Shown: positions 1 to 64,000 of the stretch, piece after piece
Layout: every line of letters starts with the position of its first letter
How positions within the stretch are numbered: the stretch's first letter is position 1
DNA from: Elusimicrobia bacterium RIFOXYA2_FULL_47_53
Lineage (GTDB): Bacteria; Elusimicrobiota; Endomicrobiia; Endomicrobiales; XYA2-FULL-47-53
Direction of reading: 5' to 3'
Length of the DNA stretch: 64,000 nucleotides
Assembly: GCA_001800315.1 (NCBI GenBank)
Contig: MGVE01000011.1
Coordinates: 62,001 to 126,000 of the forward strand
Notes under the pieces: generated by a model
Database searches by the model: none
The model's input: the letters and a program-made list of their open reading frames with translations, nothing else
What the model was told of the DNA's origin: nothing
Program-made: the position numbers and the translations under genes

Positions 1-2
1 CC

Positions 3-1304
3 TTCACCGGCCCCTGGCTTAAAACCGCAATTCAGGCCGCCGGTATGGTGAGAAAAAATTATCCCGGCCTTAAAATTCTCTGGGGCGGGCCGCATGCCAT
101 AGCGCTTCCCGAAGTTACCGCCAAACACCACCTTGTTGACTGCGCCTGCTATACAGAAGGGGAAAATGTGATTGTTCCTCTGCTGGACAGCGTTTACAAC
201 GGAACCCCTTTTAGTGAAGTAAAAGGCGTAATTTTTAGAGATGAGCGCGGCGTTATAGTTAAAACCGATTTGCCTGCTGAAGTTGAGATGGATTCCCTTG
301 AACTGCCGCCTTACCAGCTTCTGGATCTTAAGCTTTACTCCATAAAAGAGGGCAGGGTGTATTATCAGACCAGCAGGGGCTGTGTTTTTAAGTGCAGGTT
401 CTGCTCTTACGAGGCCGGAAAAAAATGGCGTTCAAAAACCCCCGAAAAGGTAATTGAAGATTTTAAGAAAATCATATCCATGTTTAATCCCGAGGAGTTC
501 CAGATTTTTGACGGGAATTTCTTTGTGGACCTTTCACGGGTGAGAAAAATACTTGAAAAGAAGCTGGAGCTCGGGCTGAAATTCAAGTGGAGCGCTTACT
601 GCCGCTTTGACACCTTCTCTCGCTTGGACGAATCCATGCTTTCTCTGCTTAGAAGCTCGGGCTGCTGCGAACTAAAGTTCGGAGGCGAGTCCGGTTCTCC
701 GAAAATCCTGAAGTATGTCCAGAAAGAGACCAAGCCCGAACAGATAATTTACGGTGTCGGCAAATGTTTTGAGTACGGCATTACGCCCACGCTTTCATTT
801 ATGACCGGATTTCCCGAAGAGGGCGACGCCGAACTCGGCGAAACTCTGGCGCTTATAAATAAACTGCGCCGCGAGTATCCCAAACTTGCCATCAACGGGC
901 TTTTCATGCTCCAGCATCTCCCCAATACGCCGCTTACCGACGAGATACTTGAAAAATACGGCATAGAGCATCCCAAGACCATGGAAGAATGGGTTGATTA
1001 CCATTTAATTTGGACTAAAAAAAGCGACTATCCTTGGATGAATAACAGAGAGTATTCCAAACGAAAAACGCTCTCTTCCATAATGAGCTACCTCTACCTC
1101 TCAGGTGTGCTTGAGAACCTGCCGAAAAAACAACGGGCCGGAACTGTCTTAAAATCCGATATGGTTTTCGCGCTTTTTAAAGCAGTGAATATGATAGTCA
1201 GAAAAGTTTTTGTGAAACTGCGCTGGGATATGGGTGTCACGGCCTTGCCCGTTGAGTGGCGAGTCTGGGACTACATCAGGGAAGACATTCTGAGGATGTG
1301 CTGA
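3..1304 (+). CDS. B12-binding radical SAM protein (5'-truncated by window edge)
   Basis: The reading frame is already open at base 3, encoding FTGPWLKTAIQAAG before the first in-frame Met at 45, so the true start lies upstream. The visible part has the end of a cobalamin-binding (B12) domain with a GGPHA motif, then a radical SAM core with the [4Fe-4S] motif CVFKCRFC (codons at about 381-404, CX3CX2C) and a GGESGSP-type segment. Such enzymes use S-adenosylmethionine and cobalamin, often to methylate unactivated carbons, but the substrate cannot be read here. One base separates it from a second enzyme of the same class, and a membrane glycosyltransferase-like gene follows, so an envelope lipid or glycan substrate is plausible but inferred. 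Confidence 0.85.
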   Translation, partial: FTGPWLKTAIQAAGMVRKNYPGLKILWGGPHAIALPEVTAKHHLVDCACYTEGENVIVPLLDSVYNGTPFSEVKGVIFRDERGVIVKTDLPAEVEMDSLELPPYQLLDLKLYSIKEGRVYYQTSRGCVFKCRFCSYEAGKKWRSKTPEKVIEDFKKIISMFNPEEFQIFDGNFFVDLSRVRKILEKKLELGLKFKWSAYCRFDTFSRLDESMLSLLRSSGCCELKFGGESGSPKILKYVQKETKPEQIIYGVGKCFEYGITPTLSFMTGFPEEGDAELGETLALINKLRREYPKLAINGLFMLQHLPNTPLTDEILEKYGIEHPKTMEEWVDYHLIWTKKSDYPWMNNREYSKRKTLSSIMSYLYLSGVLENLPKKQRAGTVLKSDMVFALFKAVNMIVRKVFVKLRWDMGVTALPVEWRVWDYIREDILRMC

Positions 1305-1305
1305 T

Positions 1306-2655
1306 ATGGTAAAGGTGGCTTTAATTAATCCCGGCAAATCACAGCGTTTCGCGGTTCAGGAACCGCTTAACCTCGGTTTTCTCGCCGCCTACCTTGAAAA
1401 AAACGGCGCTCAGGTAAAAATATTTGACCAGCTTTCAGGCCAGGATGTGCCCGCGCTTCTTAATGACTTTAAGCCCGATGTGGCCGGCATTACAAGCACA
1501 ACTCCCGTGGCCTATGACGCCTATGCCGTAGCCGACCACTGCAAAAGCAGGGGGATTCTTACCGTCATGGGCGGTGTTCATCCCTGGATGTTTCCCGAGG
1601 AGGCCCTTGAGCACTGCGACATTGTGGTAAAAGGCGAAGGGGAAAAGGCGCTCGTTGATATTGCGCTTCACAACAAAAGGGACCGCGTTATTGAGGGCGG
1701 CTATATAGAGAATATTGAGGAGATACCCTTTCCGGCGCGCCATCTAATGGACATGGAACGCTACCTCTACTGCAAAAAGTATGTGCCCTACATTCTTCAT
1801 CTGCCCTATGTGCCGGCCAACGCGAAAATTATTCATATACTTACAAGCCGCGGCTGTCCTCACTCGGAATGTATTTTCTGCCACAACTCGTTCAAACGCT
1901 TCCCGTACCGGGCTAACAGCGCCGAGAAGGTCATTGAGGAAATAAAACAGCTTAAAAAAGATTACGGTATAGAAGCGCTTTATTATGTGGAAGACGATTT
2001 CTGGACGGACAAGGAGCGGGTTGTCAGGATTTCCGAGCTTCTGATAAAAGAGGGTCTTGATAAAATAGTCTGGGGCGCGAGCGCGCGGGTGGACCAGATA
2101 GTTGGGACAGAGCCCGAAATACTTAACCTCGCCAGAAGGGCCGGGTGCAGGTCCATAACAATGGGTTTTGAGTCAGGGTCTCCTCGCATGCTTGAGGAAC
2201 TCAAAAAGGGTTTTACCATAGAACAGGCACACGAGGCTATAAGGCTCATTAAAAAGGCAGGCATAATCGTTCACGGCAATATAATAGTCGGCGGGCCTGG
2301 CGAGACTTTACGGGACGCGGAGCTGTCCCGCGAGTTTCTTAAGAAAACTTCTATAGTAACGCCGGAAATATATATATTCACGCCCTATCCCGGGAGCCAG
2401 GTATGGTGCAGGCTTGAAGCCGAGCAGAAGATAGACAGGAAATTTGACTGGAGGCGTTTTAACCAGGAAGAGCTGATAATGAACCTTTCAAATATACCAA
2501 CAAAGGCCTTAAACAAGCTGCGCAGTAAAATGTATTTATCGTATTATCTTTCGCATCCCGTCTACGCGCTTAAATTTATTCTAAGCGCCCTGAAACACCC
2601 CGTTTCTACGGCGGACAAACTCGTTCACACGCTCAAACCGGTATTTAAACTATGA
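1306..2655 (+). CDS. B12-binding radical SAM protein
   Basis: A 449-residue protein with an N-terminal Rossmann-like cobalamin-binding domain (about residues 1-125, with GGVHPWMFPEEA near 89-100) and a radical SAM domain (about 170-400). The cluster-binding cysteines are C184, C189 and C192, which gives CX4CX2C instead of the usual CX3CX2C. The codons are clear, so the extra residue is real in this sequence. The C-terminal 60 residues are basic and aromatic and may sit at a membrane. The gene starts one base after the upstream stop and overlaps the next gene by 4 bases (ATGA), so the three are probably co-transcribed. The substrate is unknown. Confidence 0.88.
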   Translation: MVKVALINPGKSQRFAVQEPLNLGFLAAYLEKNGAQVKIFDQLSGQDVPALLNDFKPDVAGITSTTPVAYDAYAVADHCKSRGILTVMGGVHPWMFPEEALEHCDIVVKGEGEKALVDIALHNKRDRVIEGGYIENIEEIPFPARHLMDMERYLYCKKYVPYILHLPYVPANAKIIHILTSRGCPHSECIFCHNSFKRFPYRANSAEKVIEEIKQLKKDYGIEALYYVEDDFWTDKERVVRISELLIKEGLDKIVWGASARVDQIVGTEPEILNLARRAGCRSITMGFESGSPRMLEELKKGFTIEQAHEAIRLIKKAGIIVHGNIIVGGPGETLRDAELSREFLKKTSIVTPEIYIFTPYPGSQVWCRLEAEQKIDRKFDWRRFNQEELIMNLSNIPTKALNKLRSKMYLSYYLSHPVYALKFILSALKHPVSTADKLVHTLKPVFKL

Positions 2656-4928
2656 AAAAAAACCGTCAGAAACAACAGCCCTCAAAGCCTGAGGCCGCCC
2701 CCTCGGCAGTTCTCTTTCATCCGCTGCTGCTGGTTCCTTTTCTCGTCTGGGGCTATTTTGTCTTGGCGAATTATTTAAAGACTTATCCGGCGGGCTTTAA
2801 TTTCGGCGGCATGTTTTTTTTCGGCGCCGAAAATGTTTCACTGATGAATATTTTTAACCTGCTCTCCTATGTGCCCCATTTTTTGTTCGCGGCGTTCCTG
2901 TTTGTTTCGGCCTTCGGGCTGGGCAGGTTCGCGCTCAATGTGTTTAAAATAAGCTCGCTGGAAGAAGGGGAATATATTTATTCAACGGCGCTGGGCCTTT
3001 GCCTGATAATCTATTCCACCCTCTTAATCGGAAGCCTCGGCCTGCTGTACAAACCCCTGGTTCTTATCCTGCCGGTATTCGGTGCGGTTTACGCTTTTGC
3101 CAAAGCCTCTGTTAATAAGCCCGTTTTGTCGTTTTCGGTCTCAAAGATCCCGTTTCTTATGAAAATCCTGCTTCTGATAGTGGCAGCAGAACTTGTTTTT
3201 ACCCTTATCGGCTCACTCGCCAACGAAACTTTTTATGATTCATTAAAATATCATATCGGCGTTCCGCATTACTGGATACTAAACCACAAGATTTCGGCTA
3301 TCCCAAATTTTGAGTATTCCTATTACCCGGTAAATATCCATCTGTTATATATGCTGGGGCTCATGTTCGGCAACGATATCACCGCCAAGCTCATACATTA
3401 CGCTTTCGGCATTTTAAGCGCCGCCGCTATTTACCAGTGGAGCAGAAAAAGGTTTTCCAATGAAACCGGCGTTATGGCGGTTCTCATTTTCTTCTCGGTA
3501 CCGTTTGTTTACATGGTGATGTGGAAAACCGCCATTGAGCTCGGCCTCGCGTTTTTTGAGACCATGGCTGTTTTAAGTTTTATTAATTTTCTTACCGAGG
3601 CTCCCGAGAAAAAAACCAGGTGGGCTGTGCTCTCGGCTCTTTTCTGCGGCACGGCTATCGGGGGGAAATATCTGAGTGTTTACTCGCTTATAGCCATTGT
3701 CGCGGCCGCCGCGGTGTATTTTATCGCCAAAAAACAGGTTTCAAAAAGAAATTTGTACTACGCGGGGCTGATAGTCTTTGTCTCCCTTTTTCTTGTCGCG
3801 CCCTATCTTGTCAGGAACCAGATACTGACTGGCAAGTTCGCTTATCCCTATAATATCGGATTTAAGAGCGAGATTACGGCCTCGCTGAGAGATGTTCAGG
3901 TGGATTTCAACGACCCTCCAAAACCCGACAGGACTATTAAGAACTTCCTGACTCTGCCGTGGTACCTTACAATGGGAGCAAAAACCCAGGAGCCGCTTTC
4001 CGGGGCTTTGCTGCTGCTTTTCGTTCCCTTTATTTTTCTTTTCAGGAACTCCGACGAGAAAATAAAGTCCCTGCTTATTTACTGCGGAGTATATTATTTT
4101 CTGTGGTTTTATGTAAGAACCTATTTTCGCTACATCGTGCCGCTTATGCCGGCATTGTCCATAGCGATAGCGTATTTTCTGACGGTTCCTAAACTCAGCA
4201 AGTATTTCAAGTTCATTGCCCTCTCGGCGCTTACGGTTTTGTTTGTCTCAAACCTGAACCTGCTGGTGATGACCGAGGCGGCTACCATGGATCCTTTACG
4301 GGTGGTGCTGGGCCTTGAAAGCAAAAAAGATTATCTTTCCACCAGCCGCCCCAGCTATCCGACGCCGTATTATCAATCGCTGGAATGGGCAAACCTTAAT
4401 CTGCCGGATGGCTCCAGGATAATGTTCCTCGGCGAGTGCCGCGGTTATTACAGCGCGAATAAGTTTATTACCCATACCTTAAGCGATTACAACCCGCTGG
4501 TAGTCATGGCCTCCAGAGCCAATAACGGCGACGAGCTCTACAAACTGCTGAAAGCCGAGGGTGTCACGCACCTGCTGTTTAATGTTCCTGAAGCCCGCCG
4601 GATAGCATCCTATGATATGTTCCACTTTGAGCCGAAGGATTTAAAAGTGGTGCTTCAGTTCTGGGATAAATATGTGGCTCAGTTGTACGCCGAACCCGGC
4701 GATATGGCGGCGCCCCAGCAGGGGATTCATTCCATGAAAAAACAGCAGGCCCAGTGGTGGTCGCAGTATTCCGCTATGCCTCAGAACAGCGTCTATATTT
4801 ACAGGATAATGGACAGCGAGGAGGCTTCAAAACCGCACCGCCCGCCTTTGAATTTTTTCCTGGACAAGGAGATTTATTCGGCGGACCGCTGGAAACGCTT
4901 TGAGGGACTTATAAGAAACGGCGGATAA
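2652..4928 (+). CDS. Polytopic membrane protein, glycosyltransferase family 39/ArnT-like
   Basis: A 758-residue protein with a short basic N-terminus and many hydrophobic segments between about residues 25 and 545, followed by a soluble C-terminal domain of about 200 residues. An early luminal loop carries NETFYDSLKYHIGVPHYW, which resembles the acidic first-loop region of GT-C enzymes (PMT/ArnT/GT39) that move sugars from polyprenyl-phosphate donors. No single diagnostic motif settles the family, so the call rests on architecture and loop position. It overlaps the preceding radical SAM gene by 4 bases. Acceptor and donor are unknown. An O-antigen-type or other multi-TM transferase is the main alternative. 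Confidence 0.6.
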   Translation: MKKNRQKQQPSKPEAAPSAVLFHPLLLVPFLVWGYFVLANYLKTYPAGFNFGGMFFFGAENVSLMNIFNLLSYVPHFLFAAFLFVSAFGLGRFALNVFKISSLEEGEYIYSTALGLCLIIYSTLLIGSLGLLYKPLVLILPVFGAVYAFAKASVNKPVLSFSVSKIPFLMKILLLIVAAELVFTLIGSLANETFYDSLKYHIGVPHYWILNHKISAIPNFEYSYYPVNIHLLYMLGLMFGNDITAKLIHYAFGILSAAAIYQWSRKRFSNETGVMAVLIFFSVPFVYMVMWKTAIELGLAFFETMAVLSFINFLTEAPEKKTRWAVLSALFCGTAIGGKYLSVYSLIAIVAAAAVYFIAKKQVSKRNLYYAGLIVFVSLFLVAPYLVRNQILTGKFAYPYNIGFKSEITASLRDVQVDFNDPPKPDRTIKNFLTLPWYLTMGAKTQEPLSGALLLLFVPFIFLFRNSDEKIKSLLIYCGVYYFLWFYVRTYFRYIVPLMPALSIAIAYFLTVPKLSKYFKFIALSALTVLFVSNLNLLVMTEAATMDPLRVVLGLESKKDYLSTSRPSYPTPYYQSLEWANLNLPDGSRIMFLGECRGYYSANKFITHTLSDYNPLVVMASRANNGDELYKLLKAEGVTHLLFNVPEARRIASYDMFHFEPKDLKVVLQFWDKYVAQLYAEPGDMAAPQQGIHSMKKQQAQWWSQYSAMPQNSVYIYRIMDSEEASKPHRPPLNFFLDKEIYSADRWKRFEGLIRNGG

Positions 4929-4943
4929 AATTTTTCAGCATAC

Positions 4944-4972
4944 TTGACAAATAAAAGGCTTGATTGTATAAT
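4944..4972 (+). promoter_or_regulatory. sigma70-type promoter of the hrcA-grpE-dnaK-dnaJ operon
   Basis: TTGACA at 4944-4949 and TATAAT at 4967-4972 are both consensus, with a 17-base spacer. The -10 box is followed immediately by the CIRCE operator, so repressor binding would cover the transcription start (predicted near 4979). Confidence 0.9.
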
Positions 4973-4973
4973 A

Positions 4974-5000
4974 TTAGCACTTTGAAGCTTTGAGTGCTAA
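4974..5000 (+). promoter_or_regulatory. CIRCE operator (HrcA binding site)
   Basis: TTAGCACTT, nine bases, GAGTGCTAA. The right arm matches the CIRCE consensus at 9/9 and the left arm at 8/9 (final T for C). The palindrome extends outward with ATA/TAT. It lies between the -10 box and the hrcA start, the classical place for heat-shock autorepression by HrcA. Confidence 0.93.
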
Positions 5001-5020
5001 TATTGTTTTGAGGAATGTAA

Positions 5021-6061
5021 ATGAGACAGGTCAGCCCCAAGGTTCAGGAAGACAGAAAAAGAAAGATTCTTCAGGCGGTTATACACCATTATATAAAGAC
5101 CGCCCGGCCGGTAGGCTCAAGCATACTGACCGAAGAATACGACTTCGGCCTTTCCCCGGCGTCCATAAGAAGCTTTATGTCCGAACTGGAAGAGGACGGT
5201 TTTCTTACGCATCCTCATACCTCGGCCGGCAGGGTTCCCACGGATAAGGGCTACCGCTATTATGTTGATTCCCTCATGGAACTCCAGAGAATGGCGATAG
5301 AAGAGGAAGACCGCATACGCAAGGAGTACAGGGGCCGGATGAACGAGCTCAACGAGGTCCTTGTAAAAACCTCAAAAGTCCTTTCCGCGATGTCTCAGTA
5401 CACCGGTTTTGTAATGGCGCCAAAGCTTGAAAGAAACCTGATTAAGCATGTGGAGCTGGTTTATCTAAACGAAAAAACACTGCTTGCCCTGCTTGTGACT
5501 CATACCGGGCTTGTGAAACACCATATAATAGAGTCGCACATCAAAAAAGACAGGCTGCCCAGGCTTAATGATATATTAAACGACAAACTGCAGGGGATGA
5601 CCCTTTCGGAAGCCAAGAGAAAGTTTATTGAGAAGCTTGAAGAGGCTCTGGAGGAGGAAAGAGAAATTATTTCCTTCGCCAAGGATTTAGGCGGGCACCT
5701 CTTTGACATTGACGACGAAATATATATGGACGGAGCTTCCAATGTGCTTACGCTTCCAGAGTTCCAGGATTACGAACCCATGCGCTGCCTTATGCGCATA
5801 AGCGAAGACAGGGATATTCTTTCCAGGTTTCTTGAAAAGGACATGAACAACGAGAAAGTGCGAGTGCTGATAGGCTCCGAAACTTCCTGCAGCGAACTGC
5901 AGAGCCTTAGCGTAGTCAGCGCGGTTTACAAAGAGGGAAAACGCCCGGTGGGGGTTCTTGGCATAATCGGACCAAAGAGAATGGAATACCCTAAAATGAT
6001 GTCGCTGGTTGAATCGGTCACTAAGGTGGTTAACAAACTACTTGAGGATTTCGGAGGATAG
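5021..6061 (+). CDS. hrcA: Heat-inducible transcription repressor HrcA
   Basis: A 346-residue repressor of class I heat-shock genes. It has an N-terminal winged helix (about residues 1-75, with RPVGSSILTEEYDFGLSPAS and the PHTSAGRVPTDKGYRYYVD block), a central domain and a C-terminal dimerisation region. The start ATG is preceded by GAGG at 5010-5013. As the first gene behind CIRCE it should repress its own operon, with the GroE/DnaK system helping it to fold. Length and motif order are those of the family. No truncation is seen. Confidence 0.95.
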   Translation: MRQVSPKVQEDRKRKILQAVIHHYIKTARPVGSSILTEEYDFGLSPASIRSFMSELEEDGFLTHPHTSAGRVPTDKGYRYYVDSLMELQRMAIEEEDRIRKEYRGRMNELNEVLVKTSKVLSAMSQYTGFVMAPKLERNLIKHVELVYLNEKTLLALLVTHTGLVKHHIIESHIKKDRLPRLNDILNDKLQGMTLSEAKRKFIEKLEEALEEEREIISFAKDLGGHLFDIDDEIYMDGASNVLTLPEFQDYEPMRCLMRISEDRDILSRFLEKDMNNEKVRVLIGSETSCSELQSLSVVSAVYKEGKRPVGVLGIIGPKRMEYPKMMSLVESVTKVVNKLLEDFGG

Positions 6062-6065
6062 CAAA

Positions 6066-6602
6066 TTGCAGGAAAACAACGAAAAGGAACAGACAATAGA
6101 GGATGCGGCAAGAGACGAAAAGCTTTCCGAGCTGGAAATCTTAAACCAGTCTCTTGAGCAGAAACGCCGTCAGTCCGATGACTACTACGACCAGCTTCTC
6201 AGGCTTAAAGCCGAGTTTGACAATTACCGCAAGAGAAGCGAGGTTGAAAAAAGAAATCATAAACTCTGGGGCAAAGAGGAGATACTTTTAAAACAGATAG
6301 GACTTCTGGATGTGCTCGCGCAGGCTCTCTCAAGCGCTAAGATCAGCCAGAATATAGACAGCCTGATTAAAGGGCTTGAGCTTGTCTGCAAAGAGTTTGA
6401 AAGAGTGCTGGCGGAAGAGGGCTTGACGGAAGTGGAAGCTCTCGGCAAAAAATTTGACCCAACTCTTCACGAGGCTTTAGAGCAGGTTGAAAGTGAAGAG
6501 CAGGAGGGCAATATAGTGGAGGTGCTTCAGAAAGGATACAGGTTACAGGAACGGCTTATACGGCCTTCAAGAGTAAAAGTGGCAAAACCAAAAAATAATT
6601 AA
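6066..6602 (+). CDS. grpE: Nucleotide exchange factor GrpE
   Basis: A 178-residue DnaK nucleotide-exchange factor. The start is taken as TTG at 6066, because GGAGG at 6053-6057 sits 8 bases upstream. A longer in-frame TTG at 6009 would overlap hrcA and has no ribosome site. The N-terminal half is a charged, coiled-coil helix ([20 protein letters not shown]) and the C-terminal beta domain ends with [21 protein letters not shown], the conserved family ending. It lies between hrcA and dnaK, so its product acts directly with its neighbours. Confidence 0.95.
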
Positions 6603-6615
6603 GGAGGACAATATC

Positions 6616-8493
6616 ATGGCAAAAATCATAGGTATAGATTTAGGGACATCAAATTCAGCCGCGGCGGTTTTAGAGGGCGGCAAATCAACGATAATTCCTT
6701 CCGCTGAAGGAACTACTCTCGGCGGAAAGGCTTTTCCGTCGTATGTGGCCTTTACCAAGGACGGCCAGCTTATTATCGGCGAGCCGGCGAGAAGGCAGGC
6801 TATTACGAACACGGAAGGCACCCTGACGGCGTTCAAGAGAAAAATGGGCACGGATTTTAAATACAATGTCTACGGCAAGGAATACACGCCCCAGCAGCTT
6901 TCGGCTTTCATTCTTCAGAAAGTCAAAAGAGACGCGGAGGCTTTTCTCGGCGAGCCGGTGACAAAAGCTGTCATCACCGTGCCGGCGTATTTTAACGACA
7001 ACCAGCGCCAGGCCACAAAAGACGCGGGCTCCATTGCGGGCCTTGAAGTAGTAAGGCTCGTCAACGAACCCACGGCGGCCGCGCTTGCCTTTGGTATAGA
7101 CAAGGCCGGCAAAGAGCAGAAGATCCTTGTGTTTGACCTCGGTGGCGGAACGCTGGATGTGACTATTATGGAGATGGGAGCGGAAGGAACTTTTGAAGTG
7201 CTCTCAACCTCGGGCGATACTCAGCTCGGCGGAACCGATATGGACAACGCCCTGATTGACCATATCGCAGAAATTTTCAGGTCCGAGAGCGGCATTGACC
7301 TGAGAAAAGATAAAATGGCGTTTCAGCGCCTTAAGGAAGCGGCCGAGAAAGCGAAGATTGAGCTTTCAAATGTGCTTGAGACCGACCTTAACCTGCCGTT
7401 TATTACGGCCGACGCTTCCGGTCCCAAACATTTAACCATGAAGCTTTCCCGCGCGACTCTTGATAATGTCGTCAGGCCTATCGTTGAGCGCTGCAAGGCT
7501 TCGGTGGATCAGGCTATGTCGGACGCGAAACTTACGGCGGAAACCATATCAAAGATAATCCTGGTCGGCGGGCCTACGAGAATGCCGATAGTTCAGAAAT
7601 TCGTGGAAGACCATGTCGGCAAAAAAGTTGAAAGAGGCATAGATCCGATGGAGTGCGTCGCCATAGGCGCCGGTATTCAGGCCGCGGTTCTGACCGGAGA
7701 AGTGAAAGACATTCTTCTCTTAGATGTCACCCCGCTTACTCTCGGAGTTGAAACCATGGGCGGAGTGCGCACCGCCATTATTGAAAGAAATACCACGATA
7801 CCGGTTAAACGCTCGCAGGTGTTTTCAACCGCGGCAGATAACCAGCCGTCGGTGGAGATTCATGTCCTGCAGGGCGAGCGCCCCATGGCAAAAGACAATG
7901 TTTCGCTCGGCAAATTCTTCCTTGACGGCATACCGCCCGCTCCCAGAGGCGTTCCTCAGGTTGAAGTGACCTACGACATTGACGCCAACGGCATACTTCA
8001 TGTTACCGCAAAAGACCTGGGCACCGGCAAAGAGCAGTCTATCAGGATAACCGCTCCCAATAAACTCAACAAGGAAGATGTTGAAAAATTCGTTAAAGAG
8101 GCCGAGAAATTCTCCGAAGACGACAAGAAGCGCAAAGAGGAGATAGAGGCCAAAAACGAGGCGGATACTCTTGTCTACGCCACCGAGAAGAGCCTTAAGG
8201 AACACGGAGACAAAATATCGGCCGACGAAAGGCTTAATGTTGAAAGATGCCTCAATGAAACCAAGGAAGCGCTTAAGTCCGGCGACATCAATACCATCAA
8301 GAAATCCAAAGACGCGCTGACCGAAGCTTCTCATAAGCTTGCCGAAGCCGTTTACCGGGAAGCCCAGAAAAAGTCATCCGGAGCTCAGCAGGGAGCCGAG
8401 CAGGGCGCGCCTGAACAGAACGGACAGCCGCAGTCAGGTCCTCAGGATAATGTGGTGGATGCCGAGGTCGTTAAGGACGATAAGAACAAATAA
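6616..8493 (+). CDS. dnaK: Chaperone protein DnaK (Hsp70)
   Basis: A 625-residue Hsp70. The ATPase domain (about 1-370) has [14 protein letters not shown] at the N-terminus, [11 protein letters not shown] and [10 protein letters not shown]. The substrate-binding domain has [14 protein letters not shown]. The C-terminal tail is Gln/Gly/Pro-rich and ends [11 protein letters not shown]. The start is preceded by a full AAGGAGG. The first phosphate loop reads GTSNSAAAV instead of the more common GTTNSCVAV, followed by [11 protein letters not shown], a variant I associate with archaeal and some deep-branching bacterial DnaKs. It is co-transcribed with grpE and dnaJ under HrcA control. Confidence 0.97.
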
Positions 8494-9611
8494 TGAAACG
8501 CGATTACTACGAAATACTCGGAATCTCCAAGAACGCTTCCCCGGATGAGGTGAAAGCCGCCTACAGGCAGCTTGCGCTTAAATACCACCCCGATAAAAAT
8601 TCGGGCAACAAGGAAGCGGAGGAGAAGTTCAAGGAAATAAACGAAGCTTATGAAATGATAGGCGATCCCACAAAGAGGGCGCAGTACGACCGCTTCGGCC
8701 ACGCCGGAGTCGGCACCGCGCCTCCTCCGAAACCCGGGGAGGGCGGAGGGCCTGGTTTTGGCGATTTTTCCTCGGCCAACGACATATTCGGTGACTTTTT
8801 CAGTGATGTGTTCGGCGCTCAGCGCGGTGGCCGTTCTTCCCGTCAGAAACGCGGAGACGACCTGCGCTATGACCTTGAAATAAGCTTTAAAGATGCCCTT
8901 ACGGGCATTGAGGTCCCTTTAGAGATACCAAAGAAAGATATTTGCACGGCCTGCGGCGGTACCGGCGCCAGGGCCGGAACGACCCCCAAGACCTGCCCTC
9001 AGTGTAAGGGTGTCGGGCAGGTTAGGTATTCCCAGGGTTTCTTCTCTTTCGGGCAGAAATGCCCGCAATGCAAAGGAGAAGGGCAGATAATTGAAAGCCC
9101 GTGCAGAACCTGCAAGGGCACCGGCGCGGTAAAGTCCGACCACAAGATGACGGTGAGAATTCCCGCCGGAGTTGACGACGGAACTTCCCTGCGTGTAGCG
9201 GGAGCCGGCGATCTCGCCGGCAAGGGCAGCATACCCGGAGACCTTTATGTAGTCGTCCATATTAAGAATGACGCCCGTTTTGGCAGGCAGGGCGACGATA
9301 TAGTTACCGATCTAAGAGTCAGTTTTCCAAAAGCCGCGCTTGGCAGCGAATACGAAGTCCCCACGATAACCGGTAAAATTAAATTTAAAATTCCGCCGGG
9401 AACTCAGCCGAACACTGTCTTCAGGGTTAAGGGAGAAGGTTTTCCTCACTTGGGCGGCAAAGGCAAAGGGGATCTGCTGGTTAAAGTGGTTGTGTTCGTT
9501 CCTCAGAACCTCAATGAGGCGCAAAAGTCGGCGCTTCATCAGTTTCTTCAGGCCTCCGGAGAGGCCGACAGCGGGGATTCCGGTAATATTTTCAAAAAAG
9601 TCTTCAAATAG
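8493..9611 (+). CDS. dnaJ: Chaperone protein DnaJ (Hsp40)
   Basis: A 372-residue type I J-protein. The J domain (1-70) carries HPD at 32-34. It is followed by a Gly/Phe-rich linker, a zinc domain with four cysteine repeats ([32 protein letters not shown]) and the C-terminal substrate-binding domain. The first base of its ATG is the last base of the dnaK stop (TAATG), so translation is probably coupled. The protein stimulates DnaK ATPase and delivers clients. Confidence 0.97.
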
Positions 9612-9623
9612 GCCTCTAATTTT

Positions 9624-10352
9624 ATGCCTCATTTCTTTGTGCCTCCCGAAAAAATCAATCAGAATAAATTTGTTATTGAAGGTTCGCAGGCTCGCCACCT
9701 TGCCATCGTAAGAAGGATAAAAAAGGGAAGCGGCCTGGATATATTTGACGGTACGGGGAAATCCTTTTCTGCGGTCGTAACCTCCGTGTCAAAAGACCGC
9801 GTGGAAGGGGATGTGATTAAACCTCTGCCTGCCGCGGAACCAAAAATTAAAGTTCACCTGTACTCGGCCGTTCCGAAGGGTGATCGTTTTGACTGGCTTG
9901 TGGAAAAGGCTTCCGAGCTCGGCATATCTTCTATTGTTCCGCTGATCTGCGGGAGAAGCCAGTTGAGGGATTTTTCGGAGGCGAAGGTGGAAAGATGGCG
10001 CAGGCTTTCCGCTTCGGCTTCCGAGCAGAGCCGCCGCGGCGACATAATGAAGATATCAGGTCCCTCGGATTTTGCCGTCGCGTTAAAACAAATTCCGGAG
10101 AATTCCGCGAGCATTATCCCATGGGAAGGGGAAGATAAGGGCGCGATTGAAACTGTATTCAGCAAAATTATCAAATCAGACGAGGTTAATATATTTATCG
10201 GCCCCGAGGGCGGCTTTGATCCCGCCGAGATAGAGCTTGCCGTAGAACACGGAGTAATTCCCGTGACTCTGGGCGAATCCGTCCTGAGGGTTGAGACCGC
10301 GGCAATAGTATCGGCGGTGCTCGTTTTAAATTTTTTCGGCGGTTATAAATGA
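9624..10352 (+). CDS. rsmE: 16S rRNA m3U1498 methyltransferase RsmE
   Basis: A 242-residue SPOUT methyltransferase that modifies U1498 of 16S rRNA. An N-terminal PUA-like domain (MPHFFVPPEKINQNKFVIEGSQARHL region) precedes the knotted domain with GPEGGF near 191 and LGESVLRVETA near 215-225, the S-adenosylmethionine-binding loops. Position after dnaJ and directly before mtaB is a common bacterial arrangement. It overlaps mtaB by 4 bases (ATGA). No strong ribosome site precedes its ATG, so translation may depend on the upstream gene. Confidence 0.93.
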   Translation: MPHFFVPPEKINQNKFVIEGSQARHLAIVRRIKKGSGLDIFDGTGKSFSAVVTSVSKDRVEGDVIKPLPAAEPKIKVHLYSAVPKGDRFDWLVEKASELGISSIVPLICGRSQLRDFSEAKVERWRRLSASASEQSRRGDIMKISGPSDFAVALKQIPENSASIIPWEGEDKGAIETVFSKIIKSDEVNIFIGPEGGFDPAEIELAVEHGVIPVTLGESVLRVETAAIVSAVLVLNFFGGYK

Positions 10353-11524
10353 AAGCGTATGTTCATACTTTCGGCTGCAAGGTGAATCAGTACGATTCCC
10401 AGAAAATAAAAGAAAATCTGATCTCCTCCGGCTACGAACTCTCCGACGATATTTTCTCCGCCGACTTGGTTTTGCTTAATACCTGCACGGTGACCGGCGA
10501 AGCCGACCGCCAGGCCAGACAGCTTTTGAGAAAAACCCTGAGCCGCAACCCAGGCGCCAGGTTGTATGTGGCGGGCTGTTACGCGAAGCGCTCTCTTGAA
10601 GAATTGAAAAGCATTTCTCCTAAAATTGAGGTTTATAATTTCCCTGTTGCCGGAGAAAATAAATCCGCGATAACTGAATTTGAAGGGCGTTCAAGAGCCT
10701 TTGTTAAAATCCAGGACGGCTGTGACGCCTTTTGCTCATATTGCATAGTCCCGTATGTGCGTTCTCAAATGTGGAGCAAGCCGCGCGCGGAGGTCCTTTC
10801 GGAAATTAAACAGCTTGTGGATAAAGGCTACCCGGAGGTGGTTCTTTCCGGTGTCAGACTGGGTAAATACGAAGGCGGCCTTCCCGCCATTATTGAAAGC
10901 ATTTTAAATATTAGGGGGGATTTCAGGATAAGGCTTTCTTCACTTGAAGCGCTTGAAATAAGTGATGAACTTTTAAAGCTTATGAAATCCGAGGAAGACA
11001 GGATCTGCCGGCACCTGCATATACCTCTGCAGTCCGGGAGCGGCAGAATTCTTAAGGCTATGAACCGGCCTTACACAAAAGAGCAATTCCTGGGGTTGAT
11101 TAAGCGCGTGAAAGCCGCTCTTCCCGATTGTTCAATAACTACGGATGTTATTGTCGGGTTCCCGGGCGAGACGGAAGCGGATTTCGGCGAGACCTGCGCT
11201 TTCGTGCGGGAAGCCGCCTTTTCCCGGCTTCATGTTTTCAGGTATTCTTCAAGGCCCGGCACAAAATCCGAGCAAATGCCCGGAGTCCTTTCCGGAGATG
11301 AACTGCGGAAAAGAGCCGCTGTGCTTTCGGATATTGACGCCGGTTTAAGAAATGAATTCGCCCTGCGGTTTGATGGCGCTGAAATGTACGCGGTTAAAGA
11401 CGGAGGGGATTCCTGCCTGACATCCAACTATATCAGGGCGTTTTTGGATAACCCTCCGGAAAAGAAACTGTTTAAAGTGGCGCTTTCGGCCGGTGACGGG
11501 GTCCCCAGAGCCAGCCTGCTTTAA
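10349..11524 (+). CDS. mtaB: tRNA t6A37 methylthiotransferase MtaB
   Basis: A 391-residue radical SAM methylthiotransferase. The N-terminal domain carries the three auxiliary-cluster cysteines (FGCKVNQYDS, NTCTVTGEADRQARQ, VAGCYAK). The radical SAM core has CDAFCSYC. The GCKVNQ and NTCTVT signatures fit the MtaB branch (converts t6A to ms2t6A at position 37) better than MiaB. The C-terminal TRAM-like region is short, which makes the protein somewhat smaller than typical members. It is the last gene of the heat-shock operon stretch, and a new promoter follows at 11561. Confidence 0.88.
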   Translation: MKAYVHTFGCKVNQYDSQKIKENLISSGYELSDDIFSADLVLLNTCTVTGEADRQARQLLRKTLSRNPGARLYVAGCYAKRSLEELKSISPKIEVYNFPVAGENKSAITEFEGRSRAFVKIQDGCDAFCSYCIVPYVRSQMWSKPRAEVLSEIKQLVDKGYPEVVLSGVRLGKYEGGLPAIIESILNIRGDFRIRLSSLEALEISDELLKLMKSEEDRICRHLHIPLQSGSGRILKAMNRPYTKEQFLGLIKRVKAALPDCSITTDVIVGFPGETEADFGETCAFVREAAFSRLHVFRYSSRPGTKSEQMPGVLSGDELRKRAAVLSDIDAGLRNEFALRFDGAEMYAVKDGGDSCLTSNYIRAFLDNPPEKKLFKVALSAGDGVPRASLL

Positions 11525-11540
11525 CCTACCGGGTGTTCCT

Positions 11541-11556
11541 GCGCTAATTTTAGCGC
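11541..11556 (+). terminator. Short inverted repeat, weak terminator candidate after mtaB
   Basis: GCGCTAA and TTAGCGC form a perfect 7-base inverted repeat with two bases between them. A realistic hairpin would have 6 pairs and a 4-base loop. No T-tract follows, so intrinsic termination is doubtful. Confidence 0.3.
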
Positions 11557-11560
11557 GCTC

Positions 11561-11589
11561 TTGAAATAAATATTAAATTCTGTTATAAT
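11561..11589 (+). promoter_or_regulatory. Promoter of the HIT gene (leaderless start)
   Basis: TTGAAA at 11561-11566, a 17-base spacer and TATAAT at 11584-11589. The HIT start codon begins only 7 bases after the -10 box, so the predicted first transcribed base is at or next to the A of ATG. Confidence 0.8.
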
Positions 11590-11596
11590 ACGCGAT

Positions 11597-11938
11597 ATGA
11601 GTTGCCTGTTTTGCAAGATAATAAACAGGGAAGTTGTTTCTACTATTGTCTTTGAAAACGACAATATTCTTGCTTTTAGGGATATCGGGCCTCAGGCTCC
11701 GGTGCATATACTGATTATTCCCAAGAGGCATATTTCCGGGTTGAACGGTGTAACGCCTGACGACAATCAACTGCTTGGCGAGATACAAAATGTTGCCAGG
11801 GAAATCGCCCGATCCGAAAAAATTGACAAAAGCGGTTACCGTTTGGTGTGCAACTGCGGGCAGGATGCCGGACAGGCCGTGGAACACATTCATTATCATC
11901 TGCTCGGCGGAAGAAAGTTCGGCTGGCCCCCGGGTTAA
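11597..11938 (+). CDS. HIT family protein (histidine triad nucleotide-binding)
   Basis: A 113-residue HINT-like protein. It has CXXC near the N-terminus (SCLFCKI), the HILIIPKRHI segment and the histidine triad HIHYHLLGG (H97, H99, H101). Family members hydrolyse purine nucleoside phosphoramidates or adenylates; the physiological substrate is usually unknown. There is no ribosome-binding site and no room for one, because the promoter -10 box ends 7 bases before the ATG. rpsU follows after 47 bases and has its own strong ribosome site. Confidence 0.92.
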   Translation: MSCLFCKIINREVVSTIVFENDNILAFRDIGPQAPVHILIIPKRHISGLNGVTPDDNQLLGEIQNVAREIARSEKIDKSGYRLVCNCGQDAGQAVEHIHYHLLGGRKFGWPPG

Positions 11939-11985
11939 ATTTTTAAAAAATAAAATCAGAAGTTTGGAAAGGTGGTGCTTAAATA

Positions 11986-12192
11986 ATGGTTAATGTCAGG
12001 GTTCGTGAAGGCGAATCCATTGAAGAAGCTATCCGACGCTTCAAAAGAGAATGCGAAAGAAACGGGATCATGCAGGAGATAAAAAAGCGTGAATTCTACC
12101 GCGCCCCGAGCGTTGTTCGTAAAGAGAAACTCGCCGAGGCAAAGAGAAAGATACGCCGCAGAATGGTAAAAGAAAACAGATGGGCCCGGTAA
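11986..12192 (+). CDS. rpsU: 30S ribosomal protein S21
   Basis: A 68-residue, very basic protein with the family N-terminus VNVRVREGESIEEAIRRFKR and an Arg/Lys-rich C-terminus. S21 joins the 30S platform near the anti-Shine-Dalgarno region. AAAGGTGGTG lies upstream as a ribosome site. The order rpsU, then dnaG and rpoD, recalls the macromolecular-synthesis operon of proteobacteria, here with a NIF3-like gene inserted between. Confidence 0.95.
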   Translation: MVNVRVREGESIEEAIRRFKRECERNGIMQEIKKREFYRAPSVVRKEKLAEAKRKIRRRMVKENRWAR

Positions 12193-12316
12193 TTATCGGC
12201 CCTGCGCTTTGTTTAACGCTGTTTTCAGGGCAATGCGCCTGTCAAATCCTGCCAAATGATAGTCTCACCCTGGCGGGATATTTGTAAGATATAGCTGCTG
12301 TTAGGCCAAATACTGA

Positions 12317-13276
12317 ATGAAACTCAGAGAGCTGTACAATTTCTTCATAGAGTATGGGATCAAAAATGATCCCCGCGGAGAGGCTTTTGTAAAAAACCTG
12401 CTTAAAAAAGAGCAGGACGGTTTTCAAAAACTCAGCGCGGTTGAGAAAGAGGATTATGACAGCGAAAAGCTGTCTAATCCTTATCTTGATTCCAGGATAC
12501 TCTACGGCACAGGCGATGAAGAAGTCAAGTCAATTATCGCCGGTATTGATATAGAAACCTCCGAGGTTCTTCTTGCCGATACCCTGAAAGCCAAGGGTAT
12601 AAAGCTTGATCTGATCCTGACCCATCACCCGGAAGGCCACGCTTACGCCACATTTTATAAAGTTATGGGAATGCAGGCGGATATTTTTCATCGTCTCGGC
12701 GTTCCCATAAATGTCGCCGAAAAGCTCGTGGATAAAAGGGAAAGAGAAGTCGGCAGAAAGGTAATGCCTCAGAACCATTCGCGTGCGGTTGACGCGGCGA
12801 AACTCCTTGGCATTCCTTTTGTTTCAGCTCATACGGTGGCGGACAACCAGGTCAGCGGTTACCTGCAGAAGCTTTTTGACGAAAAGTCGCCTTCCTCTCT
12901 TGCCGATATACTCAGTATATTAAAAGCGATCCCGGAATACGCCGATGCCGCGAAAAACGGCGCCGGGCCGGTGATATTCAGCGGCTCTAAAGAGTCGCGT
13001 CCGGGCAGAATATTCGTGGATATGACCGGCGGCACTGAAGGCCCGAAAGAGGTGCTAGAAAAACTCGCGGACGCCGGCGTTGGCACCATTGTCGGCATGC
13101 ACATGAGCGAAGAGCATTTCAAAGCGGCTGAAGCGTGCCATCTGAATGTAGTTATAGCAGGCCATATTTCATCGGATAACCTGGGCCTGAACCTGCTGCT
13201 TGACGGCGTTGAAGGCAGATTCGGCAAGCTTGATGTAATTGACTGTTCCGGTTTCAGGCGGGTTAAAAGAAGTTAG
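12317..13276 (+). CDS. NIF3-like dinuclear metal-centre protein
   Basis: A 319-residue member of the NIF3/YbgI/DUF34 family. The metal-binding blocks are LILTHHPEGHA (near 97-107) in the first half and GMHMSEEHFKAA with VIAGHISSDN in the last quarter. The middle contains an acidic segment. The function is unproved across the family; roles as a metal-dependent hydrolase or GTP cyclohydrolase-like protein have been proposed. The ATG has no recognisable ribosome site (upstream GGCCAAATACTGA). It sits directly before dnaG and rpoD, a common bacterial neighbourhood. Confidence 0.82.
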   Translation: MKLRELYNFFIEYGIKNDPRGEAFVKNLLKKEQDGFQKLSAVEKEDYDSEKLSNPYLDSRILYGTGDEEVKSIIAGIDIETSEVLLADTLKAKGIKLDLILTHHPEGHAYATFYKVMGMQADIFHRLGVPINVAEKLVDKREREVGRKVMPQNHSRAVDAAKLLGIPFVSAHTVADNQVSGYLQKLFDEKSPSSLADILSILKAIPEYADAAKNGAGPVIFSGSKESRPGRIFVDMTGGTEGPKEVLEKLADAGVGTIVGMHMSEEHFKAAEACHLNVVIAGHISSDNLGLNLLLDGVEGRFGKLDVIDCSGFRRVKRS

Positions 13277-13297
13277 TCGGCTTTAGGACGGCAGTTT

Positions 13298-15046
13298 ATG
13301 GCCATTTCACCTGAAACAATTGATCAGATTCGTCTGGCTACGGATATAGCTGAAGTTGTAAGAGAATATATCCCGACATTGAAAAAGTCCGGCAGGAATT
13401 GGAAGTCAGTCTGCCCTTTTCATAGTGAAAAAACGCCTTCTTTCATGGTCAGCTCCGAAAAGGGTATTTTTCATTGTTTCGGATGCCACGCGGGCGGGGA
13501 TGTTTTTAAGTTTGTTTCGCTTATTGATAACCTTACCTGGCCGGAAGCCGTAAACAAACTGGCGGCCAGGGCGGGAATCTCCGTAAAAGAAAATACGGAA
13601 GACATATTGAAACGGTCGGATAAACAGAAAATATACGACCTTCTTGAAGACGCTGCGGCTTTCTATTCAAGATGCCTTAAAGAAACCAGTGACGGTTCTT
13701 TGATAATTAAATATCTCGCGAAACGCGGAGTCAGCGATAAAGCCATAGAGGATTTCGGGCTTGGATTCGCGCCATACGGCTCGCTGGTGCAGGCGGCTCT
13801 TAAAAAGGGATATTCCTACACGCAGTTAACGGACGCGGGCCTTGTGACCAAGACCGAGAAGGGCACTTATTTTGAGTACATGTCCGGCAGGCTTGTGTTC
13901 CCGATTAAGGACGCTCAGGGCAGGGTAGTGGCTTTCGGCGGGCGCGCCATGAAAGACGACAATCCCAAATATATAAACTCTCCCGAGTCAAAAGTCTACT
14001 CCAAGTCAATGCACCTTTACGGCCTTCAGCAGGCGATACCCGAGCTCAGGATATCAAAGCATATCATTGTGCTTGAGGGGTATATGGATGTGGTCTTGAC
14101 TCACCAGCTCGGCATAACAAATACAGTAGCGACCCTCGGCACAGCCCTGACTCCTCAGCACGCGAAGCTGATCGGCCGTTACGCCGACAATGTAACGGTA
14201 ATATTTGACCCCGACTCGGCCGGTGACCTTGCGACCAGAAGGGCGATAGAAGTTTTTATTGACACGGATCTTAACACGAAAATTGTTTCCATGCCGGACG
14301 GCCTTGATCCGGACGAATACGCTTTGAAAGTTAAAAAAGAAGGTTTTGACAAATATCTTCAGTCCAACTCGCGCACGGCGATAGAATTTTTGGTTTACAA
14401 AGGCCTTGAGAAGTGGGGCAGGGACAGTACCGAACACAAAATTAAGTTAACTCAGGATATAATTCCGTTTATCGCTAAAGTCGGCAACGAGATACTCAGG
14501 ATGGAGTGGGTTAAGTATTTAGCCCAGGAAACCGGAACCTCGGAAGAGGCGGTATTAAACGAACTTAAGAAAACTATAAAGGCCGAGCGCTCTCCCAGAT
14601 TAATGAAAAACAGGGTTCAGCCGCCGGGCGCCTCGCAGCCAAGGATGAAGTTAAGGGGCGTGGAGGAGGAAATTCTTCAGGTTTTGTTTTCGTCCCCTGA
14701 GCTGTGTGCAAAATTGACCGCGGACGATTTTAGCGACGAAAGAAATAAAAAAGTATTTTCACTGCTCAGCGCGGGAACCGCTCCGTCAGAGATTTCCGCG
14801 GGATTTAAAGACGAAGATTCGGAGTGGATAACCGAGCTTGTGCTTGAAGAAAGAGGGTTTGGTTCCCCGGAGCAGGTTCTGTCCGGCCTTTTAAAGCATA
14901 AGAGGCATAAGGATCTGGAAGTTAAAAGGCAGCAGCTTGAATCCGAAGTAAATCTTATGATAAGCGGGAAAATACCGCTTAACAACGCTAAATTGCAGCT
15001 ATACAATGAACTTAACAAGCAGCTTAAAGGTTCGGAGAAAATATAG
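13298..15046 (+). CDS. dnaG: DNA primase
   Basis: A 582-residue primase that makes RNA primers for replication. The N-terminal CHC2 zinc site is C39, H42, C60 and C63. The TOPRIM core has VLEGYMDVV and FDPDSAGDLATRRA, with the acidic metal-binding residues present. The C-terminal helicase-interaction region (about 450-582) is poorly conserved, as usual. AGGA at 13285-13288 supports the ATG. The stop is followed without a gap by the rpoD start, so the two are coupled. Confidence 0.96.
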   Translation: MAISPETIDQIRLATDIAEVVREYIPTLKKSGRNWKSVCPFHSEKTPSFMVSSEKGIFHCFGCHAGGDVFKFVSLIDNLTWPEAVNKLAARAGISVKENTEDILKRSDKQKIYDLLEDAAAFYSRCLKETSDGSLIIKYLAKRGVSDKAIEDFGLGFAPYGSLVQAALKKGYSYTQLTDAGLVTKTEKGTYFEYMSGRLVFPIKDAQGRVVAFGGRAMKDDNPKYINSPESKVYSKSMHLYGLQQAIPELRISKHIIVLEGYMDVVLTHQLGITNTVATLGTALTPQHAKLIGRYADNVTVIFDPDSAGDLATRRAIEVFIDTDLNTKIVSMPDGLDPDEYALKVKKEGFDKYLQSNSRTAIEFLVYKGLEKWGRDSTEHKIKLTQDIIPFIAKVGNEILRMEWVKYLAQETGTSEEAVLNELKKTIKAERSPRLMKNRVQPPGASQPRMKLRGVEEEILQVLFSSPELCAKLTADDFSDERNKKVFSLLSAGTAPSEISAGFKDEDSEWITELVLEERGFGSPEQVLSGLLKHKRHKDLEVKRQQLESEVNLMISGKIPLNNAKLQLYNELNKQLKGSEKI

Positions 15047-16768
15047 ATGAACAAAAAAGACTCAAAATTTAAAAGCCTCATAGACGCCGGCAAAGAGCAC
15101 GGTTTCTTGACCTATGACGAGATAAATAAGGGCATACCCGTGACCACTATATCCGCCGATGAATTGGATAAATTTTTCGGCACGCTGGATGATATGGGAA
15201 TAACTGTGGTGGAACAGCAGAAGGATTTCGTTCCCAAGGCCGCGGAAATGCCGGTTCAGGAAGTTCAGCATCATCAGGAGAGCGAAGAAGAGATAACCAA
15301 TCCGGTCAGAATGTACTTAAGCGAGATGGCAAAAGTCGCGCTTTTGGACAGGGGAACGGAGGTAATGCTCGCGAAAAGCATCCGCGAGAACGAGCGCCTG
15401 TTAAAGCAACTGGTGCTGGAATCGCCTCTCATTTTAAAGGAGATCCGGAACTGGGAAACATTGATCAGCCAGCAGGAAATGACTCCCAAAGAACTGATGC
15501 CCAGGGGAAGAAAATCCGTCTCTCAGCTGCGCCGCATGCGCGTGAAAATCAGAAAAGCCGTAAAGGATATAAGCAAATGCGAGCACAAAATAATCAAGCT
15601 GACCGCCAAGCTTAATAAGAAAAATATCACGGACCGCGCTCAGGTTAAAATAAACACGCAAATTTCCGCGCAGAACGCCAAGATTATCAGCCTTATAATT
15701 GGTTTGAATTTAAATCAGGATAAAATAAAAAGGCTTATAAATAAGATTAAAACCACGGCCCAGAAAATCAGGGAGCTTGAGGAAGAGATTCAGCGGTATG
15801 AGCGCAGGCTTAAGATACCTCACACAAAGTTTTTGAGCCTCTACAGGTCGGCAAAAGCCAGGCGGTTGTCAGTCAATGATTTTAAGCGCCAGACAGGTTT
15901 CAATCTCTCGGCGGTTGAGTCAATGGTTGAGAACCTTACGGGCGTTATGGAGCGCCAGAAACATATTGACGAAGGGTTGGTGATCCCGCGGGAAAAACTG
16001 CTGGATACCGATATACGCATCAGGCAGCTTGAAGAAGTCATTCATGAAGACAAAATGAAGCTGATAGAGGCTAACTTCAGGCTGGTTGTTTCCATAGCTA
16101 AAAAACATGTCGGCATGAGCAATCTTGAGCTTTCGGACCTCATTCAGGAAGGCAATCTCGGCCTTTCCAAAGCGGTTGAAAAATTTGAATGGAAGAGGGG
16201 CTTTAAGTTTTCCACCTACGCCACCTGGTGGATCAGGCAGTCCATTAACCGCGCCATCGCCGATCAGGCAAGGACTATAAGAATTCCGGTTCACATGAAG
16301 GAGCTTATATCCAAGCTTACGAAAATTAAGAAAAAATATCAGCAGGAAAACGGCCGCGAGCCGGATATAGAAGAATACACAAGGCTGCTCAGAATGTCTT
16401 CGGACCGGGTCAGAAAAGTCCTGAAAATGATGCAGGAGCCGATCTCTCTGGCGACCCCGGTGGGAGAGGAAGAAGATTCAAGGCTTGAAGATTTTATTGA
16501 GGATCACAGCAATCCCAGCCCCGTTCAGAAGACTCACGAGTACCGGCTTCAGATTGAAATAGAAAAAGTTCTCTGCACGCTGACGCCCAGAGAGGCCGAC
16601 ATTATCAGGCTGCGCTACGGCATCGGTGTCGGTTACCCCAGGACACTTGAAGAAGTCGGCAAGATTTTCGGGGTTACCAGAGAGCGCGTCAGGCAGATTG
16701 AAGCGAAAGCTATCCGCAAATTAAGGCATCCTTCGCGCAGTAAAATGCTGCGTGAATATATGGAATAA
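15047..16768 (+). CDS. rpoD: Primary RNA polymerase sigma factor (sigma70/RpoD)
   Basis: A 573-residue group 1 sigma factor. Region 1.1 is at about 1-80, region 1.2 has [20 protein letters not shown] (about 86-105), region 2 has [14 protein letters not shown] and [20 protein letters not shown] (the -10 and melting residues), and regions 3 and 4 follow, with [20 protein letters not shown] as the -35 reader. Between 1.2 and 2 lies a long Lys/Ile/Gln-rich, probably coiled-coil spacer (about 150-330). The consensus TTGACA/TATAAT promoters in this window are what such a sigma factor should recognise. Confidence 0.97.
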
Positions 16769-16775
16769 GGAAAAC

Positions 16776-16849
16776 GGGCCTGTAGCTCAGTTGGTTAGAG
16801 CAATCGACTCATAATCGATTGGTCGTAGGTTCAAGTCCTACCAGGCCCA
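16776..16849 (+). tRNA. tRNA-Ile2 (CAU anticodon, lysidine type)
   Basis: A 74-base cloverleaf: acceptor GGGCCTG/CAGGCCC with discriminator A, D stem GCTC/GAGC, anticodon stem ATCGA/TCGAT, T arm GTAGG/CCTAC. The loop CTCATAA gives a CAU anticodon. The body (variable loop TGGTC, T loop TTCAAGT) looks like bacterial tRNA-Ile2, whose C34 is changed to lysidine by TilS to read AUA, and less like elongator or initiator tRNA-Met. CCA is not encoded. Confidence 0.85.
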
Positions 16850-16903
16850 ATAAGTTTTTAAATTTTATTTTAGCCGTGTTCCTGAGCGATGTGTTGTCCC
16901 ATA

Positions 16904-16975
16904 GGGTAGTTAGCTCAGCGGAAGAGCACTCGCCTCACACGCGAGTGGCCGCAGGTTCAAATCCTGCACTACCCA
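16904..16975 (+). tRNA. tRNA-Val (CAC)
   Basis: A 72-base cloverleaf: acceptor GGGTAGT/ACTACCC with discriminator A, D stem GCTC/GAGC, anticodon stem CTCGC/GCGAG, T arm GCAGG/CCTGC. Loop CTCACAC carries anticodon CAC. CCA is not encoded. It lies 54 bases after tRNA-Ile2 and directly before the zinc-ribbon gene. Confidence 0.93.
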
Positions 16976-16997
16976 TTAAATTTAACCGGAAGGTGAA

Positions 16998-17714
16998 ATG
17001 TCAGACAATAAGAATAAGCTTAAAATGCTCGTGGCCCTTCAGGAAAAGGATAAAGCTATTGACGCTCTGCGCGCCAGGGCTGACGCGATACCCAGGGCCA
17101 TTGAAGAGCAGAAGGCTTTACTGCAGCAGGTAAAAGGGGCCTCCGACGACGCGAAAAAGTCTCTTACTCACCTTCAGATGCAGAAGAAGGAAAAAGAGAT
17201 GGACCTTGACGCGAAAGAAAACGAGATACGCAAGCACGGCAATGAATTGAATGCCGTTAAAACAAACGATGCCTATAAGGCCCTGTTGACCTCTATTGAC
17301 GCGGCAAAAAAACAGAAGGCGTCTCTTGAGGACGAAATACTGGTTATAATGGAGTCTATTGAAAAAGAAGCAGCCGCCTCAAAAGACAGCGATAAACTGA
17401 TAAAAACCCGCGAGGCAGAAGTCGCGCAGGTTATCTCAGGCCTTGAAGCAGACCTCTCAAAGTTAAACGGGGAGATCGCGGCTCTTGAAACCGAAAGAAA
17501 TGCTTTTGCCTCAACTCTTCCCAAGGATATTTTAAGCAATTACGATTATATAAGGTCGGCGCGCGGCGGTGTGGCTGTAGTCCCGATTGACGGTGGCAAC
17601 TGCGGCGGATGCCATATAGCCTTAAGGCCTGCCACAATAAATGATGTTTCAAAGTGTCAGGAGATAGTTTCCTGCGACAGCTGTTCAAGAATTCTTTTCA
17701 AGCATGAAGATTAA
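16998..17714 (+). CDS. Coiled-coil protein with C4-type zinc ribbon (DUF164/CT398-like)
   Basis: A 238-residue protein. Residues 1-180 are almost entirely charged heptad-like helix, predicting a long antiparallel coiled coil. The C-terminus has a four-cysteine zinc ribbon (CGGCH, then C-EIVSCDSC). This matches the CT398 family, which is widespread in bacteria, often next to NIF3-like and RNase H genes as here. The molecular function is unknown; links to secretion or flagellar proteins have been suggested in other species. It overlaps the RNase H gene by 11 bases. Confidence 0.85.
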   Translation: MSDNKNKLKMLVALQEKDKAIDALRARADAIPRAIEEQKALLQQVKGASDDAKKSLTHLQMQKKEKEMDLDAKENEIRKHGNELNAVKTNDAYKALLTSIDAAKKQKASLEDEILVIMESIEKEAAASKDSDKLIKTREAEVAQVISGLEADLSKLNGEIAALETERNAFASTLPKDILSNYDYIRSARGGVAVVPIDGGNCGGCHIALRPATINDVSKCQEIVSCDSCSRILFKHED

Positions 17715-18108
17715 TCTATATACTGACGGGGCTTCAAGGGGAAATCCGGGCCATGCGGGAATAGGCGTTGTAGCCCTGGATGAAAGCGGTTCTCAGATTG
17801 ATTCATATTATGAGTATATCGGGCACGCTACTAACAATGTGGCGGAATACAGGGCGCTTATTTCGGGCCTTGTGCTGGCTCAGAAATACCTGCCTTGTTC
17901 TTTAAATGTTTTCATGGACTCCGAGCTTCTGGTTAATCAGATGAAGGGGCTTTATAAAGTTAAATCGGAGCAGCTGGCGGTATTTAATTCCGAGGCCAGG
18001 GTGCATACCCTTAAATTTGAAAAAGTCGTTTTTGAGTATATACCGAGAGAAAAGAATAAAGCCGCCGACAAGCTGGCGAATCTGGCTATAGACAGCAAAT
18101 CAAAATAA
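17704..18108 (+). CDS. rnhA: Ribonuclease HI family protein
   Basis: A 134-residue RNase H fold enzyme that cuts RNA in RNA-DNA hybrids. The catalytic DEDD set is visible as D8 (YTDGASRGNPG), E48 (NNVAEYRA), D72 (VFMDSELL) and D122 (KAADKLAN). It is short and lacks the basic protrusion of E. coli RNase HI, like many Bacillus YpdQ/archaeal-type members. RNase P RNA begins 7 bases after its stop. Confidence 0.88.
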   Translation: MKINLYTDGASRGNPGHAGIGVVALDESGSQIDSYYEYIGHATNNVAEYRALISGLVLAQKYLPCSLNVFMDSELLVNQMKGLYKVKSEQLAVFNSEARVHTLKFEKVVFEYIPREKNKAADKLANLAIDSKSK

Positions 18109-18114
18109 ATAGTA

Positions 18115-18459
18115 CCGGATGCAACTGTAAGATCGCCCGCGGGTTCCCGCGGGAGGAAAGTCCGAACTTCATCCCCGCGCTTCGCGGCGGAAACGGTAGT
18201 GGGTAATCCCCACCGTTCGTCAAATTAATGGCGAAAGAGGTGCGAACAGCGACGCTTTTCGCCGAAAGGCGGAAAGGCTCCCCGAGGGGAGTAATTTTCG
18301 TACAGCCCGGAAACGGGTAAGCGAAAAGTGAAACGGCCAAATCCTTACTGGGAAGCAAGGCGATGTCTGCCGCTTGACCTGAAAGAGAAATCTCTCAGGC
18401 AGAGAAATGATCTTAGCCGCTAACAGCGGTACAGAATTCGGTGTATAGGTTGCATCCGG
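18115..18459 (+). ncRNA. rnpB: RNase P RNA (bacterial type A)
   Basis: A 345-base RNA that cleaves tRNA 5' leaders. The ends CCGGATGCAAC (18115-18125) and GTTGCATCCGG (18449-18459) form a perfect 11-pair P1 helix. The universal 5' core GAGGAAAGTCCGAACTTC lies near 18162, and the matching 3' core with ACAGAATTCGGTGTATAG lies at 18431-18448 (P4 partners). GC-rich P3 and P12-like hairpins are also visible. It starts 7 bases after the RNase H gene and is followed by its own terminator. Confidence 0.95.
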
Positions 18460-18461
18460 TT

Positions 18462-18494
18462 ATACCCAAGCTCCGAATATCGGGGTTTGGGTAT
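18462..18494 (+). terminator. Terminator hairpin of rnpB
   Basis: ATACCCAA (18462-18469) pairs fully with TTGGGTAT (18487-18494). Inside it CTCCG pairs with CGGGG around loop AATAT, after a single unpaired base on each side. AATTATTT follows, a weak T-tract. Confidence 0.75.
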
Positions 18495-18525
18495 AATTAT
18501 TTAACCCTGCTTTAAGGAGGCACAC

Positions 18526-18885
18526 ATGGAAATATTTCTTTTGGTTCTTCTGGGTTTCGCGGCCGGTTCGTTAAGCGGTCTGGTGGGCATTGGCGGAGGC
18601 GTGGTTATTATACCGGCCCTTGTTTACTTCTTCGGGTTTTCTCAGCTTAAAGCGCAGGGAACAACGATCGCTCTAATGGTTCCGCCGATAGGAATTCTTG
18701 CGGCGCTCGTGTATTATAAAAATGGTTTTGTAGACCTGAAAGTTGCCGCTCTAATTTGCGCGGGTTTTGTTGTCGGAGGCCTGCTGGGCGCTAATATCGT
18801 AACGGGTTTGACAAACGAGCTTGTCAGGAAAATATTCGGAATTTTCCTGCTTATAATTTCGCTTAAAATGATTTTTGTTAAATAG
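18526..18885 (+). CDS. Half-length TauE/SafE-type membrane protein
   Basis: A 119-residue protein with about four hydrophobic segments. The N-terminal GSLSGLVGIGGGVVIIPAL is the signature of TauE/SafE permeases, which move sulfite, sulfonates or other small anions. Family members usually have about 250 residues, made of two such halves, so this is a single-repeat form that would need to dimerise. AAGGAGG at 18514-18520 supports the start, and the frame is clean, so it looks like a real short gene and not a broken one. The substrate is unknown. Confidence 0.8.
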   Translation: MEIFLLVLLGFAAGSLSGLVGIGGGVVIIPALVYFFGFSQLKAQGTTIALMVPPIGILAALVYYKNGFVDLKVAALICAGFVVGGLLGANIVTGLTNELVRKIFGIFLLIISLKMIFVK

Positions 18886-19113
18886 GTTATATCGCCGCAA
18901 CCGCCGCCGCAGTTTACCGTCGTAAAATCCAATAATAACTTTTATATCTTGAGTTAGTTGGGAATCTTCAAAAATTCCCTGTCATTGCGAACCCGGAGGG
19001 TGAAGCAATCTCGTCTTTCAGTTGCAAAATACGAGATTGCTTCGTCGCTGCGCTCCTCGCAAGGACGGACCGAAACACTTTTTAAAATGACTCAAAATAT
19101 ATATTTTAAGCTC
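18886..19113 (+). other. Non-coding gap before the dcw cluster
   Basis: No gene is seen. It holds an inverted repeat GGGAAT/ATTCCC at 18960-18979, the palindromic dispersed repeat at 18981-19066, and an A/T-rich tract (19082-19110) directly upstream of the mraZ -35 box that could act as an UP element. Confidence 0.7.
18981..19066 (+). repeat. REP-like palindromic dispersed repeat, copy 1
   Basis: The left arm at 18981-19014 begins GTCATTGCGAAC and ends GAAGCAATCTCGT. The right arm at 19031-19066 is its inverted partner (ACGAGATTGCTTC ... TCGCAAGGAC), with 16 bases between. The first and last ten or so positions of the arms pair well, and the middle diverges. A half-copy with the same ends occurs at 35522-35551. 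Confidence 0.8.
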
Positions 19114-19142
19114 TTGACATATTTTTTCCTTTTAAGTATACT
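19114..19142 (+). promoter_or_regulatory. Promoter of the mraZ-led division/cell-wall cluster
   Basis: TTGACA at 19114-19119, a 17-base spacer and TATACT at 19137-19142 (5/6). The predicted start is near 19149, directly before the repeated AGTG boxes. Confidence 0.85.
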
Positions 19143-19150
19143 AATACCAG

Positions 19151-19184
19151 AGTGGTGAATAGTGGAGGAAAGTGTATTTAGTGT
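19151..19184 (+). promoter_or_regulatory. Candidate MraZ operator: four AGTG(G/T) boxes
   Basis: AGTGG at 19151, AGTGG at 19161, AGTGT at 19171 and AGTGT at 19180 are spaced 10, 10 and 9 bases apart, on one face of the helix. MraZ proteins studied in E. coli and Mollicutes bind direct GTG-containing repeats with this kind of spacing upstream of their own gene. The boxes lie just downstream of the -10, where binding would block transcription. Confidence 0.65.
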
Positions 19185-19205
19185 CACAGAGAGCGCGGCG
19201 ATAAT

Positions 19206-19646
19206 ATGAAAAATAAACTTTTATATTTAGGCCAATATCTTCACTCGGTTGACAAGAAAAACCGTTTGTTCCTGCCGTCAAAATTCCGTTCCAAAAAATC
19301 CAAATACATCGTTTCAAAAGGCCTTGAGGGCTGCCTGTATCTTTATGACAGCGAGGGCTGGGATAAGGTAATCCTGAAACTTGAGAATCTTTCACTTCCG
19401 GACAAAAAAGAGGAAAGAGCTTTTAAAAGGGCGCTTTTTTCAGGCGCCGGCGAGGTTGAATGCGATTCCCAGGGAAGGATTCTTCTGCCTCAGGCTCTCG
19501 TGTCTTACGCCGCGATAAAGTCTCAGGCCACGATTATTGGCGTCGGTAACAGGCTTGAGATATGGGATAGCGCACGCTGGGAAAAATACCAGAAAGAGAA
19601 TGCCGAGGTTTCTTTAAAAAATATGGCCTCAAAAATGGAAATCTGA
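19206..19646 (+). CDS. mraZ: Transcriptional regulator MraZ
   Basis: A 146-residue protein with two tandem AbrB-type swapped-hairpin repeats: YLHSVDKKNRLFLPSKFR near 12-28 and EVECDSQGRILLPQALVS near 84-100. It forms a ring-shaped oligomer and represses the dcw cluster from direct repeats, which are visible 22-55 bases upstream. The ATG has no clear ribosome site (GCGGCGATAAT). Its stop shares bases with the rsmH start. Confidence 0.95.
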   Translation: MKNKLLYLGQYLHSVDKKNRLFLPSKFRSKKSKYIVSKGLEGCLYLYDSEGWDKVILKLENLSLPDKKEERAFKRALFSGAGEVECDSQGRILLPQALVSYAAIKSQATIIGVGNRLEIWDSARWEKYQKENAEVSLKNMASKMEI

Positions 19647-20536
19647 TGAATTCAGCTTTGTATCATGTGCCCGTTATGCCTTCGGAAATTCAACGCTATC
19701 TTATAACTGATAAGAGCGGAGTGTATTTTGACTGCACTTTAGGCGGAGGCGGCCATACAAAAATGCTGCTTGAACAAAATCCCGGGATCAGGATAATAGC
19801 TACAGATACCGATGAGGAGTCTTTAAAAGAAGTATCGTCTTTTGCCGGCAGCAGCGGCGGGAGGCTAAAAATTTACAATGATAACTTCGTGAATATCAGA
19901 AAGGTGCTTGAAAAAGAAGGAATCGGTAAAGTAAACGGCGTTTTAGCCGATCTTGGCGTCTCTTCAAGACAGTTTGACGACTTGTCCCGAGGTTTCAGTT
20001 TTAATTCCGACAATCTGGACATGCGGATGAATAAAGCGCAGGGGCTCACCGCCGAACAGATAATAAATTCGCTTGATGAAACGGAACTGGCCGATCTTTT
20101 CTATAAGTACGGAGACGAAAGGCTTTCCAGAAGGATTAGCAGGGCCATCGTCAGCTACAGGGGCAGAACCAGGATAAGCTCGGGGAAACTATTGGCGGAT
20201 ATCATACATAGAGCGGTGGGCGGGAGGGGTAAAATACATCCCGCGACAAAAGCATTTCAGGCGCTCAGAATAGCGGTTAACAGGGAGATGGATTCCCTGG
20301 CTGATTTATTAAAGCAACTGCCGGATGTGCTTGAGCTTGGAGCCAGAGCCTGTGTTATAACATTTCATTCGCTTGAAGACAGAATGGTAAAGAACAATTT
20401 CAGGGACCTGGCGGCCTCCGGCGCCTATTTGAACCTGACGAAAAAAGTGCTGACCCCTTCCGATGAAGAAATATCCTCTAACCCCAGAAGCAGGAGCGCC
20501 AAACTAAGGGTGGCGGAGAGGATTTCAAATTGCTGA
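19646..20536 (+). CDS. rsmH: 16S rRNA m4C1402 methyltransferase RsmH
   Basis: A 296-residue class I methyltransferase that N4-methylates C1402 of 16S rRNA. The N-terminal HVPVMPSEI block, the SAM motif FDCTLGGGGHTKMLLE (about 28-43), the ADLGVSSRQFDD segment and the ending FHSLEDRMVKNNF are all typical. It is the second gene of the dcw cluster. Start and upstream stop overlap (TGATGA). Confidence 0.96.
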   Translation: MNSALYHVPVMPSEIQRYLITDKSGVYFDCTLGGGGHTKMLLEQNPGIRIIATDTDEESLKEVSSFAGSSGGRLKIYNDNFVNIRKVLEKEGIGKVNGVLADLGVSSRQFDDLSRGFSFNSDNLDMRMNKAQGLTAEQIINSLDETELADLFYKYGDERLSRRISRAIVSYRGRTRISSGKLLADIIHRAVGGRGKIHPATKAFQALRIAVNREMDSLADLLKQLPDVLELGARACVITFHSLEDRMVKNNFRDLAASGAYLNLTKKVLTPSDEEISSNPRSRSAKLRVAERISNC

Positions 20537-20781
20537 AATATATATACGGACTGATAATTTTGTCGGCCGTAATGTTTTTCTATGTCTGGCAGCAGACTCA
20601 GTCCGTTCGGCTCGGCTATACGGTGGACAGCCTTAAAACCGAATGTGAACGGCTTGAGCAGGAGAATAAGGACTGGCATCTTAAAATTAACAGGCTGATC
20701 TCCATGGAAAAACTTGATAAGGTTGCCGCGGAGAGGCAGTTGTCCGCCCCGGAAGAGAAGGATATACTGTATTTACGGTAG
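20530..20781 (+). CDS. ftsL: FtsL-like division protein
   Basis: An 83-residue bitopic protein with a hydrophobic segment at about 4-18, followed by a coiled coil (SLKTECERLEQENKDWHLKI). Size, topology and position between rsmH and ftsI identify FtsL, which recruits the FtsW-FtsI synthase through FtsQB at the septum. FtsL sequences are poorly conserved, so the call rests on context. The start is TTG at 20530, supported by GAGAGGA about 8 bases upstream, and it overlaps rsmH by 7 bases. Confidence 0.75.
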   Translation: MLKYIYGLIILSAVMFFYVWQQTQSVRLGYTVDSLKTECERLEQENKDWHLKINRLISMEKLDKVAAERQLSAPEEKDILYLR

Positions 20782-20787
20782 TTAAAT

Positions 20788-22500
20788 ATGATAAACAGAA
20801 AAAAACTGATGCTTCCCATAGGAATAATGCTGATAGGCGCCTCGGCTCTGGTCGCGAGGCTGTTTTATGTGCAGGTCTGGTATCACGAGGAAATTTCTAA
20901 AAGGGTCAGCAAGCTCATATACAGGGAGAGAAATGAGGCTCCGTGCAGAGGAACGATTACGGACGCCAACGGAAATGTGCTTGCCATGAGTTCCAGATGC
21001 TATAGCGTTTTTGTTGATCCCAATATGGTTGAGGACTCCTCAGCGCTTAACGCTGAGCTTAAAAAAGTAAAATTGGCTCTGCCTCAGAATCTGGATTCAT
21101 ATAAAGGCAAAACCTCGTATATGCTTCTGGCCGAGAATCTTGACACGCAGTCGGCAAGAAAAGTGAAAGCCCTGAATCTGCGCGGCATCGGACTTACACA
21201 GGGGTTCGTGAGAAGCTATCCCGAGGGAAGGCTCGCGAGCCATGTTCTTGGGATCGTGGGCAAAAACACAAAAGGGCTTGAAGGGGTGGAGTACGCTGCC
21301 GACGAATATTTGTCCGGCACGGCCATAAGCAGCAAACGATACCGCGACGGAAGGGGTAAAGAGATATCCGAAAAACTGATTAACCCGGAAAACCTCAGAG
21401 GCGGGGATGTAAAACTGACGATTGACAAGAATCTGCAGTTTATCGCGGAACAGGAGATTGACAAAGCTTATAAGCAGTCGGGATCCAAAAAGGCAATCAT
21501 CATAATACAGGACCCTTCAAACGGCGAGATTCTGGCCATGGCCAGCAGGCCGTCTTTTTCGCCGGATGAGTACGGCGGATATGAAAAGATTAGAAATCCG
21601 GCGATAAGCGATATATTTGAACCGGGCTCTACCTTTAAGGCCGTTACTTTGGCCGCCGCTTTGCAGGAAAATTTAGTTAAGAGAAACGAAATGATATGGT
21701 GCGAAAACGGCAAGTACAGCGTCTATGACCATGTAATTAAAGACCATGAAAAAAGGGGCCTTTTGTCGGTTGACGAAATAATGGAATATTCCTCTAACAT
21801 CGGAGTGGCTAAGATCGCTCAGCGGATAGGTAAAGAAAGGCTGTATTCGTACATTAAACTTTTCGGTTTTAACAGCATAACAGGCATAGACCTGCCAGGC
21901 GAAGCAAGAGGGCTTTTGAAGGAGACTTCCAAATGGAGCGGATTATCGCTTCCGATCATTGCGTTCGGCCAGGAAATCGGAGTAACGCCCCTGCAGATAA
22001 TTAACGCCTACAGCGCGATATTTAACGGCGGTGAACTTTTGGAGCCGAGGATTATAAAGGAAGTTAAAAATCCGGATGGAGAAATAATTTATAAATCGGA
22101 GAGAAGGGTCGTCAGAAGAGTTGTTTCCAGGGATGTTGCTGATCAGTTAAAGGAAATTCTTGTCTCGGTGGTGGAAAAGGGCACCGGGCAGATGGCGCGC
22201 GTTGCCAATTACACTTGCGGAGGCAAAACCGGCACGGCTCAGAAAAGGGATAAGGCTACCAATAAATATTCCACCTCCGCCTATGTAGCCTCATTCTGCG
22301 GAGCTATCCCGGCTAAAGACCCCAAGATGACAATCCTGGTTATATTAGACGAACCGCAGGGCGATTATTGGGCTTCTTCAAGAGCGGCGCCGGTATTCTC
22401 AAAAGTGGCGTCAAGAGCTCTCGGCTGCCTGCAGGTTTTACCCGATGTCAAACCGGTATTTTTCGCGGATGCAAGGTATAACAGGCTAAAAGGTGAATAA
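20788..22500 (+). CDS. ftsI: Septal peptidoglycan transpeptidase FtsI (PBP3)
   Basis: A 570-residue class B penicillin-binding protein that cross-links septal peptidoglycan. It has one N-terminal membrane anchor (about 8-28), a dimerisation domain with RGTITDANG, and a transpeptidase domain with the catalytic S281TFK, S335-S336-N337 and K480TG. No C-terminal PASTA repeats are present. It lies between ftsL and murE. Confidence 0.95.
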   Translation: MINRKKLMLPIGIMLIGASALVARLFYVQVWYHEEISKRVSKLIYRERNEAPCRGTITDANGNVLAMSSRCYSVFVDPNMVEDSSALNAELKKVKLALPQNLDSYKGKTSYMLLAENLDTQSARKVKALNLRGIGLTQGFVRSYPEGRLASHVLGIVGKNTKGLEGVEYAADEYLSGTAISSKRYRDGRGKEISEKLINPENLRGGDVKLTIDKNLQFIAEQEIDKAYKQSGSKKAIIIIQDPSNGEILAMASRPSFSPDEYGGYEKIRNPAISDIFEPGSTFKAVTLAAALQENLVKRNEMIWCENGKYSVYDHVIKDHEKRGLLSVDEIMEYSSNIGVAKIAQRIGKERLYSYIKLFGFNSITGIDLPGEARGLLKETSKWSGLSLPIIAFGQEIGVTPLQIINAYSAIFNGGELLEPRIIKEVKNPDGEIIYKSERRVVRRVVSRDVADQLKEILVSVVEKGTGQMARVANYTCGGKTGTAQKRDKATNKYSTSAYVASFCGAIPAKDPKMTILVILDEPQGDYWASSRAAPVFSKVASRALGCLQVLPDVKPVFFADARYNRLKGE

Positions 22501-22502
22501 TC

Positions 22503-23990
22503 ATGATTAGACTTTCGGAGTTGCTTCTCGGGCTGGAGTGCAGGGTAATAGGAGACGACAAAATCAGCGTGGGCGGTATCTCTTATGATTCCAGGAATAT
22601 AAGGAAAAACGATATATTTTTCGCGGTAAAGGGGCATAATACCGAGGGCGGATTGTATGTTGAGAGCGCCCTTAAATCCGGCGCCGCGGCTGTAGTCTCT
22701 GAAAATGAGATTGATCTCCCGGGAAAAACTCTTATTGTTGTTTCGGACATAAAATCCGCTCTCGCCAGAATAAGCGCTAATTTCTACGGGCATCCTGACA
22801 AAGAACTGCTGGTAGTGGGAATAACCGGAACCAACGGAAAGACCACAACCACATATTTTATTGAGTCAATATTTAATAATATTTTCAGGAAAACCGGTGT
22901 TATTGGAACCGTAAACTACAGGTACTCGGGCAAAGTCATGCCTGCCCCGAACACAACCCCACAGTCATCGGATGTCTACTCCCTTTTACGGGAAATGGCA
23001 GACCATAAAAACGAGGTCGCCGTAATGGAGGTCTCTTCACACGCCCTTGATTTAAAACGCGTGGAGGGCGTGGAGTTTGATGTGGCTGTTTATTCCAACC
23101 TGACTCAGGACCACCTTGATTTTCACCGGACAATGGAAAACTACTTCAACGCGAAAGCGAAACTCTTCACTAATTTAAACCAAAACAATAAAAAAATACC
23201 CAAATTTGCTATAATCAACAAGGATGACGAATGGGGCAGAAAACTGATTTCTTTGACAAATGCCGCCACAGTGCTTACTTACGGGATTCATTCGCCGGCC
23301 GATATATACGCCGAAAACATCAGGATCAGCAGTAAAAGCACCGAGTTTATTTTACAGACTCCGGTGGGTCATAAAAAAATAAGAATCCCGCACATCGGCG
23401 AGCATAATGTGTATAACGCAATGGCTGCCGCCGGAGTGGCTTTAAGCCAGGGCGTAAGCCTTGAGGCTGTAATAGCCGGGCTTGAGGGCGCCCCGATGGT
23501 GCCCGGCAGGCTGGAAAGAGTTGAAGCCGGCCAGCCCTATACGGCGGTTGTGGATTACGCGCATACCGACGACGCTCTGAAAAATGTGCTTTCATCGCTC
23601 AGAAAGCTTAATCCCGCGAGATTGATTACGGTTTTCGGCTGCGGCGGCGACCGGGACAGGACAAAGCGCCCCCTGATGGGTGCCGTGGCGACCGAATTAA
23701 GCGATTTTGTTTTTGTTACATCGGATAATCCGAGAACCGAGGACCCGCAGAAGATTGCTCTTGACATAGAAACCGGAATAAGAAAGTTCAACAGGAATAA
23801 TTATCAGGTTATAATTGACAGGGAAAAAGCGATAGCGGCGGCCATAAACATGGCTCAAAAAGGCGATGTAATACTTTTAGCCGGAAAAGGCCATGAGACT
23901 TACCAGATAATCGGGAAAGAAAAGATTCATTTTAACGATGCTGAAATAGCCAATAAATACATTTCGCTTTCCGTTAAAACACACGCTTGA
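22503..23990 (+). CDS. murE: UDP-MurNAc-tripeptide synthetase MurE (meso-DAP type)
   Basis: A 495-residue Mur ligase that adds the third stem-peptide residue. The P-loop GITGTNGKTTTT lies at about 107-117. The DNPR motif at 408-411 is the specificity signature for meso-diaminopimelate; lysine-adding enzymes differ there. It lies 2 bases after ftsI. Its last codons overlap the -35 box of a murF promoter. Confidence 0.95.
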   Translation: MIRLSELLLGLECRVIGDDKISVGGISYDSRNIRKNDIFFAVKGHNTEGGLYVESALKSGAAAVVSENEIDLPGKTLIVVSDIKSALARISANFYGHPDKELLVVGITGTNGKTTTTYFIESIFNNIFRKTGVIGTVNYRYSGKVMPAPNTTPQSSDVYSLLREMADHKNEVAVMEVSSHALDLKRVEGVEFDVAVYSNLTQDHLDFHRTMENYFNAKAKLFTNLNQNNKKIPKFAIINKDDEWGRKLISLTNAATVLTYGIHSPADIYAENIRISSKSTEFILQTPVGHKKIRIPHIGEHNVYNAMAAAGVALSQGVSLEAVIAGLEGAPMVPGRLERVEAGQPYTAVVDYAHTDDALKNVLSSLRKLNPARLITVFGCGGDRDRTKRPLMGAVATELSDFVFVTSDNPRTEDPQKIALDIETGIRKFNRNNYQVIIDREKAIAAAINMAQKGDVILLAGKGHETYQIIGKEKIHFNDAEIANKYISLSVKTHA

Positions 23991-24014
23991 CTCCTCCCGA
24001 TATCGCAGTATAAT
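23987..24014 (+). promoter_or_regulatory. Internal promoter of murF
   Basis: TTGACT at 23987-23992, a 16-base spacer and TATAAT at 24009-24014. The -35 box overlaps the murE stop codon. The predicted leader is about 15 bases and contains no ribosome site before the murF ATG. Confidence 0.7.
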
Positions 24015-24036
24015 TCAAAGCTGACTCAATCCAATT

Positions 24037-25419
24037 ATGGAAAATGTATATATTCATGAGCTGGTTAAAGCGGTCCGCGGCGAATTTCTGCTGGGGGATC
24101 CGCATAACTCCGTGCGAAACATATCTATTGACACAAGGATCATCAGAAGCGGGGATTTCTATTTTGCCATCGTGGGGAAAAACTACGATGGCCATGATTT
24201 TTTAAAACAGGCAATAGAGAAAAAGGCCGGCGGGCTGATAATTTCAAAGAATGACATGAACCTCGGCAATCCCTTCCCGCATTTCCCGGCGATTATTAAA
24301 GTCGCCGATACAAGGAAGGCGCTCATTGATCTGGCGCGCTATTACAGGCGCAGGTGGAATATTCCCATGGTCGCCGTAACGGGTTCAAACGGAAAAACCA
24401 CTACTAAGGAAATGCTCGCTTCAATAGCCAATACGGCGGCTCCCGTTATAAAGAATGAAGGTAATTTTAATAACGACATCGGCGTTCCGATGACGCTGTT
24501 TAAGATAACTTCCGATCACAGGTTCGGCATTATTGAGCTCGGGACATCGGGTTTCGGCGAGATAGCGCTGCTTTCCGAAATGGTCGCTCCCAACGGCGCG
24601 GTAATAACCAATATAGGCAAGGCTCATCTTGAAACATTTAAAACCCAGCAGGGGGTCTGCGACGAAAAGAGGACGGTAATCAATTACCTGCCGCAAAACG
24701 GCTGGGTATGCCTGAATAACGACGACAAGTACCTTAAGGAACTGCAAAACTCGGTTAACAGGGAAATCGTGACATTCGGCATAAACGAACCGTCCGACAT
24801 TACAGCCTCCAATATTACATCTGACAAAGGCAAGCCTGTTTTTGACCTCAAGGTTAAAGCAGAGTCCTGTACCGTAAAGCTTCCTGTGTACGGCGCTTTT
24901 AATATTTATAACGCCCTGGCAGCCGCAGCGGCTTCCAGCAAGCTTGGTTTTGATTTGGAATCAATTAGGCGCGGTTTGGAAAATTATGAATCTCCCGGGA
25001 TGAGAATGCAGCTTCAGGAACTGCCGTCGGGCGCTGTAGTGCTAAACGACGCTTACAACGCCAACCCTTCGTCTATAAGAGAATCAATCAGGAGTTTTAA
25101 CGCCTCTTTTCCCGGCAGAAAACAGATAATTGTGCTGGGGGATATGCTTGAACTCGGAGAGTCGGCCGAACCTGAACATGCCGCCCTCGGAGATTTTATT
25201 TCGGAAATGCAGTTTCATTCGGTGCTGCTTTTCGGGCAGCTTATGGGAAAGACATTTTTAAATATTAAAAACAAGCAGGCAAAGCATTTTATGGACAAGG
25301 AAAACCTTAAGCTTGAACTTAAGAGGCGCATAACGCCTGACTGCGCGGTGCTCCTTAAGGCTTCAAGAGGGATGCACATGGAAGATATTTTAGACAGGGC
25401 TTTTTTTGAAAAGGAATAA
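24037..25419 (+). CDS. murF: UDP-MurNAc-tripeptide:D-Ala-D-Ala ligase MurF
   Basis: A 460-residue Mur ligase that attaches D-Ala-D-Ala to the UDP-MurNAc-tripeptide. The P-loop VTGSNGKTTTKEM lies at about 113-125. The central domain has EGNFNNDIGVP and the C-terminal domain DAYNANPSSI. It appears to have its own promoter and no Shine-Dalgarno sequence (GACTCAATCCAATT precedes the ATG). Confidence 0.95.
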   Translation: MENVYIHELVKAVRGEFLLGDPHNSVRNISIDTRIIRSGDFYFAIVGKNYDGHDFLKQAIEKKAGGLIISKNDMNLGNPFPHFPAIIKVADTRKALIDLARYYRRRWNIPMVAVTGSNGKTTTKEMLASIANTAAPVIKNEGNFNNDIGVPMTLFKITSDHRFGIIELGTSGFGEIALLSEMVAPNGAVITNIGKAHLETFKTQQGVCDEKRTVINYLPQNGWVCLNNDDKYLKELQNSVNREIVTFGINEPSDITASNITSDKGKPVFDLKVKAESCTVKLPVYGAFNIYNALAAAAASSKLGFDLESIRRGLENYESPGMRMQLQELPSGAVVLNDAYNANPSSIRESIRSFNASFPGRKQIIVLGDMLELGESAEPEHAALGDFISEMQFHSVLLFGQLMGKTFLNIKNKQAKHFMDKENLKLELKRRITPDCAVLLKASRGMHMEDILDRAFFEKE

Positions 25420-25421
25420 TA

Positions 25422-26507
25422 ATGTTTTATCATTTTTTGTATCCGCTCAGCAATTACTTTTCTCCGTTTAACCTTTTTCAATATATTACTTTCCGCGTGG
25501 GCGGGGCAATTCTTACCAGCCTGCTGATTTGTTTTATTTTCGGGCCGCCTCTTTTAAAATTCCTTAAACAGTTTAAGATCAGCCAGACCATACGAACCGA
25601 CGGCCCTCCGACTCATCTGTCCAAGCACGGCACTCCCACGATGGGCGGCCTGCTGATCCTTGTGTCAATGGTTATTTCCACGCTTTTGTGGGCGAGGCTG
25701 GACAATAGGTTTATCGTAGTTGTGCTTATCAGCACGCTGTGGCTGGGCCTGTTGGGTTTCTGGGACGATTATCTTAAGCTTATAAAGAAAGACCCCAAGG
25801 GCCTTGATTCTCAGGTAAAATTCCTGGGACAGCTTGTCCTGGCGCTTGGTGTGTCAATTTATATCTGGCTCTATCCGTCAAATCACCAGTATGCCTCGCT
25901 TGTCAACATACCCTACCTTAAATTGACTTTTATTGACCTTTACTCCGGCTATATATTATTCTCCGCGCTGATAATTGTGGGCAGTTCTAACGGAGTTAAT
26001 CTTACTGACGGGCTGGACGGGCTGGCTATCGGAAATCTCATTATCGCCGCCTTTACTCTCGGCGCCCTGGCATATTTCGCCGGCCACATGAAGATCGCTC
26101 AGTACCTTAAAATCATCCCTGTCGCCGGAGCCGGTGAACTGACTGTTTTTCTCGCCTCATTGACCGGTGCGGGGCTCGGTTTCCTGTGGTTTAACTCATT
26201 TCCAGCTCAGATGTTTATGGGCGACACCGGAAGCCTTTTTCTCGGCGGGGTGCTTGGCATGACGGCTATTTTTATAAAGCAGGAGCTTATACTTGTAGTT
26301 GTCGGAGGTGTTTTTGTCATGGAAGCGCTTTCGGTAATTTTGCAGGTCTATTCTTTCAGGCATAGAAAAAAGCGAATCTTTAAGATGGCTCCTATCCATC
26401 ATCATTTTGAACTTTCAGGCTGGGCGGAACCTAAAGTTACGGTCAGGTTCTGGATAATCGGCATCATGCTGGCTTTGCTGGCCCTCTCATCGCTCAAGGT
26501 AAGATAG
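25422..26507 (+). CDS. mraY: Phospho-MurNAc-pentapeptide translocase MraY
   Basis: A 361-residue polytopic enzyme that forms lipid I from UDP-MurNAc-pentapeptide and undecaprenyl phosphate. About ten membrane segments are apparent. Signature loops are PTHLSKHGTPTMGG (near 65-78), FWDDYLKL, NLTDGLDGLAIG and the HHH triad in APIHHHFELSGW. It starts 2 bases after murF. Confidence 0.96.
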   Translation: MFYHFLYPLSNYFSPFNLFQYITFRVGGAILTSLLICFIFGPPLLKFLKQFKISQTIRTDGPPTHLSKHGTPTMGGLLILVSMVISTLLWARLDNRFIVVVLISTLWLGLLGFWDDYLKLIKKDPKGLDSQVKFLGQLVLALGVSIYIWLYPSNHQYASLVNIPYLKLTFIDLYSGYILFSALIIVGSSNGVNLTDGLDGLAIGNLIIAAFTLGALAYFAGHMKIAQYLKIIPVAGAGELTVFLASLTGAGLGFLWFNSFPAQMFMGDTGSLFLGGVLGMTAIFIKQELILVVVGGVFVMEALSVILQVYSFRHRKKRIFKMAPIHHHFELSGWAEPKVTVRFWIIGIMLALLALSSLKVR

Positions 26508-26513
26508 CCCATA

Positions 26514-27884
26514 ATGAAATCCATGGAATCCCTTAAAAATTTAAAAGTTGGAGTTATAGGCCTCGCGAAATCCGGTTTAGCCGCGGCAAATTTCGCGCGT
26601 TCCTCAGGAGCTTCGGTTTTTGTAACCGAGTCAAAGCAAAGAGCGGAATGCGCGGTTTTCCTCAAAAGGCTGGCAAAAGGAGTAACCGCCGAGTTCGGCG
26701 CTCATTCGGACAGGATACTGGAATCGGATATTATTGTAAGAAGCCCCGGGGTCCCTAACAATCTGCGGGTTTTGGTTCAGGCTAAACGCTCGGGCATACC
26801 TGTTTACAGCGAAATAGAGTTCGCGTCACGATATATTTCGCCTCGTGAAATAATCGCTATAACCGGCACAAACGGCAAAACAACCACTACCTCTCTGGTT
26901 TCGGATATTTTCAAAACCGCCGGCAGGAAAACCGTCACAGCGGGCAACATAGGTTCGCCGCTTGCCGATTGCGTTAAAAAAATTACTCCGCGGACTTCCG
27001 TGGTGCTTGAGGTTTCAAGCTATCAGCTTGAGGATGTGGAGCGCTTCAGGCCGACAATCAGCGCGATTTTAAATATTACTCCCGACCATATAGAACATCA
27101 CAAGACAATGCGCGGATACATTGACGCCAAGGCCCGCGTATTTGAAAATCAGAAAAAAACCGACTTCTGCGTTTTAAACTACGACGACAAAAAAGTCAGG
27201 GCTTTAAAATCTTTGTGCGGGGCAAAAGTGATATTTTTTTCCGCTCAAAGACGCCTCGCTTCGGGCGTGTTTTATTCCAACGGGTCAATAGTTGTTAAAC
27301 TTCCTTTCGCCGGCTATTCCATAGCCCTTAAATTGAAGATACCCGGAAGGCACAATATTGAAAACGCTCTGGCGGCGGCGGCCATCGCGGCCGCGGCGGG
27401 CATCAAGCGGGGAGCTATTGAAAAGGCCATAAACGGTTTTAGAGGCGTTGAGCACAGGATAGAATTTACCGCCGCGATAAACGGCGTGGAATACATAAAC
27501 GATTCAAAGGCCACCAATGTTGACTCAACGCTGGTGGCGCTTAAAGCTTTTGAAAAACCTGTCTGGCTTATTCTGGGCGGGAGAGATAAGGGGGCTCCTT
27601 ACAGGCCGCTTGGTTCACAGATAAAGAAAAAGGTTAAAGCTATACTGCTCATAGGCGAAGCCGCCGCTAAAATACGCAAAGAGTTTTCCGGAACCGCAGA
27701 GCTGCTGGACGCCGGGGATATTGACGGAGCTCTGTCTTTAGCGTCGCGCCGCGCGGTAAAGGGAGATATTGTGCTTCTTTCACCGGCCTGCGCCTCGTTT
27801 GACCAGTTTGACAATTATGAGCATAGAGGCCGTTACTTTAAAAACGCCGTTTTGAAAATGAAAAAACGCTTTGAGAAAAAGTAA
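26514..27884 (+). CDS. murD: UDP-MurNAc-L-Ala:D-Glu ligase MurD
   Basis: A 456-residue Mur ligase that adds D-glutamate. The N-terminal Rossmann-like domain begins KVGVIGLAKSGLAAANFA, the P-loop is ITGTNGKTTTT (about 118-128), and later blocks are GVEHRIEF and NDSKATNVDST. A second ATG three codons in (26523) is an alternative start. It follows mraY closely, the usual dcw order. Confidence 0.95.
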   Translation: MKSMESLKNLKVGVIGLAKSGLAAANFARSSGASVFVTESKQRAECAVFLKRLAKGVTAEFGAHSDRILESDIIVRSPGVPNNLRVLVQAKRSGIPVYSEIEFASRYISPREIIAITGTNGKTTTTSLVSDIFKTAGRKTVTAGNIGSPLADCVKKITPRTSVVLEVSSYQLEDVERFRPTISAILNITPDHIEHHKTMRGYIDAKARVFENQKKTDFCVLNYDDKKVRALKSLCGAKVIFFSAQRRLASGVFYSNGSIVVKLPFAGYSIALKLKIPGRHNIENALAAAAIAAAAGIKRGAIEKAINGFRGVEHRIEFTAAINGVEYINDSKATNVDSTLVALKAFEKPVWLILGGRDKGAPYRPLGSQIKKKVKAILLIGEAAAKIRKEFSGTAELLDAGDIDGALSLASRRAVKGDIVLLSPACASFDQFDNYEHRGRYFKNAVLKMKKRFEKK

Positions 27885-27934
27885 TTCCGTTTTCTTAACA
27901 ATCATTCTCGGCCAGTCGGCTCCCCGGAAAACAT

Positions 27935-29056
27935 ATGGCTAAATTCTCACCAAAGCTGCAGATAGAAGACAGTCATGATAAAACCCTTTTTATCGTAACC
28001 CTTTTGCTGGTAATTTTCGGCACGCTGATGGTTTTTTCATCCAGCGTCATAATGGCCGATATCCGCTTTCAGTCGCCGTATATGTTTGTGTCAAAGCATC
28101 TGATTTGGGTGGTTATAGGAACCTTTGCCCTTATATTTTTTTCAAAGTTTAATTACCGCTCGCTTCAGACTATGTCCAAGCCTCTCTATATCGCGGTAGT
28201 CGTATTGCTTCTGCTTGTGTTGTTTATCGGGACTTCAAAAGGAGGGGCGAAACGCTGGCTCCGCTGGGGCCCCATAAGCGTTCAGCCCTCCGAGATAGCC
28301 AAGCTGGTCACGGTAATAGTGCTGGCCGATTATCTTGACAGAAAGAAAAGCAAACTTAAAAAAATCAAGGGAATAATACCGCCTCTGCTGATCGCCGGCT
28401 TTCTCTGCGCGCTGGTGGCAGTGGAACCGGATTTAGGCACTCCAATAATTATCATGGCCACTACTCTCGCTCTGCTTTATGTCGCGGGCGCGAAATTTAA
28501 ATATATTTTGTCGGTACTGCTGTTGGCCGTGCCGGTTGTAATTGCGGAAATTCTGAGAAAGCCCTACCGCCTGGCGCGAGTCAAGGCCTATCTCGCGTCC
28601 TGGTGGGATATAAGCTCCACCTCATACCAGCTGGACCAGTCCATTCTGGCGCTGGGCTCCGGAGGGTTTATAGGCAAGGGGCTGGCGCAAAGCCAGATGA
28701 AAATGCTCTACCTGCCCGAGCCGCATACTGATTTTATATTCCCGATTGTAGGCGAGGAACTGGGTTTTATAGGCGCGGCCGTGCTTATTGTTCTGTTCGG
28801 CATATTTACCTGGAGGGGGATTACAATATCCAGGCACTCAACCGAATTTTTTGGAGCCATCCTCGCTTTGGGAATTACATTTTTAATAGCATTGCAGGCA
28901 TTTTTGAATATGGGCGTAGCTTCAGGTCTGCTTCCGACCAAGGGCCTGCCGCTCCCTTTTGTTTCATTCGGAGGAACGGCGCTTCTTATTAATATGGCTG
29001 AGGTAGGAATTCTTTTGAGTATTTCAAAAAATATGGCGGGCAGAGAGAAAAAATGA
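27935..29056 (+). CDS. ftsW: Septal peptidoglycan polymerase FtsW (SEDS family)
   Basis: A 373-residue protein with about ten membrane segments. SEDS landmarks include KGGAKRWLRWGPISVQPSEI and AVEPDLGTPIII in the middle, then GLPLPFVSFGGTALL near the end. It polymerises lipid II together with FtsI. RodA is the main alternative, but position between murD and murG argues for FtsW. It overlaps murG by 4 bases. Confidence 0.92.
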   Translation: MAKFSPKLQIEDSHDKTLFIVTLLLVIFGTLMVFSSSVIMADIRFQSPYMFVSKHLIWVVIGTFALIFFSKFNYRSLQTMSKPLYIAVVVLLLLVLFIGTSKGGAKRWLRWGPISVQPSEIAKLVTVIVLADYLDRKKSKLKKIKGIIPPLLIAGFLCALVAVEPDLGTPIIIMATTLALLYVAGAKFKYILSVLLLAVPVVIAEILRKPYRLARVKAYLASWWDISSTSYQLDQSILALGSGGFIGKGLAQSQMKMLYLPEPHTDFIFPIVGEELGFIGAAVLIVLFGIFTWRGITISRHSTEFFGAILALGITFLIALQAFLNMGVASGLLPTKGLPLPFVSFGGTALLINMAEVGILLSISKNMAGREKK

Positions 29057-30153
29057 TAAGCTCGGAAAACAATATTGTCTTAATAGCCGCGGGCGGGACA
29101 GGAGGGCATCTTTATCCTGGAATAGCGCTGGCCGATGAACTTATCAGACACGGGCTGACACCTGTTTTTCTCACAAAATTTAACGATAACGCCAAACCGA
29201 TTTTTGAAAAAGAGTTTCTCAGATATTACGAAGTCCCTGTTAGAGGCATGCCGAGAAAACTTTCTTTCGGGCTGGTGTTGTTTTTTATTGACCTTGTAAG
29301 GTCCTGTTTTTATACGGCAAATATTATCCGGTCGCTTAAGCCGGCTGTGGTTGTCGGTATGGGGGGGTTTATATCTTTTCCCGCCATATTCACGGCGCGC
29401 CTTTTTTCCATACCCAGGGTAATTCACGAGCAGAATTCTCTGCCGGGCCTGGCGAACCGCGTGCTGGCGTTAATCTCCGGCAGGGTCGCTGTCAGCTTTG
29501 CCTCTTCGGCCAGGTTTTTTCCAAAATCAAGAACAATACTCACGGGTAACCCCGTAAGAAAATCCATATTTTCAGTTGAGCCAGCGAAGGTTTTTGCTGA
29601 ACTCAAGCTTGACTCATCCAGGTTTACGGTTCTTGTTTTCGGCGGCTCGTTGGGAGCTTCCGGAATAAACAGGGTTGTTTCCGAGTCGCTTTCGGACCTC
29701 GCTGAACTAAAAGACAAGATACAGTTTTTGCATATAACAGGAAAGAATGACGCCGGCAGGGCCCGTGAGAGCTATCAAAAGGCCGGATTTAAGGCCCTGG
29801 TGCTGGAATATTTGCACGAAATTGGCAAGGCCTATGCGGCGGCTGATTATATTATTTGCAGGGCCGGCGCCACTACAGTCGCGGAACTGCTTTATGCCGA
29901 GAAAAAGTCGCTGTTGGTGCCCTATCCTAAGGCGACAGGCAATCATCAGGAATACAACGCCTCTATACTCGTGGAGACCGGACTGGCATCCATGATAAGA
30001 GAGAAAGATCTAAATGGGAAGTTAGTGGCAAGATACATAAAGGACGCCCTGCGGGAGTTTGACGGCAAAAGAGAGGCCTGCGCGCTTCCGGATTTTCTGC
30101 CTCAGCAAAAGCTTGCCGCTGAAATAATTAAAATTGCCGAGAGCGCGGGTTGA
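29053..30153 (+). CDS. murG: Lipid II synthase MurG
   Basis: A 366-residue GT-B glycosyltransferase that adds GlcNAc to lipid I. The N-terminal loop is AAGGTGGHLYPGIALADEL (about 12-30), followed by GMGGFISFPA, HEQNSLPGLANR and the C-terminal UDP-GlcNAc site ICRAGATTVAEL. It is the last cell-wall gene of this cluster; surE follows one base after its stop. Confidence 0.95.
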   Translation: MISSENNIVLIAAGGTGGHLYPGIALADELIRHGLTPVFLTKFNDNAKPIFEKEFLRYYEVPVRGMPRKLSFGLVLFFIDLVRSCFYTANIIRSLKPAVVVGMGGFISFPAIFTARLFSIPRVIHEQNSLPGLANRVLALISGRVAVSFASSARFFPKSRTILTGNPVRKSIFSVEPAKVFAELKLDSSRFTVLVFGGSLGASGINRVVSESLSDLAELKDKIQFLHITGKNDAGRARESYQKAGFKALVLEYLHEIGKAYAAADYIICRAGATTVAELLYAEKKSLLVPYPKATGNHQEYNASILVETGLASMIREKDLNGKLVARYIKDALREFDGKREACALPDFLPQQKLAAEIIKIAESAG

Positions 30154-30154
30154 T

Positions 30155-30898
30155 ATGAAAAAAACAGTCCTTATCACCAATGATGACGGAATTTACGGGC
30201 CGGGATTAAGGCCGCTGATCCGCGAGATTAAAAGGGTTGCCAAAGTGGTAGTGGTGGTTCCCGACCAGGAGCGGTCAGGAACAAGCCACTCAATAACTCT
30301 CCATAAGCCGCTCAGGGTTCAAAAAGTCGGCAGGGATATTTTTATGGCTAACGGCACTCCCGCCGACTGTGTCAGGTTCGGAGCCCGTTCGCTTTTTAAA
30401 GGCAGGATAGACGCTGTTGTTTCCGGTATCAACTCTGGGCCAAATCTTGGGCAGGATGTGGTCTATTCGGGAACCGTGGCGGGAGCCCGCGAGGGAACTC
30501 TGCTGAATATCCCGTCGGTCGCGGTTTCAGTCGCCGAAACGGGCAGGGGAAATTTCAGCCTGTCCGCTAAATTCGCCGCAAAATTAGCCGGGATGATACT
30601 CTCCGAAGGGATCCCTGCCGGCCTGTATCTTAATGTAAATGTGCCATATAAAATTAAAGGCGTAAAAATAACCGACCTCTGCAAACGGATTTATGACGAA
30701 AAGATTGAATGCAGGACCGATCCCCGCGGCCTTAAATATTACTGGCTTGCCGGCAAGACGGTTTCAGGCCTTTCTCAGCCCGGGACGGATCTTTATGCCG
30801 TTGAAAAACACTTTGTCTCTATCACTCCGCTCAACATTAACCCGACTGCCTCGGAGAGTTTCAACCTATTTAAACGGTGGATAAAAGATTTAAGCTGA
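30155..30898 (+). CDS. surE: 5'/3'-nucleotidase SurE
   Basis: A 247-residue metal-dependent nucleoside monophosphatase. The N-terminus ITNDDGIYGPGL carries the metal-binding D10-D11, followed by PDQERSGTSHSIT, NGTPADCV and SGINSGPNLGQDVVYSGTV. The start is the ATG at 30155, one base after the murG stop. A longer in-frame TTG at 30134 lies inside murG and lacks support. It overlaps uvrB by 22 bases. Confidence 0.93.
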   Translation: MKKTVLITNDDGIYGPGLRPLIREIKRVAKVVVVVPDQERSGTSHSITLHKPLRVQKVGRDIFMANGTPADCVRFGARSLFKGRIDAVVSGINSGPNLGQDVVYSGTVAGAREGTLLNIPSVAVSVAETGRGNFSLSAKFAAKLAGMILSEGIPAGLYLNVNVPYKIKGVKITDLCKRIYDEKIECRTDPRGLKYYWLAGKTVSGLSQPGTDLYAVEKHFVSITPLNINPTASESFNLFKRWIKDLS

Positions 30899-32925
30899 CA
30901 TCAGGTTTCAAGCCATCCGGCGACCAGCCAGGGGCCATTGAGGAGCTTTCCGACAATATAAAGAAAGGCTCGCGCTCACAGGTTTTGCTTGGCGTAACCG
31001 GCTCCGGTAAAACCTACACGATAGCCAATGTAATTGAAAAGCTTCAGAGGCCCGCCCTTGTAATCGCCCCAAATAAAATACTGGCCGCTCAGCTGTACGC
31101 CGAGTTTAAAGCTTTCTTTCCTGAGAATGCCGTTGAGTACTTCATTTCCTATTACGATTACTACCAGCCCGAAGCCTATATCCCTCAAACCGATACATTT
31201 ATAGAAAAGGACTCGGCCATCAATGACCACATTGACCGCCTGCGCCTTAAAGCCACATCCTCGCTTCTTGAACGAAGGGATGTGATTATAGTCGCCTCGG
31301 TTTCGTGCATTTACAACCTCGGCTCACCGCAGGAATACAGGGATATGTGTGTTTTTGTTGAGAAAGGCGCCAAAAAATCAAGAGACGAGATAATCGCTGA
31401 ACTGATAGCCATAAATTACGAGAGAAACGAAGTGGAGTTTTCAAGGGGTAAAGTCAGGGTAAGGGGCGATACCATAGAGGTGTTTATGGCCTACCTTGAG
31501 ACCGCCCTGAGAATAGAGCTTTTCGGCAATGAGATAGAAAAGATATCTGAAATAAATCCTGTTACCGGCGAGGTAATTGCGGTCAAAGACAGCTGTTTGA
31601 TTTATCCGGCGCGCCACTATGTAATGCCCAAAGAGGAAATGGAAAAAGCGGTTGAAAGAATTGAAGCGGAGCTCGCCGAGCGTCTTGCAGCCTTAAAAAA
31701 CCAGAACAAGCTTCTGGAATACCAGCGTCTTGACCAGAGGACGCGCTACGATATTGAGATGATGAAAGAAACAGGTTTCTGCAGGGGGATAGAAAATTAT
31801 TCACGCGTAATTGAAGGGCGCCCCGCGGGCTCCAGGCCCTCCTGTCTGCTGGACTATTTTATCGCTTCCACCAAAGGAACATCCGACGATTTCATCACTA
31901 TTATTGACGAATCTCATGTGACCGTGCCACAGATAAGAGGCATGTACGAAGGCGACAAGAGCCGTAAGGAAACCCTCGTCAATTACGGTTTCAGGCTTCC
32001 TTCGGCGCTTGACAACAGGCCGCTGAAGTTCAACGAGTTTGAATCCCTCGTAAAGGACATTATTTTTGTATCGGCCACGCCCGGGCCCTATGAACTCGCA
32101 AAGACAAAAGGCGCAATAACCGAACTTATCATCAGGCCAACGGGACTCATTGACCCTGAGGTAATCATCAGGCCGATCGGCAGCCAGGTGCAGGACCTTA
32201 TTACCGAGATCAGAGCCTGCGTTGAGAAAAAACAAAGGGTGCTCGTAACAACGCTGACTAAAAAGATGGCGGAGGATCTCGCCGACTATCTCTCGGAAAA
32301 AGAAATTAAGGTTTCGTATCTTCATTCGGATATTGACGCTCTTGAAAGGATAGATATACTTAAAAACCTGAGGCTCGGTAAATTTGATGTTCTGGTGGGT
32401 ATCAACCTGCTTCGCGAGGGGCTGGATCTGCCTGAGGTCGCCCTTGTGGCCGTCCTGGATGCCGACAAAGAAGGTTTCCTTCGCTCCGAGACCACGCTCA
32501 TTCAGGTTTGCGGAAGGGCGGCGAGGAACCTTAACGGCAAAGTCATTCTTTACGCCGACAAAATGACCGGCTCCATGCAGCGGGCTATTGACGAAATGTC
32601 CAGAAGAAGGCGCAAGCAGGAAGAATACAATGTTAAAAACAAAATTACTCCCCGCTCAATTGTTAAGGCCGTGCATGACCTTGAGGAGTTCCAATACCAT
32701 GCCAAGGAAGAGGGGCTTAAGAATATAGTCAGCGAGGTTTCAGCGGAATATATAACTCCCGGCAATATTAATAGAGTTACCGCTGAACTGGAGAAACAGA
32801 TGAGAGAAGCGGCCGACAATCTGGATTTTGAGCTGGCCGCGGCTTTAAGGGATAAGATTATAGCCATCAGTGAAATGGCGGCTTCTTCCGGTAAACGGCG
32901 CACTGTTGCGCGGCGAAAAAAGTAG
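30877..32925 (+). CDS. uvrB: Excinuclease ABC subunit UvrB
   Basis: A 682-residue nucleotide-excision-repair helicase-like subunit. Walker A is GVTGSGKT (39-46). The damage-clamping beta-hairpin region contains YDYYQPEAYIPQTD. The helicase motifs include DESHVTVPQ and QVCGRAARN, and a C-terminal UVR domain (ELEKQMREAADNLDFELAAA) contacts UvrC. The start is GTG at 30877 within surE. It is the last core gene before the accessory island. Confidence 0.96.
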   Translation: MDKRFKLTSGFKPSGDQPGAIEELSDNIKKGSRSQVLLGVTGSGKTYTIANVIEKLQRPALVIAPNKILAAQLYAEFKAFFPENAVEYFISYYDYYQPEAYIPQTDTFIEKDSAINDHIDRLRLKATSSLLERRDVIIVASVSCIYNLGSPQEYRDMCVFVEKGAKKSRDEIIAELIAINYERNEVEFSRGKVRVRGDTIEVFMAYLETALRIELFGNEIEKISEINPVTGEVIAVKDSCLIYPARHYVMPKEEMEKAVERIEAELAERLAALKNQNKLLEYQRLDQRTRYDIEMMKETGFCRGIENYSRVIEGRPAGSRPSCLLDYFIASTKGTSDDFITIIDESHVTVPQIRGMYEGDKSRKETLVNYGFRLPSALDNRPLKFNEFESLVKDIIFVSATPGPYELAKTKGAITELIIRPTGLIDPEVIIRPIGSQVQDLITEIRACVEKKQRVLVTTLTKKMAEDLADYLSEKEIKVSYLHSDIDALERIDILKNLRLGKFDVLVGINLLREGLDLPEVALVAVLDADKEGFLRSETTLIQVCGRAARNLNGKVILYADKMTGSMQRAIDEMSRRRRKQEEYNVKNKITPRSIVKAVHDLEEFQYHAKEEGLKNIVSEVSAEYITPGNINRVTAELEKQMREAADNLDFELAAALRDKIIAISEMAASSGKRRTVARRKK

Positions 32926-32938
32926 GCAGGGACAATAG

Positions 32939-33043
32939 TTTAAACTGATTACTGACTCCGAGATTGCAAGGTATTTCGGGATATCAAGGCCATCAGTTTC
33001 AAGCGCAATAAAGAGAGTGGGAAAAAATTGCTACAGAAAATAA
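32939..33043 (+). pseudogene. C-terminal remnant of a REP-type tyrosine transposase
   Basis: After an in-frame TAG, the frame encodes a tail (from 32945) with DSEIARYFGISRPSVSSAIK and a stop at 33041-33043. This resembles the helix-turn-helix end of the intact neighbouring transposase (GKEIAKYLSITAVAVSKGIR). No catalytic part is present. It is therefore the leftover tail of another, different member of the family, lying directly before the intact element. The match is short and by eye. Confidence 0.6.
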
Positions 33044-33051
33044 CCTTATCG

Positions 33052-33077
33052 AGACTTTGGGGACAGACTTTGGGGAC
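33052..33077 (+). repeat. Exact tandem 13-mer at the edge of the transposase element
   Basis: AGACTTTGGGGAC occurs twice in direct succession (33052-33064 and 33065-33077). The GGGGAC of the second copy is also the outer end of the left 24-bp inverted repeat. Confidence 0.85.
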
Positions 33078-34149
33078 GCTCTTAACTAATTAACTACTGA
33101 CAAATAAAGAGACAATTGATAAAAGGGATGTATGCCGAGACAAGGAAGAATAAACATAGAAGGTGGGATATATCATGTGATGCAGCGTGGCATTGAGCGT
33201 CGCGAGCTGTTTAAGAGTGACGCTGATTGCCAGGAGTTTGTCCGCAGGTTTTCGGAAGGATTAAAGGATACTGGGCACAAATGTTACGGTTGGGCGCTTA
33301 TGCCCAACCATTTTCATTTATTGATACGAGCTGGGGAGAAACCGTTAAGCGATCTAATGAGGAAGCTACTAACCGGGTATGCGGTATATTTCAACAGGAA
33401 GTACAAGAGGAGCGGGTATTTATACCAGAACCGATATAAATCTATATTGTGCCAGGAAGATAGTTATTTAGTGGAGCTGGTGCGCTACATACATTTAAAC
33501 CCGTTGAGGGCAAAGATAGTGAAGGATATGGGCGAATTAAACAAATATAAATGGAGCGGCCATTCGGTAATAGTTGGTGTGAATAAGGCGCCATGGCAGA
33601 CTATCGGCGAAATACTTAAGTATTTTAGCAGTAATAGAACTGAGGCAATCAGGAAATACATTAATTTTGTGGAAGAAGGTGTGAATAAAGGAAAAAGGGA
33701 AGAATTGACGGGTGGCGGGTTAAGGCGGAGTGCGGGTGGAAAATGGAGCGGGGTGCTTGCGCTAAAAAAAGCGAAAGAATACCGGCAGGCAGACGAGCGC
33801 GTGTTGGGCGATTCCGGGTTTGTAGAAGAAGTGTTGAAAAGCGCACGGGAAAAGGTACAGAGAAAAGAGATGCTTATAAAAGATGGTTGGGATTTGCGGA
33901 AAGTTGATGAGAAAGTATGCGAAAAGTATAATTTTAAGAAGGGCGGTTTGAGTAATAGGAGCAGGTTAAATGCAGTATCAGAGGCAAGGAAAGTATTTAT
34001 GTATTTGGCGAATAAAGTATTAGGTATAAGCGGCAAGGAGATAGCAAAATACTTAAGTATAACAGCGGTAGCGGTTTCCAAGGGCATAAGGCAAGGTGAA
34101 ATAATATGTGGCGGGGAAAGCCATAAGTTAATTAGTTAAGAGCGTCCCC
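33072..34149 (+). mobile_element. Single-gene element with Y1/REP-type tyrosine transposase
   Basis: A transposase gene is bounded by a perfect 24-bp inverted repeat: 33072-33095 (begins GGGGACGCTC) and 34126-34149 (ends GAGCGTCCCC). The right copy contains the last four transposase codons and its stop. IS200/IS605-type elements typically have subterminal hairpins and no terminal inverted repeats, so this layout resembles REP/RAYT-type units more. No target-site duplication is evident. It interrupts or abuts the 5' side of a ribonuclease toxin gene. Confidence 0.7.
33132..34139 (+). CDS. REP-associated (Y1-type) tyrosine transposase
   Basis: A 335-residue protein. The N-terminal Y1 transposase domain (about 1-150) has GGIYHVMQRGIERRELF, the HUH motif in ALMPNHFHLLI and the catalytic Tyr region SGYLYQNRYKS, followed by RYIHLNPLRAKIV. 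A C-terminal helix-turn-helix (GKEIAKYLSITAVAVSKGIR) gives DNA recognition. This architecture fits RAYT-type transposases, which cut and join single-stranded DNA through a 5'-phosphotyrosine. The coding sequence is AT-richer than its neighbours. The frame is intact and may be active. It starts after AAAAGGG. Confidence 0.9.
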   Translation: MPRQGRINIEGGIYHVMQRGIERRELFKSDADCQEFVRRFSEGLKDTGHKCYGWALMPNHFHLLIRAGEKPLSDLMRKLLTGYAVYFNRKYKRSGYLYQNRYKSILCQEDSYLVELVRYIHLNPLRAKIVKDMGELNKYKWSGHSVIVGVNKAPWQTIGEILKYFSSNRTEAIRKYINFVEEGVNKGKREELTGGGLRRSAGGKWSGVLALKKAKEYRQADERVLGDSGFVEEVLKSAREKVQRKEMLIKDGWDLRKVDEKVCEKYNFKKGGLSNRSRLNAVSEARKVFMYLANKVLGISGKEIAKYLSITAVAVSKGIRQGEIICGGESHKLIS

Positions 34150-34155
34150 TACTAA

Positions 34156-34341
34156 CGTATATATATACATTACAACAGAGAAGGATTCCTACCGAAACAA
34201 CCCGCAGGTTATTATAGAGAATATGTTCATCCAACACCCGGCGTAAATCATGCCGGTTTACAGAGAGTAATAACTGGACAAAATGGCGAAATGTGGTATT
34301 CGCCCAACCACTATAGAACAGAACCAGTTAGAATTAAATAG
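34156..34341 (+). pseudogene. Truncated guanyl-specific (barnase/RNase T1-type) ribonuclease toxin
   Basis: The frame is open from 34156 to TAG at 34339-34341 and encodes the C-terminal part of a microbial RNase domain: NREGFLPKQPAGYYREYVHP, TPGVNHAGLQRVITG and NHYRTEPVRIK. The expected catalytic residues are visible: Glu in YYREY, Arg in LQRVITG and His in PNHY. There is no start codon and no N-terminal part, since the mobile element's right end lies 6 bases upstream. A barstar gene begins 14 bases after the stop, and the stop's G is part of its ribosome site. The original protein was probably a secreted or Rhs-borne toxin. The frame is too short for the track of long ORFs and was read by hand. 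Confidence 0.72.
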
Positions 34342-34355
34342 GGGAGGAATTGACG

Positions 34356-34793
34356 ATGAAGATTATTGATACTTTTGTATTTTCTGATGACCACAAATCT
34401 AATGAAGGAGATTTAATTATTAAGATTCCTTGCAACATTAAAACTGAGAATGCACTATTTGATGTGTTATTAAAAGGTTTGAGTTTTCCATATTTTGGCT
34501 GGAATTGGAATGCACTTGATGATTGTCTGCATGATTTTGAATGGTTACGTGCAAAGAAAATAATTATTCAACATGATGATTTACCGCAAATGCCGGTTAA
34601 TGAACTGAAAATATATTTAGAAGTGTTATCAAGTGCAGTTTATGATTGGATGAATGATTCCGCACATGATTTTGTGGTTGTATTTCCTGTCCAAGAAAAG
34701 GCACAAATTGTCAGTATTGTTGGAGAGGAAACTGTTATGTCAAAATTTACGGATAAACCCATTGGTGAGGAGTTAAGAAACCCAAACAAATGA
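34356..34793 (+). CDS. Barstar-family ribonuclease inhibitor (immunity protein)
   Basis: A 145-residue protein of the barstar family, which plugs the active site of barnase-type RNases. The core is FDVLLKGLSFPYFGWNWNALDDCLHDF (family hallmark FGWNWDALDDCL-like), here at about residues 37-63, with acidic residues that would contact the RNase. The start is ATG 34356, 8 bases after GGGGAGG; a TTG two codons earlier is less likely. The gene is clearly AT-richer than the core genes around it, pointing to horizontal acquisition. It lies directly behind the truncated toxin and looks intact. Confidence 0.85.
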   Translation: MKIIDTFVFSDDHKSNEGDLIIKIPCNIKTENALFDVLLKGLSFPYFGWNWNALDDCLHDFEWLRAKKIIIQHDDLPQMPVNELKIYLEVLSSAVYDWMNDSAHDFVVVFPVQEKAQIVSIVGEETVMSKFTDKPIGEELRNPNK

Positions 34794-34873
34794 AATATAC
34801 AGCCAAGAGTAATAAGTATATCATGGAAAGAACTCTGTCCTATCCTTAAAAATGACCCCTCAAAACGCGTTAA

Positions 34874-34930
34874 TCGGCACTTGTTGGTGCAGGGATAGAT
34901 GAATATATTTCTGTTAGCAGGCAAGAGTAA
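34874..34930 (+). pseudogene. Possible Rhs core fragment
   Basis: Between an in-frame TAA and TAA the frame reads SALVGAGIDEYISVSRQE. The GxGIDE block is typical of the end of Rhs/YD-repeat cores (YVxGxGIDE). Only 18 codons survive, so the call depends on the clearer YD fragment downstream. Confidence 0.4.
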
Positions 34931-35286
34931 CAAGTCATTCGGATATGGTTATTCCTTCCGGTATATATCAAAATACAGACATGTGTTAATGGGGTCTTTA
35001 CATTTAGCGAATAAGTCAGCCTGACAGCTTTTCGCCTTGCCGCTGGTGATGCAATGGCCGGTATGATTTTCGGCGGTTGCGAACTCAACCCCGCGCCTAG
35101 ATTCAACATCATATCGGAGCAGGGTTTCAGACATGCGCAACCGAAGTAACGAAAATCAATCGGCAATTAGGCGCATCAAAGCGGCAATTGCGAAAACTAT
35201 CAAACTATATAACAACACAGAAGCAAGGCAAAAACATTGGTTCACGCAGAATTTTACGGGTAAGGAGAGAAAGATAAGAAGGAGAA

Positions 35287-35376
35287 CCTGCGAAATCCCG
35301 CCAAGGCGGGATTATTTGCGTTCAGAGAAACGCAAAGGGAAACGCAAATTTCTTGTTATCACTTCGCCTTCGCAGG
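35287..35376 (+). repeat. Nested inverted-repeat structure (MITE/REP-like)
   Basis: Outer arms CCTGCGAA (35287-35294) and TTCGCAGG (35369-35376) enclose a perfect 9-pair hairpin AATCCCGCC-AA-GGCGGGATT (35294-35313) and a second hairpin TTTGCGTT ... AACGCAAA. The whole 90-base unit could fold as a cruciform or branched RNA. No coding content is recognised. Confidence 0.5.
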
Positions 35377-35392
35377 ATTTGGTTTATTGTAG

Positions 35393-35602
35393 AACCATGT
35401 AATAAGCAATAACCGGTGGATAAAGTACGACTGCGAGAACCGGCCGATAAAGGTAGTAAATGCCGATGGGGCAAGCGAGGAATACACATATGACTACAGC
35501 GGCCAGCGTGTAAAGAAGCGCGTCATTGCGAACGGGAGTGAAGCAATCTCGGTTTACATAGGAACGGTATATAAAAAGACAGCCCGGGATTTAAATAATT
35601 AA
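35393..35602 (+). pseudogene. Rhs/YD-repeat protein fragment
   Basis: The frame, open after a TAG, encodes WIKYDCENRPIKVV, EEYTYDYSGQRVKKR and ISVYIGTVYKKT before TAA at 35600-35602. YDxENRP and YTYDYSGQRVKK are unmistakable YD-repeat motifs of Rhs/wall-associated polymorphic toxins. It lacks a start, the rest of the repeat barrel and a toxin domain. The segment between (about 35522-35551) is a copy of the dispersed repeat read in frame. Confidence 0.78.
35522..35551 (+). repeat. REP-like dispersed repeat, half-copy 2
   Basis: GTCATTGCGAAC ... GAAGCAATCTCG matches the left arm at 18981-19013 except for a few central bases. The inverted right arm is absent. It lies inside the YD-repeat fragment and is translated in frame as VIANGSEAIS. 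Confidence 0.75.
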
Positions 35603-35609
35603 GTTTGAG

Positions 35610-35638
35610 TTGAGCAAAAAGCATTAATATGGTAAAAT
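35610..35638 (+). promoter_or_regulatory. Promoter of nadC (leaderless start)
   Basis: TTGAGC at 35610-35615, a 17-base spacer and TAAAAT at 35633-35638. The nadC ATG begins 6 bases after the -10 box, so the transcript would start at or next to the start codon. Confidence 0.7.
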
Positions 35639-35644
35639 TCAGCC

Positions 35645-36490
35645 ATGAATAAATATTCCAGGATAATTTTAGACGCTCTGAAGGAAGACGCTGCCCGTAA
35701 CGACATAACTACAATAGCGGCCATACCTTCCTCCGCCACCGTTACAGCCGAGCTTGTAGCTAAGGAAAACGGAATTCTCTGCGGAATGGATGTTTTAAAG
35801 GCCGTGTTTTGCGAGATAGACAGGCGGTGCGCCGTAAAAACTTTTGTAAAGGACGGCGGCAGTCTGCGCGCGGGGCAGATAATCGCGAAAATAAGCGGTT
35901 CGGCCAGGGCAATACTCTCCGCGGAACGCACAGCCCTTAATTTTATTCAGCATCTTTCCGGCATTTCCACTCTTACCGGTATTTTTGTAGAAAGGGTTAA
36001 AGGAACCAAAGCCAGGATCCTTGATACGCGCAAAACCACCCCGGGCTTAAGGGAACTTGAGAAATACGCCGTTAAATGCGGCGGTGGATATAATCACAGG
36101 CACAATCTCGCCCAGATGGCGATGATAAAAGACAACCATCTCAGAATTATAAAAGACCTGTCAAAAGTTGTAGCAAGTATCCGCAAAAAAAATAAAAAAA
36201 TAGCCATTGAGGTTGAATGTCAGAGCCTTTCGGATGTCCCGAAAGCCCTTGATGCCGGCGCGGACATTATTATGTTTGACAACATGTCGCGAAAGATGAT
36301 AAGCAAGGCTATCGGCATTATCAATAAACGCGGGGGGCGCAAGCCTCTGACGGAGATTTCAGGCGGCGTCAATCTTTCAAATGTAAAAGATTACGCCACG
36401 CTGGGTGTGGATAGAATATCCGTGGGAGCGCTTACCCATTCGGCGCCTTCTCTTGATATAAGCCTTGAGATCGTATCAATGGAAGGTTGA
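35645..36490 (+). CDS. nadC: Quinolinate phosphoribosyltransferase (decarboxylating) NadC
   Basis: A 281-residue enzyme of de novo NAD synthesis, which converts quinolinate and PRPP to nicotinate mononucleotide. Key blocks are ERTALNFIQHLSGIST, DTRKTTPGLRELEKYAV, the GGGYNHRHNL loop and IMFDNMS. The promoter -10 box ends 6 bases before the ATG and no ribosome site exists. birA starts directly after its stop (TGAATG). It is the first core gene after the accessory island. Confidence 0.95.
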   Translation: MNKYSRIILDALKEDAARNDITTIAAIPSSATVTAELVAKENGILCGMDVLKAVFCEIDRRCAVKTFVKDGGSLRAGQIIAKISGSARAILSAERTALNFIQHLSGISTLTGIFVERVKGTKARILDTRKTTPGLRELEKYAVKCGGGYNHRHNLAQMAMIKDNHLRIIKDLSKVVASIRKKNKKIAIEVECQSLSDVPKALDAGADIIMFDNMSRKMISKAIGIINKRGGRKPLTEISGGVNLSNVKDYATLGVDRISVGALTHSAPSLDISLEIVSMEG

Positions 36491-37447
36491 ATGGCCGGGC
36501 TCCTTGAGTTGCTGTCAAATAACAAATTTGTATCGGGGCAGGAGATCGCCTCGGAGCTAAAAATATCCCGCGCCGCGGTGCATAAACAGATTGAACTTCT
36601 GCGAAAAAAAGGCTACGAAATTCAGGGGAGGCGGAAACAGGGTTATTCTCTTGTGCTGAGGCCGGACCTTATAGCGCCCGCGGAAGTGTCGCGCCGCTTA
36701 GATAAAAAAAACCTTTTGGGAAGGGAAATAAAGTATTTCTCGGAACTTGGCTCAACTCAGTCAAGGGCAAAAGAAGAAGCCGAAAACGGAACTCCCGAAG
36801 GTTTGCTCATTATCGCTGAATCGCAGAGCTCGGGTTACGGCAGGCTCTCAAGGAAATGGGCATCGCCTCCGCTGGGCTTGTGGTTTTCCCTTGTTTTAAG
36901 ACCAAAGCTGATACCTTCCAATGTTCCGCAGCTCACGCTGGTCTTTTCACTGGCAATATGCAGGGCGCTTAAGCGCTTTCGCAGAATAAACCCTGAGATT
37001 AAGTGGCCCAACGATATTTTTCTCGGTAATAAAAAACTTGGCGGAGTGATAACGGAGATGTCGGCCGAGTCTGACGGAGTCAGGTGGCTGGTCCTGGGCG
37101 CGGGAATAAATGTAAATAATGAAATTCCGCGAAGCCTGCTGGATACGGCGGTATCAATTTTAGCGGCGACTGGCGGCGCGGTGGACAGGGCCGCATTGCT
37201 TGCCGGGATAATAAACGATTTTGACGCGATGTACAGAACATATACCGTTTCCGGTTTCGGCGGTTTTGCCGCTGAGTATAATGAAAATTCTCTGCTGAAA
37301 GGAAAACGAGTAACGGTTGATATGCTCGGGGAAGTAATCTCCGGGACAGTTCTTGGAATAGATGACAGCGGTTTTCTGCTGGTAAAGCGGGATAACGGCG
37401 AAACGCGCAAGATTATCGCCGGAGATGTCACTCTGAAAGGCTGGTAA
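36491..37447 (+). CDS. birA: Biotin-protein ligase / biotin operon repressor BirA
   Basis: A 318-residue bifunctional protein. The N-terminal winged helix (about 1-60, SGQEIASELKISRAAVHKQI) would bind a biotin operator. The catalytic domain has GYGRLSRKWASP for biotinyl-AMP binding and KWPNDIFLGNKKLGGV with the catalytic Lys, and a small SH3-like domain ends the protein. Its likely substrate here is the AccB homologue at 59690. It starts immediately after nadC. Confidence 0.94.
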   Translation: MAGLLELLSNNKFVSGQEIASELKISRAAVHKQIELLRKKGYEIQGRRKQGYSLVLRPDLIAPAEVSRRLDKKNLLGREIKYFSELGSTQSRAKEEAENGTPEGLLIIAESQSSGYGRLSRKWASPPLGLWFSLVLRPKLIPSNVPQLTLVFSLAICRALKRFRRINPEIKWPNDIFLGNKKLGGVITEMSAESDGVRWLVLGAGINVNNEIPRSLLDTAVSILAATGGAVDRAALLAGIINDFDAMYRTYTVSGFGGFAAEYNENSLLKGKRVTVDMLGEVISGTVLGIDDSGFLLVKRDNGETRKIIAGDVTLKGW

Positions 37448-37452
37448 TTAGA

Positions 37453-38076
37453 ATGAACGATCAGGAACTCTTAAAAGTATTAAAGACCCGCAGGAGCGTA
37501 AGGCGCTTCCTTCCCGGCTCTATACCGGAAAGCGATATCAATAAAATCATCCTGGCGGCTTCATGGGCCCCTTCGGGAACAAATCACCAGAACTGGCACT
37601 TTATCGTGATTAATTCAAAAGCTATAATTGAAGCTCTTTCCGACACCGTCAAGAAAACGGTCAGCGATTACGCCGCTGAAATAAAACTTGATTCGGCTCG
37701 TCACGGTTTTCTTAATTATACGGGTTATTTTACATTTTTCAGACAGGCCCCTCATGTAATCGCCGTGGTAAAAAAACCTTACGATTCAATTACCCAGAAA
37801 CTCATGCGCAGGTACGACCTGCCGGATAATTTCCTGACCAGCACCGATGTGCAGGGTCCGGCCGCGGCCATACAGAACCTTATGCTTATGGCTCATGCCA
37901 TGGGCTACGGAACCTGCTGGATGACTGGCCCTCTGATAGCAAGGGAAAAAATGGAGTCAATTCTGGAAATCAAGAGCCCCGACCAGCTTATGGCGCTTAT
38001 TCCGCTGGGAAAACCAGAGTTTCTGCCGCCTGCTCCGAGAAGAAAAGATGTTGAGGGAATAGTGGAGTACCGCTGA
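37453..38076 (+). CDS. Nitroreductase-family flavoprotein
   Basis: A 207-residue FMN-dependent oxidoreductase. The N-terminal TRRSVRRF and WAPSGTNHQNWHF blocks bind FMN phosphate. The C-terminal half has AMGYGTCWMTGP and ends with an IPLGKPE-type segment. Substrates in this family range from nitroaromatics to quinones and cannot be predicted. It overlaps the LUD gene by one base, in a run that ends with the redox sensor Rex. Confidence 0.88.
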   Translation: MNDQELLKVLKTRRSVRRFLPGSIPESDINKIILAASWAPSGTNHQNWHFIVINSKAIIEALSDTVKKTVSDYAAEIKLDSARHGFLNYTGYFTFFRQAPHVIAVVKKPYDSITQKLMRRYDLPDNFLTSTDVQGPAAAIQNLMLMAHAMGYGTCWMTGPLIAREKMESILEIKSPDQLMALIPLGKPEFLPPAPRRKDVEGIVEYR

Positions 38077-38726
38077 TGAATCCGAATTCTGACGAGAATT
38101 TAAACTGGCACGGCGAAAAAATGATTGAGGCGGCCGCAGAGGCTCTCAAAAAGAATAATTTTACCGTTCATCTCGCGGCCGGTTCCGCTGAGGCCGTTGA
38201 AAAACTGCTTTCATTGATTGAGATAAAAGACAGAGTGGCCTGCGGCGGTTCGCGCACAATCAAACAGATAGGGATACTGGAAGCGCTTGAAAAAAGAGGC
38301 CAGATAACCGCCGGTTCCCGGCCTTTTAAGACTCCCGCCGAATCTTTGGAGTCAAGGAGAAACTCTCTGCTCGCTGATGTTTTCATGGCAAGCCCTAACG
38401 CAGTCACTCTTGACGGCAAGCTGATGTTTCTGGAGTCCATAGGAAACAGAACCGGAGGCATGGCTTTCGGCCCCGGCAGAGTTATAGCGGTGTTGGGGTT
38501 TAATAAGATAGTCAGTTCCGTTGAGAGCGGATGGGAGAGGATTCGCTTTCATTCGGCCCCTGTAAACGCTAAAAGGCTCAATCTGTCTACTCCCTGCGCT
38601 AAAACCGGCATCTGCGCCGACTGCTCCAGCGAACAGAGGATATGCAATATTGAGATGGTTCTAAGAAAAAAGCCCAAACATACCAAATACGATATAATTC
38701 TTATCAACGAGGATCTCGGCTACTAA
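38076..38726 (+). CDS. LUD-domain protein (LutC/YkgG-like)
   Basis: A 216-residue protein with the LUD fold: VACGGSRTIKQIGI, then ADVFMASPNAVTLDGKLM and NRTGGMAFGP. The C-terminal segment contains four or five cysteines (TPCAKTGICADCSSEQRIC) that could bind a metal or Fe-S cluster. LutC-like proteins take part in L-lactate oxidation with LutA and LutB, but neither partner is present here, so the function is open. It lies between the nitroreductase and rex without gaps. Confidence 0.8.
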   Translation: MNPNSDENLNWHGEKMIEAAAEALKKNNFTVHLAAGSAEAVEKLLSLIEIKDRVACGGSRTIKQIGILEALEKRGQITAGSRPFKTPAESLESRRNSLLADVFMASPNAVTLDGKLMFLESIGNRTGGMAFGPGRVIAVLGFNKIVSSVESGWERIRFHSAPVNAKRLNLSTPCAKTGICADCSSEQRICNIEMVLRKKPKHTKYDIILINEDLGY

Positions 38727-39356
38727 ATGAACATCAAAAAAGCAGATAAAATACCATCTATAGTCGTTCCGAGGCTCTCCAGGTATTACAGGATACTCTT
38801 TGAGCTTGACTCCAGCCCGCTTATTTCCTCAAAGGTATTATCCGAGCACACCGGTTTTACCGCCGCCCAGATAAGACGCGACCTTGCTTATTTCGGGCAG
38901 TTCGGTTCTCCCGGCAGAGGCTATAATGTGGAGGAGCTTAAAAAAACCATTAAAAATATTCTGGGCCTTGACAGAGCCTGGAATGTCTGCGTCATCGGCA
39001 CCGGAAACCTCGGTATGGCGTTGCTCGGGTATAACGGTTTCAAGGATCAGGGGTTTGAAGTCGTGGCGGCCTTTGATTCCGATCCTGAGAAAATCGGGAA
39101 GACCGTAAACGGCATTAAGATTTTGTCAATCAGCGAGATGGCCAAAGTCGTGCGCGAAAAAAACATTCAGATAGGGCTTTTAACCGTGCCCGGCAGGGTC
39201 GCCCAGCAGGCCGCCGAGAATGCCGTAAACTCCGGTATAAAGTCCATTATGAACTTCGCACCGGTTCACCTTAAACTTCCGGAAAATGTCAAGGTGCGTC
39301 ATATTGACATGACGGTGGAGATAGAAAGGCTTTCGTTTATGATTTCAAGAGAGTAA
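38727..39356 (+). CDS. rex: Redox-sensing transcriptional repressor Rex
   Basis: A 209-residue NADH/NAD+ sensor. The N-terminal winged helix includes the recognition segment AAQIRRDLAYFGQFGSPGRG (about 46-64), and the Rossmann domain has GTGNLG at 91-96. Rex leaves its operator when NADH rises, releasing fermentation and respiration genes. It starts right after the LUD stop. No clear Rex operator was identified upstream of the local genes. Confidence 0.95.
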   Translation: MNIKKADKIPSIVVPRLSRYYRILFELDSSPLISSKVLSEHTGFTAAQIRRDLAYFGQFGSPGRGYNVEELKKTIKNILGLDRAWNVCVIGTGNLGMALLGYNGFKDQGFEVVAAFDSDPEKIGKTVNGIKILSISEMAKVVREKNIQIGLLTVPGRVAQQAAENAVNSGIKSIMNFAPVHLKLPENVKVRHIDMTVEIERLSFMISRE

Positions 39357-39393
39357 TTCAGGGAATTAATAAAAAGAGGAGGTGAATTACGCA

Positions 39394-39573
39394 ATGGCAG
39401 AGATTCTTGTGGTTGTAAGCAAAGTAAAGAAAATGGTGAAAGAGGCAGGATTCCGCACCGGCGCCGACTATATAGCTTCCCTTTCCGGTAAAATTGAGGA
39501 AACGGTTAAGGCTTCCATAGAAAAGGCTAAGCTTGCCGGAGACAAAAAAACATTGGGTTCAGAAGACATTTAA
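39394..39573 (+). CDS. Bacterial histone-fold protein
   Basis: A 59-residue basic protein predicted as a single histone fold: helix 1 VSKVKKMVKEAG, loop 1 FRTG, long helix 2 ADYIASLSGKIEETVKASIE and loop 2/short helix 3 DKKTLGSEDI. The KKTL-x-x-ED end is the histone L2-alpha3 signature. Small proteins of this type exist in Bdellovibrio and Leptospira, where they coat or bend DNA as dimers. The ATG at 39394 follows GGAGG (39378-39382); an in-frame GTG at 39382 overlaps that site and is unlikely. A strong hairpin follows the gene. Confidence 0.75.
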   Translation: MAEILVVVSKVKKMVKEAGFRTGADYIASLSGKIEETVKASIEKAKLAGDKKTLGSEDI

Positions 39574-39589
39574 TGAATTCCGCGCGGCT

Positions 39590-39617
39590 CCGGGCAAAGG
39601 CTTTGGCCTTTGCCCGG
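39590..39617 (+). terminator. Strong hairpin after the histone gene
   Basis: CCGGGCAAAGGC (39590-39601) pairs perfectly with GCCTTTGCCCGG (39606-39617) around a TTTG loop. No T-tract follows (GGGGCAGC), so it may mark a transcript 3' end or a Rho-independent terminator of atypical form. Confidence 0.55.
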
Positions 39618-39656
39618 GGGGCAGCGGTCACCTTCCGGTAACTTTCCGATACACCC

Positions 39657-39685
39657 TTGAAACAAAAAATATTTTTTGGTATAAT
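39657..39685 (+). promoter_or_regulatory. Promoter of rpsB-tsf-pyrH-frr
   Basis: TTGAAA at 39657-39662, a 17-base spacer rich in A/T, and TATAAT at 39680-39685. The predicted start is near 39692. Confidence 0.88.
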
Positions 39686-39691
39686 CTGGGT

Positions 39692-39824
39692 TCGTAAAAA
39701 ATACGCACACCCCGGGATTTCTTTCAGGGTCCCTGTCCGCTGGCGCGGATTGGGCTGAATGAGAGCTGAACGAGGTGGAGGGCCGTCTCTTCGGAGCGGC
39801 AAAAAAACTTACAGGAGGCAGTAC
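39692..39824 (+). promoter_or_regulatory. Structured 5' leader of rpsB
   Basis: About 130 untranslated bases. Visible structure: CAGGG-T-CCCTG (39725-39735), CCGC-TGGC-GCGG (39737-39748) and a GC stem closed by a C(UUCG)G tetraloop (39782-39800), followed by a run of seven A and the ribosome site AGGAGG. S2 regulates its own mRNA in other bacteria through leader elements, so this is a candidate autoregulatory leader. Confidence 0.55.
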
Positions 39825-40619
39825 ATGTCAAACATTTCAATGAAGGCTCTGCTTGAAGCAGGGGTGCATTTCGGCCATCAGACCAGACGGTGGAATCCGA
39901 AAATGGCGAAGTATATTTTCGGGAACAGAAACAAGATTCACATAGTAGACCTGCAGAAAACCGTTAAAGAGCTTAAAAAAGCCTACAAGTTCGTCAGGGA
40001 CTCCGTAGCCGAAAACAAAAGTATTCTTTTTGTCGGAACCAAAAAACAAGCCCAGACACCCGTCAAGGAAGAATCCATACGGGCAGGGGCTTTTTTTATA
40101 AGCCAGAGATGGCTTGGCGGAACACTTACCAACTTTGAAACCATAAAGAGATCCATAGCCAGGCTCAAAGAGCTTGATAAAATGAAATCTGACGGAGTTA
40201 TGGGAATATTGTCAAAAAAAGAAGCCTCAAGGCTTGAAAAAGAAAGAATCAAAATGGATAAATCCCTTGAAGGCATTAAAGATATGAAGAAGCTTCCGGA
40301 CCTCATGTTTGTCGTTGATCCCACAGAGGAAGCGACCGCGGTTGCCGAGGCCAGAAAACTTCACATCCCGGTTGTGGCTATCTGCGACACTAACTGCGAT
40401 CCCGATTCCGTTGACTATCCGATCCCGGGCAACGACGACGCCATAAGAGCGGTAAAACTTTTCTGTTCAATCATGGCCGACGCCGTGCTTGAGGGAAAAG
40501 GGCTTCTCGCCAAGCAGGACGAAAAGACGGAAACAGAATCAAAAGAAATCCCCGGCGCGACCGTGGGCGATAGAATAAATGAAGCAGTCGTAATTTCAGA
40601 ACAAAGCGAGGTTAAATAA
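39825..40619 (+). CDS. rpsB: 30S ribosomal protein S2
   Basis: A 264-residue protein starting [20 protein letters not shown], the family N-terminus. The body has [20 protein letters not shown], and [14 protein letters not shown] with [10 protein letters not shown] near 170-200; the C-terminal 30 residues are an acidic tail. AGGAGG at 39813-39818 decides for ATG 39825. A longer in-frame start at 39759 would translate the leader and is rejected. It is followed by tsf after one base. Confidence 0.97.
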
Positions 40620-40620
40620 A

Positions 40621-41220
40621 ATGCCTTCAACAGAACTTATACAGAAACTGCGCTCAATGACAGGCGCGGGAATGATGGACTGCAGGAACGCCCTGAATGA
40701 ATCCAAGGACGACCTTGAAAATGCCGTTAAATGGCTCAGAGAGAAAGGTATCGCCTCTGCCGTGAAAAAGGCCGAAAGAAAGGCGAACCAGGGGCTGGTT
40801 TCCTCTTATATACACGCCGGCGGAAAGCTCGGCGTTCTCGTGGAATTAAACTGCGAGACTGACTTTGTTGCCAGGACCGATGATTTTCAGAACCTTGTAA
40901 AGGAAATAGCCATGCAGATCGCGGCGGCCAATCCTTCCTATGTCAAACGCGAGGATGTGCCTGAGGCGGTTATTGAAAAAGAGAAGGAAATTTACAAAGC
41001 CCAGCTCGCGCAGGAGGGGAAACCCGCCAATGTGGTTGATAAAATAGTTATCGGCAAGCTTGAAAAATTCTTTTCCCAGGTATGCCTTATGGAACAGCCG
41101 TATATAAGGGACACATCGGGCAAAGAAAAGGTCAAGGATGTTCTTAACGCGGCCATAGGCAAAATCGGCGAAAATATGGTTATTCGCAGGTTCGCGAGAT
41201 TCGGCGTAGGCGAAGAATAA
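40621..41220 (+). CDS. tsf: Translation elongation factor Ts
   Basis: A 199-residue EF-Ts, which exchanges GDP on EF-Tu. The N-terminal UBA-like domain has RSMTGAGMMDCRNALNES, followed by LNCETDFVARTD and the core domain. It is the short form with one core repeat, about 80-90 residues smaller than E. coli EF-Ts and closer to Thermus-type lengths. It sits in the conserved rpsB-tsf-pyrH-frr order. Confidence 0.96.
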   Translation: MPSTELIQKLRSMTGAGMMDCRNALNESKDDLENAVKWLREKGIASAVKKAERKANQGLVSSYIHAGGKLGVLVELNCETDFVARTDDFQNLVKEIAMQIAAANPSYVKREDVPEAVIEKEKEIYKAQLAQEGKPANVVDKIVIGKLEKFFSQVCLMEQPYIRDTSGKEKVKDVLNAAIGKIGENMVIRRFARFGVGEE

Positions 41221-41225
41221 AAATA

Positions 41226-41921
41226 ATGGCAAAAAAAAGAGTTCTGCTTAAACTTTCGGGTGAGGCGCTGGGCGGCCAGGGCGGTTTTGGCATCAATCTG
41301 CCCTCAATTCAGAAGGTTGTCGCGGAAATAAAAAAAGCGCTTAAGAAAAACATAGAGCTTGCCATCGTGGTGGGCGGCGGAAATATCTGGAGAGGCGCCG
41401 GCAAAGGCATTGAAAGAGTGACCGCCGACTATATGGGTATGCTCGCGACAACCATCAACGCTCTGGCTCTCAAAGACGCTTTTGAGCGCAACGGAATCAA
41501 GGCCAGGGTCCAGTCGGCAATTCCCGTATCAAAAATAGCGGAGGCCTACACCAGGGACGCTACCCTTTCGTCGCTTAAAAAGGGAACTGTTGTCGTTTTC
41601 GCGGGAGGAACCGGCAACCCGTATTTTACAACCGATACCACCTCAGCTCTGAGAGCCGCCGAGATAAACGCCGACCTGCTCCTTAAAGCCACGCAGGTGG
41701 ACGGCGTCTATTCCGAGGACCCGAAGCTTAACCCGAAAGCAACGAAGTACGACAGAATCTCCTATGAGGAAGCTATACAGAAAAAACTGAAGATTATGGA
41801 CACTTCCGCTTTCGCGCTCTGCAAAGATAATAACATCCCAATCGTTGTTTTTGATTTTCATAAGCCCGGAAACCTCGCTAAGGCTCTTTCGGGCGGCAAT
41901 ATAGGAACAATTGTCGGTTAA
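41226..41921 (+). CDS. pyrH: UMP kinase
   Basis: A 231-residue hexameric amino-acid-kinase-fold enzyme (UMP to UDP). Blocks: KLSGEALGGQGGFG, VVGGGNIWRG (about 47-56), TADYMGMLATTINALAL and AGGTGNPYFTTDTTSALRA. Start at 41226, 5 bases after tsf. Activity is usually controlled by GTP and UTP. Confidence 0.97.
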   Translation: MAKKRVLLKLSGEALGGQGGFGINLPSIQKVVAEIKKALKKNIELAIVVGGGNIWRGAGKGIERVTADYMGMLATTINALALKDAFERNGIKARVQSAIPVSKIAEAYTRDATLSSLKKGTVVVFAGGTGNPYFTTDTTSALRAAEINADLLLKATQVDGVYSEDPKLNPKATKYDRISYEEAIQKKLKIMDTSAFALCKDNNIPIVVFDFHKPGNLAKALSGGNIGTIVG

Positions 41922-41935
41922 TACCGGAGGTTAAA

Positions 41936-42496
41936 ATGGTTTTGAGCCAGATTATCGCTAACGGCGAAGAGCCGATGAAAAAAACGCTGGAGAAAATGAA
42001 AAACGATTTGTCGGCTATAAGGACCGGCCGAGCCAGTGTCGCTCTTATTGACGGATTAAGGGTTGACAGCTATGGTTCGCTTCTGCCGATAAAACAGCTG
42101 GCTAATCTTTCGGTTTCCGACGCGCGCACGATAGAGGTAAGGCCCTGGGACATATCTCAGCTGCAAAGCATTGAAAAAGCCATTCAGAAATCCGACCTCG
42201 GGCTGACTCCCGTAAACGACGGAAAGATTATAAGGCTCTCGGTTCCTCAGCTTAATGAGGAAAGGCGCAAAGAACTTATTAAGGTAGTCAACAAAATGAC
42301 CGAGGATTTCCGTGTTTCCATACGAAACGAGCGCAGGGTAATGGTGGAAGCGCTGAAAAAAGCCGAGAAAGACAAAAAGATAACCGAAGACGACAGAAAA
42401 AAAGGCGAAGGCGAGCTTCAGAAAATCACCGATATATATGTTAAAAAGATTGACGAGATGCTTAAGGCGAAAGAAAAAGATATAATGGAAGTGTAG
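41936..42496 (+). CDS. frr: Ribosome recycling factor
   Basis: A 186-residue protein that, with EF-G, splits post-termination ribosomes. Blocks: LSAIRTGRASVALIDGLRVD (about 28-47), IEVRPWDISQLQSIEKAIQK and a long helical ending. CCGGAGG precedes the ATG. Closes the rpsB operon. No clear terminator is seen before the ferredoxin gene. Confidence 0.96.
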   Translation: MVLSQIIANGEEPMKKTLEKMKNDLSAIRTGRASVALIDGLRVDSYGSLLPIKQLANLSVSDARTIEVRPWDISQLQSIEKAIQKSDLGLTPVNDGKIIRLSVPQLNEERRKELIKVVNKMTEDFRVSIRNERRVMVEALKKAEKDKKITEDDRKKGEGELQKITDIYVKKIDEMLKAKEKDIMEV

Positions 42497-42554
42497 TCAA
42501 ACGCCAATATTTTAAAATACAGCCGTCAGACGCGGCAAAGAAAAGGAGAACAAA

Positions 42555-42734
42555 ATGGCTTTTAAAATTGATCAGGAACAGTGTATCGGATGCGGAGTAT
42601 GCGAGGGAACATGCAAACAGACTGCCATAGTGGCGGATAACGATAAATTCAAGATAATAGCCGAGAAGTGCACGGATTGCGGCGATTGCGCCGATGTCTG
42701 CCCGGTCAGCTGCATCAGCGGCACAAAAAAATAA
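42555..42734 (+). CDS. 2[4Fe-4S] ferredoxin
   Basis: A 59-residue protein with two cluster motifs, CIGCGVCEGTC (a Lys follows where Pro is usual) and CTDCGDCADVCP. It carries low-potential electrons in the cytoplasm. AAGGAG precedes ATG 42555. The stop is followed without a gap by the uppS GTG. The downstream enzyme IspG needs electrons from a ferredoxin or flavodoxin, so supplying IspG is a reasonable but unproved role. Confidence 0.92.
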   Translation: MAFKIDQEQCIGCGVCEGTCKQTAIVADNDKFKIIAEKCTDCGDCADVCPVSCISGTKK

Positions 42735-43445
42735 GTGCCTAATTCCGTCTTGCCGGACCAAAAGAACCTTCCCAGGCATATCGCCGTCATAATGGATGGA
42801 AACGGCAGGTGGGCCAAGAAAAGAGGCCTGCCCAGGATTTTCGGGCACAAAGCCGGACTGGGAACCGTAAGGAAAATTGTTGAGGCCTGCGTAAAACTGA
42901 AAATTGAACACCTCACTCTTTACGCGTTTTCAACGGAAAACTGGATAAGGCCCCATTCGGAAGTAAACGGCCTTATGAACCTGTTAAAGATTTATGTCAG
43001 GAAGGAATTGAAAGATCTTCAGAAAAACAATGTCCGGCTCTCGGCGATAGGAGATATTTCAAAGCTTCCCTCCGGCGCCAGGGCTGAACTGCAGAAAGGC
43101 ATTAACGAGACTTCCGGAAACACAGGGCTTGGGCTGAATCTCGCTCTTAATTACGGTTCACGGCAGGAAATTGTCCGGGCGTTTAATCTGATGGCTGAGC
43201 GCGGGATGCGAAAAATTGAAGAGAGCGATATAAGCGATTTTCTTTATACCGCGGGCATGCCTGACCCCGACCTTTTAATACGGACCTCGGGAGAGCTGCG
43301 CATATCAAACTTTCTGCTGTGGCAGATAGCGTACTCGGAACTCTACATTACTCCGGTCTTGTGGCCGGATTTTTCTGAAAAACATCTGATAGAAGCGATC
43401 GCGGAATACCAGAGAAGAGATCGTCGTTTCGGCGGGGCTAAATAA
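42735..43445 (+). CDS. uppS: Undecaprenyl diphosphate synthase
   Basis: A 236-residue cis-prenyltransferase that makes the C55 carrier for peptidoglycan. IAVIMDGNGRWAKKRG holds the substrate-binding Asp, followed by LTLYAFSTENW, NLALNYGSRQEI and PDLLIRTSGE. The start is GTG at 42735, directly after the ferredoxin stop. It overlaps cdsA by one base (TAATG). Confidence 0.95.
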   Translation: MPNSVLPDQKNLPRHIAVIMDGNGRWAKKRGLPRIFGHKAGLGTVRKIVEACVKLKIEHLTLYAFSTENWIRPHSEVNGLMNLLKIYVRKELKDLQKNNVRLSAIGDISKLPSGARAELQKGINETSGNTGLGLNLALNYGSRQEIVRAFNLMAERGMRKIEESDISDFLYTAGMPDPDLLIRTSGELRISNFLLWQIAYSELYITPVLWPDFSEKHLIEAIAEYQRRDRRFGGAK

Positions 43446-44272
43446 TGCTGCTTCCCAGACTAATTACGGCCGTTGTGGGCATACCTCTCATGCTGTTGAG
43501 TATTTATTGGGGGGGATTGCCGTTTTTAATAGTAATGATGGGCGTTGTTTTCCTCGCTCTTCAGGAGTTTTTTTACATCGCCGAAAAGGGCAACTACAGC
43601 GTAAGGCCCGTGACCGGAATAGTAACCGGGATGCTCATTTTTATCTCGGTATATTTAAACGCCACGAAAATAGGGCCTTTGAGCGACAACCAGGGCACGG
43701 CCGCGCTTATAACTCTTCTGATTATCCCGCTTTTCGCCATGGAAATAATTAAGAAACAACCGCAGAAAGCCATTGAAAGAATGGGACTGACATTTTTCGG
43801 GGCTTTTTTTATTTCCTGGACCCTCGGACACCTGGTTCTTATCAGAAATTTAAGGCCGGACGGCCTGCTGTTTTCTTTGTTTCTTGTCCTTCTTATCTGG
43901 ACTTTGGACACGGGGGCTTATTTTGTCGGCAGGAAATTCGGGCGAAACAGGCTTTCTGAATCCATAAGCCCAAAAAAGACGGTAGAAGGCGCCATAGGGG
44001 GAGTGATAACCGCCGTTGTTGTCGGGCTTATATGCAGGCTGATATTCTTAAAGCACATATTTTCCATTCCGGAGACCATAATAATATCTGTCGCGATTTC
44101 AATTGTGTCTCAATTTTCCGACCTTGCGGAATCTCTTATAAAAAGGGATGCCGGCTTGAAAGACTCGTCAGACCTCCTGCCGGGGCATGGCGGCATGCTT
44201 GACCGCTTTGATTCTTTCCTTTTCACGGCTCCGCTTTTCTATTATTATCTGGTTGTATTTAAAAACATTTAA
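43445..44272 (+). CDS. cdsA: Phosphatidate cytidylyltransferase
   Basis: A 275-residue membrane enzyme that makes CDP-diacylglycerol. About seven or eight hydrophobic segments are present. The C-terminal signature is SDLAESLIKRDAGLKDSSDL followed by LPGHGGMLDRFDS. It forms the usual uppS-cdsA-dxr-rseP order. Confidence 0.95.
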   Translation: MLLPRLITAVVGIPLMLLSIYWGGLPFLIVMMGVVFLALQEFFYIAEKGNYSVRPVTGIVTGMLIFISVYLNATKIGPLSDNQGTAALITLLIIPLFAMEIIKKQPQKAIERMGLTFFGAFFISWTLGHLVLIRNLRPDGLLFSLFLVLLIWTLDTGAYFVGRKFGRNRLSESISPKKTVEGAIGGVITAVVVGLICRLIFLKHIFSIPETIIISVAISIVSQFSDLAESLIKRDAGLKDSSDLLPGHGGMLDRFDSFLFTAPLFYYYLVVFKNI

Positions 44273-44340
44273 ATTTGCCTCCGTTACGGGAACCCGCCCC
44301 GCGACGGACAAAGCGACTCTAATTGCCCGACGGGTTTTCT

Positions 44341-45510
44341 ATGAAAAAAATATCTATACTTGGTTCTACCGGTTCAATAGGTTTGCAGGCCGCCGCTGTG
44401 GTAAGAAAATACAGGAATGATTTTTCCGTTCGCGCGCTCGCCAGCAGCTCAAATATTGAAGAGTTGAAAAAACAGATCCTTGAGTTCCGGCCTGAGGTTG
44501 TTTCCATACAGAGCGAAACGCTCTCTGCCGAACTTAAAGGCTGGTGCCGGTCAAAAGGGGTCAAAACCAGGGTTGTCTCCGGCGACGATGGGCTTGTTGA
44601 GGCCGCCGAAGTTAACTGCGATATTGTCCTGTCCGCGGTCGTGGGATTCGCCGGTTTAAAGCCTCTGCTGGCGGCAATTAACAAGGGAAGGACTATCGCC
44701 CTTGCCAATAAGGAAGCTCTTGTTGTGGCGGGCGATATAATAATAAAGAAGGCGAAGTCCCGTAAAAGCGAAATAATTCCGGTTGACAGCGAGCACTCGG
44801 CTATTTTTCAGTGCCTTAAGAATGAAAACGGGGGAAATATAAGAAGGATTCTGCTCACGGCTTCCGGCGGCCCGTTTTACAGAAGCAAAAAACCGCTCTC
44901 GGAAATTACGGCTAAACACGCGCTTGAGCATCCCACCTGGAAGATGGGCAGAAAAATCACTATTGATTCCGCCACGCTTATGAATAAGGGCCTTGAGGCC
45001 ATAGAAGCGCATCACCTTTTCGGTACCCCCATTGAAAAGATACAGATAGTTATCCACCCGCAGTCTATCATTCACTCTATGGTTGAATTTGCCGACAGTT
45101 CCGTAATAGCGCAGATGTCCTATCCCGACATGAAACTGCCCATACAATACGCTTTGACTTATCCTGAAAGAAGGCCCTCCGATGTCAGGCCTCTGGACCT
45201 GTTCAGCGTGGCGAAGCTGGAATTCGGCAAACCAGATTTCAGGAAATTCAGGTGCCTTGAGCTTGCGCTCGCGGCATCTTCAATCGGCGGCACCATGCCT
45301 GCCGTTATGAACGCCGCCAACGAGGAGTCAGTGCGCCTTTTTCTTGACGGCGCCGTCTCATTTACCGATATACCAAAACTTATTGAGCGGGCCATGAAGG
45401 CGCACAAGCCCTTAAGGAATCCCGCGCTGGACGATATATTTGAAAGTGACAGGGCCGCGAGGGCCTCGGTTGTTGAAGGATTAAGAGGGTTAAAGAGGTT
45501 AAAATGCTGA
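44341..45510 (+). CDS. dxr: 1-deoxy-D-xylulose-5-phosphate reductoisomerase
   Basis: A 389-residue NADPH enzyme, the second step of the MEP isoprenoid pathway. NADPH loop ILGSTGSIGLQA (about 5-16), ANKEALVVAG, PVDSEHSAIFQ and ASGGPFYRSK are diagnostic. The start is ATG 44341; a longer TTG start at 44323 has no support. The 68-base gap before it has no clear promoter. It overlaps rseP by 7 bases. Confidence 0.95.
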   Translation: MKKISILGSTGSIGLQAAAVVRKYRNDFSVRALASSSNIEELKKQILEFRPEVVSIQSETLSAELKGWCRSKGVKTRVVSGDDGLVEAAEVNCDIVLSAVVGFAGLKPLLAAINKGRTIALANKEALVVAGDIIIKKAKSRKSEIIPVDSEHSAIFQCLKNENGGNIRRILLTASGGPFYRSKKPLSEITAKHALEHPTWKMGRKITIDSATLMNKGLEAIEAHHLFGTPIEKIQIVIHPQSIIHSMVEFADSSVIAQMSYPDMKLPIQYALTYPERRPSDVRPLDLFSVAKLEFGKPDFRKFRCLELALAASSIGGTMPAVMNAANEESVRLFLDGAVSFTDIPKLIERAMKAHKPLRNPALDDIFESDRAARASVVEGLRGLKRLKC

Positions 45511-46583
45511 ATATTTTCGGTTTTAATATTACTTATTTTCAGATAGCGGCCACCGTGCTTGGCATCGGGCTCCTGGTGTTCATTCACGAGCTGGGCCATT
45601 TTATTATGGCTAAACTATACGGCATACGAGTAGAAAAATTTGCTTTCGGCTTCGGCCCGGAGCTAATTGGTTTTACCTACGGCGAAACCCGGTATTCCAT
45701 CTGTGCCATACCTCTCGGAGGCATGGTCAAGATGCCCGGCGAGGACGCCGATTCTGCTTCCGGCTCGCCGGACGAGTTTCTCTCGCAGGCCTGGCACAGG
45801 CGCCTGTTTCTCGCGCTCATGGGCCCGGTAATGAACTACCTGCTGGCTGTCGTGCTGTTTGCCTCCGTGATCTACTTCTGGGGTTTTTCAAAACCGTCCG
45901 ATACTCCGGAGATTGGAGCTGTAGTTGAGGGCTATCCGGCGCAGAAAGCAGGAGTGCTTAAGGGCGATATTATTGTTTCTATTAACGGCGCCGGTGTCAG
46001 TTCCTGGCTGCAGATGTCCGAAATAGTGCACAGTAATCCCGGCAAACCGGCCGTCTTTGAAGTTTTGAGGGGAAGCTCTAAAATCATATTGAAGATTTCG
46101 CCTCTAAAAGATCCTGTCTCTGGAAAGGGGCTTATCGGGATATCTCCAAAACTTACGGTGCAGAAAGCCGGCATGGCCGATTCTCTTATTTACGGGGCGA
46201 AGATAACAGTCTATCAGTCAGTGTTTACCTTAAAATACCTTGGTGAGAAGCTTATAAAATGGGAAAAACCCGAGATAGCCGGGCCAGTTGGCGTTATCCA
46301 GATCCTCGCGACAGCCGCTAAAACCGGGTGGGACAACCTTTTGTACATACTCGGGGTCATTTCCACGGCGCTGGGACTGTTTAATCTTCTGCCTATTCCA
46401 TTGTTAGACGGCGGGCATATTTTTATGGCGCTCATTCAGGCGGTCACGCGCAGACCTCTGAATAAAAAAATGATAATAGCCGCGAATTATGCCGGCCTTG
46501 CGGTAATATTGGCGATATTTCTTTTTGCCACCTACAGCGACATAGTTAGGGTCGCTTTTAGTTTCGCGGCGAAGGCGCAATAA
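45504..46583 (+). CDS. rseP: Site-2 intramembrane zinc protease RseP
   Basis: A 359-residue S2P protease. The zinc motif is H28ELGH32 in the first membrane segment, and the third ligand lies in [11 protein letters not shown] (D302). One PDZ domain (about 125-200, [13 protein letters not shown]) sits between. In diderms such enzymes cleave anti-sigma factors in envelope stress responses. The frame overlaps the end of dxr. Confidence 0.94.
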
Positions 46584-46585
46584 AA

Positions 46586-47668
46586 ATGTTCACAAGAACG
46601 GAGACAAGAAAAATCAGGGTCGGCAAAGTCGCGGTAGGCGGCGGAGCTCCTGTCACTATTCAGTCAATGACAAACACAAAGACTGAGGATGTTTCCGCCA
46701 CGGTAGACCAGATTAAACGCCTTGAAGACGCCGGTTGCGAGATTGTCCGCGTGGCCGTCCCCGATATGAAAGCCGCGCTTAAGCTTGGCGCGATAAAGAA
46801 AAGGATTTCCATTCCCTTAGTGGCGGATATTCATTTTGATTACAGACTTGCTGTTGAAGCCGCGAGCCAGGGCGTTGATAAATTAAGGTTGAATCCCGGC
46901 AATATTGGCAGCCGCGAAAATGTTGAAAAAGTAGTCAGCGCGGCAAAAAAGGCGTGCGTGCCCATAAGGATCGGCGTAAACGCAGGCTCCCTTAAGGCCG
47001 TTCATGGAAAGTCCGGGCCTTTGGCTCGGGCAAAAAGCCTGGTGGATTCCGCGCTTGAACATGTCAAAATCCTGGAGTCTTTTGATTTTAAGGATATAGC
47101 CGTCTCGCTGAAGGCCTCCGATATCGCCACAACAGTTGAAGCTTACAGGCTGATGGCGCAAAAAAGAAACTACCCTCTGCACCTGGGCATTACGGAGGCT
47201 GGAACGCTTTTCAGGGGAACGGTAAAGTCATCGGCCGGCCTTGGCATTATCCTTTATATGGGCCTGGGAGACACGATAAGGGTTTCTCTGACAGCCGACC
47301 CTGTTGAGGAAATAAAGGTGGCCAGGCAGATTCTGCAGTCGCTCGCGCTTCGTGCCTCCGGTGTTGAGCTTGTTTCCTGCCCGACCTGTTCGCGCTGCGA
47401 GGTGGATCTTATCAAAATAACCGGCGAGCTGGAGGATAAAATTTCCTCTTTGCGCCCGGGTAAAAAAGGGAAAGATATCAAAGTGGCGGTTATGGGCTGT
47501 GTTGTAAACGGCCCCGGCGAGGCAAGAGAGGCCGACATAGGCATAGCCGGAGGGAAAAACACTGGCCTTCTTTTTGAGAACGGAAAACCCGTCTCAAAAG
47601 TTGCGCCCGATAGATGGGTAAAAACCTTAATGGGCAGAATAAACCGTAAAATTAAATCCAATAAATAA
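46586..47668 (+). CDS. ispG: 4-hydroxy-3-methylbut-2-enyl diphosphate synthase IspG
   Basis: A 360-residue [4Fe-4S] enzyme of the MEP pathway (also GcpE). The N-terminal TIM barrel begins [14 protein letters not shown], and the C-terminal part carries cluster ligands in [12 protein letters not shown] and the [16 protein letters not shown] block. It needs a reductant such as the ferredoxin encoded at 42555. It lies directly after rseP. Confidence 0.95.
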
Positions 47669-47690
47669 CCAAAGAACCGGAGGCGGCAGT

Positions 47691-48155
47691 ATGAGCAGCA
47701 TATATTTAACTAAAGACGGCAGAAATAAGATGATAGACGAGCTTGAAAGGCTTAAAAACAGGAAGCCTCTCATTCAGGAAGAGATAGCCCGGGCCCGCGA
47801 GCACGGGGATCTGAGGGAGAACGCGGAGTACCATGCCGCGAAAGAAACCCTGACCAATCTGCAGCAGCGCATTGCCGAACTGGAAACAAAGCTTTCAAGA
47901 GTGAAGATTATTGAAGACCAGAACATGGAAAAGGGTACCATTTACATCGGCGTAACCGTAAAGATGAAAGACGAGGACGGCGACGAGTATAATTACACTA
48001 TAGTGGATGTGGAAGAGGCTAATTTGGCGGAAAATAAAATTTCCGTGCAGTCTCCCATGTCGCAGGGTCTGCTCGGGCACAAAGAAGGCGAACAGGTGAC
48101 CGTTTCCCTGCCCGCGGGCGACATGAAGTTTAAAATTCTTAAAATCTCCAGATAG
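47691..48155 (+). CDS. greA: Transcription elongation factor GreA
   Basis: A 154-residue factor that makes backtracked RNA polymerase cut its transcript. The N-terminal coiled coil (EIARAREHGDLRENAEYHAA, with the tip acidic residues near 42-48) and a C-terminal FKBP-like domain ending in DMKFKILKI are typical. CGGAGG precedes the ATG. Confidence 0.94.
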   Translation: MSSIYLTKDGRNKMIDELERLKNRKPLIQEEIARAREHGDLRENAEYHAAKETLTNLQQRIAELETKLSRVKIIEDQNMEKGTIYIGVTVKMKDEDGDEYNYTIVDVEEANLAENKISVQSPMSQGLLGHKEGEQVTVSLPAGDMKFKILKISR

Positions 48156-48164
48156 AGAGGCGCT

Positions 48165-49880
48165 ATGTACTTTACAAAATTCTTTATTCCAACGCTCAGA
48201 GAGGCACCGTCGGACGCTGATATTGTTTCGGCAAAACTAATGCTGCGCGCCGGCATGATACGAAAACTTGCCTCGGGTTTGTACGAATGGCTTCCCCTGG
48301 GCTTAAGAGTGCTTCGTAATGTGGAAAATATCATAAGAACCGAAATGAACAGGATAGACGGCCAGGAGGTCTGGCTTCCCATAATGCAGCCTAAAGAGCT
48401 TTGGGAGGAAACCGGCAGATGGGTGGTTTACGGAAAAGAGCTGTTCCGAATTAAAGACAGGAAAGAGTCTGATTTCTGCCTCGGCCCGACCGCCGAGGAA
48501 GTTATCACCGACATCGTCCGCCGCGAGGTGCGTTCTTACAGGCAGCTTCCGGTTATGCTCTATCAGTTCGGAGTAAAATTCAGAGACGAAATAAGGCCCA
48601 GGTTCGGCATAATGCGCGCGAGGGAATTTCTGATGAAGGACGCTTATTCCTTTCACGCTGACGAGCAGGACGCGGGGAATTATTATCAAAAGGCGTTTGA
48701 GGCTTACAAAAATATATGCGGCAACTGCGGCTTAAATTTCAGGCCCGTGGAAGCGACCACCGGAAATATCGGCGGATCCTTTTCGCATGAGTTTATGGTT
48801 TTGGCCGATACCGGCGAAGAAGAAATAGTCTGGTGCGGCTGCGGTTACGGCTCAAATATTGAAAAAGCCGAATGCCCGCGCGCCGACACCGAGAGAAACG
48901 GTGAGGAGCTTGCCGTCAGCGAAGTCCATACGCCCGGGCTTAAAAGTGTTGACGAGGTAAGCGCTTTTCTGAAAGAAAAATCCGACAAATTCATTAAAAC
49001 CCTGGTCTATATGGCCGATGGCGCTCCGTTGGTTGCGCTGGTGCGCGGCGATTACGAGATAAACGAAGCCAAGCTGCAGCAGGCGCTTGGCGCGCAGACG
49101 GTTTTTCTTGCCGACGCGCAGACCGTAAAAGATATTACCGGCGCTGATACCGGTTTCGCGGGGCCCCTCGGCTTAAAGAAGGAGATCAGGATTATAGCTG
49201 ATTTTTCCGTGGAGTGTATAATAAACGCCGTCACCGGCGCCAATAAAAATGATTACCACCTTGTCAATGTGAACATTGAAAGGGATTTTAAGCCCTCGCT
49301 GGTCGCCGACATCAGAAAAGTTACTGTTAACGACCTCTGCCCCCGCTGCGGCGGAAAGCTGGAGTTCTGCAGGGGAATTGAAATAGGCCATACATTTAAG
49401 CTGGGCTTAAAATATTCAAAAGCCATGAAGGCGCAGTATTTAGACGCCCAGGGAAAAGAAAACCTCATGGTGATGGGCTGTTACGGCATAGGAGTTTCAA
49501 GAATCGTGGCCGCGGCCATAGAGCAGTCTCACGACGAAAATGGCATTATCTGGCCCGTTCAGATCGCGCCTTTCAAGGTGTATATCGTAGCCGTTAACTG
49601 GGACGACGAGAATATCAGAAAGACCGCGGTTGACATTCACGATAAGCTTACGGCGCTTGGAATTGAAACTCTGCTTGATGACAGGCCGGAGCGCGCCGGC
49701 ATAAAGTTCAAAGACGCGGATTTAACCGGCATACCCGTCAGAATTACTATCGGTGACCGCAACCTAAAAGACGGCAAGGTGGAGTTTAAGCTCAGGAAGG
49801 ATAAAAATACCGAGGCCTCGCTGGTTCCGTTTGATAAAATCATTAATGAAGTTCAAAGCGTTTTAGCGAATTCCAGATAA
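48165..49880 (+). CDS. proS: Prolyl-tRNA synthetase (bacterial type)
   Basis: A 571-residue class II synthetase. Motif 1 region EVWLPIMQPKELWEETGRW, motif 2 FRDEIRPRFGIMRAREFLMKD and motif 3 MGCYGIGVSRIVAAAIEQ are clear. An editing (INS) domain of about 150 residues lies between motifs 2 and 3 and should hydrolyse Ala-tRNA(Pro). Four cysteines (WCGCGYGSN, CPRCGG) could bind zinc. It starts 9 bases after greA. Confidence 0.95.
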   Translation: MYFTKFFIPTLREAPSDADIVSAKLMLRAGMIRKLASGLYEWLPLGLRVLRNVENIIRTEMNRIDGQEVWLPIMQPKELWEETGRWVVYGKELFRIKDRKESDFCLGPTAEEVITDIVRREVRSYRQLPVMLYQFGVKFRDEIRPRFGIMRAREFLMKDAYSFHADEQDAGNYYQKAFEAYKNICGNCGLNFRPVEATTGNIGGSFSHEFMVLADTGEEEIVWCGCGYGSNIEKAECPRADTERNGEELAVSEVHTPGLKSVDEVSAFLKEKSDKFIKTLVYMADGAPLVALVRGDYEINEAKLQQALGAQTVFLADAQTVKDITGADTGFAGPLGLKKEIRIIADFSVECIINAVTGANKNDYHLVNVNIERDFKPSLVADIRKVTVNDLCPRCGGKLEFCRGIEIGHTFKLGLKYSKAMKAQYLDAQGKENLMVMGCYGIGVSRIVAAAIEQSHDENGIIWPVQIAPFKVYIVAVNWDDENIRKTAVDIHDKLTALGIETLLDDRPERAGIKFKDADLTGIPVRITIGDRNLKDGKVEFKLRKDKNTEASLVPFDKIINEVQSVLANSR

Positions 49881-49911
49881 GGCGAGACAGATAATGAGAA
49901 GCCGCAATAAC

Positions 49912-49940
49912 TTGCCAATAAATATTTAATATGTTATAAT
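49912..49940 (+). promoter_or_regulatory. Promoter of the rimP-nusA-infB operon
   Basis: TTGCCA at 49912-49917, a 17-base spacer and TATAAT at 49935-49940. The predicted start is near 49947, only a few bases before a hairpin with a T-tract. Confidence 0.82.
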
Positions 49941-49948
49941 TCAACAGC

Positions 49949-49978
49949 AAAAGTGGCCATGAGCCACTTTTTGTTTTT
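49949..49978 (+). terminator. Hairpin with T-tract: proS terminator or rimP 5' hairpin
   Basis: AAAAGTGGC (49949-49957) pairs perfectly with GCCACTTTT (49963-49971) around CATGA, followed by TGTTTTT. It has the form of an intrinsic terminator. It lies downstream of the rimP promoter, so the operon's own transcript would begin with it. Confidence 0.72.
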
Positions 49979-49988
49979 AGGGATGACT

Positions 49989-50447
49989 ATGAGCATAATC
50001 AAGCAAATTGAAGAACTGATTAATCCGACGCTGGAGTCTTCGCAGCTGGAGCTGGTGGACTTAAGCTACACTAAAGAATCCGGAAAAATGGTTTTACGCC
50101 TGTTTCTTGACAAAGAGGGCGGGATAAAACTCTCGGACTGCGAAGAAATGAGCTCTAAACTCGGCGATATCCTTGACAACTGCGGATTTCTGCCGCAGGA
50201 TTATGTCCTTGAGGTCTCTTCTCCCGGTATAGACAGGGTAATAAAGAAAGAAAAAGATTTCGTTAGGTTTAACGGCAGAAAGGTTAAAATAAACACTTTC
50301 GCGCCCGTCAGCGGACAGAGGAATTTTATAGGAAAACTTGTTTCCTATGGAAGCAATAAGGTTGTAATAGAAGACGCCGCAAAAAATATTATTGAGATTG
50401 AACTCTCAAATATTTCCAGAGCCAGGCTTGAGCCTGAACTTGGATAA
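49989..50447 (+). CDS. rimP: Ribosome maturation factor RimP
   Basis: A 152-residue protein that helps 30S maturation. It has an N-terminal alpha/beta domain (LELVDLSYTKESGKMVLRLF, then EEMSSKLGDILD) and the VLEVSSPGIDRVIKK block, followed by a C-terminal SH3-like barrel. ATG 49989 after AGGGA is preferred. An ATG two codons upstream is possible, and a longer frame from a GTG at 49953 would start inside the hairpin. Confidence 0.93.
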   Translation: MSIIKQIEELINPTLESSQLELVDLSYTKESGKMVLRLFLDKEGGIKLSDCEEMSSKLGDILDNCGFLPQDYVLEVSSPGIDRVIKKEKDFVRFNGRKVKINTFAPVSGQRNFIGKLVSYGSNKVVIEDAAKNIIEIELSNISRARLEPELG

Positions 50448-50478
50448 AATAAATAACCATAACCTAATTGGAGGATAG

Positions 50479-51783
50479 ATGTCAGAGAAAAGCGAATTAT
50501 TATCGGCACTGGAACAGATTGAGAAGGACAAAGGAATAAAAAAAGAAGAAATCCTCGCAGTCATAGAGAACGCGCTTGTTTCAGCGTATAAGAAACATGT
50601 CGGCAAGAATGTGAATGTTGAAGCGACGGTTGATCCCAATACGGGGGAAATGGCGGCGCGGGTCGTTAAAAAAGTCGTCGCGGATGTTAAGAACTCAAAT
50701 GTTGAGATAAGCCTTCACGACGCCAAGGCGATTTCCGCCGAAGCTAAAATTGACGAAGACATCAGGCTGCCGCTTGATACTCAGGACTTCTCAAGAATAG
50801 CGGCGCAGACTGCTAAACAGGTTATTGTGCAGAAAATCAGGGAGTCCGAGAGGGAAACTCTGCTTGAAGAATATAAAGCCAAGATAGGCCAGATGGTGAG
50901 CGGCGTAGTATGGCGTTTCGCAAACCGCAATTTGATAGTTGATCTCGGAAAAACCGAAGCCATTCTTCCGGTTTCCGAGCAGGTTTCAAGAGAAAGATTT
51001 AACTTAGGACAGCATGTCAGAGCCGTGATAATCAAAGCTGAAAAAAGCGCCCGCGGCCCTTCAATAGTTCTTTCCAGAAGCCATTCGGACCTTGTGCGCA
51101 GGCTTTTTGAGGTTGAGGTTCCCGAGATTTATGAAAAGATTGTTGAGATAGTCAATGTGGTGCGCGAGCCGGGCATGCGTTCAAAGGTGGCCGTGATTTC
51201 GCGCAACCCGAAAGTTGACCCGGTAGGCGCCTGCGTCGGAGTTAAGGGAGCCAGAGTAAGGCCGATAATTGAAGAGCTTCACGGGGAAAGAATTGACCTT
51301 ATTCCTTACACCAATGATACCGAGAAATATATCGCTTCGGCTCTTTCGCCGGCCAAGGTGCTCAGGGTAACCGTGGTTGACGAACCGGGCAAGCGCGTAG
51401 AAGTGCTTGTCGCCGACGACATGCTGTCGCTGGCGATCGGCAAAAACGGGCACAATGTCAGGCTCGCGGCAAAACTCTCCGGCTGGCATATTGATATAAA
51501 ATCCGAAGGCCAGAAAAAACAGGAGACTCAGGAAAAAACTGCCGCTTCCACCGAGAACCTTACAAAACTTGAAGGTATAGGCGCCAAGACCGCCGAGGTC
51601 TTAACCAAAGCCGGATTCACCCAGATTGACAGGCTGGCGGAAAGCCAGGTTGACGATCTTACCACTCTGCAGGGCATCGGCCCTAAAACGGCTGAAAAGA
51701 TAATTGAAGCCGCGAAAAAAATGATTAAAAAACAGGCGAAGAAAGAAAAAGCCGAAAAAGAAGAAGAGAACGATAAGGAATAA
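50479..51783 (+). CDS. nusA: Transcription termination/antitermination factor NusA
   Basis: A 434-residue RNA polymerase-binding factor. It has an N-terminal domain, an S1 domain (about 130-200), two KH domains (GACVGVKGARVRPIIEEL and IGKNGHNVRLAAKLSGW) and a C-terminal helix-hairpin-helix part with LEGIGAKTAEVL and LQGIGPKTAEKI. The Lys/Glu-rich tail is low complexity. GGAGG at 50470-50474 supports the start. It lies between rimP and infB as usual. Confidence 0.96.
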   Translation: MSEKSELLSALEQIEKDKGIKKEEILAVIENALVSAYKKHVGKNVNVEATVDPNTGEMAARVVKKVVADVKNSNVEISLHDAKAISAEAKIDEDIRLPLDTQDFSRIAAQTAKQVIVQKIRESERETLLEEYKAKIGQMVSGVVWRFANRNLIVDLGKTEAILPVSEQVSRERFNLGQHVRAVIIKAEKSARGPSIVLSRSHSDLVRRLFEVEVPEIYEKIVEIVNVVREPGMRSKVAVISRNPKVDPVGACVGVKGARVRPIIEELHGERIDLIPYTNDTEKYIASALSPAKVLRVTVVDEPGKRVEVLVADDMLSLAIGKNGHNVRLAAKLSGWHIDIKSEGQKKQETQEKTAASTENLTKLEGIGAKTAEVLTKAGFTQIDRLAESQVDDLTTLQGIGPKTAEKIIEAAKKMIKKQAKKEKAEKEEENDKE

Positions 51784-51785
51784 CT

Positions 51786-54065
51786 ATGCCAACAAAAGCC
51801 AAAACCGCTGGTGATGAAACTATGCCGAAAGACAAACCGGCTAAAAAGAAGGCCGCCGATTCTTCGGCTGCCCCCGCAAAAAAAACCGCTAAGGCTAAAA
51901 CCGTTAAAACCGCGGCTGAAAAAAAACCGAAGGCAAAGGCGGCTAAAAAGGAAAAAGCTCCTGAAACCGCCGCGTCCGCCGAAGAAACAAAAGCCGCTGA
52001 ACCCAGAAAAACAAAAACCCCAAAAAAAACTACGGCTAAAGCCAAAAAAGCAGAGGTTGTTGAGACGGAAAAAACAGCCCCGGCCGCTGACGCAGTCAGG
52101 CCGCATCCGGTTAAACCGGCTGTCACGCACGAACCTAAGGCCCCTAAAGAAATAAAACCCGCTCCTGAACATAAAATCAAGCATGAAATAAGCAAGCCGG
52201 AAGTAAAAGCCGCGCCTGCTCCTGTCGTATTGCCAAAAGAAACTCCGAAGCAGGCACCAGCCGTTTCTCAGCCTGCCGCTCCTCCCGCCCCGGCGGCTCC
52301 GCCCCCTGCCCCGGTAGTCGCGTTTAAAGGCGAAATTACCGTAAATGAAACATCAACGGTGAGAGACCTCGCCGATAAAATGAATCTTAAGCCCGGCGAC
52401 ATTCTTAAAAAACTGCTCGGAATGGGAAGCCTCGCGACTATCAATCAGAGGCTGGATCTGGATACCGCGACAATACTCGCCCACGAGTTCGGCTACAATA
52501 TCAAGCATGTGCCTCTTTACGCTGAAGTAGAGCTTGAGGAGGAAAAGGAAGACCCGGCGAAACTGGTTCAGCGGCCTCCGGTCGTTACGATAATGGGGCA
52601 TGTGGACCACGGCAAGACATCGCTGCTGGACGCTATCAGAAAAAGCAAAGTTGCCGAGGGAGAAGCCGGCGGTATTACCCAGCATATAGGCGCTTATAAA
52701 GTAAAAACGCCAAAAGGCGACATCGCTTTTCTGGACACTCCGGGCCATGAGGCTTTTACCGCAATGCGTTCAAGAGGAGCCAAGGCCACGGATATAGTTG
52801 TGCTTGTGGTTTCCGCGACTGACGGCATAATGCCTCAGACGGTTGAGGCTATTGACCACGCGAGAGCCGCCTCCGTGCCTATAATAGTGGCGATTAACAA
52901 AATTGACCTGCCTACCGCCAATCCGGCTCAGGTCAAGCAGGAACTTTCAAAATATAATCTCGTATCGGAAGACTGGGGAGGAGACACGATAACCGTTGAA
53001 GTCTCCGCTAAAAGAAACCAGAATATTGACCAGCTGCTTGAGATGATACTTCTTAAGGCCGAAATGATGGAGCTTAAAGCCAATCCGCATAAGCTTGCCC
53101 GCGGAGTGGTAATTGAAGGCAAGCTTGACACAAAAAGAGGCCCCGTCGGCACTGTCCTTGTGCAGTCCGGGACCCTTAAGATCGGCGATAACTTTATTGT
53201 CGGCAGGACTTCCGGCAAGGTAAGGGCAATGATAGACGAACACGGACAGAGGCATATTGAGGCGCCTCCCAGCACGCCCGTTGAAATACTCGGCGCGACC
53301 GAGACTCCTCAGGCAGGAGATCAGTTCGTGGTTGTAGCCGATGAAAGACAGGCAAGAGAGATTTCCCTTGCGAGGCAGCAGCGCCTGAGAGAGGATTCTC
53401 TGCGCCCGAGGCATCACCTTTCTCTTGAAGATATCAGCACCGGCATGGTTAAAGAGCTTCGGCTTATCTTAAAGGCTGATGTGCAGGGCTCCTACGGCGC
53501 CTTGAAAGATTCTCTTGAAAGGCTTTCAACCACCGAGATAAACTTAAGGACTATTCACGGAGGAGTCGGCGCGATTACCGAATCCGATGTAATGCTTGCC
53601 GCGGCTTCCGACGCGCTCATTATAGGCTTTAATATGCGCCCGGACCCGATTGTCGCCAGGCTCGCCGAGAAAGAAGGCGTCAGTATCAGGGTTTACAGGA
53701 TAATCTATGAAGTTATAGCCGATGTGCGGGCCGCCATGGAAGGCCTGCTGGAGCCTGAAGTAAAGGAAACTCCGCTCGGCAAAGCTTCCGTGAGGCAGGT
53801 GTTTAAAATCACCAAGGCCGGAATCATAGCGGGCTGTTCCGTAACAGAAGGCAAAATTCAGCGCGGGGCTAAAGTCCGGCTTGTCCGCGACAACGCCATA
53901 GTTTACGAAGGCACGGTCTCAACCCTCAAAAGGTTCAAAGACGATGTCAAGGAAGTTGATAAAGGTTTTGAGTGCGGAATAGGGCTTGACAATTTCTCGG
54001 ATATAAAAAGCGGCGATATCATGGAAGTTTTCAGCCAGGAAAAAATCGCGAGGAAACTCGCTTAA
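51786..54065 (+). CDS. infB: Translation initiation factor IF-2
   Basis: A 759-residue GTPase that places initiator tRNA on the 30S subunit. Residues 1-175 are a Lys/Ala/Pro-rich disordered extension, followed by the IF2-N domain ([19 protein letters not shown]), the G domain with G271HVDHGKT278, DTPGHEAF and NKIDLP, and C-terminal beta-barrel domains. AAGGA 6 bases upstream supports ATG 51786. The extension's skewed composition creates long artificial frames on the other strand. Confidence 0.97.
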
Positions 54066-54091
54066 CGACGCCTTTCGGCACAGGTGATAAT

Positions 54092-54517
54092 ATGTTAGCT
54101 TATAAACGCTCGGTCAGGGTCGGAGAACTTATACAGCATAATATTTCAAAGATACTGCAGGATATCGCCGGGCCGGACATGGGGCTTATCACTATAACCG
54201 GCATAAAACTGACCGACGACTTGCTTGAAGCGAGGGTCTTTTACTCCGTGCTTGGCTCCGAAGAGAATGTTAAAAACGCCAGAGAAAAAATAACGGAGTT
54301 AATCCCCGAGATCAGGCACAGGCTGGCAATGGAAGTCAATTTAAGAAGAACTCCCTCTTTGCGCTTTGATTACGACGATACGGCGGAGAAAGCCACAAAG
54401 ATATTTGAGCTTTTAGAACACATCAAGGAACAGGACGCGGAACCCGAAACTCCGGCCCCTGCCCCCAAAAAAACCCGCCGCAAAGCCGTAAAACCTAAAA
54501 AACGCAAGTCAAAATAA
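54092..54517 (+). CDS. rbfA: Ribosome-binding factor A
   Basis: A 141-residue cold-shock 30S maturation factor with the KH-type fold (VGELIQHNISKILQDIAGPD, then TSL-like FRRTPSLRFDYDD region). The last 30 residues are a Pro/Lys/Arg-rich tail beyond the family core. CAGGTG precedes the ATG. It follows infB in the conserved order. Confidence 0.93.
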   Translation: MLAYKRSVRVGELIQHNISKILQDIAGPDMGLITITGIKLTDDLLEARVFYSVLGSEENVKNAREKITELIPEIRHRLAMEVNLRRTPSLRFDYDDTAEKATKIFELLEHIKEQDAEPETPAPAPKKTRRKAVKPKKRKSK

Positions 54518-54531
54518 ACCGCGGGAAGAAC

Positions 54532-55512
54532 ATGAATAAGCACAAAAAGTCCCTCCAGGAAATCGCCGGAATAATTAAATCCAGCCAAAAATTCTTTATA
54601 GCCGGGCACCTTAAACCAGACGGCGATACTATCGGCACCGCGCTTGCTCTGAAATCCCTGCTTGCCAGGATGGGAAAAGAGCCTCATGTTTTTTCAAAAG
54701 AGCCGGTTCCTTCCAATATGCTTTTTCTGCCAGGCGCCCGCGATATAAAAATTCGCGATAAAGTAACAGGCGTTTTTGACTGCGCGATTATACTTGAGAG
54801 CGTCAGTCTTGAAAGAATGGGGAGCCTTATTGAGCTTTCTCAGGCCGATAAAGTAATTAATATTGACCATCACGCCACTTTCACAAACTTCGGCCATGTC
54901 AATTACATTGATTCAACGGCTTCATCAAGCGCCGAACAGCTCTATATAATTTTTAAGCAGCTTAATAAGAAACCCACCGCCGCCGAAGCCGAATGCCTCT
55001 ACGCCGGGCTGGTTACCGATACTGGCAAGTTTCAGCACTCAAACGCTTCTCCCAGCGCGCTGGCAATGGCCTCCGAGCTTATAAAGGCCGGTGTTAAACC
55101 CTTCAGGCTCTATGACAGGATCTACGCCAACAAGACGCCCTGCTCGCTGCGCCTGCTCGGCCTGGCTCTGAACTCGCTTAAAATTTCCAAAGGCGGGCAA
55201 ATAGCCTGCATGAGAATTACCAGGCAGATGTTTAAAAACGCCGGCGCGAGCGTAAACGATACCGAAGAAATAATCAATTACTGCATGATGATGCCGGAAA
55301 TTAAAATAGGCGTCCTTTCCAGGGAAAACCCGGGCGGCGCGAGGAATGATATTAAAATCAGCCTTCGTTCGCGCGGCTTTGATGTCAGCGAGTTCGCCAG
55401 GCATTACGGCGGAGGCGGCCACAGAAACGCCTCGGGGTTCAGCCTCAAAGGCAATATAGCTTCAGTTGAAGAAAAAATAATCGCCAAACTTTCAAAAGCC
55501 GTGGAAAAATGA
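54532..55512 (+). CDS. nrnA: DHH/DHHA1 phosphoesterase (NrnA-like oligoribonuclease/pAp phosphatase)
   Basis: A 326-residue enzyme. GHLKPDGDTIGTALAL holds the first metal-binding Asp residues, NIDHHATFTNFG is the DHH motif, and HYGGGGHRNASGF closes the DHHA1 domain. Homologues degrade nanoRNA and 3'-phosphoadenosine phosphate. The position between rbfA and truB is common in Firmicutes and other phyla. It overlaps truB by 4 bases. Confidence 0.9.
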   Translation: MNKHKKSLQEIAGIIKSSQKFFIAGHLKPDGDTIGTALALKSLLARMGKEPHVFSKEPVPSNMLFLPGARDIKIRDKVTGVFDCAIILESVSLERMGSLIELSQADKVINIDHHATFTNFGHVNYIDSTASSSAEQLYIIFKQLNKKPTAAEAECLYAGLVTDTGKFQHSNASPSALAMASELIKAGVKPFRLYDRIYANKTPCSLRLLGLALNSLKISKGGQIACMRITRQMFKNAGASVNDTEEIINYCMMMPEIKIGVLSRENPGGARNDIKISLRSRGFDVSEFARHYGGGGHRNASGFSLKGNIASVEEKIIAKLSKAVEK

Positions 55513-56237
55513 CCGCGCCAGCTATTCCTCAGATATCCGGGCTTTTAAACATAAATAAACCTTCCGGCGTAAGTTCCTACTGGGTAGTAAACCAGGTTAA
55601 GAAAGTCCTGAAAATCAAGAAAGTGGGCCACTGCGGGACTCTGGATCCGATGGCGACCGGTGTTTTGCTTGTTTTGTTCGGGAAAGCCACAAAACTGCAG
55701 GCCAGATTCATGGCTGCGAAAAAGGTTTACAGAGCCGGCGTGCTTTTCGGGGTTGCGACCGATTCCGGGGATATTACCGGAAAGATTTTGAGAAAAGAGG
55801 AAGCTCTTGATATATCGCCGGATAAAATAAAAGAGGCGGTACTTGCCTTTGTCGGCGAGATTGAACAGATTCCTCCGATGTTTTCAGCGCTCAAGCATGA
55901 GGGCCGAAGGCTCTACGAAATCGCCCGCGAGGGCGGTGAAGTCGCGAGAAAATCCAGAAAAATCACAATCTACGATATTGATGTGCTTAAGATTGAAATG
56001 CCCAGGGTTGAAGTCAGGGTAACTTGTTCCAGTGGCACTTATATAAGGACTCTGGCGGAAGATATTGGGGGAAGGCTCGGCACCGTCGCGGCGCTTGACT
56101 CTCTTGTCAGAGAAGAGATCGCGCCTTTTAAAATTCAAGATTCGCTTGAGGGCGCGATGATCGGTAAAATGGACAGAGAAGAACTGCTTAAACATTCCAT
56201 TGACGCGAACGCTTTCGCGGACGAGGCGCGGGCATGA
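55509..56237 (+). CDS. truB: tRNA pseudouridine55 synthase TruB
   Basis: A 242-residue enzyme that makes the T-loop pseudouridine 55. The catalytic Asp is D46 in HCGTLDPMATGVLL. NINKPSGVSS at the N-terminus and CSSGTYIRTLAEDIG are typical. It is the short form, without an extended PUA domain. It overlaps both neighbours by 4 bases. Confidence 0.95.
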   Translation: MTAPAIPQISGLLNINKPSGVSSYWVVNQVKKVLKIKKVGHCGTLDPMATGVLLVLFGKATKLQARFMAAKKVYRAGVLFGVATDSGDITGKILRKEEALDISPDKIKEAVLAFVGEIEQIPPMFSALKHEGRRLYEIAREGGEVARKSRKITIYDIDVLKIEMPRVEVRVTCSSGTYIRTLAEDIGGRLGTVAALDSLVREEIAPFKIQDSLEGAMIGKMDREELLKHSIDANAFADEARA

Positions 56238-57109
56238 AGCCGTATTCGGCAGTTGCCGTCGGGACCTTTGACGGCCTTCACAGGGGGCATCAGTACCTTA
56301 TTAACAGGCTGCTGAAAATCTCGGAGACAAAAAAATTAAAAAGCGTGGTTGTCGCCCTTTCGGCGCCGGTCCGCCAGGTGCCCGGGGTGCTCAGCACGGT
56401 CAGGGAAAAAGAAAAGCTTCTCGCGCAGTTCCCGATTGACGATGTTGTTATCCTGCCGAACACTTCCGATATCACCAGCCAGCCGGCCGATCAGTTTCTC
56501 AATGAATTTCTTATTGACAGGTTAAAAGCCAGGGAATTCGTTATAGGCCAGGACTTTGCCTTCGGTAAAGGCAGGAAAGGTGATATAAACTGGCTGAAAG
56601 CCCAGTCCGAAAATAATAACATCACCGTGGAAGTGATAAAACCGATATATTTTAAAGACGAGGTAATATCCTCCTCGCAGATAAGAAAGCTGGTCCTGGA
56701 GGGGGACATCAAGACTGCCAATCAGCTCCTCGGAAGTTTTTACCTTATAAGCTCAAAACCGGTCAGGGGCCGCGGCCTGGGAACCAGGATAGGTTTTCCA
56801 ACTATAAACCTCGTCCCTGAAAAGAATAAACTTCTGCCGCAGGGCGTTTTCTGCGCCTGGTGCAGTTCGCAGAATAAGACTTTTCCGTCCGTGGTCAATA
56901 TCGGTTCAAGGCCCACTTTTTTTTCCGACGCGGTTGTTACGGTTGAAATACACCTGCTCGGTTACAAAGGCGCGTGGAAGTCAAAGGAGACATCAATTTA
57001 TCTCTGCAACAAGCTGCGGGAAGAGGCGCGGTTTTCAAACAGCAGAGAGCTGGCCGCCCAAATAGCCGACGATGTGAAAAAAGCCGGGAATTATTTTGCC
57101 GTCAAATAA
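56234..57109 (+). CDS. ribF: Bifunctional riboflavin kinase/FAD synthetase
   Basis: A 291-residue enzyme that makes FMN and FAD. The N-terminal nucleotidyltransferase domain begins AVGTFDGLHRGHQYL (HxGH motif), with the SSSQIRKLVLEGD block. The C-terminal flavokinase domain has GRGLGTRIGFPTINL (about 177-191). It overlaps truB by 4 bases and ends the operon. Confidence 0.95.
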   Translation: MKPYSAVAVGTFDGLHRGHQYLINRLLKISETKKLKSVVVALSAPVRQVPGVLSTVREKEKLLAQFPIDDVVILPNTSDITSQPADQFLNEFLIDRLKAREFVIGQDFAFGKGRKGDINWLKAQSENNNITVEVIKPIYFKDEVISSSQIRKLVLEGDIKTANQLLGSFYLISSKPVRGRGLGTRIGFPTINLVPEKNKLLPQGVFCAWCSSQNKTFPSVVNIGSRPTFFSDAVVTVEIHLLGYKGAWKSKETSIYLCNKLREEARFSNSRELAAQIADDVKKAGNYFAVK

Positions 57110-57118
57110 CGGCATTTT
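57097..57118 (+). terminator. Weak terminator candidate after ribF
   Basis: TGCCGT and ACGGCA form a 6-pair stem around CAAATA, which includes the ribF stop codon, followed by TTTT. Short stem and short T-tract. Confidence 0.4.
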
Positions 57119-57129
57119 GATAAAAGTGT

Positions 57130-57158
57130 TTTACTTTCTGTTATATTTTTGATATAAT
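57130..57158 (+). promoter_or_regulatory. Promoter of rpsO-pnp
   Basis: TATAAT at 57153-57158 with TTTACT at 57130-57135 as a weak -35 box (4/6) and a 17-base spacer. The leader is about 48 bases to the rpsO ATG. Confidence 0.65.
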
Positions 57159-57212
57159 CCCATGATGTAAATATGCTCAGGCAATTCATATATAACCAGG
57201 AGGAATCAACAG

Positions 57213-57473
57213 ATGGTGACACAGAAGAAAGAGATTATTGAAAAGTACAAGACTCATCCTACGGACACCGGTTCACCGGAAGTTCAAGTAGCGCTTTTAA
57301 CTACAAAGATAAACCATCTTGGCGACCATTTCAAAAAATTTCCCAAGGATTTTACCTCAAGGTCCGGCTTTTTGAAAATGATAAGCCAGAGGCGCAGGCT
57401 TCTTGATTATTTAAAAAAACACAGCGTGGACGAGTACAAGAAAATCATTGCAAAATTAGATTTAAGAAAATAA
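57213..57473 (+). CDS. rpsO: 30S ribosomal protein S15
   Basis: An 86-residue protein binding the 16S central domain. [27 protein letters not shown] and [10 protein letters not shown] are diagnostic (residues about 16-40 and 64-73). AGGAGGA at 57198-57204 precedes the ATG. It is followed by pnp, the conserved bacterial pair. Confidence 0.97.
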
Positions 57474-57506
57474 AAGCCGTTAAGAGCATATATCGCCCGG
57501 TAAAGC

Positions 57507-57559
57507 ATACAAAGGATGCAGAGAGCAGCCCCAAAGGCTGTTTTCTGAATCTTTTGTAT
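57507..57559 (+). promoter_or_regulatory. Long rpsO-pnp intergenic hairpin (candidate RNase III site)
   Basis: ATACAAAGGAT (57507-57517) pairs with ATCTTTTGTAT (57549-57559). After one G/A mismatch, CAGAGAGCAGCC pairs with GGCTGTTTTCTG, allowing G-U pairs, around a CCAAA loop. That is 23 pairs, about two helical turns, 34 bases before the pnp start. Confidence 0.7.
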
Positions 57560-57593
57560 TTGCTGAGCTTCAGGCGGTACAAAGGAGACAAAA

Positions 57594-59669
57594 TTGGAAA
57601 AGCAATCGTTTAAGATTGAAGTTGGCGGAAAGACAATTGAAGTGGACATGGGCACACTGGCGAAACAGGCCAGCGGAGCCGCGAGAGTAAGAATGGGCGA
57701 CACGGTGGTATTGGTCAGCACCGTTACGGCCAAAGAGCCTAAAGTCGGCATAGATTTTATGCCCCTGACAGTTGATTATAAAGAGAGAACTTACGCCGCA
57801 GGGAAGATTCCCGGCGGTTTTTTTAAGAGAGAGGGGCGCCCGCGCGAAAGAGAAATTCTCGTCAGCCGCCTTATAGACAGGACCATAAGGCCCCTTTTCC
57901 CCGAGACCTGGAGAAACGACACTCAGGTGGTTTCTCTTGTCTTGTCTTCCGACGGAGTTCATGACGCGGATATCATCAGCATTATAGGCGCTTCCTGCGC
58001 CCTCTACGCTTCAGAGATACCTTTTACCACTCCGGTCGGTTCGGTCAGAGTGGGAAGGCTTAACGGAAGCATAATCGTCAACCCTTCGCCGGCCGAGCAG
58101 GCGCAGTGCGACCTTGACCTCGTGGTCAGCGGTACCGCCGACGCGATTCTAATGGTTGAATCCGGTGCAAAAGAACTTTCAGAGTCCGAGATAATTGACG
58201 CTTTAAATACCGCGCACGCTGAAATTAAAAAAATATGCCAGGCTCAGAAAATTCTGAAGCAGAAAGCAAAACTGCCCGCGCCCGAACCCGAGATATCCGA
58301 TGAACTCAGGAACGAAGTTACGGCTCTTGTGGATTCAAAAGCATGGGACATTGTAAAGATTGCCGACAAGGCTTCCAGGGAATCCGCCTGGTCTTCGCTT
58401 AAAAAGGAAACGCAGGCCGCCCTCGCGGAGAAATATCCCGAGAAAACAGGCGTAATAAACCTGCTTATGGAAGATATATTCTACAAAAAAGCCAGGAAGC
58501 TTATCCTTGAAAATAAAGTCCGTTCCGACGGCAGAAAATATGACGAGATAAGGCATATTGAGTGCCAGACAGGCCTTCTCCCGAGAACTCACGGTTCGGC
58601 TCTTTTCACCAGAGGCCAGACACAGGCTCTCGCGACGCTTACTCTTGGAAGCCCCGACGACATGCAGATCATGGATGAGCTTAACGGAGAATACAAAGAA
58701 AGATTCATGCTTCACTACAATTTTCCGGGGTTCGCGACCGGAGAGGCCAAGCCCGACAGAGGCACAAGCCGCAGAGAAATGGGGCACGGAGCGCTCGCGA
58801 AAAGAGCTCTTTATCCCCTGATACCCACAACCGATGAATTTCCTTATACGCTAAGGCTGGTTTCCGACATACTTGAGTCAAACGGCTCGTCATCCATGGC
58901 CTCAGTCTGCGGCGGATCGCTGGCTTTGTTTGACGCCGGCGTTCCCATCAAGGCAAGCTGCGCGGGAGTAGCCATGGGCCTTGTCATGGAAGGCTCAAAC
59001 TACGCTATATTAACAGACATAATGGGCATGGAAGACCATCTCGGCGACATGGACTTTAAGGTTGCCGGCACAAGAAAAGGAATAACGGCCCTTCAGATGG
59101 ATATTAAGATTTCCGGCCTTACCACCGAAATAATGGCTAAAGCGCTTGAACAGGCGAGAGTCGGAAGACTGAAGATCCTTGATATTATGGAATCGTCCCT
59201 TTCCGCTCCCAAGGCTGATCTTTCGGCATTCGCGCCGAGAATGGTTACGCTTCATATTCCGCCTTCTAAGATCGGCGAACTGATAGGCCCGGGAGGCAAG
59301 AATATCCGCAAGATCCAGGAAGAGAGCGGCGCTGAGATAAGCATAGAAGACGACGGACGCGTCTTCATTTCCAGCACAAAGAAAGAATCCGTAGACCTCG
59401 CCAAACAGATGGTGGAATATATTGCCGCCGATGTTGAAGTGGGAAAAACATATACCGGTAAAGTGACCAGGATACTGAACTTCGGCGCTTTTGTTGAGGT
59501 TCTGCCAGGCAAAGAGGGCCTTGTCCATATTTCCCAGCTCGCCGAAACCCATGTCAAGAAAGTTGAGGATGTGGTAAAAGAAGGCGACGAAATAACCGTA
59601 AAAGTGACTGAAATTGACAGCCAGGGAAGAGTTAACCTGAGCCGCAAAGCAGTCTTAACTCAAAAATAA
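57594..59669 (+). CDS. pnp: Polynucleotide phosphorylase
   Basis: A 691-residue 3'-5' phosphorolytic exoribonuclease, part of the RNA degradosome in many bacteria. It has two RNase PH domains (the second with RTHGSALFTRGQTQALATLT), then a KH domain (IPPSKIGELIGPGGKNIRKI, about 558-577) and an S1 domain (GKVTRILNFGAFVEVLPGKE). The start is TTG at 57594, supported by AAGGAGA 5 bases upstream; no nearby ATG fits. Confidence 0.97.
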   Translation: MEKQSFKIEVGGKTIEVDMGTLAKQASGAARVRMGDTVVLVSTVTAKEPKVGIDFMPLTVDYKERTYAAGKIPGGFFKREGRPREREILVSRLIDRTIRPLFPETWRNDTQVVSLVLSSDGVHDADIISIIGASCALYASEIPFTTPVGSVRVGRLNGSIIVNPSPAEQAQCDLDLVVSGTADAILMVESGAKELSESEIIDALNTAHAEIKKICQAQKILKQKAKLPAPEPEISDELRNEVTALVDSKAWDIVKIADKASRESAWSSLKKETQAALAEKYPEKTGVINLLMEDIFYKKARKLILENKVRSDGRKYDEIRHIECQTGLLPRTHGSALFTRGQTQALATLTLGSPDDMQIMDELNGEYKERFMLHYNFPGFATGEAKPDRGTSRREMGHGALAKRALYPLIPTTDEFPYTLRLVSDILESNGSSSMASVCGGSLALFDAGVPIKASCAGVAMGLVMEGSNYAILTDIMGMEDHLGDMDFKVAGTRKGITALQMDIKISGLTTEIMAKALEQARVGRLKILDIMESSLSAPKADLSAFAPRMVTLHIPPSKIGELIGPGGKNIRKIQEESGAEISIEDDGRVFISSTKKESVDLAKQMVEYIAADVEVGKTYTGKVTRILNFGAFVEVLPGKEGLVHISQLAETHVKKVEDVVKEGDEITVKVTEIDSQGRVNLSRKAVLTQK

Positions 59670-59689
59670 ACAGAGAGGTCCGCGTTAAA

Positions 59690-60175
59690 ATGAAGGAAAC
59701 GAACGGCAAGCATTCCGAAGAAGCGTTGAACAAGCAGGTTGGCTCGCTTTACGAAATGATGAAATCCGAGAATCTTGACGAATTAGAGATCAAGGAAGAG
59801 GATTTCTATCTCTTTATCAGAAGAAAGACCGCCGACGATCACAGGCAGGTTGTCACTCAGGTTCTGCACGGGCCGGCGCCTGTCGCCAGGGCCGCGGCCG
59901 CGCCGGAACCTGTCAAAACCGAACCGGCACCCGCCGGCCTTACCGTTAAATCGCCTATCATGGGCGTCTTCTACCAGGCTCCCTCGCCGTCTTCTCCCGT
60001 TTTTGTCAAAGAGGGCGACACCGTGAGCGCCGGAAAAACGCTCTGCATTGTTGAAGCGATGAAGGTTATGAACGAAATAAAAGCCGAGTTCTCATTAAAG
60101 GTATTAAAGATACTTGTTGAAAACGGCAAGCCGATTACTTCCGATCAGGATCTTTTCCTGATTGAAAAAATATAG
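59690..60175 (+). CDS. accB: Biotin carboxyl carrier protein of acetyl-CoA carboxylase
   Basis: A 161-residue carrier for fatty acid synthesis. The N-terminal segment (YEMMKSENLDELEIKEEDFY) and an Ala/Pro-rich linker (about 60-85) precede the biotinyl domain, with the biotinylated K125 in VEAMKVMNEI. The thumb SPIMGVFYQAPSPSSPVF is present. It should be modified by the BirA encoded at 36491. accC, its usual partner, is not next to it. Confidence 0.93.
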   Translation: MKETNGKHSEEALNKQVGSLYEMMKSENLDELEIKEEDFYLFIRRKTADDHRQVVTQVLHGPAPVARAAAAPEPVKTEPAPAGLTVKSPIMGVFYQAPSPSSPVFVKEGDTVSAGKTLCIVEAMKVMNEIKAEFSLKVLKILVENGKPITSDQDLFLIEKI

Positions 60176-60185
60176 GGTAGCTTAG

Positions 60186-60389
60186 ATGGAAGAAGATATT
60201 GGAAAAACTGCCGGTACGATCTGGAACTACCTTAATCAGAACGGCCCGGTAAAGACAATTAAGCTTAAATCAGAGCTTGGAATTTCCAATACAGCCATGT
60301 TCATGGCGCTCGGCTGGTTGTCAAGAGAAAATAAAATAGTAATAACCGAATCCGGCCATTCCTTCAATATATCTCTGAAGAGTGAATAA
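60186..60389 (+). CDS. Small winged helix-turn-helix protein (DUF2582-like)
   Basis: A 67-residue protein consisting only of a winged-helix domain: GKTAGTIWNYLNQNGPVKTI, then LGISNTAMFMALGWLSRENK. The AxGWLxRExKI core is typical of DUF2582 domains in archaea and bacteria. DNA binding is likely, but no target or mechanism is known. It lies 10 bases after accB and is followed by a perfect hairpin. Confidence 0.78.
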   Translation: MEEDIGKTAGTIWNYLNQNGPVKTIKLKSELGISNTAMFMALGWLSRENKIVITESGHSFNISLKSE

Positions 60390-60421
60390 TAAATCCCAAA
60401 TAAGCATTGTTTGGGATTTAT
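60389..60421 (+). terminator. Hairpin after the winged-helix gene
   Basis: ATAAATCCCAAA (60389-60400) pairs perfectly with TTTGGGATTTAT (60410-60421) around TAAGCATTG. The 12-pair stem begins on the last base of the stop codon. No separate T-tract follows. Confidence 0.6.
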
Positions 60422-60437
60422 CAGTTATAGGAGCTTT

Positions 60438-62642
60438 ATGTATTTCAGGGTTAAGGCGAAACAAAAAAAACAGAACCATCATGAGCTCAAGGGCCTGCTG
60501 CTTTTGGTGGTTTCTTTTCTTCTCGGATACTGCTTTGTAATTCCCGCCCAGGCGGGCGCTCTCGGTCAGGCGGTTCATAAGCTGGCATTCCTGTTTTTCG
60601 GCAAGGCGTCCTATCTTCTGCCGCTTCTGACACTTTGGTTCGGCATTCTTCATTTCAAGCATCCCGACGAACCCAGGTGGCGTCTGGAAATTATAGTCTC
60701 TATCCTTCTGGTCTGCGTTACCGCGTCTTTCTTTTCTATTTCCGGCTTCCTGTTTTATAAAATTAATTTTGGCGGCTGGCTCGGATTGAAATTAAACCCA
60801 TTTTTCAGAAGGTTATTCGGCAGCTACATTTCCTTGGCGCTTCTGACGGGCCTGTTCGCTTATCTTTCGGCAATACTGTTAAGAGTATCACTGCGCAAAG
60901 TTTTGTCCGATGGCTGGGGAAAGCTCGCGGATGATTATTCCCAGTGGCAGAAGGCGAAAGAAGAGTTACGCAAAAACGCGCCGGTAAAAATTAAAAACGT
61001 TCAGCAGAAGCCTCTTAAACAGGAGCAGCCCGCCAAAACTGAACCCAAAATTGAGCCTAAAATAGTGACCGCTCCCAAAGTCGCGGCCCCGCCGGCTAGC
61101 AAGACTGTAAAACCGCCGCAGCAGCCCGCTCAGAAAAGCCCTGTGCCTGCCGGCGCTGAGCCCGCCGCAGTAAAATATAATTATAATCTTCCGCCTATTG
61201 AACTGCTTGCCGATATAAAAAGCGGGCAGAGGGAACAGTCAAAGGAAGATCATCTGGCAAACGCCGAGATGCTGACAAAAACCCTTGCTGATTTTAATAT
61301 CACTTCAAAGGTAATAGAGATAATACCCGGCCCGGTCGTGACAAGATACGACCTGGAGCTGGCTCCCGGCATAAAAGTCCAGGCGGTTTCGGCGCTGGGC
61401 GAAAATATTGCCCTTTCAATGAAGGCTCCGTCAGTCAGAGTTGTGCCCATACCTGAGAAATCAGCGGTGGGCGTGGAAGTGCCAAACGCCAAAAGCGAGA
61501 TGGTAGGCCTTAAAGGCATAGTATCAGTTCCCGATTTTACCGATAACAAATCACTGCTGGCCCTGGCTTTGGGAAGAACCACGGACGGACAGGCATATGT
61601 CGCCGACCTCATGCCCATGCCCCATCTTCTGATAGCGGGCGCGACCGGTTCCGGAAAGAGCGTGGGTATTCACAGCGTTATACTGTCTATTCTTTTTAAG
61701 GCAAGGCCCGATGAAGTCAAGTTCATGCTTATTGACCCCAAAAGGCTTGAGATGCCGATTTACAAGGGCCTGCCGCACCTCTACGATCCGAAAGTTCCGC
61801 CCGAAAAAGTCAGCGTTATTACCCAGCCCAAGGAAGCCTCCGATTCCCTTAAGAAACTCGTGAAGGTTATGGAAAGGCGTTACGAGAAATTCGCCCAGGT
61901 AGCCGTCAGAAACATTGAGGGCTACAACGAGAAAATGGCCGAAACAGGCGGACAGAGAGAGTTTTATATTGTTGTAATCATTGACGAATTAGCCGACCTT
62001 ATGCTTATAGCCACAAAGGATGTGGAAGATTCAATTCAAAGGCTCGCGCAGATGGCAAGAGCCGTAGGGATTCATCTTATCCTTGCCACTCAGCGCCCCT
62101 CGGTGGATGTCATAACCGGTGTAATTAAAGCAAATTTCCCGGCGCGCATAGCTTTCCAGACCACCTCCAAAGTTGACTCAAGGGTTATTATAGACTCAAA
62201 CGGCGCCGAAGACCTGCTCGGAAGAGGGGATATGCTTTTTATTCCTCCGGGCGATTCCCGCCCCACGAGGCTTCAGGGAGCTTTCGTCTCCGTGAAAGAA
62301 GCCGAGAAAGTAGTGGATTTTATAAAATCTCAGAACATTCAGCCTGCTTATTCTGATTTTCAGGCTCACAGCGTCTCGCCCGAAAAACAGGCCGACAGCG
62401 ATGAAACAGCCCAGGAACTCGCCGACGCCCTTAAACTTGTGCAGGAAAGGAAAAGAGTCTCGCAGGATCTTCTTAAAGCGCATTTCGGATCATCTGCAAG
62501 GGCAACCAACATATTGAGCCTGCTTGAAACAAAAGGTTTTATCCATAAACCCGAGGGAACCAACCGCTGGACTATATATTTTGATAAAATTGAGGAGTAT
62601 ATAGCATCAATACCCCACGGCGGACATCAGGACGGCGTATGA
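60438..62642 (+). CDS. ftsK: DNA translocase FtsK/SpoIIIE
   Basis: A 734-residue translocase that clears and orients chromosome ends at the septum. Four hydrophobic segments occur in the first 170 residues, then a Pro/Lys-rich linker (about 190-250), the RecA-like motor with Walker A G401ATGSGKS408 and Walker B VVIIDELADL, and a C-terminal winged-helix gamma domain (DLLKAHFGSSARATNILSLL). ATG 60438 after AGGAG is chosen; a longer frame from a TTG at 60411 lies in the hairpin. Confidence 0.96.
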   Translation: MYFRVKAKQKKQNHHELKGLLLLVVSFLLGYCFVIPAQAGALGQAVHKLAFLFFGKASYLLPLLTLWFGILHFKHPDEPRWRLEIIVSILLVCVTASFFSISGFLFYKINFGGWLGLKLNPFFRRLFGSYISLALLTGLFAYLSAILLRVSLRKVLSDGWGKLADDYSQWQKAKEELRKNAPVKIKNVQQKPLKQEQPAKTEPKIEPKIVTAPKVAAPPASKTVKPPQQPAQKSPVPAGAEPAAVKYNYNLPPIELLADIKSGQREQSKEDHLANAEMLTKTLADFNITSKVIEIIPGPVVTRYDLELAPGIKVQAVSALGENIALSMKAPSVRVVPIPEKSAVGVEVPNAKSEMVGLKGIVSVPDFTDNKSLLALALGRTTDGQAYVADLMPMPHLLIAGATGSGKSVGIHSVILSILFKARPDEVKFMLIDPKRLEMPIYKGLPHLYDPKVPPEKVSVITQPKEASDSLKKLVKVMERRYEKFAQVAVRNIEGYNEKMAETGGQREFYIVVIIDELADLMLIATKDVEDSIQRLAQMARAVGIHLILATQRPSVDVITGVIKANFPARIAFQTTSKVDSRVIIDSNGAEDLLGRGDMLFIPPGDSRPTRLQGAFVSVKEAEKVVDFIKSQNIQPAYSDFQAHSVSPEKQADSDETAQELADALKLVQERKRVSQDLLKAHFGSSARATNILSLLETKGFIHKPEGTNRWTIYFDKIEEYIASIPHGGHQDGV

Positions 62643-63283
62643 AAAAAATTCCGGCTATAGTTTTTTTGACGGTGTGTTTTTCGGCTAATCTCTTCGCGGC
62701 CGGGTTTTCTCTGGAAGATTTTCTTGAACGGATGAATGACAACGAAAAGAAAATAACGGCGCTTGAGTTTGAATTCAAGCAGGATATTGTTTTTACCCTG
62801 ACCAGGGAAAAACAGACGGTCTCGGGTAAAATACTGTTTAAAAAACCTTCTTCCATGAAATTCAGCCAGGTTCTTCCGGATGAACAGTATATAATCTCTA
62901 ACGGTAAAAAGGTCTGGATCTATAACCCGGCCTACAGGCAGGTTATAGTTGATTCCTGGGCCAAATGGACAAAGAACAGCATGGTCCCGGCCTCGCTTAT
63001 GAATTTTGGCAACAGCGTGGACGACCTTAAAAAGAATTACGAGATAAGCTACCTGGAGCAAGACGGGGAAGACACGGTTCTGCTCTTAAGCCCTCTTAAA
63101 GACAACGCCTGGAAGCTGAAACTCTGGATATCCAGGGATTTTAATATCAGCAAAACCGTCCTTACCGGTGAAAATATTACCGTTAACACAACGGCCTCTA
63201 ACTATAAAATCAATCCCGCGGCCGATGACTCAATATTTAATTTCAAGCCGCCCCAGGGCGTGCAGTCCCTTGAAATGCCATAA
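62639..63283 (+). CDS. lolA: Outer-membrane lipoprotein carrier LolA-like protein
   Basis: A 214-residue secreted protein with a signal peptide (about 1-20, KKIPAIVFLTVCFSANLFA). The fold features are FLERMNDNEKKITALEFEFKQ, KKPSSMKFSQ and ISNGKKVWIYNP. LolA carries lipoproteins through the periplasm to the outer membrane, which argues for a diderm envelope. It overlaps ftsK by 4 bases, a common pairing. Confidence 0.9.
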   Translation: MKKIPAIVFLTVCFSANLFAAGFSLEDFLERMNDNEKKITALEFEFKQDIVFTLTREKQTVSGKILFKKPSSMKFSQVLPDEQYIISNGKKVWIYNPAYRQVIVDSWAKWTKNSMVPASLMNFGNSVDDLKKNYEISYLEQDGEDTVLLLSPLKDNAWKLKLWISRDFNISKTVLTGENITVNTTASNYKINPAADDSIFNFKPPQGVQSLEMP

Positions 63284-63303
63284 AGGAGAGTTAATAAAGC
63301 CCC

Positions 63304-64000
63304 ATGAAGACAAAAACTTACAGCGGAATTAATTTGGACGCCAAGGTAAATATCCAGTCTGCCGAAGCCAAAGAGATCGGCAGGATATTTAAGGAAAAAA
63401 GGGAAGAAATGAACTATTCGGTGGAACGAGTTCATCTTGACACTCATATTTCCGCGCGGTTCATTCATTCCATTGAGAACGGAGATTTTACTCATCTGCC
63501 CGCCGAGGTTTATCTTCTGGGAACATTGAGAAGGTACGCCGGCTATCTTGAACTGGATGCCGACAAAATTTTAGGGCAGTATTACTCCAAAACCAAGGAA
63601 ACCAAGCCAAAAGAAGAGCCGAAACCGCAAAAAGAGCGCGAGCAGGACATGTCTAAAATGTTCGCTTTCCTGGCTGTCTCGCTTTTCGTGGCCGCGATAG
63701 TGATATCCATTTACAAAATTTCCAACAGGACCGAAACTAAGGTTGCCGAGGCCCCGGTGCCCGTCCAGGCCGTCACCGTGGTTGAAACGCCGGCGCAGAA
63801 CCTTCTGAAATTATATGTTAAAAGCAAGCAGTCTTCCTGGGTTAAGGTTTACGCGGAAGACAAAATAGTGTTTGAGGGGATCATGTCTCCCGGCATTGAA
63901 AAAGAATGGGAGACGGCAAAAGAGTTCCAGCTTAAAGTCGGCTATGTGCCGGCTCTTGAAGTAAAACTAAACGGCAAAACCGTTGACATAACCAAGGGCG
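63304..64000 (+). CDS. RodZ-like protein, helix-turn-helix and membrane anchor (3'-truncated)
   Basis: The frame is open from ATG 63304 to the window end (232 codons, no stop). It has an N-terminal HTH_25-type domain (AKEIGRIFKEKREEMNYSVE, then FIHSIENGDF and VYLLGTLRRYAGYLELDAD), a charged linker, one membrane segment (about 121-138, FAFLAVSLFVAAIVISIY) and the start of a DUF4115-like domain (SSWVKVYAEDKIVFEGI). RodZ links MreB to the cell wall and shapes rods. The only upstream ribosome-like site (AAGGAG) is 15 bases away, which is long. Confidence 0.83.
   Translation, partial: MKTKTYSGINLDAKVNIQSAEAKEIGRIFKEKREEMNYSVERVHLDTHISARFIHSIENGDFTHLPAEVYLLGTLRRYAGYLELDADKILGQYYSKTKETKPKEEPKPQKEREQDMSKMFAFLAVSLFVAAIVISIYKISNRTETKVAEAPVPVQAVTVVETPAQNLLKLYVKSKQSSWVKVYAEDKIVFEGIMSPGIEKEWETAKEFQLKVGYVPALEVKLNGKTVDITKG

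Follow-up and report, generated by a model that had tools for sequence, protein, structure and literature searches.

A small HBb-like histone of Elusimicrobiota, encoded after rex at a few loci and near respiratory genes at many

Sequence comparison and structure prediction confirm that positions 39394-39573 of the 64,000-nucleotide stretch of DNA analysed here (the window) hold a genuine gene for a predicted bacterial histone related closely to HBb (Bd0055) of Bdellovibrio bacteriovorus. The product is very probably a small nucleoid protein of the HBb kind, that is, a DNA-bending dimer that would work beside HU and whose gene is ancient and vertically inherited.

Results

The gene lies on the forward strand, as do the features from nadC to rpsB described below, and was recognized from its open reading frame, homology, AlphaFold modelling and Foldseek comparison. 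It encodes MAEILVVVSKVKKMVKEAGFRTGADYIASLSGKIEETVKASIEKAKLAGDKKTLGSEDI, 59 amino acids followed by a stop codon, with a low net charge of about +1.5 at pH 7. A phmmer search of the PDB ranked HBb first (8fvx, E=3e-7), followed by HLp of Leptospira (0.011) and HTkC of Thermococcus (0.13). HBb was also the best match of a profile made from the orthologs (2.3e-12), with HTkC (4e-9), HLp (9.6e-9, or about 1e-8) and archaeal HMfA (0.18) behind it. Pairwise alignment with HBb over the full length gave 29/60 identical positions (48%), and its score exceeded that of shuffles of the same composition by 16 SD.

An AlphaFold monomer model, built on a 57-sequence alignment with divergent paralogs added, reached a pLDDT of 82.7 and placed helices at residues 8-17 and 24-47 and a single turn at 56-58. 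Foldseek matched it best to HBb (TM 0.89-0.90, rmsd about 1 Å), then to HLp (0.86-0.88), HTkC (0.83-0.85) and HMfA (0.59); below HBb, HLp and HTkC come archaeal and eukaryotic histones. Owing to the very small size of the protein, these histone matches had E-values of no better than 1e-3 to 3e-2. Both the modelled helices and the top matches correspond to the helix-loop-long helix-loop-helix pattern of a histone fold. With its turn at 56-58 and a chain that ends at residue 59, the protein has the form of an alpha3-truncated histone, in which the third helix has 3-4 residues and alpha2 is shortened. An earlier AlphaFold run on a narrow alignment (21 similar rows) was uninformative, with a pLDDT of 63 and no Foldseek match. 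Scanned against Pfam and NCBIfam, the protein matched no model at E values as high as 10; therefore, the family is invisible to both libraries.

A Shine-Dalgarno sequence, AGGAGGTGA, can be read at 39377-39385, 8 nt 5′ of the histone ATG, and a purine-rich Shine-Dalgarno sequence precedes nearly all of the orthologs as well. Downstream, a perfect inverted repeat, CCGGGCAAAGGC-TTTG-GCCTTTGCCCGG, occupies 39590-39617 and forms a 14-bp stem with flanks. Folding of 39574-39640 gave -40.6 kcal/mol (z -3.8), which indicates a very stable hairpin; it lacks a T-run and the terminator search made no call there. The hairpin may form the 3′ end of the histone transcript or take part in its processing. 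This repeat, located between the histone gene and rpsB, occurs once in the window. An Rfam search of 38700-40000 found no match. The source genome is 2.41 Mb in 20 contigs and 100% complete.

Upstream of the histone gene is a run of genes that begins with nadC, encoding quinolinate phosphoribosyltransferase (35645-36490; PF01729, PF02749), and ends with the histone. Between them lie genes for a birA-like biotin ligase/repressor (36491-37447; PF03099, HTH_11, BPL_C), a nitroreductase-family protein (37453-38076; PF00881), a LUD-domain protein (38076-38726; PF02589, E=4e-40) and the redox-sensing repressor Rex (38727-39356; PF06971 and PF02629), and the stop codon of rex is 37 nt before the histone ATG. 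A weak sigma70-like site (9/12 matches) precedes nadC at 35610-35638. On the other side, rpsB (39828-40619; 30S ribosomal protein S2, PF00318, 1e-100), followed by tsf, pyrH and frr, starts 254 nt from the histone gene. A sigma70-like promoter, TTGAAA-17-TATAAT with TG (39657-39685; 11/12 matches), probably serves rpsB. Given this distance and this site, the histone gene looks like the last of the nadC-to-histone run and not a member of the rpsB operon. The leader of about 140 nt between the strong promoter-like site and rpsB (39686-39827) has no Rfam match and could be a ribosomal-protein autoregulatory leader. Elsewhere in the window, a transposase with a Y1_Tnp domain and a DnaA C-terminal HTH domain is encoded at 33132-34139 and a Barstar-family protein at 34350-34793.

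These results bear out much of the initial annotation, made from the letters of the window. It had described a 59-residue single histone fold, on which HBb identity, profile search, AlphaFold and Foldseek agree; a terminal KKTL-x-x-ED, found as KKTLGSED at residues 51-58; a strong ribosome site; a stable downstream hairpin; and a position directly after rex. Of the two genes between which it placed the histone, rpsB is 254 nt away and has a promoter-like site of its own.

Residue conservation was counted over 64 Elusimicrobiota orthologs. The DNA contacts of HBb have been enumerated, with R57 the second strongest in simulation (PMC11317129). Among these contacts the window histone keeps S9, K10, K12, K16, K52 and T53, which are conserved in 64/64, 63/64, 64/64, 64/64, 63/64 and 64/64 orthologs, respectively; the alpha1 lysines typical of HBb-type histones (K10, K12 and K16) are thus present in 63-64 of the 64. 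Four contacts are changed: T8 to V8, N22 to R21, S24 to G23 and R57 to E57. The clamp pair R51-D58 of HBb reads K51-D58. R21 is invariant, E57 is found in 63/64 and K51 in 62/64, and with the latter two so conserved the course of the DNA may not be exactly that on HBb. The RKT motif with its clamp aspartate reads KKT-x4-D, the change from R to K being present in the window histone and 62/64 orthologs while T and D are invariant. The phylum thus has a signature of its own on an HBb-like frame: an arginine in L1 and, ahead of the last aspartate, an acidic residue, each of which aligns with HMfA. The phylum-specific residues (R21, E57, K51) go beyond the papers that we found.

The same residues bear on the type of histone. 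The tetramer residues of HLp are R49, N53 and R55 (PMC12701072), and they correspond to K44, A48 and K51 here, so the R/N/R residues of face-to-face (FtF) histones are absent. Position 48 is mostly E, D or A in the relatives, with N in 1/64, and R occurs at position 51 in 2/64. At 59 residues the protein has no tail, and its neighbours are rex and rpsB, which sets it apart from the IHF histones; having no N-terminal domain, it also has no ZZ zinc finger and is not a ZZ-histone. By sequence it is nearest to HBb, the best match in both searches. We place the window histone with the predicted bacterial dimers, although it has KKT where the published motif is RKT. Second, divergent Elusimicrobiota histones at eight loci (L121, L122, L123, L124, L125, L126, L127 and L135) carry the face-to-face R..N.R pattern that the window type does not; hence, two types can be distinguished within the phylum.

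Orthologs were found in 97/341 genomes of the phylum, spread over 23 families. Outside families f6, f15 and f16 the histone is near universal (95/115 genomes); it is absent from f6 (0/77) and f15 (0/90), together 0/167, and present in 2/59 genomes of f16. Judging from genome size and number of species, f6 and f15 may be the gut-associated Elusimicrobiaceae and Endomicrobiaceae. Because f6 belongs to the order of the window genome and families f1, f2, f3 and f5 of that order have the histone, loss in f6 is favoured. HU-family genes are present in 315/341 genomes of the phylum, with two in the genome of the window. HU is kept in f6, f15 and f16, even though almost none of their genomes has the histone. 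In-frame TAG codons in the HU genes of three genomes (G257, G264 and G287) proved to be merely the normal stop codon at the end of the alignment.

The named records with an ortholog are metagenome-assembled genomes of Elusimicrobia or Elusimicrobiota. The closest orthologs belong to the same order (85, 83, 83, 75 and 71% identity), and identity declines with taxonomic distance, being 85-71% in the order and as low as 54% in the phylum at large. Against relatives, dN is 0.09-0.21, dS is saturated and third codon positions are near random. Identity that tracks taxonomy, together with low dN and near-random third positions, points to a gene that is old, vertically inherited and under strong purifying selection. 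On this comparative evidence the histone gene is native to the phylum.

In the phylum as a whole the gene has a recurrent respiratory context. nuoA is located within 2 kb of it in 64 of the 70 genomes that have both the histone and a NuoA that could be assigned, representing 12 families, and downstream of it in 47/62 named loci with enough sequence; these counts are of genomes of one phylum and are not independent. The typical order, supported by Pfam, is histone, methyltransferase and nuoABCD (nuoA, nuoB, nuoC, nuoD). The methyltransferase slot usually holds one gene, either of the ubiE/menG type (PF01209) or of the MidA type (PF02636). From the histone stop to the methyltransferase start there are often 9-25 nt, a spacing that suggests joint transcription with the histone gene first. 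We rejected the adjacent enzyme as a histone methyltransferase since two different families fill the slot; a part in quinone or complex I work presumably accounts better for both types.

In families f7 and f9, which belong to the class of the window genome and have no canonical NuoA, an Rnf operon (RnfC, RnfD, two Rnf-Nqr subunits and an RnfB-like ferredoxin) lies 3′ of the histone gene and is followed by rpsB (L137, L138 and L141). RnfC is downstream of the histone in L142 too. NusG_II and Hpre_diP_synt_I genes, which often accompany Rnf, lie 3′ of the histone in at least one genome each of f8, f10 and f11. The window locus looks like an f7/f9 locus with the Rnf block missing, and the nuo genes of its genome are on another contig, behind a polyprenyl synthase gene (L103). 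Upstream, rex adjoins the histone gene in 6/61 named loci, window included; LUD is directly 5′ in L051, L066, L069 and L131, and nadC or birA is upstream in other loci. Rex-operator-like palindromes upstream of the histone gene in 65 loci and the window were as frequent as in shuffled sequence, with no excess. Families f7-f11 and others have the histone without canonical NuoA, and most of f16 has NuoA without the histone; f7-f11 and f16 thus rule out a strict rule that histone presence follows complex I.

Discussion

Bench work on bacterial histones has so far dealt mainly with two lineages, Bdellovibrio and Leptospira. The initial annotation took bacterial histones themselves to be known mainly from these two, which needs correction, since Elusimicrobiota had already been named among the phyla that have them (Hocher 2023, PMC10627809; Schwab 2024, PMC11390915). 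The window histone therefore joins an already known set of bacterial dimers in a phylum known to carry them. Its presumed native status is upheld by the orthologs in the phylum. The gene is of the HBb (bacterial dimer) type and not of the Leptospira (face-to-face) type. Of the checks that the annotation had proposed, structure prediction of the monomer gave the Bdellovibrio histone as best Foldseek match, and synteny in related genomes showed the histone gene before nuo genes at most of the named loci and next to rex at few. The informative part of the context is Rex together with Nuo and Rnf, and not rpsB as such. What the set now offers is about 100 phylum-deep orthologs that coexist with HU and have a fixed signature, distinct from HBb at residues known to contact DNA. 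With the histone absent from all sampled genomes of two families, the phylum lends itself to a natural comparison of what bacteria gain from having one.

By analogy with HBb, two histone chains would pair head to tail, and the dimer would use alpha1 and its L1-L2 loops to grip the backbone at minor grooves, bending DNA without sequence preference. Its spacing suggests that in the window the gene is probably transcribed last in the nadC-birA-nitroreductase-LUD-rex run. As the genome has two HU-family genes, the histone is expected to work beside HU and not instead of it.

Three other readings can be weighed against this one. The silence of Pfam and NCBIfam even at E=10, and the poor model from the shallow alignment with no PDB matches, are what one would expect if the ORF were spurious or encoded a short helical protein that is unrelated to histones and merely resembles them. 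Such a reading is scarcely credible, however, when phmmer, profile search, HBb identity and the AlphaFold model contradict it, histones top the Foldseek list for the predicted fold and the orthologs are under strong purifying selection. A face-to-face tetramer wrapping about 60 bp, as for Leptospira HLp or archaeal HTkC, would suit the predicted monomer, which fits those two nearly as well as HBb, and the L1 arginine R21 is common to HTkC. Nevertheless, identity is nearer HBb (46-48% vs 26-28%), the HLp tetramer residues are replaced and rare at positions 48 and 51 among the orthologs, and the R..N.R pattern is found in the separate second histones instead; we consider this tetramer very unlikely.

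The genomic context raises the further idea that the histone serves the Nuo/Rnf operons locally, as their dedicated regulator or as a partner translated together with them, and is not a general chromatin protein. NuoA proximity in 12 families, the short gap to the next start, RnfC downstream in four loci and Rex, LUD or nadC upstream in many would all agree with it. However, the linkage is not obligate, no Rex-operator-like palindrome is enriched upstream, and the relative HBb is nucleoid-wide and very abundant (PMC10627809). This role is therefore unlikely, and we favour the DNA-bending nucleoid dimer.

The repeated position before Nuo or Rnf is still unexpected for the gene of a nucleoid protein, usually described as standing alone. 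The open-access literature that we found describes no linkage of histones to nuo or rnf, and the Nuo/Rnf/Rex context goes beyond those papers. Placement before an NADH-using respiratory complex may point to a connection of chromatin with redox metabolism but does not prove one; frozen gene order is a possible explanation as well. We can speculate that the histone is co-transcribed with NADH-linked Nuo (or Rnf), often downstream of the gene for the NADH sensor Rex, and that nucleoid compaction would thereby follow redox or energy state. This proposal is tentative and on present evidence rather doubtful, although, given the gene placement, a link of chromatin to redox state can be tested directly.

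Known systems to compare include the archaeal nucleosomal histones HMfA and HMfB. R21, K51, T53, E57 and D58 align with their L1 arginine and RKT..ED (profile E=0.18), but the third helix is much shorter in the window histone and the sequence and fold scores are weak (TM 0.59). IHF histones have also been reported in Elusimicrobiota (Schwab 2024, PMC11390915). They share with the Elusimicrobiota histone the phylum and a histone fold encoded in a multi-gene operon, whereas their dimerising C-terminal tail and adjoining IHF-like gene are both missing in the window. HLp of Leptospira perolatii and HTkC of Thermococcus kodakarensis (face-to-face; 9qt0, 9f2c) have the alpha3-truncated fold and the N-terminal SKVK in common with the window histone, which is only 26-28% identical to them and is without their tetramer residues. 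A 62-aa single-fold HBb-like histone is also encoded on a 44-kb viral contig (L136, IMGVR_UViG_3300033143_002018, 2980-3168); it is 41% identical over 56 residues and, unlike published phage histones, has no C-terminal tetramerisation domain.

Elusimicrobiota are listed as carriers of the bacterial dimer category of alpha3 histones, and this category is almost certainly the same protein family as the window histone (Schwab 2024, PMC11390915). Alpha3 histone genes are single-gene operons according to that study, whereas the Elusimicrobiota histone leads or ends multi-gene runs in many families, and RKT there is KKT here. HBb itself (PDB 8fvx, 8cmp, 9ezz, 9f0e) is a close relative and the best match in the PDB. 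The two proteins are alike in length and in the alpha3-truncated single fold; both have S9, K10, K12, K16, K52, T53 and D58, and both are without the FtF tetramer residues. The L1 of the window histone has one residue fewer and its L2 one more, and the protein differs from HBb at the RD-clamp R51 (K51) and at R57 (E57), T8 (V8), S24 (G23) and N22, where its R21 is aligned with the L1 arginine of HMfA.
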